A DNA stretch of 64,000 bases from Ruminobacter sp. (GTDB lineage Bacteria; Pseudomonadota; Gammaproteobacteria; Enterobacterales; Succinivibrionaceae). The DNA lies in NCBI GenBank assembly GCA_017940385.1, contig JAGAYS010000057.1, positions 1-64,000 on the forward strand, read 5' to 3'. The notes under the pieces were generated by a model. The model made no database searches. It worked only from the letters and a program-made list of their open reading frames with translations, and was not told the origin of the DNA. This document shows positions 1 to 64,000 of the stretch, piece after piece. The translations under genes and the position numbers were made by a program. Positions within the stretch are counted from its first letter, which is position 1. The number at the start of each line of letters is the position of its first letter.

Positions 1-52
1 CCCGCATCACAAGCTTGGAAGGCTTGGGTAAGAACCATTATACGATGCCCGC
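1..52 (-). tRNA. glyT: tRNA-Gly(TCC), partial (cut by window edge)
   Basis: The reverse complement begins GCGGGCATCG and continues through a D-arm and an anticodon arm reading CTTCCAAG, so the anticodon is TCC. It matches the E. coli glyT tRNA closely from memory. The 3' half (T-arm, acceptor 3' strand) lies beyond base 1. It follows tRNA-Tyr by 23 bases on the same strand, the tyrU-glyT order known from the E. coli thrU-tyrU-glyT-thrT-tufB operon; thrT and tufB would be expected just outside the window. Confidence 0.9.
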
Positions 53-75
53 CCTAATCGTATACAAACCATGAA

Positions 76-160
<85 letters not shown>

Positions 161-208
161 AGTCAGGTTTTACAGATGGCAACCTTCTCGGTCACCCTGT
201 GGGTGCGA

Positions 209-237
209 ATATTACATGAAAAGTACAAGGCATGCAA
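209..237 (-). promoter_or_regulatory. sigma-70-type promoter of the tRNA-Tyr/tRNA-Gly operon
   Basis: On the minus strand a -35 TTGCAT (232-237) and -10 TAATAT (209-214) are separated by exactly 17 bases. Downstream of the -10 comes TCGCACCC, a G/C-rich discriminator of the kind associated with stringent control of stable-RNA promoters. Transcription would begin about 40 bases before tRNA-Tyr. Confidence 0.7.
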
Positions 238-411
238 TACATATTTGTTAATATTTTACATTTTTCCGTGTTTTTTGATCTAATCGTGGTATTTATGAAC
301 ATTTTTTGGACAAATTTATAGTTTATTCAGCTTTCGTATTCATTAAGCGCCGCATGTATTTATAATTACAGCGGTAAGCATTCATAAATTTACGGAATGA
401 CGGAGGGGATA

Positions 412-1272
412 ATGAAGGATTCTGTAAATCACCCTATGGAAAAGTATCAGGTACTGTATACGAGGGATAACAACCGGCAGGATACTGATAATGATCAGGG
501 AATGTGTACTGTTATGAATTCGCTTGTATCACTCATAAGAAACCGCAACGCATGCAAAGGCATTACGGCCGATTCACGCATTGTCATCGGGCTGTCGGGA
601 AGCGTGGCAGCAGGAAAGTCCACTTTTGCCGAACAGTTGCAGTCCACCTTTCAATCCGTCTATCCAATGCTGAAGGCATGCGTAGTCTCCACCGACAATT
701 TTCTGTTTCCGGCACGCATCCTGAATGAAAGAAACATTATGTCCGATAAAGGCTTCCCCGTATCCTATGACTACGAAAAAATAATCAGTTTTCTCACTGA
801 TTACAGAGAAGGGAAAACAATGATAACCTACCCCTGTTATTCTCATGACCTTTACGATATAACCGATACACCGCAAATTCTCAAGAAATGTAATATTCTC
901 ATTCTCGAAGGTATCAATACTCTGTCTGACAGCTACCAAATTCCGACCCGGCCAAAGATTGGCAATATTCGTGATTTCCTGGACGCTTCAATTTTTCTTG
1001 ACGCATCTGACGACAATCTTTATGACTGGTTCAGAGTCAGATTTATGAACCATTTGGAAGACGCAAGAAAAAAACAGGATAAATCCCACTATGCTGAAAT
1101 GCTCGGCATGGGGACCGGTGAACTGCAAAAAATCATTGACCATCGCTGGTATGACATCAACTACCGCAATTTCCGGCTGAACATTCAACCTTCCATGATT
1201 CATGCGGATTTAGTAGTCAGAAAGGGGAAATATCACGACATTATCTCCGTGCATCTGAAAACATCGCGATAA
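412..1272 (+). CDS. coaA: Pantothenate kinase, type I (CoaA)
   Basis: Phosphorylates pantothenate with ATP, the first and committed step of coenzyme A synthesis, in the cytosol. The P-loop GSVAAGKS is at about residues 63-70, followed by the CoaA hallmarks STDNFLFP, KGFPVSYD and the YSHDLYDI / LILEGINTL segments, in the same order as E. coli CoaA. The product is shorter than the E. coli protein (about 286 versus 316 residues), mostly at the N terminus. I chose ATG 412 because GGAGGGG at 402-408 precedes it at good spacing; the frame stays open to ATG 397. It lies between the tRNA operon and birA, as in E. coli, and converges on birA. Confidence 0.95.
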   Translation: MKDSVNHPMEKYQVLYTRDNNRQDTDNDQGMCTVMNSLVSLIRNRNACKGITADSRIVIGLSGSVAAGKSTFAEQLQSTFQSVYPMLKACVVSTDNFLFPARILNERNIMSDKGFPVSYDYEKIISFLTDYREGKTMITYPCYSHDLYDITDTPQILKKCNILILEGINTLSDSYQIPTRPKIGNIRDFLDASIFLDASDDNLYDWFRVRFMNHLEDARKKQDKSHYAEMLGMGTGELQKIIDHRWYDINYRNFRLNIQPSMIHADLVVRKGKYHDIISVHLKTSR

Positions 1273-1338
1273 CACCGCCTAGATAAAAGTATCACTTTCC
1301 GTCACCGGGTAAATTCAATCACGGCCAGATTCAGAAGC

Positions 1339-2349
1339 TCAGTGCCCGGCACAGTCCGGTAGCGATGCCGCCGGACGAAGACTTATGTCACCGGCAAATA
1401 TTTCCCTTTTTATATTATTTTCATCACGGATAATCAGAGAGCCTGACGGAGAAATTCCCAGACATGTACCAAAAATGTTTACGTTGTCATTGGTTAGCAC
1501 AACCTGCCTGCCGCTGAATACATCGCATCCATTGAAATAATCCGTGAATGGAGCAAGCCCCTTTCTTCTGTACTCGGCAAGATCCGCATCCAACCCTTTA
1601 CAGAACTTCAGAAGCAGATCAGCACGGCTTCTTCCGTCATTTCCGGCAACATCAATGGTGTTAAGTTCCCGATCAATGTTATGAACTTCAGATGAGAACA
1701 GAAAGCCACGTTCCGCATTAAGGCCTATTCCTATAACAACGAACACTCCGTCAGAATCACATGTCGTCTCAACAAGAATGCCTCCAGCCTTTTTCCCGGA
1801 AACATAAATATCATTTGGCCACTTAAGTCCGATGTTCTGCTGTCCGGCAGCTCTCAAGGTTTTTACGACCGAAACACCTGCAACAATGCTGAGACCGCTT
1901 ATTTCCGCAATCTCATTAAATCTGCAGGCATAACTGAACATAATCTGATCGCCGTACCGTGAAATGAACTTTCTTCCCCGACGTCCCTTGCCTCCGTTCT
2001 GGAAACCTGCAACCGCCACGGTTCCATCGGGTACATCCGTTCTTCCCAGCAGATATGTATTAGTTGACTCGACACAGTCAAAAAACAGAAGTCCGGCACG
2101 GCTTCCCAGCGAATTCCCGTCGTAAAAACAGGGAACATGCTGAAGCTGATACCCCCTCCCCACAACTCTGTTAAAACAGATCCCGCTCTCAGCGATGTTC
2201 TTTATGTTGTGAAGAACCGAAGACCTGGTCTTTCCAATTACCTCCCCCAGTTCAACACCGCTGTGAAACCTGCCGTCTGACAGTACTTCGAGAATCTTAA
2301 GTTCATCCCGGGAAAAAACCTTAGCCCCGAAAGGTCCTACAGAGCGCAT
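1339..2349 (-). CDS. birA: Bifunctional biotin-[acetyl-CoA-carboxylase] ligase / biotin operon repressor BirA
   Basis: Activates biotin to biotinyl-AMP and transfers it to the biotin carboxyl carrier protein. A winged helix-turn-helix occupies about residues 14-65, so this is a group II BirA able to bind an operator. The ligase domain follows: STNTYL (95-100), the biotinyl-AMP loop GRRGR (122-126), KWPND (176-180) and GKKAGGILVE (185-194). At 336 residues it is slightly longer than E. coli BirA (321). Its start overlaps the 3' end of murB by 13 bases, implying cotranscription and translational coupling. No biotin synthesis genes are in the window, so its operator targets cannot be seen. Confidence 0.96.
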   Translation of the reverse strand: MRSVGPFGAKVFSRDELKILEVLSDGRFHSGVELGEVIGKTRSSVLHNIKNIAESGICFNRVVGRGYQLQHVPCFYDGNSLGSRAGLLFFDCVESTNTYLLGRTDVPDGTVAVAGFQNGGKGRRGRKFISRYGDQIMFSYACRFNEIAEISGLSIVAGVSVVKTLRAAGQQNIGLKWPNDIYVSGKKAGGILVETTCDSDGVFVVIGIGLNAERGFLFSSEVHNIDRELNTIDVAGNDGRSRADLLLKFCKGLDADLAEYRRKGLAPFTDYFNGCDVFSGRQVVLTNDNVNIFGTCLGISPSGSLIIRDENNIKREIFAGDISLRPAASLPDCAGH

Positions 2350-3350
2350 TCACCGTCTCTCCCAAAAATTCTGACTTCCGGAACAAGCTCAATACCAAAT
2401 TTATCAAGCACCTGAGATCTTACGTGTCTGGCCGCATTTACAACTTCGACCGGTGTAGCGCCACCATGGTTAACAACTATAAGTGACTGCTTATCATAAG
2501 TACCGGCATTACCCATTCTCAGACCTTTACATCCAGCTTTTTCAATAAGCCATCCGGCAGCAAGCTTTACCATTCCCTCACCTTCAGTGAAATATCCGGG
2601 AACATTCTCATATTCTGAAACAAGTTTTTTGTAAAAATCACCGTCCACCGTAGGATTCTTAAAGAAACTGCCTGCATTTCCGATAACGTGCGGATCCGGC
2701 AGTTTTGACTTGCGTATATCTGAAATTCGCTGGTAAATATCTGCCGCACCGGCACCGCTTAAACCTTCCAGTGAGGCGTAATTTAGATTCGGTTTCCATT
2801 TTTTCGGTATTCTTAGTTCCACGGCGGTAATAATGTATTTACCGATATTCTCAGGTTTTTTGAATATACTGGTCCGGTACCCGAATTCACAATCCTCAGC
2901 CTTAATTCTGGAAAGTTTATTATTTTCGAGATCCAGAACCTCAACATATCTGCAGAAATCGGAGAATGAAGAGCCATAAGCACCTATGTTCTGAACCGGG
3001 GCTGCTCCAGCTGTTCCCGGTATTAATGCCAAATTTTCCAGTCCGTAGATCCCTCTGGAAAGGCATGTCCTTATGGCATGGTCAAAATTTTCTCCCGCCT
3101 GAAGCTTCACAAAATGAAAATTTGCGTCTTCGGCAAATTCATAGCCCAGAAGTCTGTTTATCAGCACAATACCATTAAAATTTTCTGTAAAAAGGACATC
3201 GGAGCCTTCACCAAGCACGATAAACGGCAGTCCGGTTTCCTTTATTTTTTTGAAGACCATGCCAAGCATGGCAAAATCATGGATGACGTATCCGTATGCC
3301 GCCTCCACGTCAAGTCCAAAAGTATTGTAGGATTTTAAATTAAACGGCAT
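2337..3350 (-). CDS. murB: UDP-N-acetylenolpyruvoylglucosamine reductase (MurB)
   Basis: An FAD/NADPH enzyme reducing UDP-GlcNAc-enolpyruvate to UDP-MurNAc, the second committed step of peptidoglycan synthesis. The N-terminal FAD-binding part includes LGEGSDVL (47-54) and the flavin loop with PGTAGAAPVQNIGAYG around 111-126. The active-site serine is in NAGSFFKNP (about Ser228), and the C-terminal EVRIFG supplies the conserved glutamate. It is a type I MurB of 337 residues (E. coli 342). It follows murA, which makes its substrate, by about 29 bases, giving a murA-murB-birA minus-strand operon; in E. coli murA lies elsewhere on the chromosome. Confidence 0.97.
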   Translation of the reverse strand: MPFNLKSYNTFGLDVEAAYGYVIHDFAMLGMVFKKIKETGLPFIVLGEGSDVLFTENFNGIVLINRLLGYEFAEDANFHFVKLQAGENFDHAIRTCLSRGIYGLENLALIPGTAGAAPVQNIGAYGSSFSDFCRYVEVLDLENNKLSRIKAEDCEFGYRTSIFKKPENIGKYIITAVELRIPKKWKPNLNYASLEGLSGAGAADIYQRISDIRKSKLPDPHVIGNAGSFFKNPTVDGDFYKKLVSEYENVPGYFTEGEGMVKLAAGWLIEKAGCKGLRMGNAGTYDKQSLIVVNHGGATPVEVVNAARHVRSQVLDKFGIELVPEVRIFGRDGECAL

Positions 3351-3379
3351 ACCGATTCTCCGTAATAATTATGGAACAA

Positions 3380-4639
3380 TTATTCAGGAATACGTTCAAT
3401 TGAACCGCCAAGAGCCCTGAATTTCTCTTCGATTTTCTCATAGCCTCGATCCATATGATAAATTCGGTCCACAATGGTTGTTCCCTTGGCTATAAAACCG
3501 GCAATTACCAATGAAGCACTTGCACGCAGGTCAGTTGCCATCACCTGAGCACCGCTTAAGCCGTTGCAGTCACGGCAGATCGCACTGTTTCCCTGCAGCT
3601 CAATATTCGCACCCATGCGATTCAGTTCAGGAACATGCATGAATCTGTTTTCAAAGATGGTTTCAGTTACAACTCCTGTACCCTTGGCAATGGCGTTAAG
3701 CAGGGTAAACTGAGCCTGCATGTCTGTTGGGAAAGCTGGGTATGGTGCCGTGGTTATGTTCACAGGTCTGAGCTCACGGTCACGCATGTCAAGCTTAATG
3801 TAGTCGTCACCGTATTCAACAAGAGCTCCGGCCTCCTCAAGCTTTGCAATAACGGCCATCATATTCTTAGGATCCGTTCGGTGACATGTGATGCAACCAC
3901 CGCTTACCGCAGCCGCCACCAAAAATGTCCCGGTTTCAATTCTGTCAGGCTGTACGGTATATTCACCGCCGTGAAGCTTTTCAACACCCTTTACGGTTAT
4001 TTCATTGGTACCTTCACCGCTTATGTCAGCACCTAAGGTCTTAAGGAAGTTAACAAGGTCCACAACTTCAGGTTCCCTTGCGACGTTCTGAAGAAGTGTT
4101 TCACCATATGCAAGAGTTGCGGCTGAAACCAGGTTTTCAGTACCGGTAACAGAAATCATGTCCATGTATATATGGGTACCGACGAGTCTGTTATTCACGC
4201 GTGCCTTGATATACCCTGATTCAATTTCCACATGAGCCCCCATCTGTTCGAGGCCGTGAATATGCAGATTAACAGGTCTGGCTCCGATGGCACAACCTCC
4301 CGGCAGTGACACGTCCGCCATACCGGTTTTGGCAGCAAGAGGTCCAAGCGTCAAAATTGAGGCTCTCATTGTCTTAACCAGGTCATAAGGAGCCTGAGAG
4401 TTCTTAACGGTTCCGGTTATTTCGTAACTGCCTTCGCCAAGCGGTCTGACGGTTTTCCCGGCAGTCTCCAGCAGCTTAAAGGAAGTTTTTACGTCCCTTA
4501 AGTCCGGAACATTGTGCAAAACAACCGGTTCATCAGTAAGAATGGTTGCCAGGATAATTGGCAGAGCCGCATTTTTAGCCCCGGAAATAACAACATCACC
4601 GATTAAGGCCTTTCCGCCTTCAATTTTAAATTTATGCAT
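3380..4639 (-). CDS. murA: UDP-N-acetylglucosamine 1-carboxyvinyltransferase (MurA)
   Basis: Transfers enolpyruvate from PEP to UDP-GlcNAc, the first committed step of peptidoglycan synthesis and the fosfomycin target. SGAKNAALP lies near residues 19-27 and the catalytic loop GGCAIGARP has the reactive cysteine at about residue 116, so the enzyme should be fosfomycin-sensitive in principle. The frame stays open to a TTG at 4654, but ATG 4639 aligns with the E. coli start (DKFRVQG-like) and has AGGTT upstream. It leads murA-murB-birA. In E. coli murA sits beside ibaG-mlaB; here it is still near mlaB, with an aldo/keto reductase in place of ibaG. Confidence 0.97.
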
Positions 4640-4851
4640 AATTGCAACCTGCAAAAGGTATAAAAACCAAATAAAACCAACGGAATTTTACAAATGTTTA
4701 ACGTAAAACTCAACTAATAACACACTGACCGTAAACCTTATTACCGTCAGAAATCATGAGCTCCTCTGAACAAAAAACGTTTAACAGGCGCGGATTAATG
4801 CCATAATAAATCCGTTTCTCCCGTACTTAACCACAATTAAGGATTATTTAT

Positions 4852-5772
4852 ATGAACGTACCTGAAATAATAATGCAAAAGGCAGAATCACATCGAATAA
4901 TCTCGGGCATGATGAGACTCATGGGACGCGGACCTGATGAGGCATTCTCCTTTTTGGATTTCGCCAGGGAAAGAGGAACAGTATGGTTTGACCATGCCGA
5001 CATCTACGGTAACGGTGACTGTGAACGTACATTCGGCACATGGCTCAAAACACGCAACATCCAGCGTGAAGATCTGATAATTCAGTCGAAGTGCGGAATA
5101 AGACCGGGCATCTGTTATGACAATTCGGCTGATTACATAATGAAATCCGTCGATGAAATTCTGTCACGCCTCGGGTGCGGTTATCTGGACGTATTCCTGA
5201 TTCACCGTCCCGATGTTCTGTGGGAACCGGAGGAAATTGGAAAGGCTTTTGACAAGCTGTATGAAAGTGGCAGGGTAAGAGCCTTTGGCGTATCTAACTG
5301 CAATCCTGCCCAGATTGAGTATCTTCAGAATAACACCGGGCACAAAATAGCCTTTAACCAGGTTCAGCTGAGCCTGGCGTTCGCCCCAATGATCTCCGAA
5401 GTACTGGAAACAAACACTTACTCTCAGAATGGTCTTAGCAGAACACTTGGACTTCTTGACTACTGCCGTCTTCACGGAATAGAAATACAGACTTGGAGCC
5501 CGCTTCAGTTCGGAACATTTCAGGGGACGTTCATAGACAATCCGGGGTACGGCCCTCTGAACGGAAAGCTGTGGGAACTTTGTCAGAAATACGGTGTTTC
5601 CAAAGCCAGCATAGCTGCAGCATGGAATCTCCGTCTTGGAAGGAATATTCAGGTGATATCCGGAACTGTAAACAAAGAACATTATGAAGACTTTTTAAAA
5701 GCCGGCAACATTAACCTCACCAGAGAAGAATGGTACGGACTCTATCTGGCAGCAGGCTACAGTCTGCCTTAA
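4852..5772 (+). CDS. Aldo/keto reductase (YdhF-like)
   Basis: A 306-residue NADPH-dependent oxidoreductase of the AKR superfamily with a predicted TIM barrel. The catalytic tetrad is visible: Asp in WFDHAD, Tyr in ADIYGNG, Lys in QSKCG and His in IHRPD. The segments VRAFGVSN and WSPL and a final phosphate-binding VISGT resemble E. coli YdhF. AAGGA precedes the ATG at about 9 bases. The substrate cannot be read from sequence. It is the only plus-strand gene between two minus-strand envelope operons (mla and murA), at the place ibaG occupies in E. coli, and is followed by a strong hairpin terminator. Confidence 0.85.
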   Translation: MNVPEIIMQKAESHRIISGMMRLMGRGPDEAFSFLDFARERGTVWFDHADIYGNGDCERTFGTWLKTRNIQREDLIIQSKCGIRPGICYDNSADYIMKSVDEILSRLGCGYLDVFLIHRPDVLWEPEEIGKAFDKLYESGRVRAFGVSNCNPAQIEYLQNNTGHKIAFNQVQLSLAFAPMISEVLETNTYSQNGLSRTLGLLDYCRLHGIEIQTWSPLQFGTFQGTFIDNPGYGPLNGKLWELCQKYGVSKASIAAAWNLRLGRNIQVISGTVNKEHYEDFLKAGNINLTREEWYGLYLAAGYSLP

Positions 5773-5820
5773 CCACCTCTCACACGTGGTCATTCCTGCG
5801 GGGACTCCCCATACTGATCA

Positions 5821-5860
5821 GGAAAGGGATCGAACAGGCATGTTCGATCCCTTTCCTTTC
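5821..5860 (+). terminator. Hairpin terminator after the aldo/keto reductase gene
   Basis: A perfect 15-bp inverted repeat (5821-5835 with 5842-5856, GGAAAGGGATCGAAC and its complement) around a 6-base loop, followed by TTTC. It separates the plus-strand reductase gene from convergent mlaB and could act in both directions; the T-tract is short. Confidence 0.7.
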
Positions 5861-5895
5861 AATATGAATTCAGCCTAATCCGCGGCCTTTACATG

Positions 5896-6147
5896 TTACG
5901 TGCGCTCATTAATCTCAAACAGTTCACTTACTTTAAAAAGCTTTATGAGGTTAATTGCTTCAACCGGAGGATTGATAACCTTCAGTCTGTGCTCATGCTC
6001 CTTAGACCATAAAACCAAAAATGATATTCCTGCCGAATCAATCTTATCGACGGAACTAAGATCAGCAACGTCATCGGCAAAAAAACTCTTCCGCTCATTC
6101 CAGAGCTTTTCAACGCTGTTGAAATCAAGTGAACCGCTAAGTTTCAT
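5896..6147 (-). CDS. mlaB: STAS-domain protein MlaB of the Mla phospholipid ABC transporter
   Basis: A small cytoplasmic STAS protein of 83 residues. In the MlaFEDB complex MlaB binds and stabilises the ATPase MlaF. The STAS core motif is seen as DLSSVDKIDSAGISFLVLW, with the conserved Asp-Ser-Ala-Gly around the position used by anti-anti-sigma factors. It is the last gene of mlaFEDCB, 9 bases after mlaC. Length and position match E. coli MlaB (yrbB, 97 residues). Confidence 0.9.
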   Translation of the reverse strand: MKLSGSLDFNSVEKLWNERKSFFADDVADLSSVDKIDSAGISFLVLWSKEHEHRLKVINPPVEAINLIKLFKVSELFEINERT

Positions 6148-6156
6148 ATTCCCGTC

Positions 6157-6792
6157 CTATTTAGTGGCCGTGGCGGCAACATGTTCATTCAGCTGACGAC
6201 TTACGGCATCAATGCCCTTGTCTCTGATTAAACCGCTTAACTCAGACTGCTTTGCACTGAGAAGGCTGATGCCTTCAGCAACCATGTCATATATTTTCCA
6301 CTGTCCGGTCTTCTTATTCTTGCGAAGCTTAAAAATAACCTCAATGTCAGGAGCTCCAGCTTCCTTCACAAACACCTTAACTGAAGTAAATCCGTCATCG
6401 GCATCGACCTTGTTTGGCTTCTGAACTTCAGCAGTCTGAGAAGTGTACTTCTTCAGGGCATCGGCATATGTCGCAATGATATAATCCGTAAAAGCAGACA
6501 CAAACCTGTTTCGCTGCTCTTCGTTAGTCTGCTTCAGATTCTGATTTATTACCTTCAGTGCCGCATACTTATTGTCAATATAAGGCAACAGTTCCGTACG
6601 AATTATGCCTCTTGAGACGCTGGTGTCACCAAGTTTATCCTTATTAGCCTTTATTGCCGAAAAAGTATTGTCAGCCAGTGTTTTAATAAGTTCATACGGA
6701 TCCTCGGAATTCACCTCGGCAGAGGCAAAAGAATTCACGGAAAAACATAAAAACACCACAGCCGCTAAGGCTTTAAAAAATCTGTTCAGCAT
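6157..6792 (-). CDS. mlaC: Periplasmic phospholipid-binding protein MlaC
   Basis: Shuttles phospholipids across the periplasm between the outer-membrane MlaA-porin complex and inner-membrane MlaFEDB. A signal peptide (LNRFFKALAAVVFLCFSVNSFASA, cleavage about residue 25) is followed by the Tol-tol-Ttg2 domain, with LADNTFSAIKANK and a central YADALKKYTSQTAE segment. At 211 residues it equals E. coli MlaC. It is separated from mlaD by an unusually long 206-base gap with its own possible promoter, and is followed at once by mlaB. Confidence 0.93.
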   Translation of the reverse strand: MLNRFFKALAAVVFLCFSVNSFASAEVNSEDPYELIKTLADNTFSAIKANKDKLGDTSVSRGIIRTELLPYIDNKYAALKVINQNLKQTNEEQRNRFVSAFTDYIIATYADALKKYTSQTAEVQKPNKVDADDGFTSVKVFVKEAGAPDIEVIFKLRKNKKTGQWKIYDMVAEGISLLSAKQSELSGLIRDKGIDAVSRQLNEHVAATATK

Positions 6793-6879
6793 TTATTTTC
6801 CTCGCAATTACGGACATCAGTCCCTAAAAGGGATGACACCGGTTATTGTCAACGGGCCTGTTCTTCAGGCCGCCATGTT

Positions 6880-6909
6880 ATTAGATACGTAATCTTTGTA
6901 ATAATTCAA
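6880..6909 (-). promoter_or_regulatory. Possible internal promoter for mlaC-mlaB
   Basis: Minus-strand TTGAAT (6904-6909) and TCTAAT (6880-6885) with an 18-base spacer lie in the 206-base mlaD-mlaC gap. Two hairpins flank it: 6927-6945 (GCGGAA/TTCCGC) just after mlaD and 6855-6871 (GGCCTG/CAGGCC) before mlaC. Together they suggest mlaCB can be expressed separately from mlaFED. Confidence 0.35.
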
Positions 6910-6998
6910 AAAATTTTCAGAAGACGGCGGAACTACCGCTTCCGCATCTCCTTGAGAGCATGTCCGGACTAGACAGGACAAGGAAGTATTCGCGTCGA

Positions 6999-7541
6999 CT
7001 ACTGCACATTCTCCGCATCTCCTGAACCGGAAGATGATGATTCTGAGGAACTGTCTGACTTATTAACGGAATAAAGGAATTTACCGATAAGATCCTCAAG
7101 TACTATGGCCGAACCGGTATCGTTAATTCTGTCACCGTCCTTAAGATAGGTCGTTCCCATATCCTCATCGTAGAATCCCGGGGTAATGCCGATGTACTGT
7201 TCTCCAATGAGTCCTGCGGTAAGAATGGAAGCCTTACTTTCACTGGACAGCATGTTGTATTTCTGCTGAATCTCCATTTCAACAACTGGCACAAGTTTTT
7301 CAGGATCAACATAGATATTTGAAACCCTGCCGATAACCACACCACCGATCTTGACCGGTGAACGAAGCTTCAGGGAACCGACATTATCAAAATACCCATG
7401 AACCGTGTAAGAATCGGTCTTAAAATCGAAAGTCAGACCGGCAACCTTCAGTGCCAGCATTACGCCGCATATGATGGCTGCCACAATAAAACAACCCACT
7501 GTAAATTCAATCTTGCTAAATTTCACTTTTTCATTCCTCAA
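6999..7541 (-). CDS. mlaD: MCE-domain protein MlaD of the Mla transporter
   Basis: An inner-membrane anchored MCE protein; in E. coli it forms a hexameric ring on MlaE through which phospholipids pass. One N-terminal transmembrane helix (about residues 9-30) is followed by the MCE/PHB fold beginning [20 protein letters not shown]. At 180 residues it is close to E. coli MlaD (183). The C terminus ends in a serine-rich low-complexity tail ([13 protein letters not shown]). The start overlaps the mlaE stop by four bases, ATGA-type coupling. Confidence 0.95.
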
Positions 7542-8317
7542 AACATTACGGCAGTTAACACGAAATCAAGTCCAAGAACAGCCAGAGATGACTGAACCAC
7601 GGTATTTGTCGTTGCCTTGCTTATTCCCACGGAAGTAGGAACAAGATCGTAACCGTTGAAAAGGGCGATCCAGATGACGGTTATTGCAAACACCACACTT
7701 TTTACGGCACACATCATCAGATCATCCCAGAAATCAATGGAACTCTGCATACCGCTCCAGAATATGCCGTCATCAACCCCCAGCCAGTCGACACCCACAA
7801 GCTTGCCGCCGAAGATACCTACCAGCGTAAAGATAACCGTAAGCAGCGGCAGTGATATGACACCGGCCCAGAAACGCGGTGCTATAACCCGTCTCAGGGG
7901 ATCCACCGCCATCATTTCCATGGACAGAAGCTGTTCGGTAGCCTTCTTCAGACCGATTTCCGCAGTCAGAGCCGAACCGGCACGCCCGGCAAACAGCAGG
8001 GCCGTAACAACAGGACCCAACTCCCTTATGATTGCAAGAGCCACCATCTGCCCGAGAGCCCCCTCAGCCATAAAATCGACCAGGACGTGGAAGCCCTGCA
8101 GCCCAAGTACCATACCTATGAACAGTCCTGAAACAACAATAATGCTTATGGACTGCACGCCGACAACATAAATCTGCCTGATCAGCTGAGGAAAATTCTT
8201 ACGAAACTGAGGCCTGCCCACCAGGGAATAAAAAAGCATGATCGTCGCCCTGCCTATAGCCGACAACCTGCGCTGTCCCCAGCCACCCAGTTTTAAAATC
8301 AGATTTAATATAAACAT
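7538..8317 (-). CDS. mlaE: Permease MlaE of the Mla phospholipid ABC transporter
   Basis: The membrane subunit of MlaFEDB; 259 residues, E. coli 260. Five to six hydrophobic segments are apparent, and the family signature [20 protein letters not shown] lies in the middle, the loop that contacts the ATPase. The start codon shares one base with the mlaF stop (TAATG arrangement), and the 3' end overlaps mlaD by four bases, so mlaF, mlaE and mlaD are translationally coupled. Confidence 0.96.
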
Positions 8318-9105
8318 TACAAATCCTTGAGATAACTGACTTCAGTCGGATAATTAAAGGGAACAGGACCGTCGTACTCACCTTTTATGAACTGTCTGAC
8401 TCTTGGATCATCGGATTTTTTCAGTTCTTCAGGAGTTCCGCCGGCCACCACCTTGGTACCTGCGAGAATGTATGCATAATCGGCAATCGTCAGAATTTCC
8501 GACACATCATGAGTAACCACAACCGATGTAAGTCCGAGAGTCCGGTTAAGAGTCTTAATAAGTCTGAGAAGCACGGCCATGGTTATCGGGTCCTGCCCGG
8601 TAAACGGTTCATCATACATAATCAGCTCAGGATCCAGAGCTATGGAACGTGCCAGGGTCGCCCTTCTTGCCATACCTCCTGACAGCTCGTGAGGCATAAG
8701 CCCTGCCGCACCGCGAAGTCCTACGGCTTCAAGTTTCATCAGCACCATGTCCCTGATAACTTCTTCGGGAAGTTTTGTATGTTCCCTTATCGGATAGGCG
8801 ACATTGTCAAAAACGTTCAAATCGGTAAACAGAGCCCCGCTTTGGAAAAGCATGCTCATTCTTCTGCGAAGACTGTATAAATCCGGTCTGCTGAGCTTAT
8901 GGACGTTTATACCGTCAAACATTACGGAGCCGGAATCAGGCACAAGCTGTCCGCCTATAAGACGAAGCATTGTTGTTTTACCTGTACCGCTCGGTCCCAT
9001 AAAGGCGGTTATTTTGCCCTTGGGAATTTCAAGACTTACGTTTTCGTAAATTATTCTCTTTCCGTACGAAAACGAAAGATCTTTTATTTCTACTAGATTA
9101 TTCAT
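8317..9105 (-). CDS. mlaF: ATPase MlaF of the Mla phospholipid ABC transporter
   Basis: Energises phospholipid movement for outer-membrane lipid asymmetry. Walker A is GPSGTGKT near residue 37, the signature is LSGGMARRA, Walker B is [12 protein letters not shown] and the switch histidine is in VVTHD. The Gly-Met-Ala form of the signature is typical of Mla/Mkl ATPases. At 262 residues it matches E. coli MlaF (269). First gene of the operon; the adjacent E. coli genes yrbG and kdsD are absent upstream. Confidence 0.96.
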
Positions 9106-9529
9106 AATTTTCCAGTATCATTCTCTGAAAAAACAGTCGGGTATTCTCTTAAAACAGACATTCATTTCCGCCGAGCTGAAAGAACCCGTGTTACCGCGTA
9201 TCTGATTAATTTACTTTAGTTTACGTTTATTAGTCAAAAAATTTGTCAATTAGTTTCGTGATTATTTGTACTCTTACGAAATTTAAAATACGCCACCTCC
9301 ATATCCTTAAACACCGTCTTACGTCATAACCTTTCACGGACCATCATCTTTATTTTCCGCACGGCCGACATAACGGACAAAAAAATTGTGCAAACATACT
9401 ATCGTTGGAATAAAATTCTGTAGATATACCGCACGGGTATCCTTACCCTTTGATTAATATTTCCCAATGATGTTTTGCGGAATACCAAGGAGCATACCGC
9501 GAAACGCTTAAAGCTCACGAGACTGATGT
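9106..9529. other. 424-base divergent intergenic region between mlaF and the Hhe-like gene
   Basis: No ORF or RNA gene is supported here. It must hold promoters in both directions. On the minus strand TTGACT (9232-9237) and TAAATT (9208-9213), 18 bases apart, could serve mlaF. On the plus side no convincing -35/-10 pair or strong Shine-Dalgarno sequence precedes ATG 9530. A short GGGTA/TACCC hairpin lies near 9438-9451. Confidence 0.5.
9208..9237 (-). promoter_or_regulatory. Possible promoter of the mla operon
   Basis: TTGACT at 9232-9237 and TAAATT at 9208-9213 on the minus strand with an 18-base spacer, about 100 bases upstream of mlaF in an A/T-rich stretch. The -10 is a moderate match only. 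Confidence 0.35.
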
Positions 9530-12500
9530 ATGAATACCCAAAATAGTTCGCAGGATGAAAGTAATCAGACAGCAGGCCAGAAAATCAATATTCTGGCAGA
9601 CATAAACGATAACCTTAACTACGTCTCTTTCCACAATAACGAGAGTTTTATTAACAGCATCTACATAACGTCCAACTCTCACATTGACGCCCCTGCCGTT
9701 GAAATAGCATTTGCTTCTGGCATATCCGAAATATACACGGAGAACATCACGGAACTGCAGGCATCAGAGTCTTATGTCATCGAGAATCCGAAAATTGTAT
9801 TCAACCCTCTGACTCTGTCTTCATATACGGACAGTTTCAAGGATGTCATTTACATTACGGTAAAAGACGCGGCAGGTAACGAACTGGGCAAATATTCAAA
9901 AAACATAGAAATTCAGGCACATGATTTCTGGAACATGTCCAAGACTGAAATGCTGGCATCATTCGTGACCCCTAACTCACCGGTTCTTTCGGATCTGCTT
10001 GCCCTTGCGGAAGGGAAATTAAAGAAAATAAACCCTTCTCTCAGCTTCAATGCCTATCAAAGCAATAACATCAACCATGTCAACCAGCAGTTTTCCGCAA
10101 TTTATCAGGCAGTTCAGGATCAGCATATCCGCTACCAGGTAGCTCCCGCATCAGCCCACATACGCGGAGATCAGCGCATAAGAAGCTGTGAAAGCATTCT
10201 TCATGATAAAACCGGGAACTGTCTTGATTTGTCATGTCTTCTGGCGTCTCTGCTTGAAAACGTGGGACTGCACCCCCTTCTCGTGCTTTTTGATGATCAT
10301 GCCTACGTAGGAGTATGGACATGTGCCGATCCGTATCCTAACAGTCTCATAGAAGACAGGGAAACGGTTCTCAAGCATGCGGCAGTAAACATTCACGACA
10401 TCATTCTTGCAGAAAGTACCATGCTCTGCACTTCAGCCTCTTTTGACACAGCCGTAAATGAAGCAGACAAAAATCTGAAGATTAAGAATTTTGAACTGGC
10501 ACTGGACATCTATCGCAGCCGACTCAACGGTTACAAGCCACTGCCTCAGAAAATTCAGAAAGAAGACGGCTCAATAGAGCTTGTTCAGGACAGCAAATTT
10601 AAACAAATCGTCAAGCCGCAGAATCTTGACCCGCTGGAAATACGCATCTCCGAAAACAATCAGGGAAAAATGACGCATCTCCAGATATGGAAAAACAAAC
10701 TCCTTGATCTCAGTCTCAGAAACCGTCTGCTTAACCTGAGATTCGACAAAGGAGCCTGTCAGATCCTTATAAGCACATTGGCGAATTTTGAAGATAATAT
10801 TTCACAGGGAAAAAAATACACACTCAACACCCTGCCTGAAGCTGCCGTAACGGAGTATGAAAATAACAACGGGACTCTTACGGACAATCTTGAAAATCTT
10901 GTCAGTGAAGACGAAAAGACCTGTAATCTTCACGTTCCCATTTCCGATGAAGACACGCTGACAAAAACTCTTCAGAAATTATACAGAGAATCCCAAACCT
11001 CAATGGAAGAAAATGGTGCCAATTCATTCTTCCTTACAATGGGACTGCTTAAATGGTATGAATCCGACACCTCTTCAAATCCAAAATATGCCCCCATACT
11101 GATGATCCCGGTAGACATAAGCCGTAAAAATTCACGCTCACCGTTTGTGCTCTCAGGTCGTGACGAAGAAACCATCATCAATCATACTCTGCTTGAAATG
11201 CTGCGACAGTCATTTGAGATAGAAATCCCGGGACTTGATGATTTGCCGAAAGACGAAAACGGAGTTGATGTTAAGAAAATTCTGGCAATCTTCCGCAAGT
11301 CCGTCATGCAAATGCCAAGATGGGACATTGAAGAAAAAGCAGGCATTGGGAATTTCTCCTTCAGAAAATTCGTAATGTGGCAGGATCTTGTTGCCAATGA
11401 AAAATACTTCAGAAGAAACGAGCTGTTTAACGCGCTGTGTAACGGTACATTCACCGGAGAAAAATTCTCACCCCCCGAAAACATGGGCAAACCTGTAGAT
11501 GAACGTTTCAGTTATGGTGAGCTGTGTCAGCCAATTATGGCGGACACCAGTCAGCTCGACGCACTGTGGCAGGCCTCTTCAGGTCGTAGTTTCGTACTCC
11601 AGGGACCTCCGGGAACAGGCAAATCCCAAACAATTACAAACATAATAGCCGACGCTCTGTCAAAAAGAAAAAAAGTGTTGTTTGTTGCGGAAAAAATGGC
11701 CGCGCTCAGCGTAGTCTTCCGTCGACTCTCCAAACTCGGACTGTCACCTTACTGTCTGGAACTGCATTCTAATACCCAGAGAAAAAGCGTGGTTCTCAAC
11801 AGACTGGCTGAGAGTATCCCTGACGGTCCAAAGAGTAACATCAATGACTTCTCTCTTCTCTGTAAAACACTCAACGGCCAGAAGAACGAAATCAAAGCGG
11901 AAATTTCCGCACTGCACGAAAAGAAGTGCGCAAACCTCAGTGTTTACGATGCCATGTGCATATCGGCCAAAGCCAATGACGTGCCTGCACTTGACGTGGA
12001 TGAGAACTTCCTTAAAAACACAACGGCAGAGATTCTTCTGCAGGTAAATACTGCACTGAGAGAACTCGCCTTGCTGACTCAGGTTAACGATAACCTGGCT
12101 GACAATCCTCTTCATCTGTCTCATCTCTGCAAAGTCCCTGCCGGCACTCCGGACATCAGTACTGAAGACATGATTACTGCAGGCAGAAAGGCTGCAGAGG
12201 CTGAGGAGAAAGCAGAAAGTATTCTCGGCATTCCAAGGGATACTTTGGGCATATTCAAAACGGCTGTAACGGTAAGCAGAATAAACAGACAGATGCAGAC
12301 GCCGGATATCAGTACGGAAATGCTCGGCTCAGCAAATCTTTCAGCACTCTCATCAGAAATCAAGGAGACCGTAAATAAATTCCGAAGAAAGAAGGAACTG
12401 GCTGCCGTTCTCGGTAAAAACGCTGATGATGTACTTTCCGTTGACATTCATAATCTGATAAAAGAGTGGGAACTTGACGAACAGAAATTTTTCATAGGCA

Positions 12501-14692
12501 GGTTCCTGTCACACAGAAACAGTATTTCCGTACTGCAGAAAACTCTGGGAGCTGACATAAAAATCACATCAGACAATTTTCTGGAAACGGCTCAGAAAGC
12601 TGAAGAATATTCCGGAGTATGCAAGGATGCGGAGGTCAGCCTGTCCGCATTCAGTTCCTCATGTCCTAAACTTGCATCTCTGTTTACCGCAGATTCTGAA
12701 AAGGCATGCATATATGCCGAAAACACCCTGAAAGTCGCTGAAGAAATTAAAAATATAGAGAAGGAAATTAACGGCATTCCGGTGCTTTCAAACATAACTT
12801 CCGCCATGAGTTCTGCTGAAAACTCACCGGATTCGGTTATTGCCGGCATCAGTGAAATCAGTTCGGTTCTTGATGCTATGGTCACCGCCGTGCATAAAAT
12901 CACGGAGTATTTCCAGGTTAACGAAAAAGACCTTCCGGCAAGTATTAACGAGGTAACAGATATCTCCAGAGGTCTTCTCGAAAACAGAAACAACATCGGA
13001 GAATGGGCAGATCTTAACTCCCGCCTCGAAAAAATTGCGGCAAACGGATTCGGCCAGCTGGCAGAAAACATAAGACACGGTAAAATAAAATCATCCGTCG
13101 GGGATCACTATGCGGATCTTGTTCTTGCAAAAACCATCTGCAACTACTATCTCAACCACGACACCAGTCTTGCGGGATTTAGGGGAATACTGTTCACCGA
13201 CAAAATGACCCAGCTTGGAGAAAACACCTCAAAATTCAGGGAAGGATGCAAAAACACGCTTCTTACCGCTATGCAGTACTATCGCAGGACGGCTGAAAAT
13301 GATGAAAGCCTCAGTCAGGAAAGAACTTTCCTGTCAAAGGCCATCAAAAACCATGGAAGAAAGCAGAGCATACGCTCCATTTTTGACAATATAGAACATC
13401 TGCTTCCTAAGCTGTGCCCATGCATGCTGATGAGCCCACTGTCAGTTGCCCAGTACCTGTCACCTGACAAATATGAATTCGATCTTATCATTTTTGATGA
13501 AGCATCTCAGCTGCCTACTTCGGAAGCTGTCGGTGCCATTGCAAGAGGGCGTCAGCTTATTGTGGTCGGAGATCCGAAACAGATGCCTCCTACCGACTTC
13601 TTCTCTGCCAAACAGACAGACGTGCCTGAAGAACTTGAAGATCTGGAAAGCGTGCTTGATGACTGCATGGCTCTTGGAATGCCGGTAACAACCCTCAACT
13701 GGCATTACCGCAGCACTCATGAAAGTCTGATAGCCTTCAGTAACATAATGTACTATGAGAACAGACTGTGCACGTTCCCTTCCCCTGACGACCAACAGTC
13801 CAAAATTACCTACATTGAGGTAAACGGCCTGTACGATCGCGGAGGCTCCGGAAGAAATAAGGAAGAAAGTAAACAAACAATAGAATATCTGGAAAACTTC
13901 CTGAGTAATGATGCAAATCTTGATACCTCCATAGGCCTCCTTACCTTCAACAGTCGCCAGCAGGCTCAGCTTGAGGATGATTTGGAAAAACTGTACAGAA
14001 GAAGACCGGAACTCGAAGACAGGGCATTAAAGCTTCCTGAACCGATCTTTATAAAGAACCTTGAAAACGTTCAGGGTGACGAAAGAGACATTATCGTGTT
14101 CTCAATTGGTTTCGGTAAAGACTCATCCGGCCGAATAACCATGAACTTCGGTCCGTTAAACAGAGCCGGCGGTGAAAGACGTCTAAATGTGGCAATTACC
14201 AGGGCAAAGAAAGAAATGGTCGTATTTTCTTCACTTGATCCTGATTCAATGCACCTTACAAACCTGTCTTCAGAAGGAGTCAGAGGCTTAAAGTCATTCC
14301 TTACCTATGCGAAAAAAGGCTACAGGTACCTTCCAAACAGGAATGCAATGCACTCCTTTAAAAACGACAGACTTATAGAGGTTCTCGCAGCCAGACTCAG
14401 GGAACACGGATATGAAAGCACGCCAAGTCTGGGTACCTCAAACTTTAAAATTGATTTGGCTGTTAAGGATCCTAAGAATCCGGCCAGATACGTAGCCTGC
14501 ATAATGAGTGACGGTTACGGCTTCTCGGCTGACTATGCCGTAGCCGATAAATGCTGTGGCCAGCCGTCGGTTCTTACGGGACTGGGATGGAAAATAATCC
14601 GTATCTGGAGCTGTGAATGGTACAGGGATCCTGAAACCGTTCTTCAGAAAGTACTGAAACAGCTTGAAGACATCACGGGAAGCCGTTCCTGA
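9530..14692 (+). CDS. Hhe-like defence protein: transglutaminase-like / DUF4011 / SF1 helicase / Vsr-like nuclease
   Basis: A 1720-residue multidomain protein. In order: an N-terminal beta-rich region (about 1-130); a transglutaminase/cysteine-protease-like segment with Cys231 in GNCLDLSC and His257 in DDHAYVGVW; the DUF4011 signature WKNKLLDLSLRNRLLNL (about 388-404); and a UPF1/UvrD-like helicase with Walker A GPPGTGKS (692-699), Walker B FDEASQ (Asp1323) and motif VI AITRAK (Arg1558). A 620-residue helical insert lies between Walker A and B. The C terminus resembles the Vsr-like MTES_1575 nuclease (Asp1642, GLGWKIIRIWS), but the usual IExDG motif reads IMSDG (Met1659), so cleavage activity is doubtful. 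DUF4011-helicase-Vsr proteins were described as the single-gene anti-phage system Hhe (Gao et al. 2020); defence here is inference by architecture. It stands alone, has a weak ribosome site and a terminator. Confidence 0.85.
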   Translation: MNTQNSSQDESNQTAGQKINILADINDNLNYVSFHNNESFINSIYITSNSHIDAPAVEIAFASGISEIYTENITELQASESYVIENPKIVFNPLTLSSYTDSFKDVIYITVKDAAGNELGKYSKNIEIQAHDFWNMSKTEMLASFVTPNSPVLSDLLALAEGKLKKINPSLSFNAYQSNNINHVNQQFSAIYQAVQDQHIRYQVAPASAHIRGDQRIRSCESILHDKTGNCLDLSCLLASLLENVGLHPLLVLFDDHAYVGVWTCADPYPNSLIEDRETVLKHAAVNIHDIILAESTMLCTSASFDTAVNEADKNLKIKNFELALDIYRSRLNGYKPLPQKIQKEDGSIELVQDSKFKQIVKPQNLDPLEIRISENNQGKMTHLQIWKNKLLDLSLRNRLLNLRFDKGACQILISTLANFEDNISQGKKYTLNTLPEAAVTEYENNNGTLTDNLENLVSEDEKTCNLHVPISDEDTLTKTLQKLYRESQTSMEENGANSFFLTMGLLKWYESDTSSNPKYAPILMIPVDISRKNSRSPFVLSGRDEETIINHTLLEMLRQSFEIEIPGLDDLPKDENGVDVKKILAIFRKSVMQMPRWDIEEKAGIGNFSFRKFVMWQDLVANEKYFRRNELFNALCNGTFTGEKFSPPENMGKPVDERFSYGELCQPIMADTSQLDALWQASSGRSFVLQGPPGTGKSQTITNIIADALSKRKKVLFVAEKMAALSVVFRRLSKLGLSPYCLELHSNTQRKSVVLNRLAESIPDGPKSNINDFSLLCKTLNGQKNEIKAEISALHEKKCANLSVYDAMCISAKANDVPALDVDENFLKNTTAEILLQVNTALRELALLTQVNDNLADNPLHLSHLCKVPAGTPDISTEDMITAGRKAAEAEEKAESILGIPRDTLGIFKTAVTVSRINRQMQTPDISTEMLGSANLSALSSEIKETVNKFRRKKELAAVLGKNADDVLSVDIHNLIKEWELDEQKFFIGRFLSHRNSISVLQKTLGADIKITSDNFLETAQKAEEYSGVCKDAEVSLSAFSSSCPKLASLFTADSEKACIYAENTLKVAEEIKNIEKEINGIPVLSNITSAMSSAENSPDSVIAGISEISSVLDAMVTAVHKITEYFQVNEKDLPASINEVTDISRGLLENRNNIGEWADLNSRLEKIAANGFGQLAENIRHGKIKSSVGDHYADLVLAKTICNYYLNHDTSLAGFRGILFTDKMTQLGENTSKFREGCKNTLLTAMQYYRRTAENDESLSQERTFLSKAIKNHGRKQSIRSIFDNIEHLLPKLCPCMLMSPLSVAQYLSPDKYEFDLIIFDEASQLPTSEAVGAIARGRQLIVVGDPKQMPPTDFFSAKQTDVPEELEDLESVLDDCMALGMPVTTLNWHYRSTHESLIAFSNIMYYENRLCTFPSPDDQQSKITYIEVNGLYDRGGSGRNKEESKQTIEYLENFLSNDANLDTSIGLLTFNSRQQAQLEDDLEKLYRRRPELEDRALKLPEPIFIKNLENVQGDERDIIVFSIGFGKDSSGRITMNFGPLNRAGGERRLNVAITRAKKEMVVFSSLDPDSMHLTNLSSEGVRGLKSFLTYAKKGYRYLPNRNAMHSFKNDRLIEVLAARLREHGYESTPSLGTSNFKIDLAVKDPKNPARYVACIMSDGYGFSADYAVADKCCGQPSVLTGLGWKIIRIWSCEWYRDPETVLQKVLKQLEDITGSRS

Positions 14693-14707
14693 TAAATTTG
14701 AAATGTT

Positions 14708-14741
14708 AAACGGGAGAACTTATCGGTCTCCTGTTTATTTT
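14708..14741 (+). terminator. Rho-independent terminator after the Hhe-like gene
   Basis: A 10-bp stem (14708-14717 with 14727-14736, AAACGGGAGA with TCTCCTGTTT, one G-T pair), 9-base loop, followed by ATTTTT. It isolates the large gene from kdsC. Confidence 0.8.
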
Positions 14742-14868
14742 TCCAATATCGGTGCAGTTTTTGATAGAATAGTATGTTAGAAATGCCGTCTGTGGCACTC
14801 ATAACTTAATTTTGTTGTTAACACAGCCTCAAAATCTGTTTTACCGACACTAAATACGGATGTTTACC

Positions 14869-15423
14869 ATGTCGCTTACAAGATTAACTCCTTACGGTAC
14901 CATTTCCGAAGCATTACTGGAACGAATCGGAAAAATCAGAATTCTGCTCAGCGATGTCGACGGCGTACTGTCTGACGGCAAAATTTATATCTCTAATTCC
15001 GGCGATGAAATCAAAAGCTTCAACACTAAAGACGGTTTCGGCATTGTGGCCGTACAGAAACAGGGTGTGGACTTCGGAGTCATTACAGGCAGGGAATCAG
15101 AGATAGTAAACATAAGAATGAAGTCCCTCGGGGCAAAATACGTTTATCAGGGAATAAGTGATAAAACCGCAGTACTTCAGGAAATAATGAAGACTGCAGG
15201 AGTTACGGCCGAAGAAGTTGCGTACATCGGGGATGACGTTATTGATATTACGGTATTCAATTGCTGCGGTATGTCATTCTGTCCGAAAGACGCACATCCG
15301 ACTGTGTTGGCAGCAGCTGATTACATATGCCATCTTGATGGCGGAAACGGTGCTGTAAGAGAGGTATGCGACCTGATTCTTACTGCCAGAGGTGCCATGA
15401 ACATCATTGGAGCCAGTATCTGA
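14869..15423 (+). CDS. kdsC: 3-deoxy-D-manno-octulosonate 8-phosphate phosphatase (KdsC)
   Basis: A HAD phosphatase that removes phosphate from KDO-8-P to give KDO for the LPS inner core. The C0-type HAD nucleophile motif is SDVDGVLSDG, followed by the YVYQG segment and the acidic motif GDDVID. The C-terminal GGNGAVREVCDLIL matches the KdsC tail that inserts into the neighbouring tetramer subunit. ATG 14869 is chosen; ATG 14860 in frame is an alternative three codons upstream. It heads kdsC-lptC-lptA-lptB as in E. coli, but kdsD, the isomerase normally upstream, is not in the window. Confidence 0.94.
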   Translation: MSLTRLTPYGTISEALLERIGKIRILLSDVDGVLSDGKIYISNSGDEIKSFNTKDGFGIVAVQKQGVDFGVITGRESEIVNIRMKSLGAKYVYQGISDKTAVLQEIMKTAGVTAEEVAYIGDDVIDITVFNCCGMSFCPKDAHPTVLAAADYICHLDGGNGAVREVCDLILTARGAMNIIGASI

Positions 15424-15424
15424 T

Positions 15425-16036
15425 ATGCGCAGAATTCTGAAGATTACCCCATTCATTGTTCTGTTGGTATGTTCCTACTATTTCTACGACTGGGTAAGCG
15501 TACAGGAACAGACTGAAAGAGACAAGCTGCTGGAGGTTCAGCCGGTTTTTTCAGCGCGCAACATTTCAACCAAACAGTACAATTCCGACGGAATGCTGTA
15601 CGGAAGCATAAATGCTGAAGAAGCCGAATATTTTGACAGTCTGGATCAAACAAACTTTACGCACCCGATTGTTACTTATTCTCCGGCTCTGGATAAAAAA
15701 AACAGGGACATGGAAAAACTCAGTTCCGAGAGCAACGGAACCTGGAAAGTTGAGGCGGAAACCGGCTCAATGACAGGCTCGGCAGACACTATTTTTCTGC
15801 GGGGAAACGTTATTGCAAGTTCCTCAGGAAAAAACAGCATCATAAGGGAAATACGCACGTCATACCTGGAAATAGATCTGGGCACTGATGAGGTCAGAAC
15901 TCCCGAAGAAGTGTATATCATCGGTAACCACTTTACTAATCACGGTAAGAAATTTAAAGGCCAGTTAGCCTCAAAGTACTTTGAACTATCAGAGGATTGT
16001 CATGCAACATACACCGGGTTTACTCAAAATAAATAA
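15425..16036 (+). CDS. lptC: LPS export protein LptC
   Basis: A bitopic inner-membrane protein linking the LptB2FG transporter to the periplasmic LptA bridge. A single N-terminal transmembrane helix spans about residues 4-22 (PFIVLLVCSYYFYDW), followed by a periplasmic beta-jellyroll containing VQPVFSARNIST and repeated short beta strands. At 203 residues it is near E. coli LptC (191). ATG 15425 lies one base after the kdsC stop, with GGAG in the kdsC 3' end; the frame runs back to a TTG at 15407. Its 3' end overlaps lptA. Confidence 0.9.
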   Translation: MRRILKITPFIVLLVCSYYFYDWVSVQEQTERDKLLEVQPVFSARNISTKQYNSDGMLYGSINAEEAEYFDSLDQTNFTHPIVTYSPALDKKNRDMEKLSSESNGTWKVEAETGSMTGSADTIFLRGNVIASSSGKNSIIREIRTSYLEIDLGTDEVRTPEEVYIIGNHFTNHGKKFKGQLASKYFELSEDCHATYTGFTQNK

Positions 16037-16628
16037 GTTTACGGCAGTTTGCCTGTTATTCAGCTTTATCGGTCTGATTAACGTTGCCGAAGCAAAACAG
16101 AATGACTTTAAGGAAACAATCAGCATTAGCTCAGGCAGACAGATAGCTGATCTCGGTTCGAATAAAATTACATTTACCGATGAAGTCGAAATAACCCAGG
16201 GCTCCATTAAAATCAATGCCGACAGGGTTGAAATAGTCCGCAATGAAAAAGGCCAGATAAAAAGTGCCACGGCATTCGGCAAGCCGGCCGTGTTTTCACA
16301 GCTTCTAGACAACGGCAAACCGGTAACGGCAAAAAGCCATACCATTGCCTACTATCCTACAAAACAGACCGTCGAGCTTAAAAACAATGCGTCCATCGAA
16401 CAGGGTTCTTCTAAAATAACCAGTGACAGCATCGTCTACAATATTGCCAAAGAAAGGATTGAAGCTTCCTCTAACGAAACATCAGGCAAAAAGGGAAATC
16501 GCGTTACAACAGTCTTCATTCCGGAAGAACTGAAAGCCCAGATTGACGAAGACAAGGCAGAAATTCAGAAAGAAACGGACTCAGAAAAACAGAATGAATC
16601 CAAGAATGAAGATACCAAAAAAGAGTAA
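16002..16628 (+). CDS. lptA: LPS export periplasmic protein LptA
   Basis: Polymerising periplasmic jellyroll protein forming the bridge along which LPS moves to LptDE. A signal peptide ends near AEA (about residue 31). The OstA-like domain follows with [19 protein letters not shown] and [14 protein letters not shown]. At 208 residues it has an extra charged, Lys/Glu-rich C-terminal tail of about 30 residues compared with E. coli LptA (185). ATG 16002 has AGAGGA six bases upstream; the frame extends to 15981. It overlaps lptC by 35 bases and is followed by lptB. Confidence 0.92.
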
Positions 16629-16633
16629 CCCAA

Positions 16634-17362
16634 ATGAGTACATTAAGAGCAGAGCATCTCTTTAAACAGTTTAAATCAAGAGTTGTGGTTAATGACGTAT
16701 CCCTAACCATCAAGAACGGAGAAATCGTCGGACTTCTAGGACCTAACGGTGCAGGTAAAACCACTTCATTTTATATGATTGTCGGTATCATTAAAGCAGA
16801 TAGCGGTCATGTGTTCATTGACGATCAGGAAATAACCCATAAGCCGATGGATCAGCGGGCAGCATTCGGTCTTGGGTACCTGCCTCAGGAAGCATCTATC
16901 TGGCGCAGGCTGACCGTAAGGGAAAACCTCATGGGAGCTCTTGAACTGAATAAAAAAATTCACTCAAAAACTGACAGATACAACCGAATGCAACAGCTTC
17001 TGAGTGAATTCAGAATCGAACACATAGCAGGAAACACCGGCATGAGTCTCTCCGGCGGTGAACGCAGACGTGTTGAAATAGCAAGAGCCCTGGCTTCAGA
17101 TCCGCAATTTATCCTGCTGGACGAACCTTTCGCTGGTGTGGATCCGATAAGCGTCGGTGAAATCAAGGGAATCATAGAGCAGTTACGCAACCGCGGGATC
17201 GGCGTTCTCATCACAGACCATAACGTAAGGGAAACTCTCGATGTCTGCGAAAGAGCGTACATTGTTAATCAGGGAAACATGATTGCCTACGGTAAGCCTG
17301 AAGATATTCTTAACAACGAACTCGTAAAGAAGGTATATCTGGGTAACGACTTCTCCATCTGA
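16634..17362 (+). CDS. lptB: LPS export ABC transporter ATPase LptB
   Basis: The cytoplasmic ATPase of LptB2FGC that powers LPS extraction from the inner membrane. Walker A is GPNGAGKTT near residue 38, then [15 protein letters not shown], signature [15 protein letters not shown], Walker [14 protein letters not shown] and switch His in [10 protein letters not shown]. At 242 residues it matches E. coli LptB (241) almost throughout. It ends the kdsC-lptCAB unit; in E. coli rpoN would follow on the same strand, but here rpoN is inverted and a terminator intervenes. Confidence 0.97.
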
Positions 17363-17471
17363 TATTTTTATGTCCTGAAACCTGACTTCATACTGCTGAT
17401 AGAATTCTTAGCGTATCAGTGCAGTTTATGTTATGAAAACATGTATTTCAGAAAACATCTGATTATCCGTC

Positions 17472-17493
17472 GCCGGCCGTCAGGCCGGCTTTT
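17472..17493 (+). terminator. Rho-independent terminator after lptB
   Basis: A perfect 7-bp GC stem (GCCGGCC at 17472-17478, GGCCGGC at 17483-17489), 4-base loop GTCA, then TTTT. It separates lptB from convergent rpoN. Confidence 0.85.
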
Positions 17494-17525
17494 CGTTACG
17501 TGACCTTCTGCAGTACGAAACGGGA

Positions 17526-19118
17526 CTATATGACCTTTCTCTGACTTGAAGGAGGAATGTTCAGCGATTCACGATACTTGGCTATTGTTCTTCTTGCCAC
17601 CTGAATTCCCTCATTCTCCAGAATCTTGGCCAACTGACTGTCAGAAAGAGGCTTTTTCTGGTTTTCCTCACTGATAAGCTTTTTAATCTTAGCCCTAATG
17701 GCCGTTGATGAAAACTCATCGGAGCTATCCGTGGAGCTGACGTGGCTGCTGAAAAAATACTTCAGCTCAAAAGTACCTCTCGGAGTATGGATATACTTTT
17801 CCGTGGTAACTCTCGAAATTGTTGATTCATGCAACCCTGTTTCCATGGCAATGTCATTCAGAACAAGAGGCTTCATGAACTGTTCCCCATGTTCAAAAAA
17901 ATCCTGCTGATGCTGAACAATGCACGATGCCACCCTGTAAAGAGTCTCATTGCGTTTGTTAACGCTCTGAATGAAAGAGTGCGCTTCCTGCATATGATTA
18001 CGTATGTACTGATTCTCCTGAGGATTTCTGACATTACTGCACAGCTGACAGTATGTTTCATTTAACTTTATTTTAGGAATTGCATTCGGATTCAGTTCAG
18101 CAATCCACACGCCGTCTTTCTTGTGAACGGAAACATCAGGTATTACATATTCACTCTTCTCCTGAGGAATACAGTTTCCTGGTCTTGGTTCAAGTCTGGT
18201 AATGATGTCTATGGCATCCTTCAACAAATGACTGTTTTTTTCCTTTATATCAAGATTTTTGGCAAGGGTTCTGAAATCCTTCTTTCCCAGAAGTTCGAGA
18301 TAGTCGGACACGATAACCCTGGCAAGACGCACGTTATCATCATTGTCGAACTGACTTAACTGAATTAAAAGAGATTCCTGCAGACTTCGGGATGCAATAC
18401 CAACGGGATCAAAATGCTGAACAACATTCAGAACCCTTTCAACATCAGCCATGGTCACCTCAGGAAACTCAGGCATTACTGCGGAAATAATGTCATCAAG
18501 AGACTCGGTAAGATAACCGGATTCGTTAATTCCGTCCAGAATAGCCTCGGCTATCAGATGATCAGAGTCACTCATAGGTGTCAGATTCAGCTGCCAGCTG
18601 AGATGTTCGGCAAGGCCATAACCGGTTGCCCCCTGATAATCATCCAGATCGTCTCCGTCTGAATTGTGAGTCCGCCGCGATGAAACTCCAGCGCTGTACG
18701 ATTCCTGCCAGAAATCAACTTCACCGCCACTGTCAGTCATCGTACTCCCGTCTTCACGGGAAATGGAATTATCACCGCCATCCTCACCTTTTAACGGGGT
18801 ATAGTCATTCTCCCCGCCGCCGTCAGCATAGGGCGCATTGTCCAGCGAAACCGTAGTATCGTTATTAAAGGGAGTAATATCATCATTTCCGTTTTCGAGA
18901 CGGTACTCTTTTTCCCTGATTTCATCAAGTGACGTGACATTACTGGAACCGGAGTCGTTCTCCTCCATTTCCAGAAAAGGATTCTTGTCCAGATTCTCCT
19001 GTATCTCATGCTGGAGATCTATGGTTGACAGCTGCAGCAATCTTATTGCCTGCTGCAGCTGCGGAGTCATTGTCAAAGTCTGAACATTGACTTGATTTAG
19101 ATTTAATCCGGCTTTCAT
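17526..19118 (-). CDS. rpoN: RNA polymerase sigma-54 factor (RpoN)
   Basis: Alternative sigma factor for -24/-12 promoters, used with AAA+ enhancer-binding activators. Region I is the Gln/Leu-rich N terminus (LNQVNVQTLTMTPQLQQAIR). An acidic, low-complexity region II (about residues 50-165) is followed by core-binding and DNA-binding domains, and the RpoN box reads ARRTIAKYRESL near residues 508-519 (canonical ARRTVAKYRE). At 530 residues it is longer than E. coli RpoN (477), mainly through region II. It lies on the minus strand between lptB and hpf, whereas in E. coli and relatives lptB-rpoN-hpf-ptsN all point one way. A 57-codon ORF lies 82 bases upstream on the same strand. Confidence 0.96.
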   Translation of the reverse strand: MKAGLNLNQVNVQTLTMTPQLQQAIRLLQLSTIDLQHEIQENLDKNPFLEMEENDSGSSNVTSLDEIREKEYRLENGNDDITPFNNDTTVSLDNAPYADGGGENDYTPLKGEDGGDNSISREDGSTMTDSGGEVDFWQESYSAGVSSRRTHNSDGDDLDDYQGATGYGLAEHLSWQLNLTPMSDSDHLIAEAILDGINESGYLTESLDDIISAVMPEFPEVTMADVERVLNVVQHFDPVGIASRSLQESLLIQLSQFDNDDNVRLARVIVSDYLELLGKKDFRTLAKNLDIKEKNSHLLKDAIDIITRLEPRPGNCIPQEKSEYVIPDVSVHKKDGVWIAELNPNAIPKIKLNETYCQLCSNVRNPQENQYIRNHMQEAHSFIQSVNKRNETLYRVASCIVQHQQDFFEHGEQFMKPLVLNDIAMETGLHESTISRVTTEKYIHTPRGTFELKYFFSSHVSSTDSSDEFSSTAIRAKIKKLISEENQKKPLSDSQLAKILENEGIQVARRTIAKYRESLNIPPSSQRKVI

Positions 19119-19790
19119 AATACACCCGATAACAAAGTTAATATTCCCATTTTCAAAGGGGTTAATACTACAACTTAAGTTCGTTAAGCTTCCGGCTCTG
19201 TTATTTACGGCTTAGTTTACAGACAAAAATAACCGGTACGTTCTGGTAAATGACTATTGCTTCTTCAATGCATTCATTTTCGATGTCAGGAAATTCCCTG
19301 ACACCGTCATAGTCGATTTTATAGTTTTTATTCAGGTGTGGCAAATAACTTTTTCTGTAAACGACAATAACCATGTTCTGATATTAGAACAATCTGAAGA
19401 AACGGAACGAGCTAAAAATAAAACCGGTCATGCTGCAGAAAGGTTATTTTATTGCCACAGGACCAGAGCGTTTAACGATTTCAATATAAAAACAAACAAA
19501 ATTCGTTAATATATATGATTATTAATCATGCTAAGAGCCTATCAACGGCAAAATTCGTTTATTTTTTCTACAAACATGACTTAAAAGATGGTATCTAGTC
19601 ACTATTCCATAAATTTATGGTAGATAAAGTAAAAAATCGATCATAGAATTAAATTAAGTAGAAAGCAGAAGAAAGCTATTTTTTACTTGTTCAGGCCACC
19701 GGGCATAACACACAGAAGCAAATAAGCTGTGGCTCTGCCCTTCACAAGTGGCACGTATTTCTTATGTAATCTATCCTATTATTAAGGAGT
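19119..19790. other. A/T-rich 672-base divergent region between rpoN and hpf
   Basis: The rpoN-proximal part holds a 57-codon minus-strand ORF (19201-19374). The remainder (19375-19790) has no supported gene. It includes a small palindrome near 19610 (CCATAAATTTATGG) and, near 19748, TGGCACG with spacing of a sigma-54 -24 element but lacking the -12 GC. Promoters for hpf-ptsN and rpoN must lie here. Confidence 0.5.
19201..19374 (-). CDS. Small hypothetical protein, 57 residues, upstream of rpoN
   Basis: ATG at 19372-19374, stop TAA at 19201-19203, read codon by codon from the minus strand. The product starts MVIVVYRKSYLPHLNK and ends QNVPVIFVCKLSRK, with an acidic middle (DIENECIEEA); hydrophobic and charged residues alternate as in a small folded alpha/beta protein. 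It is on the rpoN strand, 82 bases upstream, so it could be cotranscribed. I do not recognise a family. The Shine-Dalgarno region is poor (no GGAG before the ATG), which lowers confidence; a chance ORF is possible. Confidence 0.4.
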   Translation of the reverse strand: MVIVVYRKSYLPHLNKNYKIDYDGVREFPDIENECIEEAIVIYQNVPVIFVCKLSRK

Positions 19791-19796
19791 GTGCCT

Positions 19797-20084
19797 ATGC
19801 AGATTACTATCGTTGGTCATCACGTTGAAGTAACCGATGCTCTTCGTGATTATGTTAATAGCAAAATGGATCACCTCAAGAGACTTGAAGACTACGTTAA
19901 GTCAATTCACGTAACCCTTAGTATTGAAAACCAGCAGCTTCAGAAAGCAGCCGCCAAGGTTACCGTAACCGGCAACGATCTCTTTGCCGAATCAATCGAA
20001 GAGACCATGTACGCATCCATTGATGCTTTAGCTGACAAGCTTGAACGTCAGTTGGTTAAGTATAAAGAAAAACTTACCCAATAA
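19797..20084 (+). CDS. hpf: Ribosome hibernation-promoting factor (HPF)
   Basis: Binds the 30S decoding region in stationary phase and promotes 100S ribosome dimers. A short HPF of 95 residues, same as E. coli (95), with a beta-alpha fold: MQITIVGHHVEVTDALRDYV at the start and YASIDALADKLERQL near the end, the latter with the conserved positively charged helix. The frame opens at GTG 19791, but ATG 19797 aligns with E. coli and has AAGGAG seven bases upstream. Followed by ptsN after 6 bases. Confidence 0.95.
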   Translation: MQITIVGHHVEVTDALRDYVNSKMDHLKRLEDYVKSIHVTLSIENQQLQKAAAKVTVTGNDLFAESIEETMYASIDALADKLERQLVKYKEKLTQ

Positions 20085-20090
20085 TTCAGA

Positions 20091-20579
20091 ATGTCTCATT
20101 TTTTGAGTGAATTACTAGAAAAGGACAGAGTGTTAAGCCCTGTCCTTTGTTATAGTAAAAAAAAGACTTTTGAAGTCATTGCCACAGCGGCAAGCAAGAA
20201 AGTCGGCATTTCAACAATCAATCTTCTAAAAATGCTTAATGAACGTGAGAGTATGGGCAGCACCTACATAGGCAATGGTTTTGTTATGCCTCACGCCATT
20301 ATCCCTGATGACACTACAGAAACTGCCATCATGCTCATTCTTGATAAACCTATCTGCTACAATGTTGAGGACAATGCATTTGCAGATATCTTTCTGGCTT
20401 TTTTTCTTCATGAAAGCACGGCGACCGAACACGCCGGAGATCTTGAAATAATCAGCAGGGATCTGAGCGATTCCATAAAAGTAAAGCAGCTTCGCTTTAT
20501 GAAGAATATCTCCACCCAGGTTCATGGTGCTGTCACACGTTATTTTGAGTCAGTTCTTAAAGACGGTACCAAAAAATAA
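20091..20579 (+). CDS. ptsN: Nitrogen-PTS phosphocarrier EIIA-Ntr (PtsN)
   Basis: Accepts phosphate from NPr/EI-Ntr and regulates K+ transport and other targets; it has no sugar permease. The PTS EIIA type-2 fold is evident, with the phospho-accepting histidine in GNGFVMPHAIIPDD. At 162 residues it is the same size as E. coli PtsN (163). It completes hpf-ptsN; rapZ and npr, which follow in E. coli, are replaced by convergent rpoH. The trkA-trkH K+ uptake genes, a known PtsN regulatory target in E. coli, are 18 kb away in this window. Confidence 0.9.
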   Translation: MSHFLSELLEKDRVLSPVLCYSKKKTFEVIATAASKKVGISTINLLKMLNERESMGSTYIGNGFVMPHAIIPDDTTETAIMLILDKPICYNVEDNAFADIFLAFFLHESTATEHAGDLEIISRDLSDSIKVKQLRFMKNISTQVHGAVTRYFESVLKDGTKK

Positions 20580-20583
20580 AAAA

Positions 20584-20607
20584 GCCGGAGCTGCGATATG
20601 CTCCGGC
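20584..20607 (-). terminator. Bidirectional terminator between ptsN and rpoH
   Basis: A perfect 8-bp stem (GCCGGAGC at 20584-20591, GCTCCGGC at 20600-20607). On the minus strand it is followed by TTTTTTATTTTTT, an ideal terminator for rpoH; on the plus strand only GTTATT follows, so it serves ptsN less well. Confidence 0.85.
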
Positions 20608-20632
20608 GTTATTCTGATTCTGATGCAGAATT

Positions 20633-21493
20633 TTAATCAGCAGCTTCAAGAGAGGCCTTAATCTTTGACATGGCAGCCTTCTCCAGCTGTCTTACTCTCT
20701 CAAGTGAAACACCAAGCTCTTCAGAAAGCTCACTCAGCGTAGCCTTGTCACTGTCAAGCCAACGTCTCTTAATGATATGGTAGGATCTGTCATCAAGCTT
20801 ACCAAGAACATCGTTCAGACGTAACATCATGACTCTGCTTGAATCTGCATGCTCATAATTAAGACTGAAGTCTGATGAACTGTCGACAAGGTAATTTGAA
20901 GGAATGTTCTCTTCCTCTTCCTCACCATCGACGGAATAACCGTCAAATGCAACGTCATTGGAATTTAAACGGACTTCCATTTCATTCACGTCATTTGCAG
21001 TAACGCCCAATTCATCGGCAACCTTGGCAGTATCATTCATATTCAACCAACCGACTGTCTTTCTTGTAGCCTGACGAAGCTTGAAAAACAGTTTTCTCTG
21101 AGCCTTGGTTGTAGCGACCTTTACAAGGCGCCAGTTTTTAATTACATAATCGTGAATCTCTGCTTTAATCCAGTGTACTGCAAACGCAGCCAGACGAACG
21201 CCCTGACTTACGTCAAAACGCTTTACCGCCTTCATTAGGCCCACGGTACCTTCCTGAATTAAATCAGCGAGAGGCAGTCCGTATCCAATGTAGCCCCTTG
21301 CAATGCTTACGACAAATCTCAGATGAGCCAGAACAAGCTTTCTTGCTGACTCGATATTGCCATTTGAATGAAAATCAACGGCCAGATCATGCTCTTCCTG
21401 TGCCGTAAGTAAAGGAATAGCATTTACAGCACGAATATACCCGTCAATGTTGCTGCTTGGAACTAACATCATCGAATTCTGATTCAGTGTCAT
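20633..21493 (-). CDS. rpoH: Heat-shock sigma factor sigma-32 (RpoH)
   Basis: Directs RNA polymerase to heat-shock promoters. Region 2 contains LRFVVSIARGY, LADLIQEGTVGLMKAVKRFD and the melting segment FAVHWIKAEIHDYVIKNWR. The RpoH box QRKLFFKLR is diagnostic for sigma-32 and used for DnaK/FtsH-linked control. Region 4.2 ends with LGVSLERVRQLEKAAM. At 286 residues it equals E. coli RpoH (284). It belongs to the ftsY-ftsE-ftsX-rpoH neighbourhood, here interrupted by an rtcB-like gene on the other strand. A 35-codon ORF ends six bases before its start. Confidence 0.97.
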   Translation of the reverse strand: MTLNQNSMMLVPSSNIDGYIRAVNAIPLLTAQEEHDLAVDFHSNGNIESARKLVLAHLRFVVSIARGYIGYGLPLADLIQEGTVGLMKAVKRFDVSQGVRLAAFAVHWIKAEIHDYVIKNWRLVKVATTKAQRKLFFKLRQATRKTVGWLNMNDTAKVADELGVTANDVNEMEVRLNSNDVAFDGYSVDGEEEEENIPSNYLVDSSSDFSLNYEHADSSRVMMLRLNDVLGKLDDRSYHIIKRRWLDSDKATLSELSEELGVSLERVRQLEKAAMSKIKASLEAAD

Positions 21494-21974
21494 TTCACAT
21501 TATCCCTTAATAAAATCTTCTACTTTCGTGTACGCCTGAAACCCGTTCACGACGTTCTTAACACAATCCGACTGATCATGATACTCTTCAGCAGACTGTT
21601 TAACCATTCTCTATTAAATATAGACAGTTTACTTCGTGATTAGTTTCAAACTTACAAGCTCAATAATAGATCAATTTTGTTAATTTTTCACTCATTTTAG
21701 ACAATTTTCGAACCGTATATCTTCGAAACAACTTAAATATCATTTTTGATGGTTTCGCTTACCGGACACCGGATAATTAGTAGAGCACCATCTTATTAAT
21801 TTTTATGAGTAACCACAATCTTCTATGCATAATCAATTAAATTCACTGCTGAATTCTGCCAAAATTACAGAAATTGACAACAATGCAGAAAATCACGAAA
21901 TATAAGAATGAATCACTGCCAGGTTTTCCTAGAAAAAACCCTATTAGAGAACCATCTCCCGAAGGACACCGAAC
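21494..21974. other. 481-base divergent region between rpoH and rtcB
   Basis: Apart from the short ORF at 21500-21607, no gene is supported. It is A/T-rich and should contain the rpoH promoters (minus) and the rtcB promoter (plus), with the rtcB Shine-Dalgarno sequence GAAGGA just before ATG 21975. No confident promoter pair was picked out by eye. Confidence 0.5.
21500..21607 (-). CDS. Possible rpoH leader peptide, 35 residues
   Basis: ATG at 21605-21607, stop TAA at 21500-21502, leaving six bases before the rpoH ATG. The peptide begins MVKQSAEEYHDQSDC and ends TKVEDFIKG. Its last codons contain AAGGGA, the apparent Shine-Dalgarno sequence of rpoH, so translation of this ORF could couple to rpoH. 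Its own ribosome site is weak (AGAG). A chance ORF in leader RNA is the main alternative. Confidence 0.25.
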   Translation of the reverse strand: MVKQSAEEYHDQSDCVKNVVNGFQAYTKVEDFIKG

Positions 21975-23060
21975 ATGTTTGAAATTAAAGGTAAATACTG
22001 TACGGCCATATGTTATGCATCTGTTGCCGATTCCTGTGCCGTGGAACAGATAAGAAGAATGTGTAATCACGTGTTCACCGAAGGAGCACAAATCAGAATA
22101 ATGCCAGACGTTCATGCTGGCAAAGGATGTACCATAGGTACCACCATGACCATAAACGACAAAGCTGTTCCAAATGTTGTCGGTGTCGACATTGGATGCG
22201 GGATGTATACAATTAATTTGGGGAATACGGACATTGATTTTAAGGCTTTCGATTCCGCAGCACACAGACTGCCGTCGGGAAGAAACCTTCACCCAAGCCC
22301 GATTGAGGAATTTAATTTCAGGGAATTGCGGTGCTACGCACAGATAAAGGATCTGCCCCGACTCAACGCCAGCCTGGGAACGCTGGGCGGAGGTAATCAT
22401 TTCATTGAAATTGATGAAGCCGCTGACGGCACAAAATATCTTGTTATCCACAGCGGCAGCCGCAATCTCGGAAAACAGGTTGCAGAATACTATCAGAATC
22501 TTGCTGTTGAACTCAATCGCAATTCCGGAATACCGGAGGATCTCTGTCATCTTAGCGGAAAATACCTTAATGACTATCTTCACGACGTAAATGTCTGTCA
22601 GCGTTTTGCTCTAAGAAACAGGGAAATTATGGGAAACATGCTGCTTAATGAATGCGGCCTTAAAGGAGGCTCAGCATTCCACACTGTTCATAACTACATT
22701 GATACAAAAGAAATGATTCTGAGAAAAGGCGCCATTTCCGCCCACAGAGGAGAACTGGTTCTGATACCAATTAATATGCGTGACGGTAGCATTATCGCCA
22801 GAGGAATCGGAAACCCGGAATGGAATTTCTCGGCGCCTCACGGAGCAGGACGGGTGCTGTCACGTTCCCAGGCCAAAAACATTCTAAGCCTGGAAGAATT
22901 CAGAGCGGCAATGCAGGGCATTTACACAACTTCCGTATCCGCAGCCACTTTGGACGAATCACCAATGGCATACAAATCAATTCATGACATTACCGATGTC
23001 ATTAACGACTCAGTGGATATCATAGACGTGCTCAAACCCGTGTACAACTTCAAAGCATAA
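21975..23060 (+). CDS. RtcB-family RNA ligase
   Basis: RtcB joins 2',3'-cyclic phosphate or 3'-phosphate RNA ends to 5'-OH ends, using GTP and Mn2+. Visible motifs in family order: MPDVHAGKG (43-51), GVDIGCGM with Asp72 and metal ligand Cys75, LGGGNHF with His142, HSGSRNLG with His159, and APHGAGR with the likely guanylylated His289. At 361 residues it is shorter than E. coli RtcB (408), and ADVHxGKG/SCHGAGR are slightly varied, more like the RtcB2/RtcB3 paralogue groups. No prfH, rtcA or rtcR lies beside it. It sits between rpoH and ftsX on the opposite strand. Confidence 0.88.
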   Translation: MFEIKGKYCTAICYASVADSCAVEQIRRMCNHVFTEGAQIRIMPDVHAGKGCTIGTTMTINDKAVPNVVGVDIGCGMYTINLGNTDIDFKAFDSAAHRLPSGRNLHPSPIEEFNFRELRCYAQIKDLPRLNASLGTLGGGNHFIEIDEAADGTKYLVIHSGSRNLGKQVAEYYQNLAVELNRNSGIPEDLCHLSGKYLNDYLHDVNVCQRFALRNREIMGNMLLNECGLKGGSAFHTVHNYIDTKEMILRKGAISAHRGELVLIPINMRDGSIIARGIGNPEWNFSAPHGAGRVLSRSQAKNILSLEEFRAAMQGIYTTSVSAATLDESPMAYKSIHDITDVINDSVDIIDVLKPVYNFKA

Positions 23061-23124
23061 AAGAGTACCGGCTGTACGTCCCCCCAGATAATGAGAGGCT
23101 TAAATAAATTAACGGATGAGCGGA

Positions 23125-24057
23125 CTACTGAGGGCGTATTCCGTTGATGCTGCTCCTTGCGCTTATAAAAGACACAAGCATGCACATAACAGTACTCATG
23201 ACAAACATCATAAGCAGTTCCCTGAAGTTCAGGCCCCTGAAAATTATATGGGTTCCATATGCCTCAGCAACATGATTCAGATATCTTTCAGTAGAAAAAA
23301 TCACGATGGTTCCCAACCACCATGACACAAAGCAACCAAGAAATCCGAGCCACATGCCGAGATATACGTAAGGTCTGATGATATAGAGATCCGTTGCCCC
23401 CACAAGTTTCATTACCTCAATTTCATTGCGGTGGAGCAACACTCTGTTAGAAACGGTATTTATCAGGGTAAACACCAGCGAAAGCAAAAGTATGGCAGCA
23501 ATGACTGCGGTAATGTAACGCATGGCATCCGTAATAGAATTGATTCTCTTGAACCAGTCCCGGTCCACCCTTACCATCTCAACGTACTTATTATTCTTAA
23601 TCTCCTTAACCAAAAGATCAAGATTCTCGGTACTTGCTTCAACCTCTTCCGATGGAATAAGCACAACAGCGTGCGGCAGCGGGTTTTCAGCATTTCCCAT
23701 AACTTCATGCTCGCTGATACCCATTGATGAAGCAAAGGATTTAAGCCCGTCATCCTTGGTAATCAGCTCGGCTGATTTAATTCTATCATCAGACTGCAGG
23801 TCATCCTTAATCTGAAATGCAACAACGGAATCTACATCATTCTTCAGATATATGGTTATGTTTCTGCCTATCGTGAGATCTGATGTAGACTCTTTGAAAT
23901 TCTGCATGAACACATAGAATATTGACGGAATGGTAAGTGTCAGTGCTATTACGGCAATGGCAAGAAGCGTTCCCGTAAAATTCACGCTTACCAGAGTGTT
24001 ATAGACATAGTGAATGTCTCTTACATTACGTCTTATAAAACCTATCAGACTTCTCAT
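23125..24057 (-). CDS. ftsX: Cell division protein FtsX
   Basis: The membrane subunit of FtsEX, which links septal-ring constriction to activation of amidases through EnvC. Four transmembrane helices are predicted: one near residues 27-50, then three in the C-terminal half around 170-200, 215-245 and 270-300. The large periplasmic domain between helices 1 and 2 (about 55-165) contacts EnvC. Length 310 is shorter than E. coli FtsX (352), the difference lying in the cytoplasmic N terminus. 21 bases downstream of ftsE. Confidence 0.95.
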   Translation of the reverse strand: MRSLIGFIRRNVRDIHYVYNTLVSVNFTGTLLAIAVIALTLTIPSIFYVFMQNFKESTSDLTIGRNITIYLKNDVDSVVAFQIKDDLQSDDRIKSAELITKDDGLKSFASSMGISEHEVMGNAENPLPHAVVLIPSEEVEASTENLDLLVKEIKNNKYVEMVRVDRDWFKRINSITDAMRYITAVIAAILLLSLVFTLINTVSNRVLLHRNEIEVMKLVGATDLYIIRPYVYLGMWLGFLGCFVSWWLGTIVIFSTERYLNHVAEAYGTHIIFRGLNFRELLMMFVMSTVMCMLVSFISARSSINGIRPQ

Positions 24058-24078
24058 ACCGCACCATCCTGCACATGC

Positions 24079-24756
24079 TTACCGAAACTGACTGAATTCA
24101 CCGTCATAAACAAGATGTCCTCTGTTTAAAACCAGTGTACGGTGGGGCTTGGTTGCCAGCAGATCAATATCATGACTTGCCATAATCACGGTTGTCCCGT
24201 CCTGATGCAGCATTTCAAAAAGATCCAAAATATCCAGTGACAGCCCTTTATCCAGATTTCCGGTAGGTTCATCTGCCAGTATCACATCAGGATGTGCCAC
24301 AATGGCTCTGGCAATTCCAACACGCTGCTGTTCACCGGTACTCAGACAGTATGGATAATATTCTTCCTTATGTCTCAGGCCGACCTTGTCAAGAACCTGT
24401 CTGACGAGATCCATAGATTCTTCCTCGGTATAATCCCTTATAAGTAGAGGCAACGCCACATTCTCTGCCACCGTTCTGTTCATCATCAGATGGTGATCCT
24501 GGAAGATCATGCCTATTCTGCGTCTCAGAAAAGGAATATTCTTTAAAGAAATATCAGTAATATCCTGTTCATTGAACAGAATCTGTCCGATGCTTGCCCG
24601 CTCAATAACGGCAATCAGTTGCAGCAGAGAGGTTTTGCCGGCTCCGGAATGCCCCGTGAGATAGACAAATTCACCTGGATTTACCTTAAAACTTATATTC
24701 TGCAGGGCTATCTGCCCCTGCTGATATATCTTGCTAACTGATTTAAACTCAATCAT
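24079..24756 (-). CDS. ftsE: Cell division ATP-binding protein FtsE
   Basis: ATPase partner of FtsX, cytoplasmic, recruited through FtsZ. Walker A is GHSGAGKTS near residue 36, then FQDHHLMMNRTV, signature LSTGEQQRV (a Ser-Thr-Gly variant of LSGGEQQRV), Walker B VILADEPTGNLD and the switch ASHD. At 225 residues it matches E. coli FtsE (222). It lies 26 bases after ftsY in the ftsY-ftsE-ftsX unit. Confidence 0.96.
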   Translation of the reverse strand: MIEFKSVSKIYQQGQIALQNISFKVNPGEFVYLTGHSGAGKTSLLQLIAVIERASIGQILFNEQDITDISLKNIPFLRRRIGMIFQDHHLMMNRTVAENVALPLLIRDYTEEESMDLVRQVLDKVGLRHKEEYYPYCLSTGEQQRVGIARAIVAHPDVILADEPTGNLDKGLSLDILDLFEMLHQDGTTVIMASHDIDLLATKPHRTLVLNRGHLVYDGEFSQFR

Positions 24757-24782
24757 CGAACCGTACCATGACCAGTTATGGT

Positions 24783-25952
24783 CTACTCTTCATCAAAGAG
24801 AGCCTTAACGAAATCATCCGCATTGAACTCTCTCAAATCATCTATTCCTTCACCGACACCTATATAACGGATAGGAATCCCAAAATTATCGGCTATATTG
24901 AAGATTACCCCACCCTTGGCAGTGCCATCAAGCTTGGTAATATTAATACCGGTAAGCGGAACCACATCACCGAAAAGTTTTGCCTGACTTATTGCGTTCT
25001 GTCCCGTTCCGGCATCTACCGTCAACATAACCTCATGCGGAGCATCAGGATCAAGCTTCTGCATAACACGTACGATTTTCTGAAGCTCTGTCATCAGATT
25101 GGCCTTATTCTGCAAACGTCCTGCAGTATCGGCTATCAGTATGTCGTATCCCTTGGCTTTGGCGCTCGCCAATGCATCATAAATCACCGAAGCACTGTCT
25201 GCCCCCGTACTCTGGGCAACAACAGGAATGTTGTTACGTTGTCCCCATACCTTTAACTGCTCCACGGCCGCTGCTCTGAAAGTATCGCCGGCAGCAAGCA
25301 TGACCTTATGCCCCTGAGATTCAAACAGCTTCGCCATCTTGCCGATGGTTGTGGTCTTTCCTACCCCGTTTACACCCACCATCAGAATAACAAAAGGCTT
25401 TCTGGATGTATCAATCACAAGAGGAGCAGAGACCTTGTCCAAAATACCGTGAAGTTCACCTTTAAGACGCACAACGAGACTTTCCGCATCGGTGAGTTCC
25501 CTAAGAGAGGCTTCCGCAGTCAGCTTTTCTATAAGCTTTTCCGTCGTTTCAATACCTATATCCGCCGTAATCAGTGTTGACTCGAGATCTTCAAAAAGCT
25601 CATCATCAATTTTTCTGCCTTTAAACAGAGCCTTGATGCCGAGACCAAGGTTTTCTCTGGTTTTTTTCAAACCGTTTACAAGTCTTTTAAAAAACCCCGG
25701 TTTTTCCTTAGGGATCGGCAGAGGCTTCTCATCCTGCAACAATGCGGCATCAGCTGAATTTTCAGTCTCTGTGGTTATTTCAGTTTCGGCCACGACGTTT
25801 TCCGCAGGTGTTTCAATATGTTCTGCACTGTTTTCGTTAACCGTTTCGGAGACGTGCTCTGACTTCCCGTTCTCTTTCTCTGGTGATACAACCTTATTTT
25901 CTTCTGACTGTTTTCCCTTACCAAACCAGGAAAACCAACCTTTCTTAGTCAT
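24783..25952 (-). CDS. ftsY: Signal recognition particle receptor FtsY
   Basis: SRP receptor GTPase that docks ribosome-nascent-chain/SRP complexes at the membrane. An acidic N-terminal A domain (about residues 15-85, rich in Glu) binds lipid and SecYEG; the N domain follows, then the G domain with GVNGVGKTTTIGKMA, DTFRAAAVEQL, DTAGRLQNK and TKLDGTAKGG. The C terminus ends IRYIGVGEGIDDLREF. Length 389 is shorter than E. coli FtsY (497) because of a shorter A domain. First gene of ftsYEX, divergent from rsmD as in E. coli. Confidence 0.97.
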   Translation of the reverse strand: MTKKGWFSWFGKGKQSEENKVVSPEKENGKSEHVSETVNENSAEHIETPAENVVAETEITTETENSADAALLQDEKPLPIPKEKPGFFKRLVNGLKKTRENLGLGIKALFKGRKIDDELFEDLESTLITADIGIETTEKLIEKLTAEASLRELTDAESLVVRLKGELHGILDKVSAPLVIDTSRKPFVILMVGVNGVGKTTTIGKMAKLFESQGHKVMLAAGDTFRAAAVEQLKVWGQRNNIPVVAQSTGADSASVIYDALASAKAKGYDILIADTAGRLQNKANLMTELQKIVRVMQKLDPDAPHEVMLTVDAGTGQNAISQAKLFGDVVPLTGINITKLDGTAKGGVIFNIADNFGIPIRYIGVGEGIDDLREFNADDFVKALFDEE

Positions 25953-26344
25953 AATGTTCTTCTTTATACTTTAATGTTATATTTGTTAAAAGATTTTAGA
26001 CTGACACTCCCGGACCCCATGTCCCAGGATTCCTGCTTCAATCTTCGGGGCTCAGAAGAGCTGTTTCTTACCCGAAGTCTAGGAAGTAGATACTTCCAGC
26101 CTACGGCGCAGGCTTAAATTTCCGTATGTCATACGGTATTATTAACAAAATCACAGGCAGAAGTTCTCATAAGAAAACCTGAAAATTTTTCACATGCCGT
26201 GTTTTAGGTTAAATCTGCGGATGGATACAAAGTAACTTCTGCAGATCATCAGACGATAAAGAGTCTTTTATTTAAAAAACATTATTATTTTACCCAAATC
26301 GTGTTCTAAAATATACTAATAATTCAATAGGCTTCAGGTTTAAA
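25953..26344. other. 392-base divergent region between ftsY and rsmD, with a hairpin cluster
   Basis: No ORF is supported. Bases 25953-25995 and 26200-26344 are A/T-rich and likely hold the ftsY and rsmD promoters. The middle (about 25996-26140) is less A/T-rich and contains four consecutive inverted repeats, described separately. Confidence 0.5.
26043..26136. repeat. Cluster of four adjacent inverted repeats (possible structured RNA)
   Basis: CTTCGGG (26043-26049) pairs with CCCGAAG (26071-26077); GGAAGTA (26082-26088) with TACTTCC (26091-26097); AGCCT (26098-26102) with AGGCT (26110-26114); CCGTATG (26122-26128) with CATACGG (26130-26136). The stems follow each other with almost no gaps and no coding frame. 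No 6S, SRP, tmRNA or RNase P signature was recognised. Confidence 0.4.
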
Positions 26345-26923
26345 ATGAACAAAAACAGAACATCAGGCTCAGCCAACGGAATAATCAGAATCATTTCCGG
26401 ACTGTACCGTGGCAGAAAACTCCCGGTTCTCGACGCACAGGGACTGCGTCCAACCACCGACAGGGTAAAAGAAACCCTGTTTAACTGGCTAATGTTTAAA
26501 ATACAGGATAAAAAGGTTCTAGACGCCTTTAGCGGTGCTGGTTCTCTTGGTTTTGAAGCCCTGTCCAGAGGAGCATCGGAGGTAGTCATGCTTGAGCTTA
26601 GTCCTCAGGTAGCCGGGCAGTTGAAGAAAAATGCCGACACCCTCAAATGCTCAAATGTAACAATAAAACAAACCGACACCATAAAATATCTCAAAGGATG
26701 TGAACAAAGCTTTGACATTATTTTTCTGGATCCGCCGTTCAGAACAGGACTGCTTGAAGAGTCACTTAAACTTCTGAATGACACCATCGCACCCAATGGA
26801 TGTCTTGTTTATGTTGAACATGAAAAAGAAAACGAACCGGAACTACCGGAAAAATTCAGGCTGCTCAAGGAAGGTCATGCCGGTCAGGTAACGTATTCCC
26901 TTTATGAAATCGTAACAGCATGA
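26345..26923 (+). CDS. rsmD: 16S rRNA (guanine(966)-N(2))-methyltransferase RsmD
   Basis: Methylates N2 of G966 in 16S rRNA using S-adenosylmethionine. The Rossmann-fold motifs are clear: RIISGLYRGRKL at the start, LRPTTDRVKETLFNWL, SAM-binding DAFSGAGSLGFEALSRGA, and the catalytic motif IV FLDPPF. At 192 residues it is close to E. coli RsmD (198). Divergent from ftsY as in E. coli, convergent with the Sel1-repeat gene. Confidence 0.95.
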   Translation: MNKNRTSGSANGIIRIISGLYRGRKLPVLDAQGLRPTTDRVKETLFNWLMFKIQDKKVLDAFSGAGSLGFEALSRGASEVVMLELSPQVAGQLKKNADTLKCSNVTIKQTDTIKYLKGCEQSFDIIFLDPPFRTGLLEESLKLLNDTIAPNGCLVYVEHEKENEPELPEKFRLLKEGHAGQVTYSLYEIVTA

Positions 26924-26968
26924 CAGAAAAGTCGCCATGCCGACGGCTGACAGTCATGAACCGGCCTG

Positions 26969-29900
26969 CTAACCGAGAATCAGCTCGGCATCCCGTTTGT
27001 GACGGTTTTCTTCTATGATGCCCAGATACTTGATGGCCATAACCTGGCCATTCTTCAGTTCCCTCTGACTAAGGTGAGATAAAAGACTGTTCTTGAAATT
27101 GATGGCATCCCTGTATGTGTTGTCAAATGACAGACACAGAACAGTCCACATGTAGGCATCGACATAACTCCTGTCCACGCCTGCTCCGTCCCTGTACATC
27201 TTGGCAAGTTCAAGCTGAGCCTCGTGATCACCGCATTTGGCGGCTGTTGACAGAAGATCTCCGGCACTGAAATTATTGATCTCACATCCAAGGCCAAAGC
27301 GATACATTTTACCGAGCAGGGTTGTGGACTTTAAATGATTCTGCCCCACGGCCCTCTGAAGATAGCCGATGGCCTTGGAATAATCTCTTGGGAACAGATT
27401 TCCCTCCATGAAAAGACATGCCAGATAATACAGCGCATCTGCATAGTTACGTTCAGCCGCCTCTCTTATCAGTTTCAATCCGTAATCAACCGAACTGTTT
27501 CTGACTTTTTCCTCCATGTGAAGAATACCGAGTCGATATGCGCATTCAGGAATATTTTTCTTGGCACCTATGTACAGCCACTTTTCGGCTTCATCATAAT
27601 TTATCTGAATGTTGGAGTTATTGCGAAGATATACATTGGCAAGCAGGGAATACGCCTTATCATAATTGGCGTTCACCAGGATACGGTAATAATTCGCTGC
27701 CTCATGATAATCGCAGACTCCGCCAATCCCCTTCTCATACATCTGCCCGAGTGCCAGATATGCCTTAAGATACCCCAGTTCTCCCGCCTTACGGAAGTAA
27801 TTGAAGGCATCTCCTGTTTTGGAAATCATTCCAATGCCCCTGTAACAGAATATTCCCATCATGTAGAGAGCTTTCACGTAATTCTGCTCAGCAGAGTCAT
27901 TTATGAGTGATACGGCCCGACGGTAATTACGCGGTACTATTTTTCCCTCGTAATATATCATTCCCAGCTCATAAAGAGCCTCCCTGTTCCCCTCGGCGAC
28001 CACCTGCTCCAAAAGCTTCAGCCCCTTCTCAACATTCTTCGGAACCTCACCTCCGCTCAGATAAAGCCTGCTGAGTATCAGCATACTCTGGGAATGCCCG
28101 AGTGCAACTTCCTTTTCCAACAGATTCAGAGCCTTTTCCGGAGAACGTACGGAGCTGTTTGAATTCATGTAAAGACCGGCCAAAAGATCTACGGAATTGT
28201 CACTTCCATGCTCCACAGCCAGGCTCAGATATTTTTCCGCCAGTGACTCATCCCTCGTACAGCCGCGACCATTGATGTAACATATTGCCAGAGATTCCAT
28301 TGCCGGGATATACCCGTTTTCGGCAGACTTAACATACAGAGAGAATGCCTTGGCATAATCCTGCTGAACGCCTCTTCCGTCAAAATACATCTTTCCCAGT
28401 CTAAACAGCGCCTTTGCATTTCCCTTGTCGGCAACCATTCGATACCATTCGACGGATTTCTGCAGATTTACATCCAATACCTCGCCTTTGTCATACAGTT
28501 CAGCCATATAAAGTTGGGCATCCAAATCTCCGGCATTTGCGGCCTTTTCACACCACTGAATCGATTGGGCAAAATCCTGTCTGACACCTTCCCCTTTTGA
28601 GTACATTTGTGATACCAGATACTGAGCCCTTGGTTCGCCACCAAGAGCGGCCTTGTTCATATACTCAAAAGCTTCATGATACTTCGGCTTGTAATTGTCA
28701 TATTCTTTAAGATATTTGTATCCATGCTGCTTGTCAGGAACCTGCTGTACCAGTCTGAAAGAACTTGGCATTATGTCCATGTCCGCAGGCCGTGCATGAT
28801 TCGAAGAAGCAGATTCGGCATCAAGCTTCTCTTTCAGCATGGTTGCATATTCATACATTGCTGCAATATGCTCATGATCCGCAGCCTTCTTATACCAGGC
28901 CATTGCATCATCTATAAGCCCTTTTTTATGATATATGCACGCCAGCTTGTACTGTGCTTCGGTAAAGCCAAGCTCAGCGGACTTGCCGTAAAGCTCATAG
29001 GCAATGTCTGAATATCCTTTGCCTGATATGTCTCCGATAATGCCTGAAAGAATGTCAGCCGCCACACCTGATTTAAGCAGATCCGTTGCTGCCACATCCC
29101 CTGTCACCTGCTCTTCGTCAGTGACAGCTTCATGCTCATTATCTGACTGAGTTTTCTCATTATCCGGGAATGAAGTTTCAGCAGGCCCCCTTTCGGTCGT
29201 CATACTGAAATTGTCATTGTCTTTCCTATCCTGAGCGTTATCCGCCTGCAGATATTTCGAATTCGAATCTGACGATTCACTGATGTCAGGTTTTACATTC
29301 TCCCCGTGCTCATCAACTGAATTTCGTCGATTGTCAATAACCTTGTCAAGAGCCTTGTTTTCACCGAATCTCTCAAAAATAAGAGCGAGAAGATAAAGTG
29401 ATTCACTGTCCTGTTTATCGGCAACATGCTTAAGAAGCGGGAGAGCATCACTGTACTTTCTCTCCAGAATGTAGAGTTTTGCAATCTCGACGTATGCTCC
29501 AAGCACCCCCTCAGCCTTAGCCTTTTCCAGATATTCACGTGCCTTTTCGGCATCATACTGAACAATGTCATCACGCAAATATATCTGAGCAAGCATCATG
29601 TACGCTTCAGGACACAGTTCCTTTACCTGATTTAAAAGTCTGACGCCTTCTTCAGGAGAATAAAACTTATTCTTTCTGTCTGTATAAATCTTTGCAAGTT
29701 CGCAATGTGCTCTGTAAATTCCCTGTTCCCTGGCACGGCCAAGCCACAGCAGAGCCATCAAATCGTCCTTGGGTACACCTTCCCCTCTGAAGTACAGACA
29801 TCCAAGCTCATACTGAGCCATCGCATGCCCCTTCTGCGCGGCACGGCCAAGCCAGAAAGCCCCAACTTTAAGGTCCCTGCTTTCCTCATCAAGGTTTATC

Positions 29901-30445
29901 ATGCCGTATTCATACATGGCATTTACATATCCCTGATTAGCGTAATAAAGCACTGATTCCTTGCGTCTTTCAATCCCGAGATCTCCGTTCCCGTCTTTTA
30001 AAAAGTCCTTCTCGGTATATTCTTTGGGAGGTGTAAGCTGTTGGGAATCCATGGCCATTGCATCATCAATACTGTCCTGAGTCTCCCTTAAACTCTCCAG
30101 TCGGTACTTTGCCGGAGGAAATCCCATGTCCGCACTTTTCTGCAGAAGTTTTTCCGGGTCTTCAGATGTCCGCGGATTAATAACCTTGTCCAGAATCATG
30201 GTAGCAATAAAACATAAAGCTTCCGCCTGTTCATTTCCACGGCACTGTCTGAATAGAGATGCGGCTTCCTCACAGTTACCTGCACGGTACAGTGCCTTTG
30301 CTTCAGAAAGGAGTGGAGAATCTGTTGCTGTTTCTTCCCGATGCATAACGAATCCCGCTGATTTATCTATATATCTGTCCAACGCATTCCGCGACATGTG
30401 CATGCATTCCGAAAACCTGCAGGCCGGAACCTTATTACGGCGCAC
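26969..30445 (-). CDS. Large Sel1-repeat (TPR-like) protein
   Basis: A 1158-residue protein made almost wholly of Sel1-like repeats of about 36 residues, for example AQYELGCLYFRGEGVPKDD, AQYLVSQMYSKGEGVRQDF and ALFRLGKMYFDGRGVQQDY. Roughly 25 repeats form two blocks separated by an acidic, Ser/Asn-rich linker at about residues 368-448. No signal peptide or transmembrane segment is evident, so a cytoplasmic scaffold is likely. Sel1 proteins commonly mediate protein-protein contacts in signalling or host interaction; no catalytic domain is seen. The listed start is a GTG without a clear ribosome site; ATG 30346 (residue 34), preceded by CGGGA, is a good alternative. Convergent with rsmD. Confidence 0.85.
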   Translation of the reverse strand: MRRNKVPACRFSECMHMSRNALDRYIDKSAGFVMHREETATDSPLLSEAKALYRAGNCEEAASLFRQCRGNEQAEALCFIATMILDKVINPRTSEDPEKLLQKSADMGFPPAKYRLESLRETQDSIDDAMAMDSQQLTPPKEYTEKDFLKDGNGDLGIERRKESVLYYANQGYVNAMYEYGMINLDEESRDLKVGAFWLGRAAQKGHAMAQYELGCLYFRGEGVPKDDLMALLWLGRAREQGIYRAHCELAKIYTDRKNKFYSPEEGVRLLNQVKELCPEAYMMLAQIYLRDDIVQYDAEKAREYLEKAKAEGVLGAYVEIAKLYILERKYSDALPLLKHVADKQDSESLYLLALIFERFGENKALDKVIDNRRNSVDEHGENVKPDISESSDSNSKYLQADNAQDRKDNDNFSMTTERGPAETSFPDNEKTQSDNEHEAVTDEEQVTGDVAATDLLKSGVAADILSGIIGDISGKGYSDIAYELYGKSAELGFTEAQYKLACIYHKKGLIDDAMAWYKKAADHEHIAAMYEYATMLKEKLDAESASSNHARPADMDIMPSSFRLVQQVPDKQHGYKYLKEYDNYKPKYHEAFEYMNKAALGGEPRAQYLVSQMYSKGEGVRQDFAQSIQWCEKAANAGDLDAQLYMAELYDKGEVLDVNLQKSVEWYRMVADKGNAKALFRLGKMYFDGRGVQQDYAKAFSLYVKSAENGYIPAMESLAICYINGRGCTRDESLAEKYLSLAVEHGSDNSVDLLAGLYMNSNSSVRSPEKALNLLEKEVALGHSQSMLILSRLYLSGGEVPKNVEKGLKLLEQVVAEGNREALYELGMIYYEGKIVPRNYRRAVSLINDSAEQNYVKALYMMGIFCYRGIGMISKTGDAFNYFRKAGELGYLKAYLALGQMYEKGIGGVCDYHEAANYYRILVNANYDKAYSLLANVYLRNNSNIQINYDEAEKWLYIGAKKNIPECAYRLGILHMEEKVRNSSVDYGLKLIREAAERNYADALYYLACLFMEGNLFPRDYSKAIGYLQRAVGQNHLKSTTLLGKMYRFGLGCEINNFSAGDLLSTAAKCGDHEAQLELAKMYRDGAGVDRSYVDAYMWTVLCLSFDNTYRDAINFKNSLLSHLSQRELKNGQVMAIKYLGIIEENRHKRDAELILG

Positions 30446-30664
30446 AACGACGGAAAATCTTATAAAATCTTAACACATGCGGAGAATCGGCATGTCAACT
30501 TAATGGCAAATTTATGAGATTCCTAACCTAAATACAGGAAAGGATACGGACGAACGGTACGCAAATGAATATATTCCGAATACTACCGGAAACACGAATA
30601 AGGCTAAAAGGATATCGGAAGATGATAAGTGGTGCAGACGGGCTCGCAGCAGCTCATCTGCTCA

Positions 30665-31435
30665 CTACTGTTCAGGAGAACGGAGAGGACTGTAAATGTC
30701 AAAACGATGATTCTTGGTTACGACTTCAGCAACTTTACCTTTTTCATCCAAAACCTCAGCCCACTTAGGATTTTTCATGACAACTCTTCTTGAGGCAATA
30801 TTACGAGCGGCAGTCAGCAGCTCATGACGATCGTTATCAATACCTATAAGGTCATGAAAAGTTCTCATCTCTTTTTTAACAAGAGCTGACTTCTGTCTTT
30901 CCGGATACATTGGATCAAGATAAACGGTATCAGGTATAACCGGTCCGGTATAGGACGCTATGTCAGGAACGTTTTCCAGAATCATTCTTTCATGATAAAT
31001 TTCAGAATCCCCGGTCCTGGCGGCTCTTTCAAGACCATTCTTCAGAAGCAGACGCACCACCGGATTTCTCTCGAACAGATGAACCGTCGCACCAAGATAC
31101 GCATTTACAAAAGCATCTCGGCCAAGCCCCGCGGTAGCATCAAAAACAACGGGGGCATTCATGTTGCCGAAACAGGCTCTGGCAACTGCTTCTGACTTTT
31201 TTCCTCCGCCGAACTGTCTGCGGTGAGCCATAGTTCCCCCGGTAAAATCAACAAATACCAGTCCCTGACGCGGCTCATTAGCACAGCCGAGACCAACGAC
31301 TCCATCCGCCAGTTTTAAAAAAAGAGGAGAGAAACACAATACATCCCGACAGACATCCAGATCCTGCTGACAGGCACGTGCCAGCGCAGAATCCTCGACA
31401 ATAATCTGAAGCCTGTGCATATTTTCAGAGCTCAT
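30665..31435 (-). CDS. rsmJ: 16S rRNA (guanine(1516)-N(2))-methyltransferase RsmJ
   Basis: Methylates N2 of G1516 near the 3' end of 16S rRNA. Family markers: VDFTGGTMAHRRQFGGGKK, the SAM-binding DATAGLGRDAFV, and the catalytic YLDPMYPER. The size (256 residues) matches E. coli RsmJ (250). ATG 31435 has CAGGA seven bases upstream; the frame also opens at GTG 31453. In E. coli rsmJ follows prlC; here prlC is 21 kb away. It is followed by about 230 bases before the next minus-strand gene. Confidence 0.92.
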   Translation of the reverse strand: MSSENMHRLQIIVEDSALARACQQDLDVCRDVLCFSPLFLKLADGVVGLGCANEPRQGLVFVDFTGGTMAHRRQFGGGKKSEAVARACFGNMNAPVVFDATAGLGRDAFVNAYLGATVHLFERNPVVRLLLKNGLERAARTGDSEIYHERMILENVPDIASYTGPVIPDTVYLDPMYPERQKSALVKKEMRTFHDLIGIDNDRHELLTAARNIASRRVVMKNPKWAEVLDEKGKVAEVVTKNHRFDIYSPLRSPEQ

Positions 31436-31482
31436 GCAATTTTCCTGTTCCACGGGGAATACTCTGCTAATGATAACGGCAT

Positions 31483-32292
31483 TTAGAGCTGATTTCTCAG
31501 GGCCTTAAGTACCGGGGCAGGATCAGGAGTCACCCCTCGCCACAGATTAAAACTGAGAGCCGCCTGCCCCACCAGCATACCTAAACCATCCGATACCTCC
31601 AGGGCACCATTGGACAGTGCATAATCGGTGAAGACCGTTGTCCCTGTCTTGCCGTACATTAAATCATATGCCAGTACATTACCGTACATACTTTCGTTTA
31701 TCCTTGGAAGTTCACCGTTTAAGCTAAGAGAGGTAGCGTTCACGATAACATCAAACCTCCTTTCTTCCGCAGAGAGTCCGTCATATGTAGTCACATTTAT
31801 TTCATTGAATGACTGCTTTATAAGCTCAGCCTTTTCAATTGTTCTGTTCACCAAAAGAACTGATTCCGGTTTTTCATCAAGAATGGAACCGATAATGCCT
31901 CTGGCAGCGCCGCCGGCCCCAAGAACAAGAATGTTCTTTCCGAAAAAATTCCAGCCGAGACGCTTAACGTCATAAATAAAACCGGCACCGTCGGTATTGT
32001 CACCTATGACGGAACCGTCATCGCAGAACTTTAACGTATTTACGGCTCCGGCCCTTTGAGCTCTGTCTGTCAGTTTGTCAGCGTAGACAAAAGCCTGTTC
32101 CTTGAATGGAACCGTAACATTAAGCCCCTTACCTTCTTTTCTGAAATTATCGACAGTCCCCTTAAAATCATCAAGCGGACACAGAAGTCTTCCGTATTCC
32201 ATGTTCTGTGATTCTGCTTCCGCAAACATTGTGTGAATAAACGGTGAGCGGCTGTGATTTATTGGATTGCCAAGAACGGCATACTTATCCAT
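31483..32292 (-). CDS. aroE: Shikimate dehydrogenase (AroE)
   Basis: NADPH-dependent reduction of 3-dehydroshikimate in aromatic amino acid and folate precursor synthesis. The shikimate-binding serines are in NPINHSRSP, the catalytic lysine in NVTVPFKEQAF, the conserved aspartate in NTDGAGF, and the NADP site in VLGAGGAARGI. At 269 residues it equals E. coli AroE (272). Its start overlaps the tsaC stop by 8 bases, the tsaC-aroE pairing of many gammaproteobacteria. Confidence 0.96.
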   Translation of the reverse strand: MDKYAVLGNPINHSRSPFIHTMFAEAESQNMEYGRLLCPLDDFKGTVDNFRKEGKGLNVTVPFKEQAFVYADKLTDRAQRAGAVNTLKFCDDGSVIGDNTDGAGFIYDVKRLGWNFFGKNILVLGAGGAARGIIGSILDEKPESVLLVNRTIEKAELIKQSFNEINVTTYDGLSAEERRFDVIVNATSLSLNGELPRINESMYGNVLAYDLMYGKTGTTVFTDYALSNGALEVSDGLGMLVGQAALSFNLWRGVTPDPAPVLKALRNQL

Positions 32293-32863
32293 TATCTATC
32301 TTTCCTCTTAAAACTTCTGCCGTAAGGCCATTAATTATGGTGCTTGGCCCGTTTCTTCCGTCGGTAGCTCCACGGACAATATAATCAAGTCCGTCGGCAA
32401 AGCAGGAGACGACACCTTCATAGCTGTCAAAGGAGCTCTCACCGCTGATATTGCAGCTGGTGGATACGACAGCCCCGCCGTATGCAAGGCACAGTTTTCT
32501 GACGGCAGTGCTTGCACTCACCCGGACGGCAATTGAATCTCTGCCTCCGGTAAGCAGTTTGGGAAGAAGCGGATTTGCAGGAAGAACCAAGGTATATGGT
32601 CCGGGCCAGAACCTGTTCATAAGCTCACGACTCAGATCCGTGAGCTTTTTTTCATCAATGAAAGGAACAACCTGACTGTAATCAGCTGCCACGATTATCA
32701 GGCCTTTATCAGGATTTCTCTTTTTAAGGTCCAGAATCCTGCTCAAAGCCTTCTCGTCAGTAGGATTACAGCCTATACCGAACACAGCCTCGGTAGGATA
32801 GGCTATGACTCCCCCCTGCCGCAGTACTTTTGCGGCCTCCTGAAAAACATCAGTATTGTCCAT
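32285..32863 (-). CDS. tsaC: Threonylcarbamoyl-AMP synthase (TsaC, Sua5/YrdC family)
   Basis: Makes threonylcarbamoyl-AMP from Thr, bicarbonate and ATP for the t6A37 tRNA modification. The YrdC fold is marked by GGVIAYPTEAVFGIGCNP at the N terminus, RNPDKGLI, and STSCNISGE. At 192 residues it matches the short TsaC type (E. coli 190) without the Sua5 extension. Between purE and aroE; 8-base overlap with aroE. Confidence 0.94.
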   Translation of the reverse strand: MDNTDVFQEAAKVLRQGGVIAYPTEAVFGIGCNPTDEKALSRILDLKKRNPDKGLIIVAADYSQVVPFIDEKKLTDLSRELMNRFWPGPYTLVLPANPLLPKLLTGGRDSIAVRVSASTAVRKLCLAYGGAVVSTSCNISGESSFDSYEGVVSCFADGLDYIVRGATDGRNGPSTIINGLTAEVLRGKIDNG

Positions 32864-32871
32864 TATGCAAA

Positions 32872-33378
32872 TCAGCCTGCAAGCTTGGCCTGAAGAGCCT
32901 TATCCTTTGCTCTTACTGCATCGGCAGCTTCACGACGCTGTTCCTTAACTCTGGCAGAAAGTTCTTCATCAGACACTGCAAGAATCTGGGCAGCAAGAAA
33001 TCCTGCGTTCTTGGCTCCGGCCTTACCGATGGCAACGGTGGCAACAGGAATTCCGCCTGGCATCATAACGGTTGAATATAAAGCATCAACACCATTGAGC
33101 GGACCGCAGTCAACAGGAATGCCGATTACAGGTTTAGTGGTTATTGCGGCAACAGCTCCTGCAAGATGAGCGGCAAGACCTGCGGCACAGATAAATACGC
33201 CGCAACCGCGATTTTCAGCATCAGTTACAAAATTATGGGTATCTTCAGGAGTTCTGTGGGCAGAAGTAACCTTAACTTCAACCCTGATACCAAAATCCTT
33301 AAGTACATCTATAGCATTCTGAACTATCGGTAAATCAGAATCAGACCCCATTAAAATTGACACAAATCTATTAGACAC
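32872..33378 (-). CDS. purE: 5-(carboxyamino)imidazole ribonucleotide mutase (PurE, class I)
   Basis: Converts N5-CAIR to CAIR in de novo purine synthesis. Class I motifs: [10 protein letters not shown] near the start, SAHRTPE with the catalytic histidine, [11 protein letters not shown] and the C-terminal GKAGAKNAG. At 168 residues it matches E. coli PurE (169). PurK, which usually follows purE and supplies N5-CAIR, is not adjacent; instead purE sits inside the yrdD-tsaC-aroE cluster, 9 bases before tsaC. Confidence 0.95.
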
Positions 33379-33495
33379 AGTAAAACTCCAGTTTCAAGAG
33401 TACGGAAATGAAAACCTAAAATGCACTACTGCATTCCCGCTTTCAATTCTATCATATTTATCATAAATTGGTTGTCAGGGGATGTCCGTCGGACA

Positions 33496-34110
33496 CTATT
33501 CTTCGGCCTTACACCTGTTTCCGCAAACCGCACACACGTATTTTCTCCCTGTTCTCATTTTTCTGATGACATGCACCTCAGAGCCGCATACCTGACATTT
33601 TCTGCGAATCGGCTGATGAGCAAGATTAAACCTGCATTCAGGATAATTACTGCACCCCCAGAATACCTTATTGAACTTCGTTTTTCTGACCTGAAGCACC
33701 CCGGAACCGCACTCCGGACAGGGAATCTCATCTGCCATTCTGTCCTTATACACGTAATGACATTCCGGATAATTGCTGCAGCTTATAAACTGACCGTACC
33801 TGCCACTTTTAACCGCCATGGGATATCCGCATTCCGGGCATCTGGTATTTTCCAGAACACGCTCTACGGTAACAACCTGTTTTACCACAAAAGGTGTCAT
33901 GTAACGACATTTCGGGAAACCGGAACACCCAAGCATCAGGCCCCGCCTGGTGGCAATTAGTTTAAGTTCACTGCCGCATTCAGGACAGATACCATAACTT
34001 TCACAGCCTTCTTCCCCGGCCTCAGCATGTTCGTTTTCAGGTGGATTTTCGGTTTTTGTCTGATTATTACCTTTTTCATCAAAAGGCATATCATCACTAA
34101 TTTCTGGCAT
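33496..34110 (-). CDS. yrdD: Topoisomerase I-type C4 zinc-finger protein (YrdD-like)
   Basis: Contains four to five C4 zinc ribbons of the type found at the C terminus of bacterial topoisomerase I: CPECGSELKLIATRRGLMLGC, CPECGYPMAVKSGRYGQFISC, CPECGSGVLQVRKTKFNKVFWGC and CQVCGSEVHVIRK. No topoisomerase catalytic domain is present. E. coli YrdD has the same architecture and also lies next to tsaC-aroE. I chose ATG 34110 with GGGA upstream; longer starts (to 34215) would run through the lysM-region terminator and are unlikely. Function unknown, probably nucleic-acid binding. Confidence 0.85.
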   Translation of the reverse strand: MPEISDDMPFDEKGNNQTKTENPPENEHAEAGEEGCESYGICPECGSELKLIATRRGLMLGCSGFPKCRYMTPFVVKQVVTVERVLENTRCPECGYPMAVKSGRYGQFISCSNYPECHYVYKDRMADEIPCPECGSGVLQVRKTKFNKVFWGCSNYPECRFNLAHQPIRRKCQVCGSEVHVIRKMRTGRKYVCAVCGNRCKAEE

Positions 34111-34205
34111 GTAATTTCCCATAATCGGAGTGTTGCGCCGGCAACTAAACTTACAAATGATAAACAGGCATCTGAGTAACGTCTGTTCTTTCTTTAAGAT
34201 ATGCA

Positions 34206-34237
34206 AAAAGGACACGCATCAGCGTGTCCTTTTATTC
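34206..34237 (-). terminator. Terminator after the LysM gene
   Basis: A perfect 12-bp stem, AAAAGGACACGC (34206-34217) and its complement (34222-34233), with a 4-base loop; T-rich bases follow in both directions (TTTT in the stem's 3' arm). It lies between the LysM gene and yrdD on the minus strand. Confidence 0.85.
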
Positions 34238-34265
34238 TACATAAATTTAACTTCTTCGTTAACTC

Positions 34266-35306
34266 TTATGGCTTAAGAAGAGGGTATCCCTTGAATATGG
34301 CATCGGAATTATTCATGATAACCGCAAGAGAAACATTATCGTATGTGCGATATACCATAGCCTGTCCAACAGTATCGTCAGGTAACACGTTATCCTCAGA
34401 AGAAACAAGTCTTCTGCCTAAGCCTGACATGCTGGCGTATGCAGTATCATCGGCACTGTCACCTACAATCTTGGCACCAGGTCTGCCAATTACGAATACA
34501 TCACCAACTGACACACCGTCCTTACGACCCTTACCGACGATTACGGTGTCATACTGACCTGCAACACTGCTGCTTTCTTCAGCCAGAGCAATGATTGAGG
34601 AATCAACGGTTGCAGCCTTAGGAACAAAGTACAGATTATATCCGTTATCATCGTTCAGCGGCAGAACATAGTCACCGTTGAGTACGGCATCCTTATTCTT
34701 AACGAGATAGGCTCTGTTGAACTTACCATCCTGATTACCACCGACTACAACACCTGCAAAGATGGCGTGATAAGCAACCTTCTCACCGTCATCATTAACA
34801 AGAGGCTGTCCCTTGTGATAAATGCCATACTGCTGTCCCTTGTTTAATTTACCGTTAACGTAAACATTCTTGGTTTCAGCAAAAAGACGACGTTCTTCAT
34901 TGTTACCGGCCACAAATGGCAGTTTGTCAAGTTCTGACTGATCATATGGGAGAATCACGTCATTTCTTAAGAAAGTCTTGACGGTTTCGGCATTGATGGT
35001 AGGAATAGGACTATCCTTATGGGTAGAAGCTTCACGCTTGATGTATGGCTTACCATCGATCCAAACCAAGGTAAGAACATCACCCGGATAAATCCAATGA
35101 GGATCGCTAATCTGTGGATTAACATTCCAAATCTTTGGCCAGTACCATGGTTTTTTCAGGAATTTTCCTGAGATATCCCAGAGAGTATCGCCCTTTTGAA
35201 CTACGTATTTGGTAGGATGATTCTCATTAACTTCCAATGTATCAGCCATGGATGCTGTTGCAAACAGCACTGAGGCCATAAAAATTCCTAATTTTTTAAG
35301 TATCAT
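34266..35306 (-). CDS. LysM-domain envelope protein
   Basis: Signal peptide of about 21 residues (LGIFMASVLFATASMA). One LysM domain follows at about 33-85: YVVQKGDTLWDISGKFLKKPWYWPKIWNVN, then HWIYPGDVLTL, likely binding peptidoglycan in the periplasm. The remaining 260 residues contain beta-rich repeats with YGIYHKGQPLV and DTVIVGKGRKDGVSVGDVF, similar to the LysM proteins encoded next to dprA or def in other gammaproteobacteria. Enzymatic activity is not apparent. Divergent from def; ends in a strong terminator. Confidence 0.85.
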   Translation of the reverse strand: MILKKLGIFMASVLFATASMADTLEVNENHPTKYVVQKGDTLWDISGKFLKKPWYWPKIWNVNPQISDPHWIYPGDVLTLVWIDGKPYIKREASTHKDSPIPTINAETVKTFLRNDVILPYDQSELDKLPFVAGNNEERRLFAETKNVYVNGKLNKGQQYGIYHKGQPLVNDDGEKVAYHAIFAGVVVGGNQDGKFNRAYLVKNKDAVLNGDYVLPLNDDNGYNLYFVPKAATVDSSIIALAEESSSVAGQYDTVIVGKGRKDGVSVGDVFVIGRPGAKIVGDSADDTAYASMSGLGRRLVSSEDNVLPDDTVGQAMVYRTYDNVSLAVIMNNSDAIFKGYPLLKP

Positions 35307-35845
35307 ACTGATCCCTGCTACTTTTATTCAATCCATGCCGTACAAACAATCAATACTTCGCTTGTACGATTTTTTCTTCAGTCATTCGCATCCCAGCATG
35401 AATTCCGTCAATGTCAGCATCAACCAATCTTGCAAGACCACCAAAATGACTCTAATTTAATCATAGTATCTAATAGATTAAATTCATAATGTTCAAGTCG
35501 CAATAAATACTACTTTTTTTTAAATTATCGATCACAGTTTAGAATTAAAATACAATTTTATATGCATTTTTTGCATTATATGAGTAACAGACAGAGTATA
35601 AAAATTTATGACCATGTTCAGTTTATGCGACGTTATAAACCGTCAAAACCAGTCTGAAGACTCAAAATAACACGAAAACAACGGTATCGGACATTCTCTT
35701 AAAACCATCACACCCTCTATAAACATCATCTATATGTTATAATAAGTAAGATAGTCGTTCTGTACGGTAACAGACCCAACAAGCCTATGGCAGAACACTG
35801 TCCGTATTTTCCAGAATCAGACATTAACAAGGATTCCTTCCATTC
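35307..35845. other. 539-base A/T-rich divergent region between the LysM gene and def
   Basis: No ORF, tRNA or structured RNA is supported. It contains the probable def promoter at 35735-35743 and presumably the LysM gene promoter nearer 35320-35480, where the strand is very A/T-rich. Confidence 0.5.
35735..35743 (+). promoter_or_regulatory. Extended -10 promoter candidate for def-fmt-rsmB-trkAH
   Basis: TGTTATAAT: a perfect TATAAT (35738-35743) preceded by the TG of an extended -10. No good -35 lies 16-18 bases upstream, as tolerated by extended -10 promoters. The leader would be about 96 bases. Confidence 0.5.
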
Positions 35846-36376
35846 ATGGCTATTTTAGAACTGCTTTACTATCCTGATGAAAAACTCCATCAGGTTTCCG
35901 CGCCGGTAACCGAATTTAACGATGAACTCAGACAGCTTGTTTCAGACATGTTTGAAACAATGTACGCAGATGAAGGAATCGGTCTGGCCGCCCCACAGAT
36001 AAACGTATTTAAGAAAATTGTGGTCATTGACGTCGTAAATGAAAAAAAGCCTGAAGATCAGCTTGTTCTGATAAATCCTGAATTCACGTTCAAAGAAGGT
36101 TCCACCGGAATAGATGAAGGATGTCTGTCCGTACCGGGACTTCGGGGCAAAGTTGAAAGATCGGAAAAAGTCACCGTTAAGGCCCAGAATCTGGATGGTG
36201 AATTCTTTGAACTGAACGCCGATGGTCTTCTTGCCATCTGTCTCCAGCATGAAATCGATCACCTGAACGGAAAGCTCTTTATTGATTACCTGTCCCCTCT
36301 CAAGAGAAACATGTACCGCTCAAAGGCAAAGGCTCTTGCAAAGGAAAGGGAAAGACAGAAAAAACATCAGGACTGA
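35846..36376 (+). CDS. def: Peptide deformylase (Def)
   Basis: Removes the N-formyl group from nascent proteins; a metalloenzyme, usually Fe2+. The three PDF motifs are intact: GIGLAAPQ (44-51), EGCLSVP with metal ligand Cys93, and QHEIDH with His135, Glu136 and His139. At 176 residues it matches E. coli Def (169). First gene of def-fmt-rsmB-trkA, the conserved gammaproteobacterial order. Confidence 0.97.
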
Positions 36377-36416
36377 TTTTTGCAACGGTGCCTCCTGAAT
36401 ACATCAAGGGGGCACG

Positions 36417-37406
36417 ATGCAGTTACACACACTCAAGAATAATGCCAGACGGGGTTATCCACACATGAAAATTATATTCGCCGGCACTCCGGATTTCGCC
36501 GCAGTACACCTGCAGAAACTCATTGATTCAAAAGCTGACATCTGTGCCGTTCTGACACAGCCCGATCGCCCAAAGGGGAGAGGTCATCATCTGGCTCCGT
36601 CACCGGTAAAGGAAGTTGCTCTCCAGGCCGGCATCCCGGTATACCAGCCTGAAAAACTGCGCAATAACGATGAAGCAATCCAAACAATCAGAAATCTTAA
36701 TGCCGATCTGATGATCGTTGTGGCATACGGTCTGATTCTTCCGGACGAAGTGATTTTTGCTCCCCGACTCGGTTCCATAAACGTTCACGGTTCCATACTG
36801 CCACGCTGGCGCGGGGCCGCTCCGATACAGCGTTCACTTTGGGCCGGAGATGCCGAAGCCGGCGTAACCATAATGAAGGTTGCACCGGAACTTGATTCAG
36901 GAGACATCATAAGAATTGCCTCAGTCCCAATAACAGGTGAGGACACCTCTCTGTCACTGTATGAAAAACTGGCTGAACTTGGGGCTGACACTCTCTGCGG
37001 GATGATGCCAGACATTGAGGAACTGCTCAGGCAGTCAGTTCCCCAGGATCCGGCATTGGTTACTTATGCTAAAAAACTCACCAAGGAAGAAGCCGTCCTT
37101 GATTTCAGCCTTGACGCTGAAACCCTTGAGAGATATGTCAGGACTTACATTCCTTGGCCTCTTGCCTGCTTCACACTCGACGGAAACACAATAAAGGTAT
37201 ACAAGGCCGAAGTTCTGCGTGAGAAAACAGATAAAACCCCCGGAGAAATCATCAGGGCCGGACGTGACGGTTTAGACATAGCCACTGCAGATGGAATTCT
37301 GCGAATCACTGAACTGCAGCTTCCTAACAAAAAGGCCATGCCGTTTGCGGACGTGTTCAACTCAAAGAAGGAAATGTTCAGCACAGGCAGGATTGTTAAT
37401 TCATGA
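36417..37406 (+). CDS. fmt: Methionyl-tRNA formyltransferase (Fmt)
   Basis: Formylates initiator Met-tRNA with 10-formyl-THF. The catalytic region carries IIFAGTPDFAAVHL, the PDRPKGRG loop, VVAYGLILP and NVHGSILPRWRGAAPIQRSLWAGD. The C-terminal OB-like domain binds tRNA. GTG/ATG choice: ATG 36417 has a strong AAGGGGGC ribosome site but adds 16 residues relative to E. coli; ATG 36465 would begin MKIIFAGTPDF and match family length. Overlaps rsmB by four bases (ATGA). Confidence 0.95.
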   Translation: MQLHTLKNNARRGYPHMKIIFAGTPDFAAVHLQKLIDSKADICAVLTQPDRPKGRGHHLAPSPVKEVALQAGIPVYQPEKLRNNDEAIQTIRNLNADLMIVVAYGLILPDEVIFAPRLGSINVHGSILPRWRGAAPIQRSLWAGDAEAGVTIMKVAPELDSGDIIRIASVPITGEDTSLSLYEKLAELGADTLCGMMPDIEELLRQSVPQDPALVTYAKKLTKEEAVLDFSLDAETLERYVRTYIPWPLACFTLDGNTIKVYKAEVLREKTDKTPGEIIRAGRDGLDIATADGILRITELQLPNKKAMPFADVFNSKKEMFSTGRIVNS

Positions 37407-38713
37407 TTAATTCTAAGAACCCTAGAACCCTGGCGGCAGAAATAATCACAGAAGCTCTTCATGACGGTCAGCCGCTGATGGCCACAGTCAGGAAGAAAGC
37501 CAAAACCATGTCTTCACAGGACGCATCTTTTCTTAAAGAGCTGGTTAACGGCATCCTCCGTCACAAGCTCTATCTGGAAGGCATTGTCGACGCTTTTGTC
37601 GAAAAACCTTTTAAGGCCAAAAACATAAAGGTCAAATATGCAATTATGGCAGGCCTGTACCAGCTGGCATTTCTGAACACTCCGCATCATGCCGCCGTAA
37701 ACGAAACCGTGAAAGCCGTCGGAGAGTTGGGTTTTGACACGCTTAAAGGGCTGACAAATGCGGTCATGCACGGTTACCTCAGAAAAAAAGGCGAGCTGGA
37801 ACAGCAGCTTAATAAATCATATGAAACCAGATACTCATTCCCGCAGTGGCTGATCACCGACATTAAAGCCGCCTACGGCAAGTCACTCGGCACGGTTCTG
37901 GAAAATCTTAACCGCCATCCTCCGCTGACAGTAAGAGTTAACACAGCAAAATGTCCTATTGACGAATACATAAAACTGCTGTCTGACAACGGACTTACCG
38001 GAACCCCTGTACCAAAGGTACCGTGCGCACTGGTCATTACACCTCCGGTCAATACCGAAAAACTCCCGCTTTTTGACAGTGGCGCTGTTTTTATTCAAGA
38101 TGCGGCGGCACAGCAGGCGGCAATTTTTCTGGATCCACAGCCCGGCGACATAATTCTGGATGCCTGCGCCGCTCCCGGAGGTAAGACGACACATATTCTT
38201 GAATTATGTCCTGACGTAAAGGATCTGGTAGCCATGGATTTGGACGAAGGCAGATTAATGAGGGTCAGGGAAAATCTTCAGCGCCTCCGTCTAAAAGCCA
38301 AGGTTGTTTCAGCCGATGCTTCATCAGAAGATCATTCATGGAGTCCGTACTCCGCATATGACAGAATACTTCTTGACGCCCCCTGCTCTGCAACAGGTGT
38401 CATAAGACGTCATCCGGACATAAAATGGCTTAGGACGCCGGACGAAATTAAGAGTATTGTAAAACTTCAGCGACAAATATTGGAAAATATGTGGCAAATG
38501 CTGAAACCTGGTGGCATTATGCTCTATGCAACATGTTCAATCGAGCCTGAGGAAAACACCCTGCAGATAAAAAACTTTCTTTCTGAACACAGTGATGCTG
38601 AACTTATACCGCTCACTGCAGAAGAAACGGCGGAAAATCCCGGACTGCAGATACTTCCCGGACTTGATGACATGGATGGTTTCTTCTACGCAAAAATGAA
38701 AAAAAACTGCTGA
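37403..38713 (+). CDS. rsmB: 16S rRNA (cytosine(967)-C(5))-methyltransferase RsmB
   Basis: Makes m5C967 in 16S rRNA. An N-terminal NusB-like RNA-binding domain (about 1-140) precedes the methyltransferase with SAM motif DACAAPGGKTTHIL, motif IV LLDAPCSATGVIRRHPDIKW and the catalytic-cysteine motif YATCSIEPEEN. At 436 residues it matches E. coli RsmB (429). It is coupled to fmt by an ATGA overlap and followed by trkA after 30 bases. Confidence 0.96.
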   Translation: MINSKNPRTLAAEIITEALHDGQPLMATVRKKAKTMSSQDASFLKELVNGILRHKLYLEGIVDAFVEKPFKAKNIKVKYAIMAGLYQLAFLNTPHHAAVNETVKAVGELGFDTLKGLTNAVMHGYLRKKGELEQQLNKSYETRYSFPQWLITDIKAAYGKSLGTVLENLNRHPPLTVRVNTAKCPIDEYIKLLSDNGLTGTPVPKVPCALVITPPVNTEKLPLFDSGAVFIQDAAAQQAAIFLDPQPGDIILDACAAPGGKTTHILELCPDVKDLVAMDLDEGRLMRVRENLQRLRLKAKVVSADASSEDHSWSPYSAYDRILLDAPCSATGVIRRHPDIKWLRTPDEIKSIVKLQRQILENMWQMLKPGGIMLYATCSIEPEENTLQIKNFLSEHSDAELIPLTAEETAENPGLQILPGLDDMDGFFYAKMKKNC

Positions 38714-38743
38714 TTCATTAAATAATCACACCGGAGTACAGCC

Positions 38744-40150
38744 ATGAAAATCATTATTTTAGGTGCCGGACAGGTTGGATCCGGGCTAGTGGAATACTTG
38801 GTTAATGAAAATAATGAAATAACTTTAGTAGATGAAAACTACGAAAAACTTCAGGCAATAAAAAACAGATTTGACATAAAGGTAGTGCAGGGATATGCAT
38901 CATACCCCGCCACGCTGAGAAATTCTGACGCCGATAATGCGGATCTTCTCGTAGCGGTTACCGATTCCGATGAAATAAACATGCTGGCCTGCCAGCTGGG
39001 CTACTCCCTTTTCAAGATTCCGCAAAAAATAGCCAGAATACTTAATCATGACTACGTTGCGGAAAAAGATCTGCTGTTTAATGATAATGCCATTCCCGTA
39101 GACAACATCATTGCGCCGGAAAACCTGGTCATGCAGGAAATCGTAAAGCTTATCGAATATCCTGGGGTGACACAGCTTGCGGAGTTTGCGGGCGGACGAT
39201 TATGCATGACCTCCGTAAAAGCATATTACGGCGGAGCAATTGTAGGTTCACCGCTTGGCAACCTGTCCAAATATACCAATAATGCCATTGTCAAAGTCGT
39301 GGCAATATACCGTCAGGACAAACTTATCAACATCAACGAAAACACCGTCATCGAAGCAGGTGATGAAGTTTTCTTCATTGCGGCCAAGGGGCATGTACGA
39401 CTCATGACCTCAACGCTGCAGAAGCTTGAACCGCCGTACAGACGCATCATGATTGTTGGCGGAGGTAACATCGCCAGAAATTTGGCGCTGAACATCTGTA
39501 GCAAATACAGTGTAAAGCTGATAGAAACAAATTCAAAAAACGCTTCTGTACTGGCTGATGAATTTGACAAAACCTCAGTAGAGGTCTTCTGTTCCGATCC
39601 TTCAGATCAGAACTTCCTTACTGAGGAACACGTGGACATGATGGACCTTGTTATCTCGGTAACAGACAATGACGAAACAAACATTATGTCTGCCCTGCTT
39701 GCAAAGAAACAGGGAGCCAAAAAAGCGATAGTACTTATACAAAAGTACGCATACATCAATCTGCTGTCTAACAATGCCATAGACATTTACATTTCTCCGG
39801 GCGATGCCACCATTTCAGCACTCCTTACCAATATCCGCCGCAACGGGATAACTAACGTAAAGACGCTGAAACACAGACTGGCAGAAGGTCTCGAAATAAA
39901 ACTCACTGGCGACTACAATCACAGCAATGTAATAGGCAGATACGTAAAGGACATCAAGCTGCCTCTCGGCATATCCATTTGTGCCGTGGCTAGAGGTGAC
40001 GAGATGCTTATTCCGGATGATAAAACAATGCTTCAGAATAATGACACCGTGGTATTCTTTGTATCTGAAAAGAAAAACATCCGCGATCTCATTAAGCTGA
40101 CATCGCCGAAGGCTACTTTCTTTTCCAGTAGGACATCAAAAAGCAGTTAG
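38744..40150 (+). CDS. trkA: Trk potassium uptake regulatory subunit TrkA
   Basis: Cytoplasmic peripheral NAD(H)/ATP-binding subunit gating the TrkH channel. Two RCK modules are visible, each with a Rossmann nucleotide loop: IILGAGQVGSGLVEYL at the N terminus and IMIVGGGNIARNLALN near residue 234, each followed by a TrkA_C domain. At 468 residues it matches E. coli TrkA (458). It lies 22 bases before trkH, so regulator and channel are cotranscribed. Confidence 0.96.
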   Translation: MKIIILGAGQVGSGLVEYLVNENNEITLVDENYEKLQAIKNRFDIKVVQGYASYPATLRNSDADNADLLVAVTDSDEINMLACQLGYSLFKIPQKIARILNHDYVAEKDLLFNDNAIPVDNIIAPENLVMQEIVKLIEYPGVTQLAEFAGGRLCMTSVKAYYGGAIVGSPLGNLSKYTNNAIVKVVAIYRQDKLININENTVIEAGDEVFFIAAKGHVRLMTSTLQKLEPPYRRIMIVGGGNIARNLALNICSKYSVKLIETNSKNASVLADEFDKTSVEVFCSDPSDQNFLTEEHVDMMDLVISVTDNDETNIMSALLAKKQGAKKAIVLIQKYAYINLLSNNAIDIYISPGDATISALLTNIRRNGITNVKTLKHRLAEGLEIKLTGDYNHSNVIGRYVKDIKLPLGISICAVARGDEMLIPDDKTMLQNNDTVVFFVSEKKNIRDLIKLTSPKATFFSSRTSKSS

Positions 40151-40171
40151 TACTATTGAGGACGGAAGAAA

Positions 40172-41617
40172 ATGATTAACTACCGCATAATCCTGTCATT
40201 TTTAGGCAGCACCATGATTCTGCTGTCGACCGTCATGCTCATACCCCTGATGTACGCCTTCATCACCGTATCCCGAGGCAGTGCGGAATTTCTGGCCAGC
40301 ATGACAATAACCATGCTGTCAGGACTTCTTATAAAAAACCTCACCAAAAACCACAGCACCAACATGACAATTAAAGACATGTTTCTCTTTACGTCTCTGC
40401 TGTGGATAACAATTGTAATTTTCGCGGCAATCCCGATTCACCTTATAATGAGGACTGATCTTCTTTCCTCATGTATCGAAACTGCAGCCGCAGTCTCCAC
40501 TTCAGGTAATACCGTTATCGGCAACGTCGATCTGATCCCCGGCTCCATTCTCATATGGCGTTCCATACTGCAATATCTCGGAGGAATAGGGTTCATAGCT
40601 GTGGGTATTGCCATCCTCCCAAATCTGAACGTTGGTGGTATGAAGCTGTTCAGTACCGAAAGCTCAAAGGAATCCACTGACAAGGTCATGCCAAAATCCA
40701 AAACCCTGGCCTCCGGCATGGTACTCACCTATCTGGGACTCACTGCCCTTGCCTACATAGTTTATTATCTGCTGGGCATGTCTTCATTCGATGCATTCAA
40801 TCATGCTCTCACATCCCTGTCAACCGGAGGCATGAGTACCCACCAGAGCTCCATGAACTATTTTCCTGACACGATCCACTGGGCCGTAATAATATTCATG
40901 TTTCTGGGAGCACTGCCGTTCCCTCTGGTATTCCTTGCGGTTCACGGCCACATTAAAGAGCTTTTTAAGGATGATCAGGTAAAAGGTTTTATCGCCATAA
41001 TAGTGGTGGTGTCTCTGGTGACTGCTGCCAGTCTGGTATTCTCCGAGGATTACTCCATAGCAGACGCCGTCAGAATCAGTCTGTTCAACACAGTCAGCGT
41101 AATCTCAACAACCGGATATTCCCTTGAGGATTACAGTAACTATAACGACTTCATCACCATGCTGTTCTTTTTTCTGATCCCCATTGGAGCATGCTCAAGT
41201 TCAACCTCAGGCGGGCTTAAGATATTCCGACTTCAAATAGGCTTTATACTGTTTAAGAGACAGATAAAACAGCTGATGCACCCGGCAGCCATTTTCCCAC
41301 AGAAATACAACAGTCAACCGGTAAATGATGTCATTATTCGTTCAATCATTACCTTCTTCTGTGCATACTTTATAGTTGTGTTTTTCAGCTCACTGCTCCT
41401 GTGTCTCAGTGGTTTTGGCATGCTTGACGCACTGTCTGCAACTATGGCCTGCATGTCCAATCTGGGTATAGGACTTGGTCCTAACGTCGGTCCTAACGGA
41501 GATTTCAGCATTCTTACCAACTGGCAGAAAATTATTCTGTGCTTTGACATGATAACCGGCAGACTTGAAGTATTAACAATACTGATCTGCTTCCATCCAG
41601 GATTCTGGAAGGTATAA
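40172..41617 (+). CDS. trkH: Trk potassium uptake channel TrkH
   Basis: Inner-membrane K+ channel of the SKT superfamily. Four M1-P-M2 repeats are predicted in 481 residues (E. coli TrkH 483). Selectivity-filter glycines are recognised in STSGNT, SLSTGGMSTH, VISTTGYSLEDY and SNLGIGLGPNVGPNG. The 3' end overlaps the convergent rluA gene by 45 bases and no terminator intervenes. Confidence 0.95.
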   Translation: MINYRIILSFLGSTMILLSTVMLIPLMYAFITVSRGSAEFLASMTITMLSGLLIKNLTKNHSTNMTIKDMFLFTSLLWITIVIFAAIPIHLIMRTDLLSSCIETAAAVSTSGNTVIGNVDLIPGSILIWRSILQYLGGIGFIAVGIAILPNLNVGGMKLFSTESSKESTDKVMPKSKTLASGMVLTYLGLTALAYIVYYLLGMSSFDAFNHALTSLSTGGMSTHQSSMNYFPDTIHWAVIIFMFLGALPFPLVFLAVHGHIKELFKDDQVKGFIAIIVVVSLVTAASLVFSEDYSIADAVRISLFNTVSVISTTGYSLEDYSNYNDFITMLFFFLIPIGACSSSTSGGLKIFRLQIGFILFKRQIKQLMHPAAIFPQKYNSQPVNDVIIRSIITFFCAYFIVVFFSSLLLCLSGFGMLDALSATMACMSNLGIGLGPNVGPNGDFSILTNWQKIILCFDMITGRLEVLTILICFHPGFWKV

Positions 41618-42319
41618 CTTCAGGTCTATACCTGTACCTTCCAGAAAATCGGCAGGTGCGAACATTGCCATTTTTTTGCCGTCTTTAGGATGATAAAACG
41701 AAAGATAACATGAATGCAGCTCCAGTCTTGATGTACATTCATCGCCAGCATTTCCGTAAAGCCTGTCATTGCAGATAGGATACCCGAAAGTCTTAAGATG
41801 AAGCCTCAGCTGATGTGTTCTTCCCGTGTGAGGTTCAAGCATGACCACCGTACGGTTACGTTCGATATCGCGGTGAATAACCCTAAAAAAAGTTAACGCC
41901 TTTCTGCCCTCGGCATAGTCTACCCTGTGAACGGGGGCGCTTGTGAGAGCTGCCTGAGACCAGTCGCGACTCATCGGGTACGCCAGAGCCCCGCCGTTCT
42001 CCCTGATTATCCCCTCACACACCGCAACATACTTCTTCCGTGGAATGCGATTTCTAAACTGCTCACTCAGAGCTGCATTTGCGCTTTTATTTCTGGAAAA
42101 GAGGATTATTCCTGAAGTTGACGTATCCAGACGGTGAACAGGATTTACTCCGGGATACATTTCACGAAGGCGCAGAGTTAGGGAGTCATCAGAATGCTTT
42201 CCGGGAACAGTTAAGAGACCTGACGGCTTATCTGCGACAAGAATGTCGTCATCGACGTATATTATCTTTGGCGGAGTATCCGGAGGATTGTACGTATAAT
42301 GCTGCTTCCCGGTAATCAT
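41573..42319 (-). CDS. rluA: 23S rRNA pseudouridine(746) / tRNA pseudouridine(32) synthase RluA
   Basis: Converts U746 of 23S rRNA and U32 of several tRNAs to pseudouridine. The start YNPPDTPPKIIYVDDDILVADKPSGLLTVPG resembles E. coli RluA. The catalytic aspartate is in VHRLDTSTSGI, and the later motifs RKKYVAVCEG, TGRTHQLRLHL and GYPICNDRLYG follow. At 248 residues it is slightly longer than E. coli RluA (219). Its 3' end overlaps trkH (opposite strand) by 45 bases. Confidence 0.9.
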   Translation of the reverse strand: MITGKQHYTYNPPDTPPKIIYVDDDILVADKPSGLLTVPGKHSDDSLTLRLREMYPGVNPVHRLDTSTSGIILFSRNKSANAALSEQFRNRIPRKKYVAVCEGIIRENGGALAYPMSRDWSQAALTSAPVHRVDYAEGRKALTFFRVIHRDIERNRTVVMLEPHTGRTHQLRLHLKTFGYPICNDRLYGNAGDECTSRLELHSCYLSFYHPKDGKKMAMFAPADFLEGTGIDLKLYLPESWMEADQYC

Positions 42320-42501
42320 AATGTTCTTTTCCTGATAAAAAGCACATCAATAATCGACCTGCATCAGATCATTACTGACAGCTATCAAATAACCAAACGC
42401 CATAAATCATCCACCGTATTGAGGATGAACAATAACGTGTATGTTAATAAAACATGTGGCTTACGGCAATGACAATGCAGAAAACCTTTCTCTGTCCAGA
42501 C

Positions 42502-42535
42502 AGAAAAGACCTGCATCCGCAGGTCTTTTCTCACT
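42502..42535 (-). terminator. Bidirectional terminator after potI
   Basis: A perfect 13-bp stem (AGAAAAGACCTGC at 42502-42514, complement at 42519-42531), 4-base loop. It ends the potFGHI transcript on the minus strand. Confidence 0.8.
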
Positions 42536-42566
42536 TCCGTAAAATGTAGTCTCCCTACACGGATAC

Positions 42567-43478
42567 TTAATCTTTACGATTAAGTGCCAGCCGCATGTCA
42601 CGTTTTCTTCTGCGATCTGCCCTGACTCTGCTCAGCCAGTACACAAACGTACATACTGAAACGATGAACACAATTATTGTTGCCAGTGCATTAATCTCAG
42701 GATTCAAACCCCTTCTGACCTTAGAAAATACCAGTACAGGCAGGGTTGAAGAATTTGGACCGGCCACAAACTGGGTAATAACCAGATCATCCATTGACAG
42801 TGTAAAAGCCAGCAGCCACCCGGACACAATGGCAGGCATGATGGAAGGAAGAATAATGGTAAAGAAGGTCTTTATCGGACCGGCCCCCAAATCAAGCGCC
42901 GCTTCCTCTATCGAAGTATCCAGTTCACGCATGCGGGAACGGACAACGACAGTTACATAGGCAGATGTCAGGGTAACCATGGAGATCCATATCGTAACCA
43001 TGCCTTTCTCCGGCCAACCTATAATATTAGACATGGCCACGAACAGCAGAAGCATGGAAAGACCGATAATCACGTCAGGAAGAACCATTGGTGCCGTAAT
43101 AAACAGGGCAAACATGGATTCTCCCTTAAATCGGCCTATCTTAACAAGCACAATTGCTGCCAACGTCCCGATAATCACGGACATGGATGCGGAACTGAAT
43201 GCAATAATAAGAGAATTAAGCACCGCATCTATCATCTGTCTGTCACTCAGAAGCTCAAAATACCATTTAACAGAAAAGCCACTCCATATGGTAACAAGCT
43301 TTGATTCATTAAATGAAAAGACAATCAGTGTGGCAATTGGCAGATACAGAAACATGAATCCGAAAGACAGAAAAATGAACTTCAGAATGCTGCTTCTGGT
43401 ACATCTAGGATTCTTTCGAACCGTCCGCACAATGGTTGCTGCCTGAGCAGCATTGTTTTCTTTTACATCTTCCGCCAT
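42567..43478 (-). CDS. potI: Putrescine ABC transporter permease PotI
   Basis: One of two inner-membrane permease subunits of the putrescine importer. Six transmembrane helices are predicted in 303 residues (E. coli PotI 281). The EAA loop contacting the ATPase reads EEAALDLGAGPIKTFFTIILP. The overall pattern, including MVLPDVIIGLSMLLLF, matches PotI/PotC. Its start overlaps the potH stop by one base. The Lys/Arg-rich N terminus is slightly extended. Terminated by the hairpin at 42502-42531. Confidence 0.94.
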   Translation of the reverse strand: MAEDVKENNAAQAATIVRTVRKNPRCTRSSILKFIFLSFGFMFLYLPIATLIVFSFNESKLVTIWSGFSVKWYFELLSDRQMIDAVLNSLIIAFSSASMSVIIGTLAAIVLVKIGRFKGESMFALFITAPMVLPDVIIGLSMLLLFVAMSNIIGWPEKGMVTIWISMVTLTSAYVTVVVRSRMRELDTSIEEAALDLGAGPIKTFFTIILPSIMPAIVSGWLLAFTLSMDDLVITQFVAGPNSSTLPVLVFSKVRRGLNPEINALATIIVFIVSVCTFVYWLSRVRADRRRKRDMRLALNRKD

Positions 43479-44416
43479 TATTTTGCTCCCTGAGTAATTT
43501 CTTTACGCTGGGTCTTGTAGAACAGGACTATCGGAACAACAAGAATCAGCAGCATGATGGTTGCCAGTGCAGCCGCAAGAGGCCAGTCTCTCGTCATGAA
43601 GTACTCATCCCAAATGGTGCGACCGATGAGGTTTGCTCCAGGTCCTCCGAGAAGTTCAGGAATAATATACTCACCCACCGCAGGAATGAATACCAGCATT
43701 GAACCTGCAATGATGCCACTGTATGTCTGAGGGACAAAAAGTTTAAAGAAACATTTTGCCGGACGGCAGCCGAGATCATAGCCTGCCTCTATGATGGTGT
43801 AATCCACGCGCACGATTGCGGTATAAAGAGGAAGAATCATGAATGGCAGATAGGCGTAAACAATACCGATGTATACGGCGAGATCCGTATGCAACAGCTG
43901 AAGCGGCTCATCAATAATATTAAGCCACTGCAGCAAACTGTTAAGATATCCTTCCGGTTTAAGAATTCCCATCCAGGCATAAATTCTTATAAGGAACGAA
44001 GTCCAGCTTGGCATGATCACCAGCATGAGCAGTGCGTTGCGCAATGAGCTTTTCGAAGATGCGATGGCCCACGCCATGGGATAACCGATCAATAGACATA
44101 GCAGTGTTGATATGAAAGCTATTTTTATTGATTTAAGGTAGGAATAAAGGTAGGTCGAATCATCAAATATGGCCGCATAATTACCCAGATAAGCACTGAA
44201 ATTCAGCTTTAAATCCTCAGAATTGAAAGAAATCAGTGAGGTATACGGAGGAACGCTGTCGTCAATACTCTCCGCAAAGCTGATTTTCAGAATTATCAGA
44301 AACGGCACAAAGAAAAACAGTGACATCCAGAGATAGGGCAGGGCTATGACGGCATATTTATGCCATCCGCTCAGCTTTTTCTGTCTTCTGTTGATTTTAT
44401 AGGTTTTATTCTGCAT
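43478..44416 (-). CDS. potH: Putrescine ABC transporter permease PotH
   Basis: The other permease subunit. Features matching E. coli PotH: VIALPYLWMSLFFFVPFLII in the first helix, VPPYTSLISF, SSKSSLRNALLMLVIMPSWT, and the EAA loop IEAGYDLGCRPAKCFFKLFVP. Six helices, 312 residues (E. coli 317). Between potG (14 bases) and potI (one-base overlap). Confidence 0.95.
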   Translation of the reverse strand: MQNKTYKINRRQKKLSGWHKYAVIALPYLWMSLFFFVPFLIILKISFAESIDDSVPPYTSLISFNSEDLKLNFSAYLGNYAAIFDDSTYLYSYLKSIKIAFISTLLCLLIGYPMAWAIASSKSSLRNALLMLVIMPSWTSFLIRIYAWMGILKPEGYLNSLLQWLNIIDEPLQLLHTDLAVYIGIVYAYLPFMILPLYTAIVRVDYTIIEAGYDLGCRPAKCFFKLFVPQTYSGIIAGSMLVFIPAVGEYIIPELLGGPGANLIGRTIWDEYFMTRDWPLAAALATIMLLILVVPIVLFYKTQRKEITQGAK

Positions 44417-44429
44417 ATCCGGAGATCCG

Positions 44430-45626
44430 CTAGAAAGTTAAGGTCACGCAGGATTCAGGGTCCCAACTTAAAAATACTTTATCATCCCAGGTAGGAAGCC
44501 CCTTGTTGAAACGGTCAACATTAGGAAGCGTTGAAATGACAACCTTACCTGAATTAAGCTTTACATGGTAGATGGATATGTCACCCATGTAGGCAATTTC
44601 CGTAACCACACCTGTGGTATAGTTATCTTTCAGAGGCTGGCCGTTTTCATCAACAGGCATGGTCTTTTCGAGATAAATCTTTTCCGGTCTGATTGCCACG
44701 GTTACTTCCATGCCGTCATCAAGGTCGACATCTATATCGAGATGAATGTCATGCTCAAGATCCTTACATCTAATCACAGAACCGACATCTGGTCCTGAAG
44801 TAATCAGGGTTGACTCAAACATATTCACGGAACCGATGAACTCGGCTGCAAAACAGCAGTTCGGATTTTCATAAATCTGTCTAGGAGAACCGACCTGAAT
44901 AAATTCGCCGCGATTCATTATGGCGATACGTTCGGCCATGGTCATGGCTTCTTCCTGATCATGAGTTACCATTACGCAGGTTACGCCTACACTTTCAATA
45001 ATGTTAACAAGTTCAAGACGCATCTGTTCCCTAAGCTTTTTGTCGAGAGCACCCATCGGCTCATCGAGAAGCAGAAGTTTTGGCTGTTTGGCCAGAGAAC
45101 GTGCAAGAGCCACACGCTGACGCTGACCACCGGAAAGCTGATGCGGCTTGCGGTCAACATATTCCTCCATGTGAACCAGCTTAAGCATCTGATTCACGCG
45201 TTCCTCAATGACTTTCTTAGGCAGTTTTTCCTGCTTTAGGCCAAAAGCAATGTTCTGAGCCACGGTCATGTGCGGAAAAAGTGCGTAAGACTGGAACATC
45301 ATGTTCAGATGACGCTTATAGGGAGGAACACCTATTATGTCCTCTCCGTCAAGAATAATGCTGCCGCTCGTTGGATTTTCAAATCCTGCAATCATACGCA
45401 GAAGCGTTGATTTACCGCATCCCGATGACCCAAGGAGTGCAAATATTTCTCCTTCGTAAATAGTAAGATCAACATTATCCACGGCGACATTTTCACCGTA
45501 CTTCTTGGTAATGTTTTTAATTTCCAGCAAAGGACGACGAACCTTTTTTACGGGCTCACGGTTTTTATTAACCGCAGTCTTCTCACTTCCCGTAACCTTC
45601 TCATTATCTTTAAGCAGTTCAGCCAA
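44430..45626 (-). CDS. potG: Putrescine ABC transporter ATP-binding protein PotG
   Basis: Walker A is GSSGCGKST, then MMFQSYALFPHMTV, signature LSGGQRQRVALARSL, Walker B LLLLDEPMGALD and the switch VTHDQEEAMTMA. The C-terminal TOBE-type regulatory domain contains VAIRPEKIYLEK and LPTWDDKVFLSWD, closer to PotG than PotA. The start codon is TTG (45624-45626), with GGAG nine bases upstream; no better ATG is near. A strong terminator-like hairpin separates it from potF. Confidence 0.94.
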   Translation of the reverse strand: MAELLKDNEKVTGSEKTAVNKNREPVKKVRRPLLEIKNITKKYGENVAVDNVDLTIYEGEIFALLGSSGCGKSTLLRMIAGFENPTSGSIILDGEDIIGVPPYKRHLNMMFQSYALFPHMTVAQNIAFGLKQEKLPKKVIEERVNQMLKLVHMEEYVDRKPHQLSGGQRQRVALARSLAKQPKLLLLDEPMGALDKKLREQMRLELVNIIESVGVTCVMVTHDQEEAMTMAERIAIMNRGEFIQVGSPRQIYENPNCCFAAEFIGSVNMFESTLITSGPDVGSVIRCKDLEHDIHLDIDVDLDDGMEVTVAIRPEKIYLEKTMPVDENGQPLKDNYTTGVVTEIAYMGDISIYHVKLNSGKVVISTLPNVDRFNKGLPTWDDKVFLSWDPESCVTLTF

Positions 45627-45640
45627 GATACTATCTCCAT

Positions 45641-45677
45641 AAAAAACGGAATTAAGAGGGCTGCCCCCCTTAATTCC
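45641..45677 (-). terminator. Terminator-like hairpin between potF and potG
   Basis: A 9-bp stem GGAATTAAG/CTTAATTCC (45648-45656, 45669-45677) extended by three G-C pairs after one mismatch, loop of 4. On the minus strand it is followed by GTTTTTT (45641-45647). It probably reduces readthrough from potF into potGHI so that the binding protein exceeds the membrane complex. Confidence 0.7.
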
Positions 45678-45743
45678 ACGAGTTTAACCTTAACGGTGTT
45701 TTCCATTTGCAGCTGACACCGGAAGAATCTCCATAACCATAAA

Positions 45744-46847
45744 CTAGCTTGCTTTTACACGGTTCCAGATTTTTGTCATTTCCTTGTTGATCTTACGAGG
45801 ATGAACCTCAGGAACCCACATCTTCTTCAGCTGTTCTTCAGGAATGTAGATATTAGGATTGTTTCTTACCTTCTCAATTACCATAGGAACGGCAGCCTTA
45901 TTGGCATTATCGTAAGACACATAGGATGAATTCTTGGCTGCTATGTCAGGACGCATGATAAAGTTCATAAATTTATATGCATTTTCAACATGATCGGCAT
46001 CCTTTGGGATGGCAAACATATCGTAGAACATCAGAGCTCCTTCACGAGGAACAAGATACTCAATCTCCACACCGTTCTGAGCTTCTTCCGCCCTGTCTGC
46101 AGCCTGGAGAACGTCTCCTGACCAGCCGAGAGTAATGCAGATATCTCCGTTTGCCAGATCATTTATGTTCTGTGATGAATGGAAATAGGTAACATTAGGA
46201 CGCATTTTAAGCAGTAATTCCTCAGCCTTCTTGTAATCATCAAGATTTGTTGAGTTCGGATCGAGTCCAAGATAGTTAAGCGCAGTAGGGATAACTTCTG
46301 TCGGTGCGTTCAAAACAGCTACACCGCAATCCTTCAGCTTAGAAAGAATTTCCGGTTTGAATATGACATCCCAGGTTTTCATGTCGAAATCCTTACCCAG
46401 ACGTTCTTCTATCATTTTCTTGTTGTAGGCAATACCTGCGGTTCCGACAAAATACGGAATGCCGTGAGCATTATCAGGATCAAGTTTTGCCACAAAACTG
46501 AGCTGAACCGGATCAATATTTGCCAGGTTAGGTAACTTGGACTTATCGAGCTGAAGATATACACCTGCCTTCTGCTGGCGAGCCATAAAATCAAGTCCCG
46601 GAGCTACAATATCATAGCCTGTCTTACCTGAAAGGATCTTTGCATCCAGCACTTCGTTGCTGTCGAAAACGTCATAGACCACCTTGATGCCTGTTTCCTT
46701 TTCAAACATTGGAATAATCTCAGGATCAATGTAGTCACTCCAGTTGTAGATGTTAAGAATCTTTTCCTCTTCAGCGGCAGCTGAATTAAAACCACTCACT
46801 ACGGCAACTGCAGCCACGGCGACTGCTGTCAAAGTTTTTTTGAACAT
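45744..46847 (-). CDS. potF: Putrescine-binding periplasmic protein PotF
   Basis: Periplasmic polyamine-binding component. A signal peptide (FKKTLTAVAVAAVAVVSGFNSAAA) precedes the mature start LNIYNWSDYIDPEIIPMFEK. Several segments match PotF rather than PotD: TGIKVVYDVFDSNEVLDAKI, YFHSSQNINDLANGDICITLGWSGD and SYDNANKAAVPM. ATG 46847 is chosen because AAGGA is 8 bases upstream; the frame is open to 46883. 367 residues, E. coli PotF 370. First gene of potFGHI, 143 bases after mltF. Confidence 0.95.
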   Translation of the reverse strand: MFKKTLTAVAVAAVAVVSGFNSAAAEEEKILNIYNWSDYIDPEIIPMFEKETGIKVVYDVFDSNEVLDAKILSGKTGYDIVAPGLDFMARQQKAGVYLQLDKSKLPNLANIDPVQLSFVAKLDPDNAHGIPYFVGTAGIAYNKKMIEERLGKDFDMKTWDVIFKPEILSKLKDCGVAVLNAPTEVIPTALNYLGLDPNSTNLDDYKKAEELLLKMRPNVTYFHSSQNINDLANGDICITLGWSGDVLQAADRAEEAQNGVEIEYLVPREGALMFYDMFAIPKDADHVENAYKFMNFIMRPDIAAKNSSYVSYDNANKAAVPMVIEKVRNNPNIYIPEEQLKKMWVPEVHPRKINKEMTKIWNRVKAS

Positions 46848-46990
46848 CTCGTAAATCCTTATAACGTCAAAAGGTTCATACAAAAAAACTGCTCCGGAGA
46901 GGTTTCAACATAATTAGGTGATAACCGACCGGCAAGGACAATTGTAATGTAAATTGTTCATAATTTCGCAATTTTTTTATCATTAGCAGA

Positions 46991-48547
46991 TTATTTTTTC
47001 TTCTTTTTATCTCCCTTTTTCTTATCGTTCTTTTCCGTATCAGAAGTCTCTGACTTCGCAATCCCTTTACCATCAGTGATTTCAACCTGTTTTACGACAT
47101 CCTGAGAGGTGCTTCTGTTCTTTTTTGATTTCCCGTCCAGAAGCTCGTAGGCCTTGGTATATGATATGTAAAACTGAGATATGTTCTTAACATAATTAAC
47201 TGTTTCCAAGGCATTGTGCTTTGCGGCAATTCTCTCCACATTGTTAAACCAGACATAATCTTTAAGTCCCTCCTCCCTGGCTTCCATACGGTATCTGGTT
47301 ATCCTTGACGGTCCACTGTTATATGAGGCCAGTGCAAACAGGAGACGATCGCTGTTGCTTATCTGAGGATCACTGAAAAAACTGTCAATCATATAGCGCA
47401 TGTACTTCGTTCCCGCATGTACGTTATTATCCAGGTCGGAAACACTGCTTAAATTGATGTACCATTCACTGGCAGTACTCGGAAGAACCTGCATTATTCC
47501 CACGGCTCCGCGCCTTGACACTACTGACTGATTAAGTGTAGATTCCTGATATGCCTGAGCCATAAGAAGCTTCCAGTCAAGATTGTACCGTTCCCCGTAT
47601 TTTTTGAATATGGTTATGAATTTTTCCAAATCATCCGGTGTTATTCCCAACCAGTCACGACGTTTGGCATAGTGAGATTCATACACCGGTGACGTACGCA
47701 TGTAGCGGTCGTATATCGGTGTACCTTCCTTTGTTCCGTCCCGGTTTTCCCTTAAAAACATATTTATGGCTTTATAAAGCTCGGGGGAATCATGTCTGAT
47801 GGCCCAGGCCAGTGAAGCATTAACTTTAATCGGAATGTCGGTGGCATACTGAACGTTCTTAAACAGCCGGCGCCAGACAACAAGTTTGGAATTATTAATG
47901 ACCGTGGCCTTGATCTCCCCCTTGTCAACCATATCCACCAAATCAGCATCAGTCAGATACTCATCAGCATAGACAATCTTGACCGGAGGGAGTCCCATCG
48001 CACTGAGATAGGTATTAACGTTTTTGAGGCTTTCGGCATAACTGGAACTTTTTCTGACAAGAAAATATCTGCCTGAAAAATCCTTCAGTTCCTTAATCGG
48101 AGACTGATTTTTCGCAACTACCGCGATTTCCTGAACCCACAGTTTTTCCGGAATGGTAAAGTCCACATAACGCTTCAAATAATTGGTGGCCTGCATTCCT
48201 ACGGCGATGTCGCCGTAACCGTCGGCAATGTATTTGACGAATTCATCCTGTCTTACGGGAATAAAATAAAATTTCAGATGCTTGGCTTCAGGATATTTTT
48301 CAGTAAGAAACTTTTTGAATTTATTGAAAAGCGCAACATACAGCCCGTCAGGTTTGCCTTTATTAATAAAAAAACCAACCTGATCGTACGCAACTATGAC
48401 CCTCAGGGACTTGTGTTCAACCATTGAAGACAGATCCCCAAGTCGTTGCTGCGGTTTACCTTCGTCCATCAGCACCCCGTGCGCATTTGAGAATAACGCA
48501 AGGAATGCCAGAAAGACAAACAATCTCGTGAAAATCAATCTAAACAT
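46991..48547 (-). CDS. mltF: Membrane-bound lytic murein transglycosylase MltF
   Basis: Cleaves peptidoglycan glycan strands to 1,6-anhydro products. A signal sequence (residues 1-23) is followed by a solute-binding-protein type 3 regulatory domain (about 45-270) and a GH23 transglycosylase domain with catalytic Glu335 in AQAYQESTLN, then GAVGIMQVLPSTA and ALASYNSGPSRI. The two-domain layout is diagnostic for MltF. The last 45 residues are an unusual Lys-rich tail ending GDKKKKK. 518 residues (same as E. coli MltF). It lacks a clear lipobox cysteine at the signal end. Confidence 0.93.
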   Translation of the reverse strand: MFRLIFTRLFVFLAFLALFSNAHGVLMDEGKPQQRLGDLSSMVEHKSLRVIVAYDQVGFFINKGKPDGLYVALFNKFKKFLTEKYPEAKHLKFYFIPVRQDEFVKYIADGYGDIAVGMQATNYLKRYVDFTIPEKLWVQEIAVVAKNQSPIKELKDFSGRYFLVRKSSSYAESLKNVNTYLSAMGLPPVKIVYADEYLTDADLVDMVDKGEIKATVINNSKLVVWRRLFKNVQYATDIPIKVNASLAWAIRHDSPELYKAINMFLRENRDGTKEGTPIYDRYMRTSPVYESHYAKRRDWLGITPDDLEKFITIFKKYGERYNLDWKLLMAQAYQESTLNQSVVSRRGAVGIMQVLPSTASEWYINLSSVSDLDNNVHAGTKYMRYMIDSFFSDPQISNSDRLLFALASYNSGPSRITRYRMEAREEGLKDYVWFNNVERIAAKHNALETVNYVKNISQFYISYTKAYELLDGKSKKNRSTSQDVVKQVEITDGKGIAKSETSDTEKNDKKKGDKKKKK

Positions 48548-48611
48548 GGCGGCATATCTTCTGAAAATTATTACAGATAAATATCCGTGTGCAGTTACAT
48601 GTCAGAGAATA

Positions 48612-48902
48612 TCAGAGAGACTTGGCCCGCAACTGGAAAATGATGTTTTCGGCAGTACATGAAAATTCTATTCTGACCTTTTTGGTTAAAATACCGTCAC
48701 TTTCCGAATCCTCAGATGTTACTGCTGCTGACTCACAGACTTTTTTTGCCTCTTCGGCATAACGGCCGAATGTACCTTCAACTGAAGCTCGGTCGCCTGT
48801 CAGCTCACATTCAAACACACAGTCATTGTCATTGATTACAGTACCGATTTCCATGGTACAGCCGCATTCGTCGCCACAGTCTTTTAATATGTCATCTGCC
48901 AT
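48612..48902 (-). CDS. YfcZ/YiiS-family protein (DUF406)
   Basis: A 96-residue protein with the DUF406 pattern: a Cys/Asp-rich N terminus (DCGDECGCTMEIGTVINDNDC), then FGRYAEEAKKVCES and a C-terminal FSCTAENIIFQL resembling FACEAEMLIFQL of E. coli YfcZ. Function unknown. ATG 48902 is preceded by AAGGAG at 9 bases; the upstream TTG at 48911 is too close to it. Same strand as mltF, 64 bases upstream. Confidence 0.85.
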   Translation of the reverse strand: MADDILKDCGDECGCTMEIGTVINDNDCVFECELTGDRASVEGTFGRYAEEAKKVCESAAVTSEDSESDGILTKKVRIEFSCTAENIIFQLRAKSL

Positions 48903-49155
48903 ATCTGCCAACTCCTTTAATCTTCCGTAATGTATACAGATACAAAATTGTCATTCTGATACCGATACGATAACAAAACAGTTCCGATTATAAATTTATA
49001 CTAACATAAATAAACAGACAGATAGTAATGGTTCGTCATCATGCAAACAGTTTTGAGAATAAACTCTGAAATTAAGAAAAAACGTTCCATAAAAAATCCT
49101 TTTACGGACACGGATCACGTTTAAAAGCATAAAAGCCGGCTGATATTGTCCGATT

Positions 49156-50079
49156 TCAGCACAACGCCATGGCCGCACCGCATACAATGTTGGCGACTGC
49201 TGCTCCCAATGACGTCTTCTTGAGCATAGGATCAAGCTTCTTTCCTGAATTGGACGGATTTACGCAGTATATGGAAACCGCAATGACGGGAATCATGGAA
49301 ACAAGTACAAGATATCCTGCCGGAGACTTGTCGCTGAAGTGAAAAGAAACTGCTCCGGTCGCACTCAGAACGGAACAGAACAGAAGCCATGCATGGTATA
49401 TTCTTCCGCCCCTCATCCCCATCATGACAACCAGTGAGCGCTTTCCGTTAACCCTGTCGCTTTCATAATCGCGCAGATTATTGACGTTAAGTACAAGCGT
49501 AGCCATAAATCCGGCAGCCGCACCCCACATCATACTTTCCGGGGTAACAGTCCCTGCCAGCATGAAACAGCTTCCCATTACGGATACCAGTCCGAAAAAG
49601 ATGAATACGGAAATATCTCCCAATCCCTTATAACCATATACCAATCCGACCGTATATGTAATGGCTGCAACAACCGACAGTGCACCCAAAATCATGAATA
49701 CGGCCATGCTGGTATAATCAGAACCGAAAGCCAGAATCAACGACAGAAAACCGGTAATAATGGCAGCGATGGCAACGGTAACAATCCCTTTTTTCATTTC
49801 GGACATTGTCATTTCACCACTCTGAATGGCTCTTCTCGGACCAATCCTGTTATCCGAGTCCACACCGGAAACGGCATCTCCGTAATCATTGGCAAAATTG
49901 GACAGGACCTGAAGAAGAACAGCTGTAACCACGATAAGAAATAGAATCAGGGACATCATGACAGGTGAAAAATGACTGTCAGACATTCCAAGAAAACACC
50001 CGGCCAGTACCGCAGACAGGGAAAGAGGAAGTGTTCTGAGTCTCGCCGCAACAATCCACTTTTTTGCATTCATTATCAT
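49156..50079 (-). CDS. menA: 1,4-dihydroxy-2-naphthoate polyprenyltransferase (MenA)
   Basis: Attaches the polyprenyl chain to DHNA in menaquinone synthesis; an integral membrane UbiA-family prenyltransferase. Up to nine transmembrane helices are predicted. The two Asp-rich motifs are NFANDYGDAVSGVDSDNR near residue 63 and NNLRDYESD near 190, plus GPRRAIQSG. 307 residues (E. coli 308). Menaquinone use fits fumarate respiration in anaerobes. It follows rnb after a terminator. Confidence 0.93.
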   Translation of the reverse strand: MIMNAKKWIVAARLRTLPLSLSAVLAGCFLGMSDSHFSPVMMSLILFLIVVTAVLLQVLSNFANDYGDAVSGVDSDNRIGPRRAIQSGEMTMSEMKKGIVTVAIAAIITGFLSLILAFGSDYTSMAVFMILGALSVVAAITYTVGLVYGYKGLGDISVFIFFGLVSVMGSCFMLAGTVTPESMMWGAAAGFMATLVLNVNNLRDYESDRVNGKRSLVVMMGMRGGRIYHAWLLFCSVLSATGAVSFHFSDKSPAGYLVLVSMIPVIAVSIYCVNPSNSGKKLDPMLKKTSLGAAVANIVCGAAMALC

Positions 50080-50097
50080 TTTTCTCCATGTGAAGAA

Positions 50098-50123
50098 CCG
50101 GATACGGCATTTGCCGTATCCGG
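50098..50123 (-). terminator. Hairpin terminator between rnb and menA
   Basis: A perfect 12-bp stem CCGGATACGGCA (50098-50109) with its complement (50112-50123). It sits 30 bases after the rnb stop on the minus strand. No strong T-run follows in either direction, so efficiency is uncertain. Confidence 0.6.
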
Positions 50124-50152
50124 CCCTCTGTATAACTCACGACATCTGATGA

Positions 50153-52240
50153 TTATGATACGCGGACAGGAAGTTCCCCGATGATGGCACGGCTGTCATT
50201 GATTTCCACAATGCGTACCTTTAACTTCTGCCCCAGACGAATCACTGTCTTTTCACCATCCAAAGTCACTACACCGAGTGTATTGTTGCCCTCAATACGT
50301 TTTTTGTCGTTGGCAATCATGCTTGAAGGAACAAATACCCTGGCTCCGTTGTCAAGAAGCATCACCTTGATACCGCCCCTTGACACGTCCATTACCTCAG
50401 CATCAAAAATGGTCTTATTGATATGTGGTCTGAGATAATCCATGTAAAGCCAGTCCTTTACCTGACGTTCTGCTGAGCGATTGTTCTTTTTGGAAAGATT
50501 CATGCTTTCGATAACATCATCGCCGGGAATTCGCGGTTTCTCGGTATTCGCAATGGCACACTTAATCAAACGATGATTAATCATGTCCCCGTATTTTCTG
50601 ATTGGAGATGTCCATGTTGCATAATAATCAAGTCCCATACCGAAATGAGGTCCCGGCACCGGAGACATTTCCGCAAAGGCGGTACACTTGTGAATTCTGG
50701 CATCCAAATAGGATGAATCTGAATCATACAGCCATCTCTTGAGTTTGCAGTAGCCGTCCATTGTTTCAATCTGCTCGATGTCATCTATCGGATACCCGTT
50801 TTCTTCGAGCACCTGGTTTACATCTGCAATTTTTTCATGGTCAAGACCGCTGTGGGTATTGAAAATACCGGCATTGAAATGCTCGGCCAGAAATCTTCCC
50901 GCACATGTATTTGCCAGAATCATTGCCTCTTCAACAATGCCGTTCGCCACTCTCTTATGTACAACCTTAATTTCCTTAAGACCGCCTTTCTCATTAAGCA
51001 CGAATTCATATTCCGGCTTATCCTTGAACACGCAGGTGTGGGTTTTGCGATAGTTGTATCTGGCAATACTGAAATCCCTCAGCATGTCTATCTGTTCCCT
51101 GATAACAGGTGATGGTGTGAACGCAGTCTCCTTGCCCTCAAGAAGATCCGATACCTCATCATAAACAAGCTTTCCATGAGACTTGATTGTGGCCATCATA
51201 AACTCAATCTTCTGATCACTACTGCCATCAGCCTGAATATTGAATTTTCCGACTAACGCATAACGCTCTTCATTTTCCCTCAGCGAACAGAGATCATCAC
51301 TCAGAGTTCTTGTAAGCATAGGGATGTCCCTTCCTGGAAGATATATTGAGAAAGCCCTCTTTGCAGCATAGCTGTCAAGTTCATCATTCTCGTGAATGTA
51401 CCCTGTAGGATCGGCTATCGCCACCCAGAGACACCATCCCCCCTGTGGAAGACGTTCGATATAAAGGGCATCATCCATATCCTGTGTTTTTGCGGAATCG
51501 ATGGTTACAAACGGCTTACCGGTCAAATCCACTCTGTTTACGGAGCTGTCTTTGTACTCATATGACGGCAGATCGTCAGGAGCACTCTTTGGCAAATCAA
51601 GTCCGCGAAGAACGACCCACCATGGAGTCTGTTCATCGTCGGCATGTACAATAAATTCCGTTACTTCAGCCATGTGACCGTTTCTGTTTCCTTCAGCCAT
51701 TGCATGTTTTGTCAATACCGCTATGACCCAGTCCCCCTCGCAAAGAGTAATGCCGCCGGGCACATGATTTACGGCATTGATGTTCATATTGATACACGGA
51801 TGATCCGGTACTACCGTAAGTTTTCCGCCGACATAGGCAACCCTGGCCACAAATCTTGAAAGAAATGGTTCAATCAGACTGATTCTTTCAACACGTGACT
51901 TTTCTCCCTGATATACCACGTATCCGCTGATCTTATCTCCATGCATAAGACCACGCATTTCCTTTGGCGGAATGAAGAAACTTTCTCGGGATTCACTTTC
52001 AAGGAATCCAAAACCGCGTTCGTTAGCCTTAACCACACCCTGTTCAAGAGTTGAATCGGCTTCGGAAGAAATCTTCGGCTTCTGAACATTCTGTCTTATT
52101 TTGTGTTCCCTGTGCCCACCGCGTTCTGAATGAGCACTCTTCTTTTCGGTTGCGACTTCGATGAATTCACCATTTGCCTTTTTTTCATCAATGCTCTGCT
52201 TTTTAAGCTGCATCAGTATGGGATTGTCTTTTAATAACAT
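50153..52240 (-). CDS. rnb: Exoribonuclease II (RNase II)
   Basis: Processive 3'-5' hydrolysis of single-stranded RNA. Cold-shock domains at the N terminus contain GVVKANERGFGFLES; the RNB catalytic domain has IDSAKTQDMDDAL with Asp254, Asp256 and Asp257; the C-terminal S1 domain follows VSRGGIKVMLLDNGA. PWWVVLRG and GPHFGMGLDYYATWTSPIRKYGDM match E. coli RNase II rather than RNase R. It carries an insertion of about 44 basic, charged residues (16-65) relative to E. coli between the first helix and the first CSD. 695 residues (E. coli 644). Promoter candidate just upstream. Confidence 0.93.
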   Translation of the reverse strand: MLLKDNPILMQLKKQSIDEKKANGEFIEVATEKKSAHSERGGHREHKIRQNVQKPKISSEADSTLEQGVVKANERGFGFLESESRESFFIPPKEMRGLMHGDKISGYVVYQGEKSRVERISLIEPFLSRFVARVAYVGGKLTVVPDHPCINMNINAVNHVPGGITLCEGDWVIAVLTKHAMAEGNRNGHMAEVTEFIVHADDEQTPWWVVLRGLDLPKSAPDDLPSYEYKDSSVNRVDLTGKPFVTIDSAKTQDMDDALYIERLPQGGWCLWVAIADPTGYIHENDELDSYAAKRAFSIYLPGRDIPMLTRTLSDDLCSLRENEERYALVGKFNIQADGSSDQKIEFMMATIKSHGKLVYDEVSDLLEGKETAFTPSPVIREQIDMLRDFSIARYNYRKTHTCVFKDKPEYEFVLNEKGGLKEIKVVHKRVANGIVEEAMILANTCAGRFLAEHFNAGIFNTHSGLDHEKIADVNQVLEENGYPIDDIEQIETMDGYCKLKRWLYDSDSSYLDARIHKCTAFAEMSPVPGPHFGMGLDYYATWTSPIRKYGDMINHRLIKCAIANTEKPRIPGDDVIESMNLSKKNNRSAERQVKDWLYMDYLRPHINKTIFDAEVMDVSRGGIKVMLLDNGARVFVPSSMIANDKKRIEGNNTLGVVTLDGEKTVIRLGQKLKVRIVEINDSRAIIGELPVRVS

Positions 52241-52265
52241 GTACCAACCTAAGTAATAAATTTAT

Positions 52266-52274
52266 ATTGTAGCA
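52266..52274 (-). promoter_or_regulatory. Extended -10 promoter candidate for rnb
   Basis: TGCTACAAT on the minus strand: TACAAT (52266-52271) with upstream TGC (52272-52274). The -35 region is poor. The start of transcription would be about 20 bases before ATG 52240. Confidence 0.4.
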
Positions 52275-52486
52275 ACCGCATGAAAACCCTTATTTCGACG
52301 GCATTCTGTTTTATTTTTCCTAATACCTGTCATGCGGCAATGATTATAAAAATCCTGTTTTCTAATTGATCTTTTTTCTTTGTAGGATTTATTTAATTTT
52401 TTTTCGTTTCCAATGAAAGAGTGATTTTATCATATTTCAAAAATCGTCATAACAAATTTATAAGCTGTAAAAAACACATGTGCAGA

Positions 52487-52518
52487 CAAAAAAACAACCG
52501 GCAATAACTGCCAGTTGT
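52487..52518 (-). terminator. Rho-independent terminator after prlC
   Basis: On the minus strand ACAACTGGCA (52509-52518) pairs with TGCCGGTTGT (52494-52503) including one T-G pair, loop of 5, followed by TTTTTTT (52487-52493). Confidence 0.85.
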
Positions 52519-52562
52519 CATAAATACACCAAGTCGTGCATAAACAGCGTGGAATTCACGTT

Positions 52563-54611
52563 TTATTTTCTGATTATGCCGGAATGTCTCAGCAGAGGTT
52601 CAACAGAAGGCTTACGGCCCCTGAAACTGATAAAAAGTTCCATAAAGTCCTTTGAACCGCCATTACTTAAAATGGTTCTGACAAAGTCATTTCCTACCTC
52701 CGGATTAAGAATTCCTTCTTCCTCGAACCTGCTGAAGGCATCCGCGGAAAGAACTTCAGCCCACTTATAGCTGTAATAGCCTGCGGAATATCCCCCTGCA
52801 AAAATATGGGTAAAGCTGTTCTGGAATCTGTTGAAATCAGCAACAGGAATCACGCATACATCCTTTCTGACTTCTTCGATAAGTTCCTGTGCAGGCTTTC
52901 CCATCTTGTACTCAAGGAAACTTCTGAAATCATATATGGAAAACTCAAGCTGTCTAAGCATTGCCATTGCGGAATGATAATTCTTGGACTCCAGAAGCTT
53001 TTTAAGCAGATTTTCCGGTAAAGGTTCATGTGTATCCACATGTCCGGAAATCATGTTCAGCACTTCAGGCTGCCAGGTAAAGTTCTCCATAAACTGGCTT
53101 GGAAGTTCCACGGCATCCCACGGGACCCTGTTGATACCGGAAACCTGACCGATATCAACGGTGGTAAGCATATGATGCAGTGCATGACCGAATTCATGGA
53201 AAAGAGTTTCGACCTCATCATGATTGAGCAGCGCAGGTTTGTCTCCTATAGGAGGCATAAAATTGGCAACTATGTAAGCGATCGGCAGTTGCAGGGTTCC
53301 GTCAGCTCTGTAGCGACGGTCGGCACAGTCATTCATCCATGCTCCGCCTCTCTTTTTCTCTCTGGCATACAGATCCATATAGAATCCGCCAATCAGTTCC
53401 CCATTACGGTAAATGTCGTGATATACCACGTCAGGATGCCACACGGCCACCCCGTAATGCGGTCTGACTTCAACACCGAATATTTTATAGACCAGTGAGA
53501 ATAATCCGCCCACAACCTTATTTAACGGGAAATAAGGACGAATCTGCTCATCGGTAATGGAATATCTTTCCTGCTTCAGCTTTTCACTGAAATAACTGAT
53601 ATCCCACGGTTCAAGTTCATATGTAACCCTGAGTTTTTTGGCATAATCACGTATTTCGGCTATTTCCCTGCGTCCCTGTTCCTTTGACTCATCAACCAGA
53701 CTGTAAAGGAAATTCATCACCTCTTCTGGAGATTTTGCCATCTTTCTGGCAAGTGACATATGCGCAGCTGTCGGGAAACCCAAAAGCTCCGCCTGTTTGT
53801 CGGATAATGCCAGTTCTTCTTCAATTACATCGGTATTATCAAAACGCCCGGCATCAGGACCAAGCTCGGAAGCCCTGGTTACGTACGCCCTGTACATTTC
53901 CTCCCTGAGTGCTCTGTTGTCAGCATACTGCATTACGGGAATATATGACGGATACTGTAACGTAAGCACATAACCTTCAAGATTACGGCTTTCAGCCTCC
54001 TGTTTTGCCAAAGCCCTGGCACTTTCAGGCAATCCGCTCAGTTCTCTTTCATCAGTAATGTGTTTTATGAATGAATTGGTCGCGTCAAGCACGTTATTAC
54101 TGAACTTTGATGACAGTTCTGACAGCTTGGCCTCTATTCCGCCGAAAATTTCCTTTTCATCGTCAGGAAGAGAAATACCGCATAACTCAAAATCCCTGAG
54201 TTCCTCTTCTATGGCCTTCTGCTGAGCCTGACTTAAAAGGGAAAATGAATCGGAGTTCTTTAATCTCAGATACGATCTGTACAAATCCTCGTTCTGTCCC
54301 AACCAGGTATAGAACTCTGAAATCTCGGGAAGAAGCTCATCATGAGCCTGACGCAGTTCCTCGGTATTAACCACGCTGTTCAGATGTCCGACCACGCCCC
54401 AGGCCCTTGACAGCGCGTCCAGACTTTCTTCTATCGGCTTTACAAGGCTGTCCCATGTAGGTTCTGTTTCCTCGTCAGAATTAATATCGGTAATGTAAAT
54501 AACCGTATCCCTGCACTTGTCAATCAGCTGTCTTACCGCCGGACGGATATCGGAGACCTTAATCTTGTCAAATTCAGGTAACAGCTTCATATTTAATAAA
54601 GGATTTGCCAT
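52563..54611 (-). CDS. prlC: Oligopeptidase A (PrlC)
   Basis: A cytosolic M3 zinc metallopeptidase degrading oligopeptides and signal peptides. The zinc site HEFGH is at residues 472-476 with the downstream glutamate in LPSQFMENF. The N-terminal half is helical as in thimet-like peptidases, and DRRYRADGTLQLPIAYIVANF is typical of PrlC. At 682 residues it matches E. coli PrlC (680). In E. coli rsmJ follows prlC; here prlC stands alone. Confidence 0.95.
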   Translation of the reverse strand: MANPLLNMKLLPEFDKIKVSDIRPAVRQLIDKCRDTVIYITDINSDEETEPTWDSLVKPIEESLDALSRAWGVVGHLNSVVNTEELRQAHDELLPEISEFYTWLGQNEDLYRSYLRLKNSDSFSLLSQAQQKAIEEELRDFELCGISLPDDEKEIFGGIEAKLSELSSKFSNNVLDATNSFIKHITDERELSGLPESARALAKQEAESRNLEGYVLTLQYPSYIPVMQYADNRALREEMYRAYVTRASELGPDAGRFDNTDVIEEELALSDKQAELLGFPTAAHMSLARKMAKSPEEVMNFLYSLVDESKEQGRREIAEIRDYAKKLRVTYELEPWDISYFSEKLKQERYSITDEQIRPYFPLNKVVGGLFSLVYKIFGVEVRPHYGVAVWHPDVVYHDIYRNGELIGGFYMDLYAREKKRGGAWMNDCADRRYRADGTLQLPIAYIVANFMPPIGDKPALLNHDEVETLFHEFGHALHHMLTTVDIGQVSGINRVPWDAVELPSQFMENFTWQPEVLNMISGHVDTHEPLPENLLKKLLESKNYHSAMAMLRQLEFSIYDFRSFLEYKMGKPAQELIEEVRKDVCVIPVADFNRFQNSFTHIFAGGYSAGYYSYKWAEVLSADAFSRFEEEGILNPEVGNDFVRTILSNGGSKDFMELFISFRGRKPSVEPLLRHSGIIRK

Positions 54612-54976
54612 AAATTCCTCACAGACAGTAATATTTTTTCTTCATTGCTGATTATATCAAAAAAAGATTCACACTCGCCTCATTAGATGTGCCGCTGACG
54701 TTAATTGTCAGCGTTTTTGCCGACGCTCTCATGCTTTTTGAAACATTACTCATGATAATCGTCACAAAACCGCCCGGAGATGCATTATTTTTCAATTTTA
54801 AGTAAAAAAGACTATAAAATACGGTGAGGGGCAATGAAACACGGTCTTATTCAAATCACCGTCATCGTGCAACACATGTTATTATTCAGGACAATGCCGG
54901 CGGAAACTCTTATGATGCTCAGCCGGACGTGAATATCGGTATTTAATGGAAACACGGAAAATTAAGGAAATCGGAC
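54612..54976. other. 365-base region between prlC and the unknown membrane protein gene
   Basis: Contains a plus-strand terminator with no gene before it (54693-54718). An A/T-rich TATAAAAT box near 54813-54820 could be the promoter of the downstream plus-strand genes. No ORF here is convincing. Confidence 0.5.
54693..54718 (+). terminator. Orphan plus-strand terminator (possible small RNA end)
   Basis: CGCTGAC (54693-54699) and GTCAGCG (54707-54713), 7-base loop, followed by TTTTT (54714-54718). No plus-strand gene precedes it: prlC is on the other strand and starts at 54611. It may end a short RNA transcribed divergently from prlC. Confidence 0.6.
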
Positions 54977-55645
54977 ATGAACCAAAAACCGCATCTCTAT
55001 GCCATCGCCGTAGTAGGTCTGATTATAGTCGCATGCACAATCTGCAACATTTTCAATAACGTACACATTCTTGATGCCGGCAATATCTTTCTGCTGATAC
55101 TTTACGTCTGTTTTACAGGCGCTTACATTCTCATATACAGAAGAGTTAATTTCAAATTTGCCTACTCCTGGATTACAGGCCTTGTCTGCTATCTGCTCAC
55201 AATCATATTTTCAGGACTTGCACTGTATAATAATTCATGGAACGTCGACTCGGCGTACTACTTGATTCCGTTTATTATCGCAATAACCCTCACCCACATA
55301 TGCTTTGTGAATTTTTCTGCGACAAAGGGCTTCATACGCAACGCATTCACCGTGCTGCTTAAAATCATGGCCGTAATCACCGCCGTATCGGCAGTAATTC
55401 TGCTGTTTACAGAAAGTCCGGACAATTTGGACTTTATGCAGAAATTCACCGTATCACTCGTTATTCTGCTGATTTTCGGAGACTTTATGGTTTTCTACAC
55501 CAATTATTTCTGCAGTATGGAAAACGACGGCAATGATGTCCTCACCCTGTACAAGTCGGATAAGGAAACAATCTACGCCGACAAATTCGGCAAACTTTAT
55601 CACGTAATTCCCGATGAGACCGGATCAGAAGATAATAAGGGTTAA
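54977..55645 (+). CDS. Unknown multi-pass membrane protein
   Basis: A 222-residue protein with five to six predicted transmembrane helices, for example LYAIAVVGLIIVACTICNIF, IFLLILYVCFTGAYILIY, YYLIPFIIAITLTHICFV and FTVSLVILLIFGDFMVFY, ending in a hydrophilic C-terminal tail of about 45 residues rich in Asp/Glu/Lys. I do not recognise a family and infer no function. It lies 28 bases upstream of the X-Pro aminopeptidase gene and may be the first gene of that unit. Confidence 0.75.
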   Translation: MNQKPHLYAIAVVGLIIVACTICNIFNNVHILDAGNIFLLILYVCFTGAYILIYRRVNFKFAYSWITGLVCYLLTIIFSGLALYNNSWNVDSAYYLIPFIIAITLTHICFVNFSATKGFIRNAFTVLLKIMAVITAVSAVILLFTESPDNLDFMQKFTVSLVILLIFGDFMVFYTNYFCSMENDGNDVLTLYKSDKETIYADKFGKLYHVIPDETGSEDNKG

Positions 55646-55673
55646 TAACATCTGACGGAGACGTTTACTCAAT

Positions 55674-57653
55674 ATGAACGAATACAACACTGCAAACACA
55701 TATAACAATAACGCTCAGGATGTCTATGAGGCAGACTCAACCAGACTGGCGCGTGTGGACAGACTGAGAAAAATTCTGCGTCATCTCAATCTGGATGCTC
55801 TGATTATTACCAGAACGGACGAACATTTAAGCGAATACCTGTCACCTGATCGGGAACGACTGGCCTATATTACAGGATTCACAGGCTCTGCAGGCACTGC
55901 GGTAATTCTCGAAAATGAACATTTGGTCGACAGATTAAAGGACCACAGTGTCAAGAACAGTGCCAACAGGGAAATATTCCTTAAGAATTCCGCCGCACTG
56001 TTTGTCGACGGAAGATATACAATTCAGGCAAAGATTCAGACAAGCCCTACCATGTTTGATGTTTTCCACCATACCACGGTGAAACTGGAAGACTGGTTAA
56101 TTACCGTTCTCGGCAGAGACGCACGCATCGGAATAGATCCGAAATGCATAAGCTACAACCGTTTTACCTCAATAAAATCAGCACTGGCTCCATATCAGCT
56201 GGAACTGTTCTCAACGGAAACAAACCTTATTGACGACATTTGGAACGACAAACCAAAATACGAGCCTTCACCTGCTCTGATTTTCGAGGATCATTACAAC
56301 GGAAACCCCAGCATTGAAAAAAGACACCAGATTGCCCAGATTCTGAAAGAAAAAAATATTGATGTAACCATTATCTCCAGCAGCGAGTCGGTTAACTGGC
56401 TGCTCAACATCAGGGGACGAGACATTCCGAATCTTCCGGTTGTAAAATGCTTCGCCGCAGTATACAGCTGTGAGGAAATCGAATGGTTTGTGGACTTACG
56501 AAAAATACCTGAAAACAGGATTTCCGATTTCCAGCATCATTTCGGCAATATAACCTACATGGAAGAAGACAAGCTTGAGGATCTTATAAATCGTCTGGCA
56601 AAACACAAATACTCAGTCTATATTGACGAAACGTCAACCAATGCATGGATTATTGAAAAACTCAAAAAAAGCGGCATTCCTCTGACTTTCGGCCCGGATC
56701 TCTGCGAATACCCTAAGGCCTGCAAAAATCCGACGGAACTGAAAGGAATGAAGAGATGTCATCACAAGGATGCCGTAGCCATGTGCAGATTCCTTTCATG
56801 GCTCGATCATCTCACCGAAAATCTCATCAATGCCAGCAGCGAACTGAAACCTCAGGCTCTTGAGATAATAAAAGCTCAGAACGAAGCCACCCTGAGCAAT
56901 CAGCTGCTCAAGTTCAGGGAGGAACAGGACGGATTCATTGAAACAAGCTTTGACACAATATCAGCCCTGGGACCTAATGCCGCAATCATTCATTACAATC
57001 ATATTAACCTTAATAAACCAAGAGCCCTTGGACAGGACCCCCTGTACCTTGTAGACAGTGGCGGACAATACAACGAAGGCACCACCGACATCACAAGAAC
57101 GGTGTTGGTAGGTCCGGGACTTACTGATGAAATGAAGGAACGCTTTACCCTTGTTCTGAAAGGCATGATTGCCCTCCATCAGGTAAGATTCCCAAAGGGG
57201 ACCTTCGGGGGAGCTCTTGACGTACTCGCACGAGCCCCGCTTTGGCAGAAAGGGCTTAATTATGACCACGGAACCGGTCACGGCGTCGGACATTGTCTGA
57301 ATGTTCATGAAGGACCTCAGGCCATTTCATACAGATATGGACAGACCCCGCTGGCTCCCGGAATGGTTACATCAGTTGAGCCTGGTTACTATAAGGAAAA
57401 CGAATACGGTATACGCTGTGAAAACCTATGCGTTGTTGAGACCGTACATGACACCCAAAATCAGGCTGAGATGCTTGCATTTTTACCCATCACTTATGTA
57501 CCATTTGACATTAGACTCATCAAAAAAGAGTTACTGACAGAAGATGAACGTACCTGGCTCAATAACTATCATCTCAAGGTAAGGGAAATTGTCAGGGAAC
57601 ATCTTAGCGACCTGGAAATCAACTGGTTACTTAAAGCAACGGCGGCGATTTAA
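55674..57653 (+). CDS. Xaa-Pro aminopeptidase (M24B family)
   Basis: Removes N-terminal residues before proline; dinuclear Mn/Zn metallopeptidase with a pita-bread fold. All five metal ligands are visible: Asp461 in LVDSGGQY, Asp472 in TTDITRT, His536 in GTGHGVGH, Glu569 in SVEPGYY and Glu583 in RCENL. At 659 residues it is the long three-domain type with two N-terminal creatinase-like domains, closer to eukaryotic XPNPEP1 than to E. coli PepP (441). Followed after three bases by pssA. Confidence 0.92.
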   Translation: MNEYNTANTYNNNAQDVYEADSTRLARVDRLRKILRHLNLDALIITRTDEHLSEYLSPDRERLAYITGFTGSAGTAVILENEHLVDRLKDHSVKNSANREIFLKNSAALFVDGRYTIQAKIQTSPTMFDVFHHTTVKLEDWLITVLGRDARIGIDPKCISYNRFTSIKSALAPYQLELFSTETNLIDDIWNDKPKYEPSPALIFEDHYNGNPSIEKRHQIAQILKEKNIDVTIISSSESVNWLLNIRGRDIPNLPVVKCFAAVYSCEEIEWFVDLRKIPENRISDFQHHFGNITYMEEDKLEDLINRLAKHKYSVYIDETSTNAWIIEKLKKSGIPLTFGPDLCEYPKACKNPTELKGMKRCHHKDAVAMCRFLSWLDHLTENLINASSELKPQALEIIKAQNEATLSNQLLKFREEQDGFIETSFDTISALGPNAAIIHYNHINLNKPRALGQDPLYLVDSGGQYNEGTTDITRTVLVGPGLTDEMKERFTLVLKGMIALHQVRFPKGTFGGALDVLARAPLWQKGLNYDHGTGHGVGHCLNVHEGPQAISYRYGQTPLAPGMVTSVEPGYYKENEYGIRCENLCVVETVHDTQNQAEMLAFLPITYVPFDIRLIKKELLTEDERTWLNNYHLKVREIVREHLSDLEINWLLKATAAI

Positions 57654-57656
57654 TAA

Positions 57657-59027
57657 ATGAAATTATTAAACTCAATGCACTGCCTGTTCGGTAGTGCAAA
57701 ATACAAAATCGGAAATTTATCCAAAATTGCGGTGAATGCCGACTCATACAATATTCTCGAAGACCCGAAAGTCTTCAGGGAACGTCTGCTTGCAAACATC
57801 AGGAATGCCAAATCACGCATCTGCATATGCGCTCTTTACTGGCAGAATGATGAAATGGGGCAGGAAGTCATGCAGGCCGTCAATGAGGCGGTAGCTGCCA
57901 ATCCAAAACTTTACGTACGTATCTATGTGGATTTTCACAGGGCTCAGCGCGGTCTCGTCGGAAAAACCAAACAGATTGTGAACAGCGACTGGTATAGGGA
58001 ACTGGCCAAGAAACAATTAATTCACCCTATTATTTACGGCGTTCCCGTAAAACGCCGCGAGATATTCGGTGTCTTTCATCTTAAAGGCTTTATCATTGAC
58101 GATACAGTGCTGTACAGCGGTGCCAGCATCAACAATGTCTACCTGCACAGACTTGACAAATACCGCATAGATCGTTACCACGAAATAAATTCCCGAGAGC
58201 TGGCTGACTCCCTGTTCTATTACTGTGCTGACGTATTCCACAGACACAACGCAGTTCAGGATTTTGCTCAGGACACAATTCCTACGTCCAAAGAACTAAA
58301 TCTTGAAATCAAAAAACAGCGCAGGGAACTGTGCAGAACCAATTACAAAATTAGTGATGCGGAAATAAACTCAAGACAGGTTGGTATCACCCCGCTGGTA
58401 GGTCTCGGCAAAAAGAATAACATTCTTAACTCAACCATTATTAATCTGATTGAGGCTGCGGAAGAAGAAATCACAATATGCACACCTTATTTCAACTTTC
58501 CCGGCCATGTGCTAAAGGCTGTGAACAAAGCTCTCTCAAAAGGAGTAACAATCACAATAATCGTAGGTGACAAGGAGGCCAACGATTTCTTCATTCATGA
58601 CGGGGAACCGTATAACAAGGTCGGAGCCGTCCCGTATATCTATGAAATGAATCTCCGTGATTTTGTCAACAGCCACACCAAACAGATTAACGAAGGAATT
58701 CTGAAAATAAGACTGTGGAAGGACGGGTTGAACACATACCATGTTAAGGGAATTTCCGTTGACCACAGATACCATCTTATAACAGGCAACAATCTGAATC
58801 CCAGAGCCTGGGGACTTGATTTGGAAAACGGCCTTCTTGTTGATGACGAGCATCATCTGCTTCTAGAAAAGATAACACACGAAAGAAACTATCTTTTAAG
58901 CAGAACTACTCCCATCACGTCTCCGTCTGAACTCCAGACCATAGATGACTATCCTGAAGATTATCGTAAAGTTATTCTCAAAGTCAGAAAATTAGGAGCT
59001 CAATGGCTCCTTAGAAAGCTTCTCTGA
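57657..59027 (+). CDS. pssA: CDP-diacylglycerol-serine O-phosphatidyltransferase (PssA, PLD type)
   Basis: Makes phosphatidylserine, precursor of phosphatidylethanolamine. The enzyme is of the E. coli phospholipase-D-like class: two HKD motifs, HLKGFIIDD (His141, Lys143) and HVKGISVDH (His362, Lys364), the second followed by TGNNLNPRAWGLDLENG. No transmembrane helix, so peripheral. 456 residues (E. coli 451). It begins three bases after the aminopeptidase stop. A GGGCCGAA/TTCGGCCC hairpin without a T-run follows at 59038-59059. Confidence 0.94.
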   Translation: MKLLNSMHCLFGSAKYKIGNLSKIAVNADSYNILEDPKVFRERLLANIRNAKSRICICALYWQNDEMGQEVMQAVNEAVAANPKLYVRIYVDFHRAQRGLVGKTKQIVNSDWYRELAKKQLIHPIIYGVPVKRREIFGVFHLKGFIIDDTVLYSGASINNVYLHRLDKYRIDRYHEINSRELADSLFYYCADVFHRHNAVQDFAQDTIPTSKELNLEIKKQRRELCRTNYKISDAEINSRQVGITPLVGLGKKNNILNSTIINLIEAAEEEITICTPYFNFPGHVLKAVNKALSKGVTITIIVGDKEANDFFIHDGEPYNKVGAVPYIYEMNLRDFVNSHTKQINEGILKIRLWKDGLNTYHVKGISVDHRYHLITGNNLNPRAWGLDLENGLLVDDEHHLLLEKITHERNYLLSRTTPITSPSELQTIDDYPEDYRKVILKVRKLGAQWLLRKLL

Positions 59028-59037
59028 CGTCACGCAC

Positions 59038-59059
59038 GGGCCGAATACAGTTTCGGCCC
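59038..59059 (+). other. 8-bp hairpin between pssA and recG
   Basis: GGGCCGAA (59038-59045) and TTCGGCCC (59052-59059) around a 6-base loop. No run of T follows, so it may be a processing or stabilising structure rather than a terminator. Confidence 0.4.
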
Positions 59060-59096
59060 TGAAAAGAACGGTTAACTCACGGATACGCGGCAATAT

Positions 59097-61151
59097 ATGG
59101 ATATCTCAGCTTTATCTATCAGTGAATTAAAAGGAATCTCTTCCAAACAGGTATCGGCCTTAAATAAAATAGGTATTAACACTGTTATGGATCTTCTTCT
59201 GCACTTTCCGTACTCATATCAGGATCGTACAGAATTCACACCGATTAGCGAACTGACGGAGGACTCCCATGCCAGTATCAGGGCCAGGATTATTTCCCGT
59301 TCCACCGGCAGAAACAATATGCTGATTCTGACTCTTTCGGACGACACGGGAATACTGAGGGTTACACTGTTCAACTGCCCGATTTTCATAAACAGGGAAC
59401 TCAAATCCGGAAACGTTCTTATATGTCACGGTAAAGTCAGCATTTTTCAGAACTGTCTGCAGATGACGAACCCGGAACTGAATCTCAAAGATACCGAACT
59501 TCCTGAGAACTACACACCAGTATACCGCCTTACCAAAGGCATCAAAATGCAGTCGATGCGAAATCTGGTTCAAAAGGCTCTGAACGAACTGGAAAAAAAC
59601 GGAGCCTGTGAAGAACTTATACCGCCTCACCTTAATCACACCGGACTGACTTTAAAGGATGCCCTGATTCAGGTGCACGCACCGAAAATCGGCACTTCAA
59701 TGAGCGATCTCGCACTGTTCACAACCCATCAGCAGCAGAGAGTAATTTGTGAAGAATTAATATCACAGTACATATCCGTACTTACCCTTAAAGAAAGTAA
59801 CAAACTGCTGAACGGCATTCCGCTGAAACCTGTAGACAGTCTTATTAAAAAATTCCTGTCTACTTTGAAATTCAGCCCGACCGGCGCGCAACTGAAAGTG
59901 TTTGACGAAATAAGCAGGGATCTCACTCTTGCACAGCCCATGAACCGTCTTGTACAGGGTGATGTCGGCTGCGGCAAAACACTTGTTGCAGTTCTGGCAT
60001 CCCTGCAGGCAGTCGGCAACGGCATACAGTCTGCAATCATGGCACCTACGGAAATACTTGCCGAACAGCACTATTCCAATATTCAGAACTTTCTGGAACC
60101 GTTGGGAATCAAAGTTGCATTACTGACCGGCAGCCAGAAAAAAGCTGAAAAAAACAAACAGCTGGAACTTGTTAAAAACGGAACCGCACAAATAATTGTC
60201 GGAACCCACGCAATTTTTCAGGAACAGGTTAATTTCCACAGTTTGGGCCTTATAATTATTGACGAACAGCATCGCTTCGGTGTCGAACAGCGCATGAAAC
60301 TGCGCAGTAAGTGCAGTATAGAAAACAGAGTTCCTCACATGCTTGCCATGACGGCAACTCCGATTCCGAGAACGCTGGCTCAGACCATCTATGCAGATAT
60401 GCACGTATCAGTGATTGATGAGCTTCCTAAAGGCAGAAAGCCCATTACCACCATAACCATTCCGGAAAAACGCCGCGACGAGATTATCGAAAGAATAGGA
60501 ATCAACTGCAGTGCCGGTAAACAGGCATATTGGGTATGCAGTCTGGTAAACGAATCGGAAGTACTGGAATCACAGGATGCCATAAATGCCTGTGAATATC
60601 TGACGGCCAAACTTCCTAATCTGAAGATTGGTCTTGTTCACGGTCAGATGAAATCCACGGAAAAAGATGCGGTAATGAGGGAATTTAAGGACGGCAATAT
60701 AGACGTTCTTGTTGCAACTTCGGTAATCGAAGTCGGGGTTGACGTACCGAACGCGTTCCTCATAGTCATAGAAAACTCAGAAAGGTACGGCCTGGCTCAG
60801 CTTCACCAGTTGAGAGGCCGTGTCGGCCGCGGTCAGTTGGATTCGTTCTGCTGTCTGATGTTCTCAGACAAGATAAACAGCATAGGCATGGAACGTCTGA
60901 ATACATTGAAAAACAGTAATGACGGTTTTGTCATAGCTCAAAAGGATCTGGAAATCAGAGGTCCGGGAGACCTGCTCGGTACCAGACAGACAGGCGAGAT
61001 CGCCTATCGTGTCGCAGATGCGGTAAGAGACTACAGATCAATGGATAAATGTACCGTAATTGCCACGGAAATTTTCAAAGACAGAAAGGATCTCTGCCAA
61101 AAACTGACAGAGCGCTGGTTCCCGGACAGCGAGATAATGAGCGTTCTGTAA
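59097..61151 (+). CDS. recG: ATP-dependent DNA helicase RecG
   Basis: Reverses stalled replication forks and processes Holliday junctions and R-loops. A wedge/OB domain (about 1-180) precedes SF2 motor domains with Walker A GDVGCGKT (288-295; Cys replaces the common Ser), the DEQH box at 389-392 followed by RFGVEQR, motif III MTATPIPRTLA and motif VI HQLRGRVGRG. The C-terminal TRG-type segment GDLLGTRQTG is present. 684 residues (E. coli 693). Confidence 0.96.
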   Translation: MDISALSISELKGISSKQVSALNKIGINTVMDLLLHFPYSYQDRTEFTPISELTEDSHASIRARIISRSTGRNNMLILTLSDDTGILRVTLFNCPIFINRELKSGNVLICHGKVSIFQNCLQMTNPELNLKDTELPENYTPVYRLTKGIKMQSMRNLVQKALNELEKNGACEELIPPHLNHTGLTLKDALIQVHAPKIGTSMSDLALFTTHQQQRVICEELISQYISVLTLKESNKLLNGIPLKPVDSLIKKFLSTLKFSPTGAQLKVFDEISRDLTLAQPMNRLVQGDVGCGKTLVAVLASLQAVGNGIQSAIMAPTEILAEQHYSNIQNFLEPLGIKVALLTGSQKKAEKNKQLELVKNGTAQIIVGTHAIFQEQVNFHSLGLIIIDEQHRFGVEQRMKLRSKCSIENRVPHMLAMTATPIPRTLAQTIYADMHVSVIDELPKGRKPITTITIPEKRRDEIIERIGINCSAGKQAYWVCSLVNESEVLESQDAINACEYLTAKLPNLKIGLVHGQMKSTEKDAVMREFKDGNIDVLVATSVIEVGVDVPNAFLIVIENSERYGLAQLHQLRGRVGRGQLDSFCCLMFSDKINSIGMERLNTLKNSNDGFVIAQKDLEIRGPGDLLGTRQTGEIAYRVADAVRDYRSMDKCTVIATEIFKDRKDLCQKLTERWFPDSEIMSVL

Positions 61152-61216
61152 CAGGACTGCACAAAACGGGAAGCCGTATAAAGACTTCCGCGATCTAAAA
61201 GGAAAAATGCAAGATT

Positions 61217-62296
61217 CTAACCGGCTGCAGCCTCCTGACTCACCTGTATCTTATGCTGTCTGTAGTCAGATATCGAAGCAGCCACCTCAGCTCCAATGAG
61301 AACAATATACCAGTTAACATACGTCCAGACCATCATAAGAGGAAGTGCCGCCACCGCTCCGTAAATAAATGTATAACTCGTAAAATTCATTATGTAATGC
61401 GTAAAGAACTGTTTTAAAAGTTCCTGGAGCAGTGCAGCAAGCATGGCTCCCACAACCGCATGGTTAAAATTCACCTTGGTGCACGGAACGGATGTAAACA
61501 GCAGTGTGAACACCACAAACGTCAGAAAACACGGCAACATTTTCATGCCCAGTGTATTGAGCCATATCCCGGCAGAGCTTTGCCCAAAGAAATTTGATGC
61601 CATTATTGATGAAGAAACAACTATGGCCCCGCCAAGCAACAGAGGTCCGAGAGTAAGAACTGTCCAATATACTGAAAATGTTGTTACTTTCGAACGGTTT
61701 ACCTTTACGTGCCATATCTTGTTAAGTGTTATATCTATTCGTCTTATGAGGGCAAGCGCAATGATAATCAGCGTACCCACACCGACTGCCGTCGTTTTGG
61801 AGGCATTGGCTATGAATGAATTTATGTTCTCTTTTAAAACATCACCCATTTGCGGCATCATGTTATGAAGAATGTAATTCATCATTTCATCACGATATGA
61901 ACTGAAACTTGGAGACAAGGAAAAAACGCTGAGAAGAACGGCAAGGACAGGAATCAGCGACATTATCGTTGTGTATGAAAGCGATGAGGCCAAAACGTCA
62001 ATTTCATCTCTCGCAACTCTTCTGGACAGATATAAGGGATATGCAAAAACTCTGGTAAACCAGCCTTTGAACCATAACATCTTTCTTTTTACCAGAGATG
62101 TTTTTTCTTTTTTCTCAGAACCGGCTTTACCGTTAACACAACCTGTGTTTTCATGATAATCACCGCTAACCGGTGTTTTTTCCACCCCGTCCGCCACGTC
62201 AGTTTCTGGAGCTTTAAGATTTTCTTCCACGATTCTATCCTCACGAACATTATAAATTGCCCGGAATTCACCTGTTTCCTGTTTCATTATAATCAA
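61217..62296 (-). CDS. yihY: YihY/BrkB-family inner membrane protein
   Basis: A polytopic membrane protein with six predicted helices: after an N-terminal cytoplasmic region of about 95 residues come LASSLSYTTIMSLIPVLAVLLSV, VGVGTLIIIALALI, YWTVLTLGPLLLGGAIV, MLPCFLTFVVFTLLF and PLMMVWTYVNWYIVLIGAEVAA. Family members were once mislabelled RNase BN; a true function is not established. At 359 residues it is longer than E. coli YihY (290) because of its charged N-terminal extension. Convergent with recG. Confidence 0.9.
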   Translation of the reverse strand: MIIMKQETGEFRAIYNVREDRIVEENLKAPETDVADGVEKTPVSGDYHENTGCVNGKAGSEKKEKTSLVKRKMLWFKGWFTRVFAYPLYLSRRVARDEIDVLASSLSYTTIMSLIPVLAVLLSVFSLSPSFSSYRDEMMNYILHNMMPQMGDVLKENINSFIANASKTTAVGVGTLIIIALALIRRIDITLNKIWHVKVNRSKVTTFSVYWTVLTLGPLLLGGAIVVSSSIMASNFFGQSSAGIWLNTLGMKMLPCFLTFVVFTLLFTSVPCTKVNFNHAVVGAMLAALLQELLKQFFTHYIMNFTSYTFIYGAVAALPLMMVWTYVNWYIVLIGAEVAASISDYRQHKIQVSQEAAAG

Positions 62297-62395
62297 AACA
62301 GATACATCATTCTCTGCAATAAATCTCTAATCCGAAACATCTCATGCAGTATCGTGGATTTATTCTCACATGGATCGTTCTCATTCTTACGGCAA

Positions 62396-62434
62396 AACAA
62401 AACCCCGTTACGGATCGGATGATCAGTAACGGGG
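62396..62434 (-). terminator. Rho-independent terminator after ddl
   Basis: Perfect 9-bp stem, CCCCGTTAC (62403-62411) with GTAACGGGG (62426-62434). On the minus strand it is followed by TTTTGTTTT (62394-62402). It ends ddl transcription before yihY. Confidence 0.8.
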
Positions 62435-62507
62435 CTGAGTATTAAGCCTTAATTCAGGGCGTATTTTAATGTTCGGTAACTTCCCTAAACTGCTCGTTTA
62501 TATGAAA

Positions 62508-63512
62508 TTATTTTCTGTTAACGGCTCTGACCACAGCATCATGAAGAAACGACGCCATATTCTCCCCATGATTTTCCAGCATCTTAGGGAACATGGAAAT
62601 AGGAGTCATGCCTGGGAAAGTATTAATTTCATTAAGGAGAATCTCTTCCTCTCCAACAAGGAAGAAATCAATACGAGACAAATCCTTAAGCTTCAGTACC
62701 CTGAAAGCCCTTTTGGCATATTCCCTGATTTTTAACTTAATACTCTCGGGAAGATCAGCTTCAACAATCGTTGTTGACTTTGAAGCACTGTCATATTTTT
62801 CCTCAAAAGTATAAAAATCATTGTTTGGCGTAATGATTTCACCAGGATTGGTAACAATAAGCTCGCCATTACATTCATATGCAGCAACTTCAAGTTCTCT
62901 AGGCCTTACTGCCTGCTCCAGCAGAACATCATTACTGTAGGAAAAGGCTTTTCTAATGTATTCATCAAGAAGAGATTCGTCCGTAACTTTATAACAGCCA
63001 ACGGATGACCCCTGAGATGCCGCCTTCACAAAAATGCTTCCATACCGTCTGAAAAATTCATGAGCGTTCTTTAAGTTTTCCTCACTGTCAGTATCAATAA
63101 AATTGAATGGTGTGTTTGGAATACCGATAGCACTGAGCCACAGTTTGGTACTGATCTTGTTGAAACAGAGTTTGCTGGCTTCAGAACCGCAACCCAAATA
63201 AGGAAGTGATACCATTTCGAGAAGAGACTGAATGTCACCTGTTTCTCCTGGAACACCGTGAATACACGGAATTACGTAATCAACGGGAACAGTTTTTTCC
63301 CTGTCATCTTTGAAATATAACTTTTGGTTGTGACTGAGATTACACTGATTTCCCCCCTCATCGACCCACATGTCCCGGTGAATGATAACCTTGATTACAT
63401 TAAATTCCGGGAATGTTTTTAGCTGTTTTTCAATGTATGAAGCACTTACCAGTGAAATGTCGTGTTCTGACCCGTCACCACCGCACAAGAGAAGAATATT
63501 ATACTGTTCCAT
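62508..63512 (-). CDS. ddl: D-alanine-D-alanine ligase (Ddl)
   Basis: Makes the D-Ala-D-Ala dipeptide for peptidoglycan precursors; ATP-grasp fold, target of D-cycloserine. N-terminal motif LLCGGDGSEHDISLVSA, then IPCIHGVPGETGDIQSLLE, ATP-binding FVKAASQGSSVG, and the Mg-binding LNEINTFPGMTPISMFPKML. At 334 residues it is slightly longer than E. coli DdlB (306). It has its own terminator and is divergent from the lipoprotein gene. It is not in the mur/fts cluster. Confidence 0.95.
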   Translation of the reverse strand: MEQYNILLLCGGDGSEHDISLVSASYIEKQLKTFPEFNVIKVIIHRDMWVDEGGNQCNLSHNQKLYFKDDREKTVPVDYVIPCIHGVPGETGDIQSLLEMVSLPYLGCGSEASKLCFNKISTKLWLSAIGIPNTPFNFIDTDSEENLKNAHEFFRRYGSIFVKAASQGSSVGCYKVTDESLLDEYIRKAFSYSNDVLLEQAVRPRELEVAAYECNGELIVTNPGEIITPNNDFYTFEEKYDSASKSTTIVEADLPESIKLKIREYAKRAFRVLKLKDLSRIDFFLVGEEEILLNEINTFPGMTPISMFPKMLENHGENMASFLHDAVVRAVNRK

Positions 63513-63663
63513 GATTATAATTCCGTTATCTGAACCTGCAGGTTCTGTTTAAATACGTCAACAATTATACTTTCATGCCGGAGTCCTATCAATCCGAAAA
63601 AAACAATGTAAATGGATAATTTGATGAGCAATTGCACAATTTTTCTTATTTTCACGATAATGC

Positions 63664-63672
63664 TGATACAAT
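63664..63672 (+). promoter_or_regulatory. Extended -10 promoter candidate for the lipoprotein gene
   Basis: TGATACAAT: TACAAT (63667-63672) with TGA upstream. The -35 region is not conserved. The leader would be about 30 bases. Confidence 0.4.
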
Positions 63673-63710
63673 AATTGTCATGTTCATCAGAACTTAACGT
63701 GAGATTTAAG

Positions 63711-64000
63711 ATGAGTTTAAACAAATTTTTAGCAGGCCTTGCGGTAACCGGACTTCTCTGCACGGGCTGCGTAACAGTTACAGCCGACGGCCGACAGATC
63801 AATGAAAACGACAGTCCAACCACGGGTAAAACCTCTCAGGAACTGTCACAGATGCTCAACACGGCCAAGGGCGAGTACCTGGAACTTGACACCAAGAAAA
63901 CAAACAAACTGGTTCAGGAAGTAACGGAAGGTAATCTTGATACTATAAAAAAGGTTATGGACAATCCTAATGACTACGAACCTCCGGTGCTCTTTGCATA
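63711..64000 (+). CDS. Lipoprotein, N-terminal part (gene runs off the window)
   Basis: ATG 63711 opens a frame continuing to the window end without a stop (96 codons visible). The N terminus MSLNKFLAGLAVTGLLCTGC is a lipoprotein signal; the lipobox is CTGC, with Cys rather than Leu at -3, so processing is likely but not certain. A Thr/Ser-rich mature N terminus follows, then NKLVQEVTEGNLDTIKKVM, which resembles the helix pair of an ankyrin repeat. Function unknown. It is divergent from ddl. Confidence 0.7.
   Translation, partial: MSLNKFLAGLAVTGLLCTGCVTVTADGRQINENDSPTTGKTSQELSQMLNTAKGEYLELDTKKTNKLVQEVTEGNLDTIKKVMDNPNDYEPPVLFA

Follow-up and report, generated by a model that had tools for sequence, protein, structure and literature searches.

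A ProA-family protein of a predicted nuclease-inactive branch occupies a recurrent insertion site between mlaF and kdsC in Ruminobacter

A 1720-residue protein encoded in a 64,000-nucleotide stretch of Ruminobacter DNA (hereafter the window) is, almost certainly, a member of the ProA family of anti-phage proteins. The family itself was already known; what is new here is that this ProA member comes from a branch with a predicted loss of the nuclease, and that its site has received defence genes on more than one occasion. The protein joins a DUF4011-helicase core to a C-terminal nuclease-like domain, in which predicted catalytic residues have been replaced, and to an N-terminal transglutaminase-like region whose peptidase-like site looks intact in the window's branch. 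The combination of a dead-looking nuclease and an intact-looking peptidase site suggests that the mode of attack may have shifted from DNA cleavage to protein cleavage.

Results

The gene spans 9530-14692 on the forward strand, the strand of all of the protein features given below, and comprises 1720 codons and a stop in an uninterrupted frame. DUF4011 (PF13195) occupies 10697..11203 (residues 390-558; Pfam E 1e-39) and is followed by both parts of an SF1 helicase of the SMUBP-2/Sen1/Upf1 type. The first part (11543..11935) matches AAA_11 over residues 672-802 (E 5.3e-19), with the Walker A motif at residues 692-701 (GPPGTGKSQT). The second part (13496..14230) extends from DEASQ at residue 1323 to the end of the AAA_12 match at 1567 (residues 1374-1567, E 2.7e-18) and includes GDPKQMPPT at 1347, WHYRS at 1391, VQGDERD at 1514 and NVAITRAKK at 1553. 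A fast-evolving stretch (11960..13339, residues 811-1270) separates the two parts. The closest PDB sequences are helicases of the SMUBP-2, Sen1 and Upf1 type, and the Pfam matches and motifs agree with an earlier note on this DNA, which had recognized DUF4011 and a complete SF1 helicase in one 1720-residue open reading frame. At the C terminus lies an MTES_1575 (PF18741) Vsr-like domain that is predicted to be inactive (14384..14665, residues 1619-1712; E 8.6e-20, 71 bits with a cut-off of 38.2). The transglutaminase-like region covers residues about 141-330 (9950..10519), where a weak Transglut_core match coincides with conserved C/H/E columns; the codons of the predicted triad are at 10220 (C231), 10298 (H257) and 10412 (E295).

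The earlier note had taken the protein for an Hhe-like one, citing Gao et al. 2020, in which Hhe reportedly protects against phage. A profile search gives ProA instead: the earlier reading was right about the superfamily and wrong about the member. The protein passes the equivalog model NCBIfam NF058533 ('anti-phage protein ProA') with 1609.7 bits at a cut-off of 1500, residues 30-1716 aligning to model positions 1-1707 of 1903. With the Hhe model, NCBIfam NF042953, it scores 693.4 bits at a cut-off of 2000, and Hhe membership is rejected by this score. All five relatives that were scored pass ProA and fail Hhe. DUF4011, the SF1 helicase and MTES_1575 are common to Hhe and the window protein, and the domain order of the latter is the same as in ProA relatives that pass the cut-off. 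It differs from the ProA model in that the C-terminal model positions 1708-1903 are unmatched; two other proteins, L122 and L032, likewise pass the cut-off with this part unmatched. The C terminus is short, with 23 residues after W1697 compared with at least 200 in 29 of the 34 proteins of the sister branch described below. PADLOC agrees with NCBIfam in the order of closeness, placing PDC-S37 first (981 bits, residues 383-1715) and Hhe behind it at only 496 bits, where PDC-S37 is a candidate system only and its match leaves out the N-terminal region. A search of the open literature returned nothing on ProA, experimental tests included. In PMC8249566, a DUF4011/MTES_1575 protein is named in a table only, and neither Hhe nor Ruminobacter is mentioned in the main text of PMC11834463, a survey of defence systems in the rumen.

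For the protein survey, 82 proteins were extracted and 72 kept (at least 1400 residues; L134, L140 and L141 were also excluded). Five distant rows were set aside ahead of tree building and column counting, three in which both sites are absent (L158, L159 and L161) and two that are unreadable at the nuclease columns (L162 and L168). The resulting 67 rows, arranged on a FastTree tree of the DUF4011-helicase part, comprise the 16 of the window's branch, 34 of a ProA sister branch and 17 that lack the transglutaminase region and that we label 'Hhe-like'. Where nuclease-intact relatives have the pattern D...ECDG..YH...D, the window protein has D...MSDG..FS...C, so that M1659, S1666 and C1675 replace E, H and D. 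The Glu is found in none of the 16 rows of the window's branch (Met in 10, Leu in 5 and Ile in 1), whereas 33 of the 34 sister-branch rows and all 17 Hhe-like rows keep it; the His is similarly missing from all 16 and present in 33 of 34 and 16 of 17. An Asp at position 1675 is absent from the whole branch and present in 34/34 and 16/17 of the other groups. At this position, 6 of the 16 rows have Glu, a mild change that counts against reading the domain as inactive. All 16 rows retain D1642, D1661, G1662, D1673 and W1697. From these residue patterns, we consider the nuclease to be probably inactive. The Vsr-like region of the earlier note is borne out as a domain match and not in its predicted catalytic site, and the nuclease effector that it implied is unsupported. 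Searched against the PDB, the domain profile matched an endonuclease-like protein at E 0.006, and Vsr insignificantly at E 0.46-0.67.

The 67-row tree requires two state changes for the nuclease and three for the peptidase, and both nuclease-losing lineages include rows with an intact peptidase set. One is the window's branch, which holds Ruminobacter, other Succinivibrionaceae, one Bacteroides plasmid protein and one predicted viral contig. The second is the Acinetobacter plasmid protein L122 (5995-11148), a ProA that has separately lost the nuclease Glu and His and has kept the peptidase set. In L033 (Succinimonas amylolytica) and L034 (RUG12170), we observe a second MTES_1575 within the first ~135 residues; this N-terminal copy has the Glu and His, both of which the C-terminal copy has lost.

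Transglut_core matches the N-terminal region at E 0.00076 and 20.2 bits, below the Pfam cut-off of 23 bits, and is absent from the whole-protein Pfam listing at E <= 0.01. When the threshold is relaxed to E 1, the match recurs in 9 of 11 close relatives; at a limit of E 0.1, it recurs in 9 of 21 diverse relatives. C231, D233, H257 and E295 are invariant in 21 diverse rows, which were chosen for carrying the region. Within the window's branch, the Cys and the His are each kept in 15 of 16 rows (33 and 32 of 34, respectively, in the sister branch), and the full C-H-E set is kept in 13. Two rows, L041 and L042, have Asn as the third triad residue, and L039 has neither the peptidase nor the nuclease site. 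A region-profile search of the PDB gave no significant fold support, its best match being a transglutaminase-like protein at E 0.96, and a longer N-terminal profile found nothing relevant there. The domain itself had been described before: Anantharaman et al. 2013 (PMC3710099) reported proteins that fuse a transglutaminase-like domain with an SF-I helicase and a Vsr REase, and proposed protein cleavage for them. The earlier note had missed this region, together with the loss of nuclease residues and the short C terminus.

Compared with the 93%-identical gene of the uncultured Ruminobacter RUG10948, the whole gene has a dN/dS of 0.097. The DUF4011 and helicase parts are the most constrained (0.03-0.04), followed by MTES_1575 (0.06) and the transglutaminase region (0.08), with the inter-helicase stretch at 0.19; only the RUG10948 ratios are used because dS is saturated in most comparisons with R. 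amylophilus. The nuclease-like domain is still constrained. Decay of the gene is disfavoured by its open frame and the whole-gene ratio.

The gene sits between two cell-envelope operons, flanked on the left by mlaF (8317..9105, reverse strand; Pfam, NCBIfam and locus comparison) and on the right by kdsC (14860..15423, forward strand; NCBIfam and locus comparison). A stem-loop followed by a T-rich stretch at 14707-14737 (forward strand) forms a probable terminator between the gene and kdsC. None of 200 shuffles is as stable (z -3.93), and the element is absent from the output of a simple terminator scan. Because this stem-loop comes after the stop codon, the gene is probably transcribed alone, and an operon with kdsC is disfavoured. 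As the earlier note had described, this is a single gene of a defence family within a housekeeping stretch that lacks recognized mobile-element remnants: Pfam and NCBIfam on nine neighbours (6157-19118), with other open reading frames judged by eye, revealed no recombinase or IS. As to other defence genes nearby, PADLOC on seven neighbours gave only weak ATPase-type cross-matches of the two ABC ATPases. Several modes of arrival were also considered. The GC contrast is not clear enough for a recent foreign insert by composition, a tRNA-borne insertion is rejected, the sole tRNA of the window lying at 76-160, and the flanking repeats are only short, imperfect, chance-like pairs.

The closest relatives are those of RUG10948 and the type strain R. 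amylophilus DSM 1361, the latter protein being 74% identical and at the same site. A kdsC match was present in 53 family genomes, and we examined the locus in 52 of them, many on metagenome-assembly contigs; in the 53rd, kdsC is at the contig start. In the stretch examined, mlaF lies upstream of kdsC in 40 of the 52. The interval holds kdsD in 21 of these 40 loci, ProA in 4 (all of the window's genus) and neither kdsD nor a 140-residue open reading frame in 15. Cargo other than kdsD is present in six: the four ProA genes, an ApaLI-like restriction-modification pair (G033) and a membrane transporter (G015). The pair, from another genus (L090 2239-4039), consists of an ApaLI-like enzyme (E 2.1e-77) and a DNA methylase (E 1.2e-50) located between mlaF and kdsD. 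As a separate observation, kdsD has gone from the interval both in the window's genus and at 15 further loci (L114-L118 examined); it has not been lost altogether from the genus, being located elsewhere in all four genomes.

The suggestion of the earlier note that the gene may be anciently fixed here holds only in part: ProA lies between mlaF and kdsC in 4 of 4 sampled genomes of the genus, but two ProA lineages occupy this site in opposite orientation. In RUG065, the fourth genus member, the gene is inverted, and its product shares 39-40% identity with the window protein, compared with 60-61% for the Succinimonas-type proteins. A tree uniting the four same-site proteins is rejected (AU p 4.2e-5), for a grouping defined by synteny, though an earlier tree had been seen first, and with a long-branch warning for L041 and L040. 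The inversion and the rejected grouping indicate that ProA either entered this place twice or was replaced there; differential loss from an ancestral pair is a possible alternative. The mlaF-kdsC interval is a recurrent insertion site rather than a proven hotspot, a term that we avoid because the events are few. The kdsD of RUG065 is 80% identical to the copy in the window genome, but within 1.5 kb of it we found none of the neighbours that match in the other two relatives.

Across the family, a match at E <= 1e-20 occurs in 14 of 34 sampled genomes besides the window's own, with none in the other 20; the universal conservation that the earlier note had named as grounds for abandoning its reading is not seen. 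These matches, which span more than one subtype, are all-or-none by genus: 3/3 besides its own in the window's genus and 5/5, 2/2, 2/2, 1/1 and 1/1 in five others, with no match in 8 of the 14 sampled genera. The neighbourhood varies among genera. In genus g5, prmA is close to the gene in 4 of 5 genomes (adjoining it in three and about 5 kb off in L036); an xseA-type gene and, by eye, a MutT-like gene are close to it in 2/2 of g9, and a Band_7 gene is next to it in 2/2 of g11. Of 369 genomes sampled from the class, 7 pass the ProA cut-off, as do 32 of 398 from the phylum, the window's own genome included, in searches that gave loci for part of the matches only; among controls in two ProA family searches, 2 of 14 genomes matched below the cut-off and none above. 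Relatives are also found in 426 plasmid records, of which only 8 cover 80% of the query, on one predicted viral contig and in one unannotated phage record. Acinetobacter accounts for 13 of the 30 plasmid matches listed.

Discussion

Sequence evidence makes a defence function likely, and we tentatively view the window gene as a chromosomally maintained, probably monocistronic ProA member of the nuclease-inactive branch with a peptidase effector mechanism. In this proposal, the DUF4011-SF1 helicase would bind and move on foreign or abnormal nucleic acid. MTES_1575 would no longer cut and would instead serve as a nucleic-acid-binding or structural piece, because its catalytic residues are lost while its fold residues are kept under purifying selection. 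Engagement of nucleic acid would release the N-terminal transglutaminase-like cysteine peptidase, which would then cleave a host or phage protein and stop infection. The weakest link is the assignment of the peptidase as effector, to which we give a little less than an even chance. We count in favour of the proposal the ProA score, the branch-wide residue loss, the peptidase conservation, the rows with an intact peptidase set in both nuclease-losing lineages of the tree, the dN/dS values, the N-terminal domain of L033 and L034, the fusions of PMC3710099 and the ApaLI-like pair; against it stand the sub-cut-off Transglut_core match, the missing PDB fold support, the siteless L039, the Asn in two rows and the Glu at position 1675.

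That the Vsr-like domain at the C terminus retains nuclease activity on phage DNA through other residues is very unlikely. Its good MTES_1575 match (71 bits versus 38.2), its purifying selection (dN/dS 0.06) and the retention of D1642, D1661 and D1673 would agree with such a nuclease defence, but none of the 16 proteins here has either the Glu or the His, which 50 and 49, respectively, of the 51 proteins in the remaining groups retain. The motor might also act by itself, blocking phage replication or displacing phage complexes, with the end domains in binding or regulatory roles. DUF4011 and the helicase are indeed the most constrained parts (0.03-0.04), and L039 retains them without either effector site; conservation of the peptidase Cys and His in 15 of 16 branch rows nevertheless makes this account an improbable one.

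A housekeeping gene for nucleic-acid repair or processing that became fixed, with no role in defence, would explain the all-or-none pattern by genus (4/4 in the window's genus; 5/5, 2/2 and 2/2 in three others) and the prmA, xseA or Band_7 neighbours in most genomes of those three other genera. It would also fit PMC10250203, which places a DUF4011 gene in every P. aeruginosa isolate. Yet 20 of 34 sampled family genomes and 8 of 14 genera have no match, the sites differ between genera while two lineages share one site, kdsC is probably not co-transcribed, and relatives occur on plasmids (426 records, only 8 of which cover more than 80% of the query), on the predicted viral contig and in the unannotated phage record. 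We judge a purely housekeeping role to be unlikely. Returning to the peptidase mechanism, a broader scenario would extend it to a branch-wide effector switch, from a nuclease reduced to a pseudo-enzyme to a helicase-triggered peptidase of transglutaminase fold, with Succinimonas and a relative re-armed by fusion of a fresh nuclease to the opposite end and repeated entry at a chromosomal mlaF-kdsC defence site; we offer this as a speculative possibility, with the chances leaning against it.

Profile-based tools would call the window gene a helicase-nuclease. If the nuclease is dead branch-wide, these proteins form a natural separation-of-function set in which the peptidase and the helicase could each be studied alone, and nuclease-based mechanisms for the family would need revision. 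The genome of the type strain R. amylophilus DSM 1361 makes the question testable.

Among other known systems, the MTES_1575-type giant proteins of PMC3710099 resemble the window protein in that a single chain carries a transglutaminase-like peptidase along with an SF-I helicase and a Vsr REase. These giants additionally have HEPN and wHTH/DUF3320 domains, and their REase is regarded as a DNase; none of the three was found in the window protein. According to PMC10250203, the P. aeruginosa DUF4011 gene flanks the defence hotspot cDHS1. As a large, fixed DUF4011 gene near a place that collects defence genes, it gives an earlier example of a superfamily member that became fixed in a chromosome.

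Two further features of the surroundings were noted. Beside L039 (G008), a branch member that lacks the transglutaminase region, lie relatives of two window genes: the aldo/keto-reductase-like gene (48%) and the gene at 21975-23060, which is RtcB-like by eye (45%). The window also encodes, at 26969-30445, a 1158-residue protein with the look, by eye, of a long Sel1-type repeat protein.
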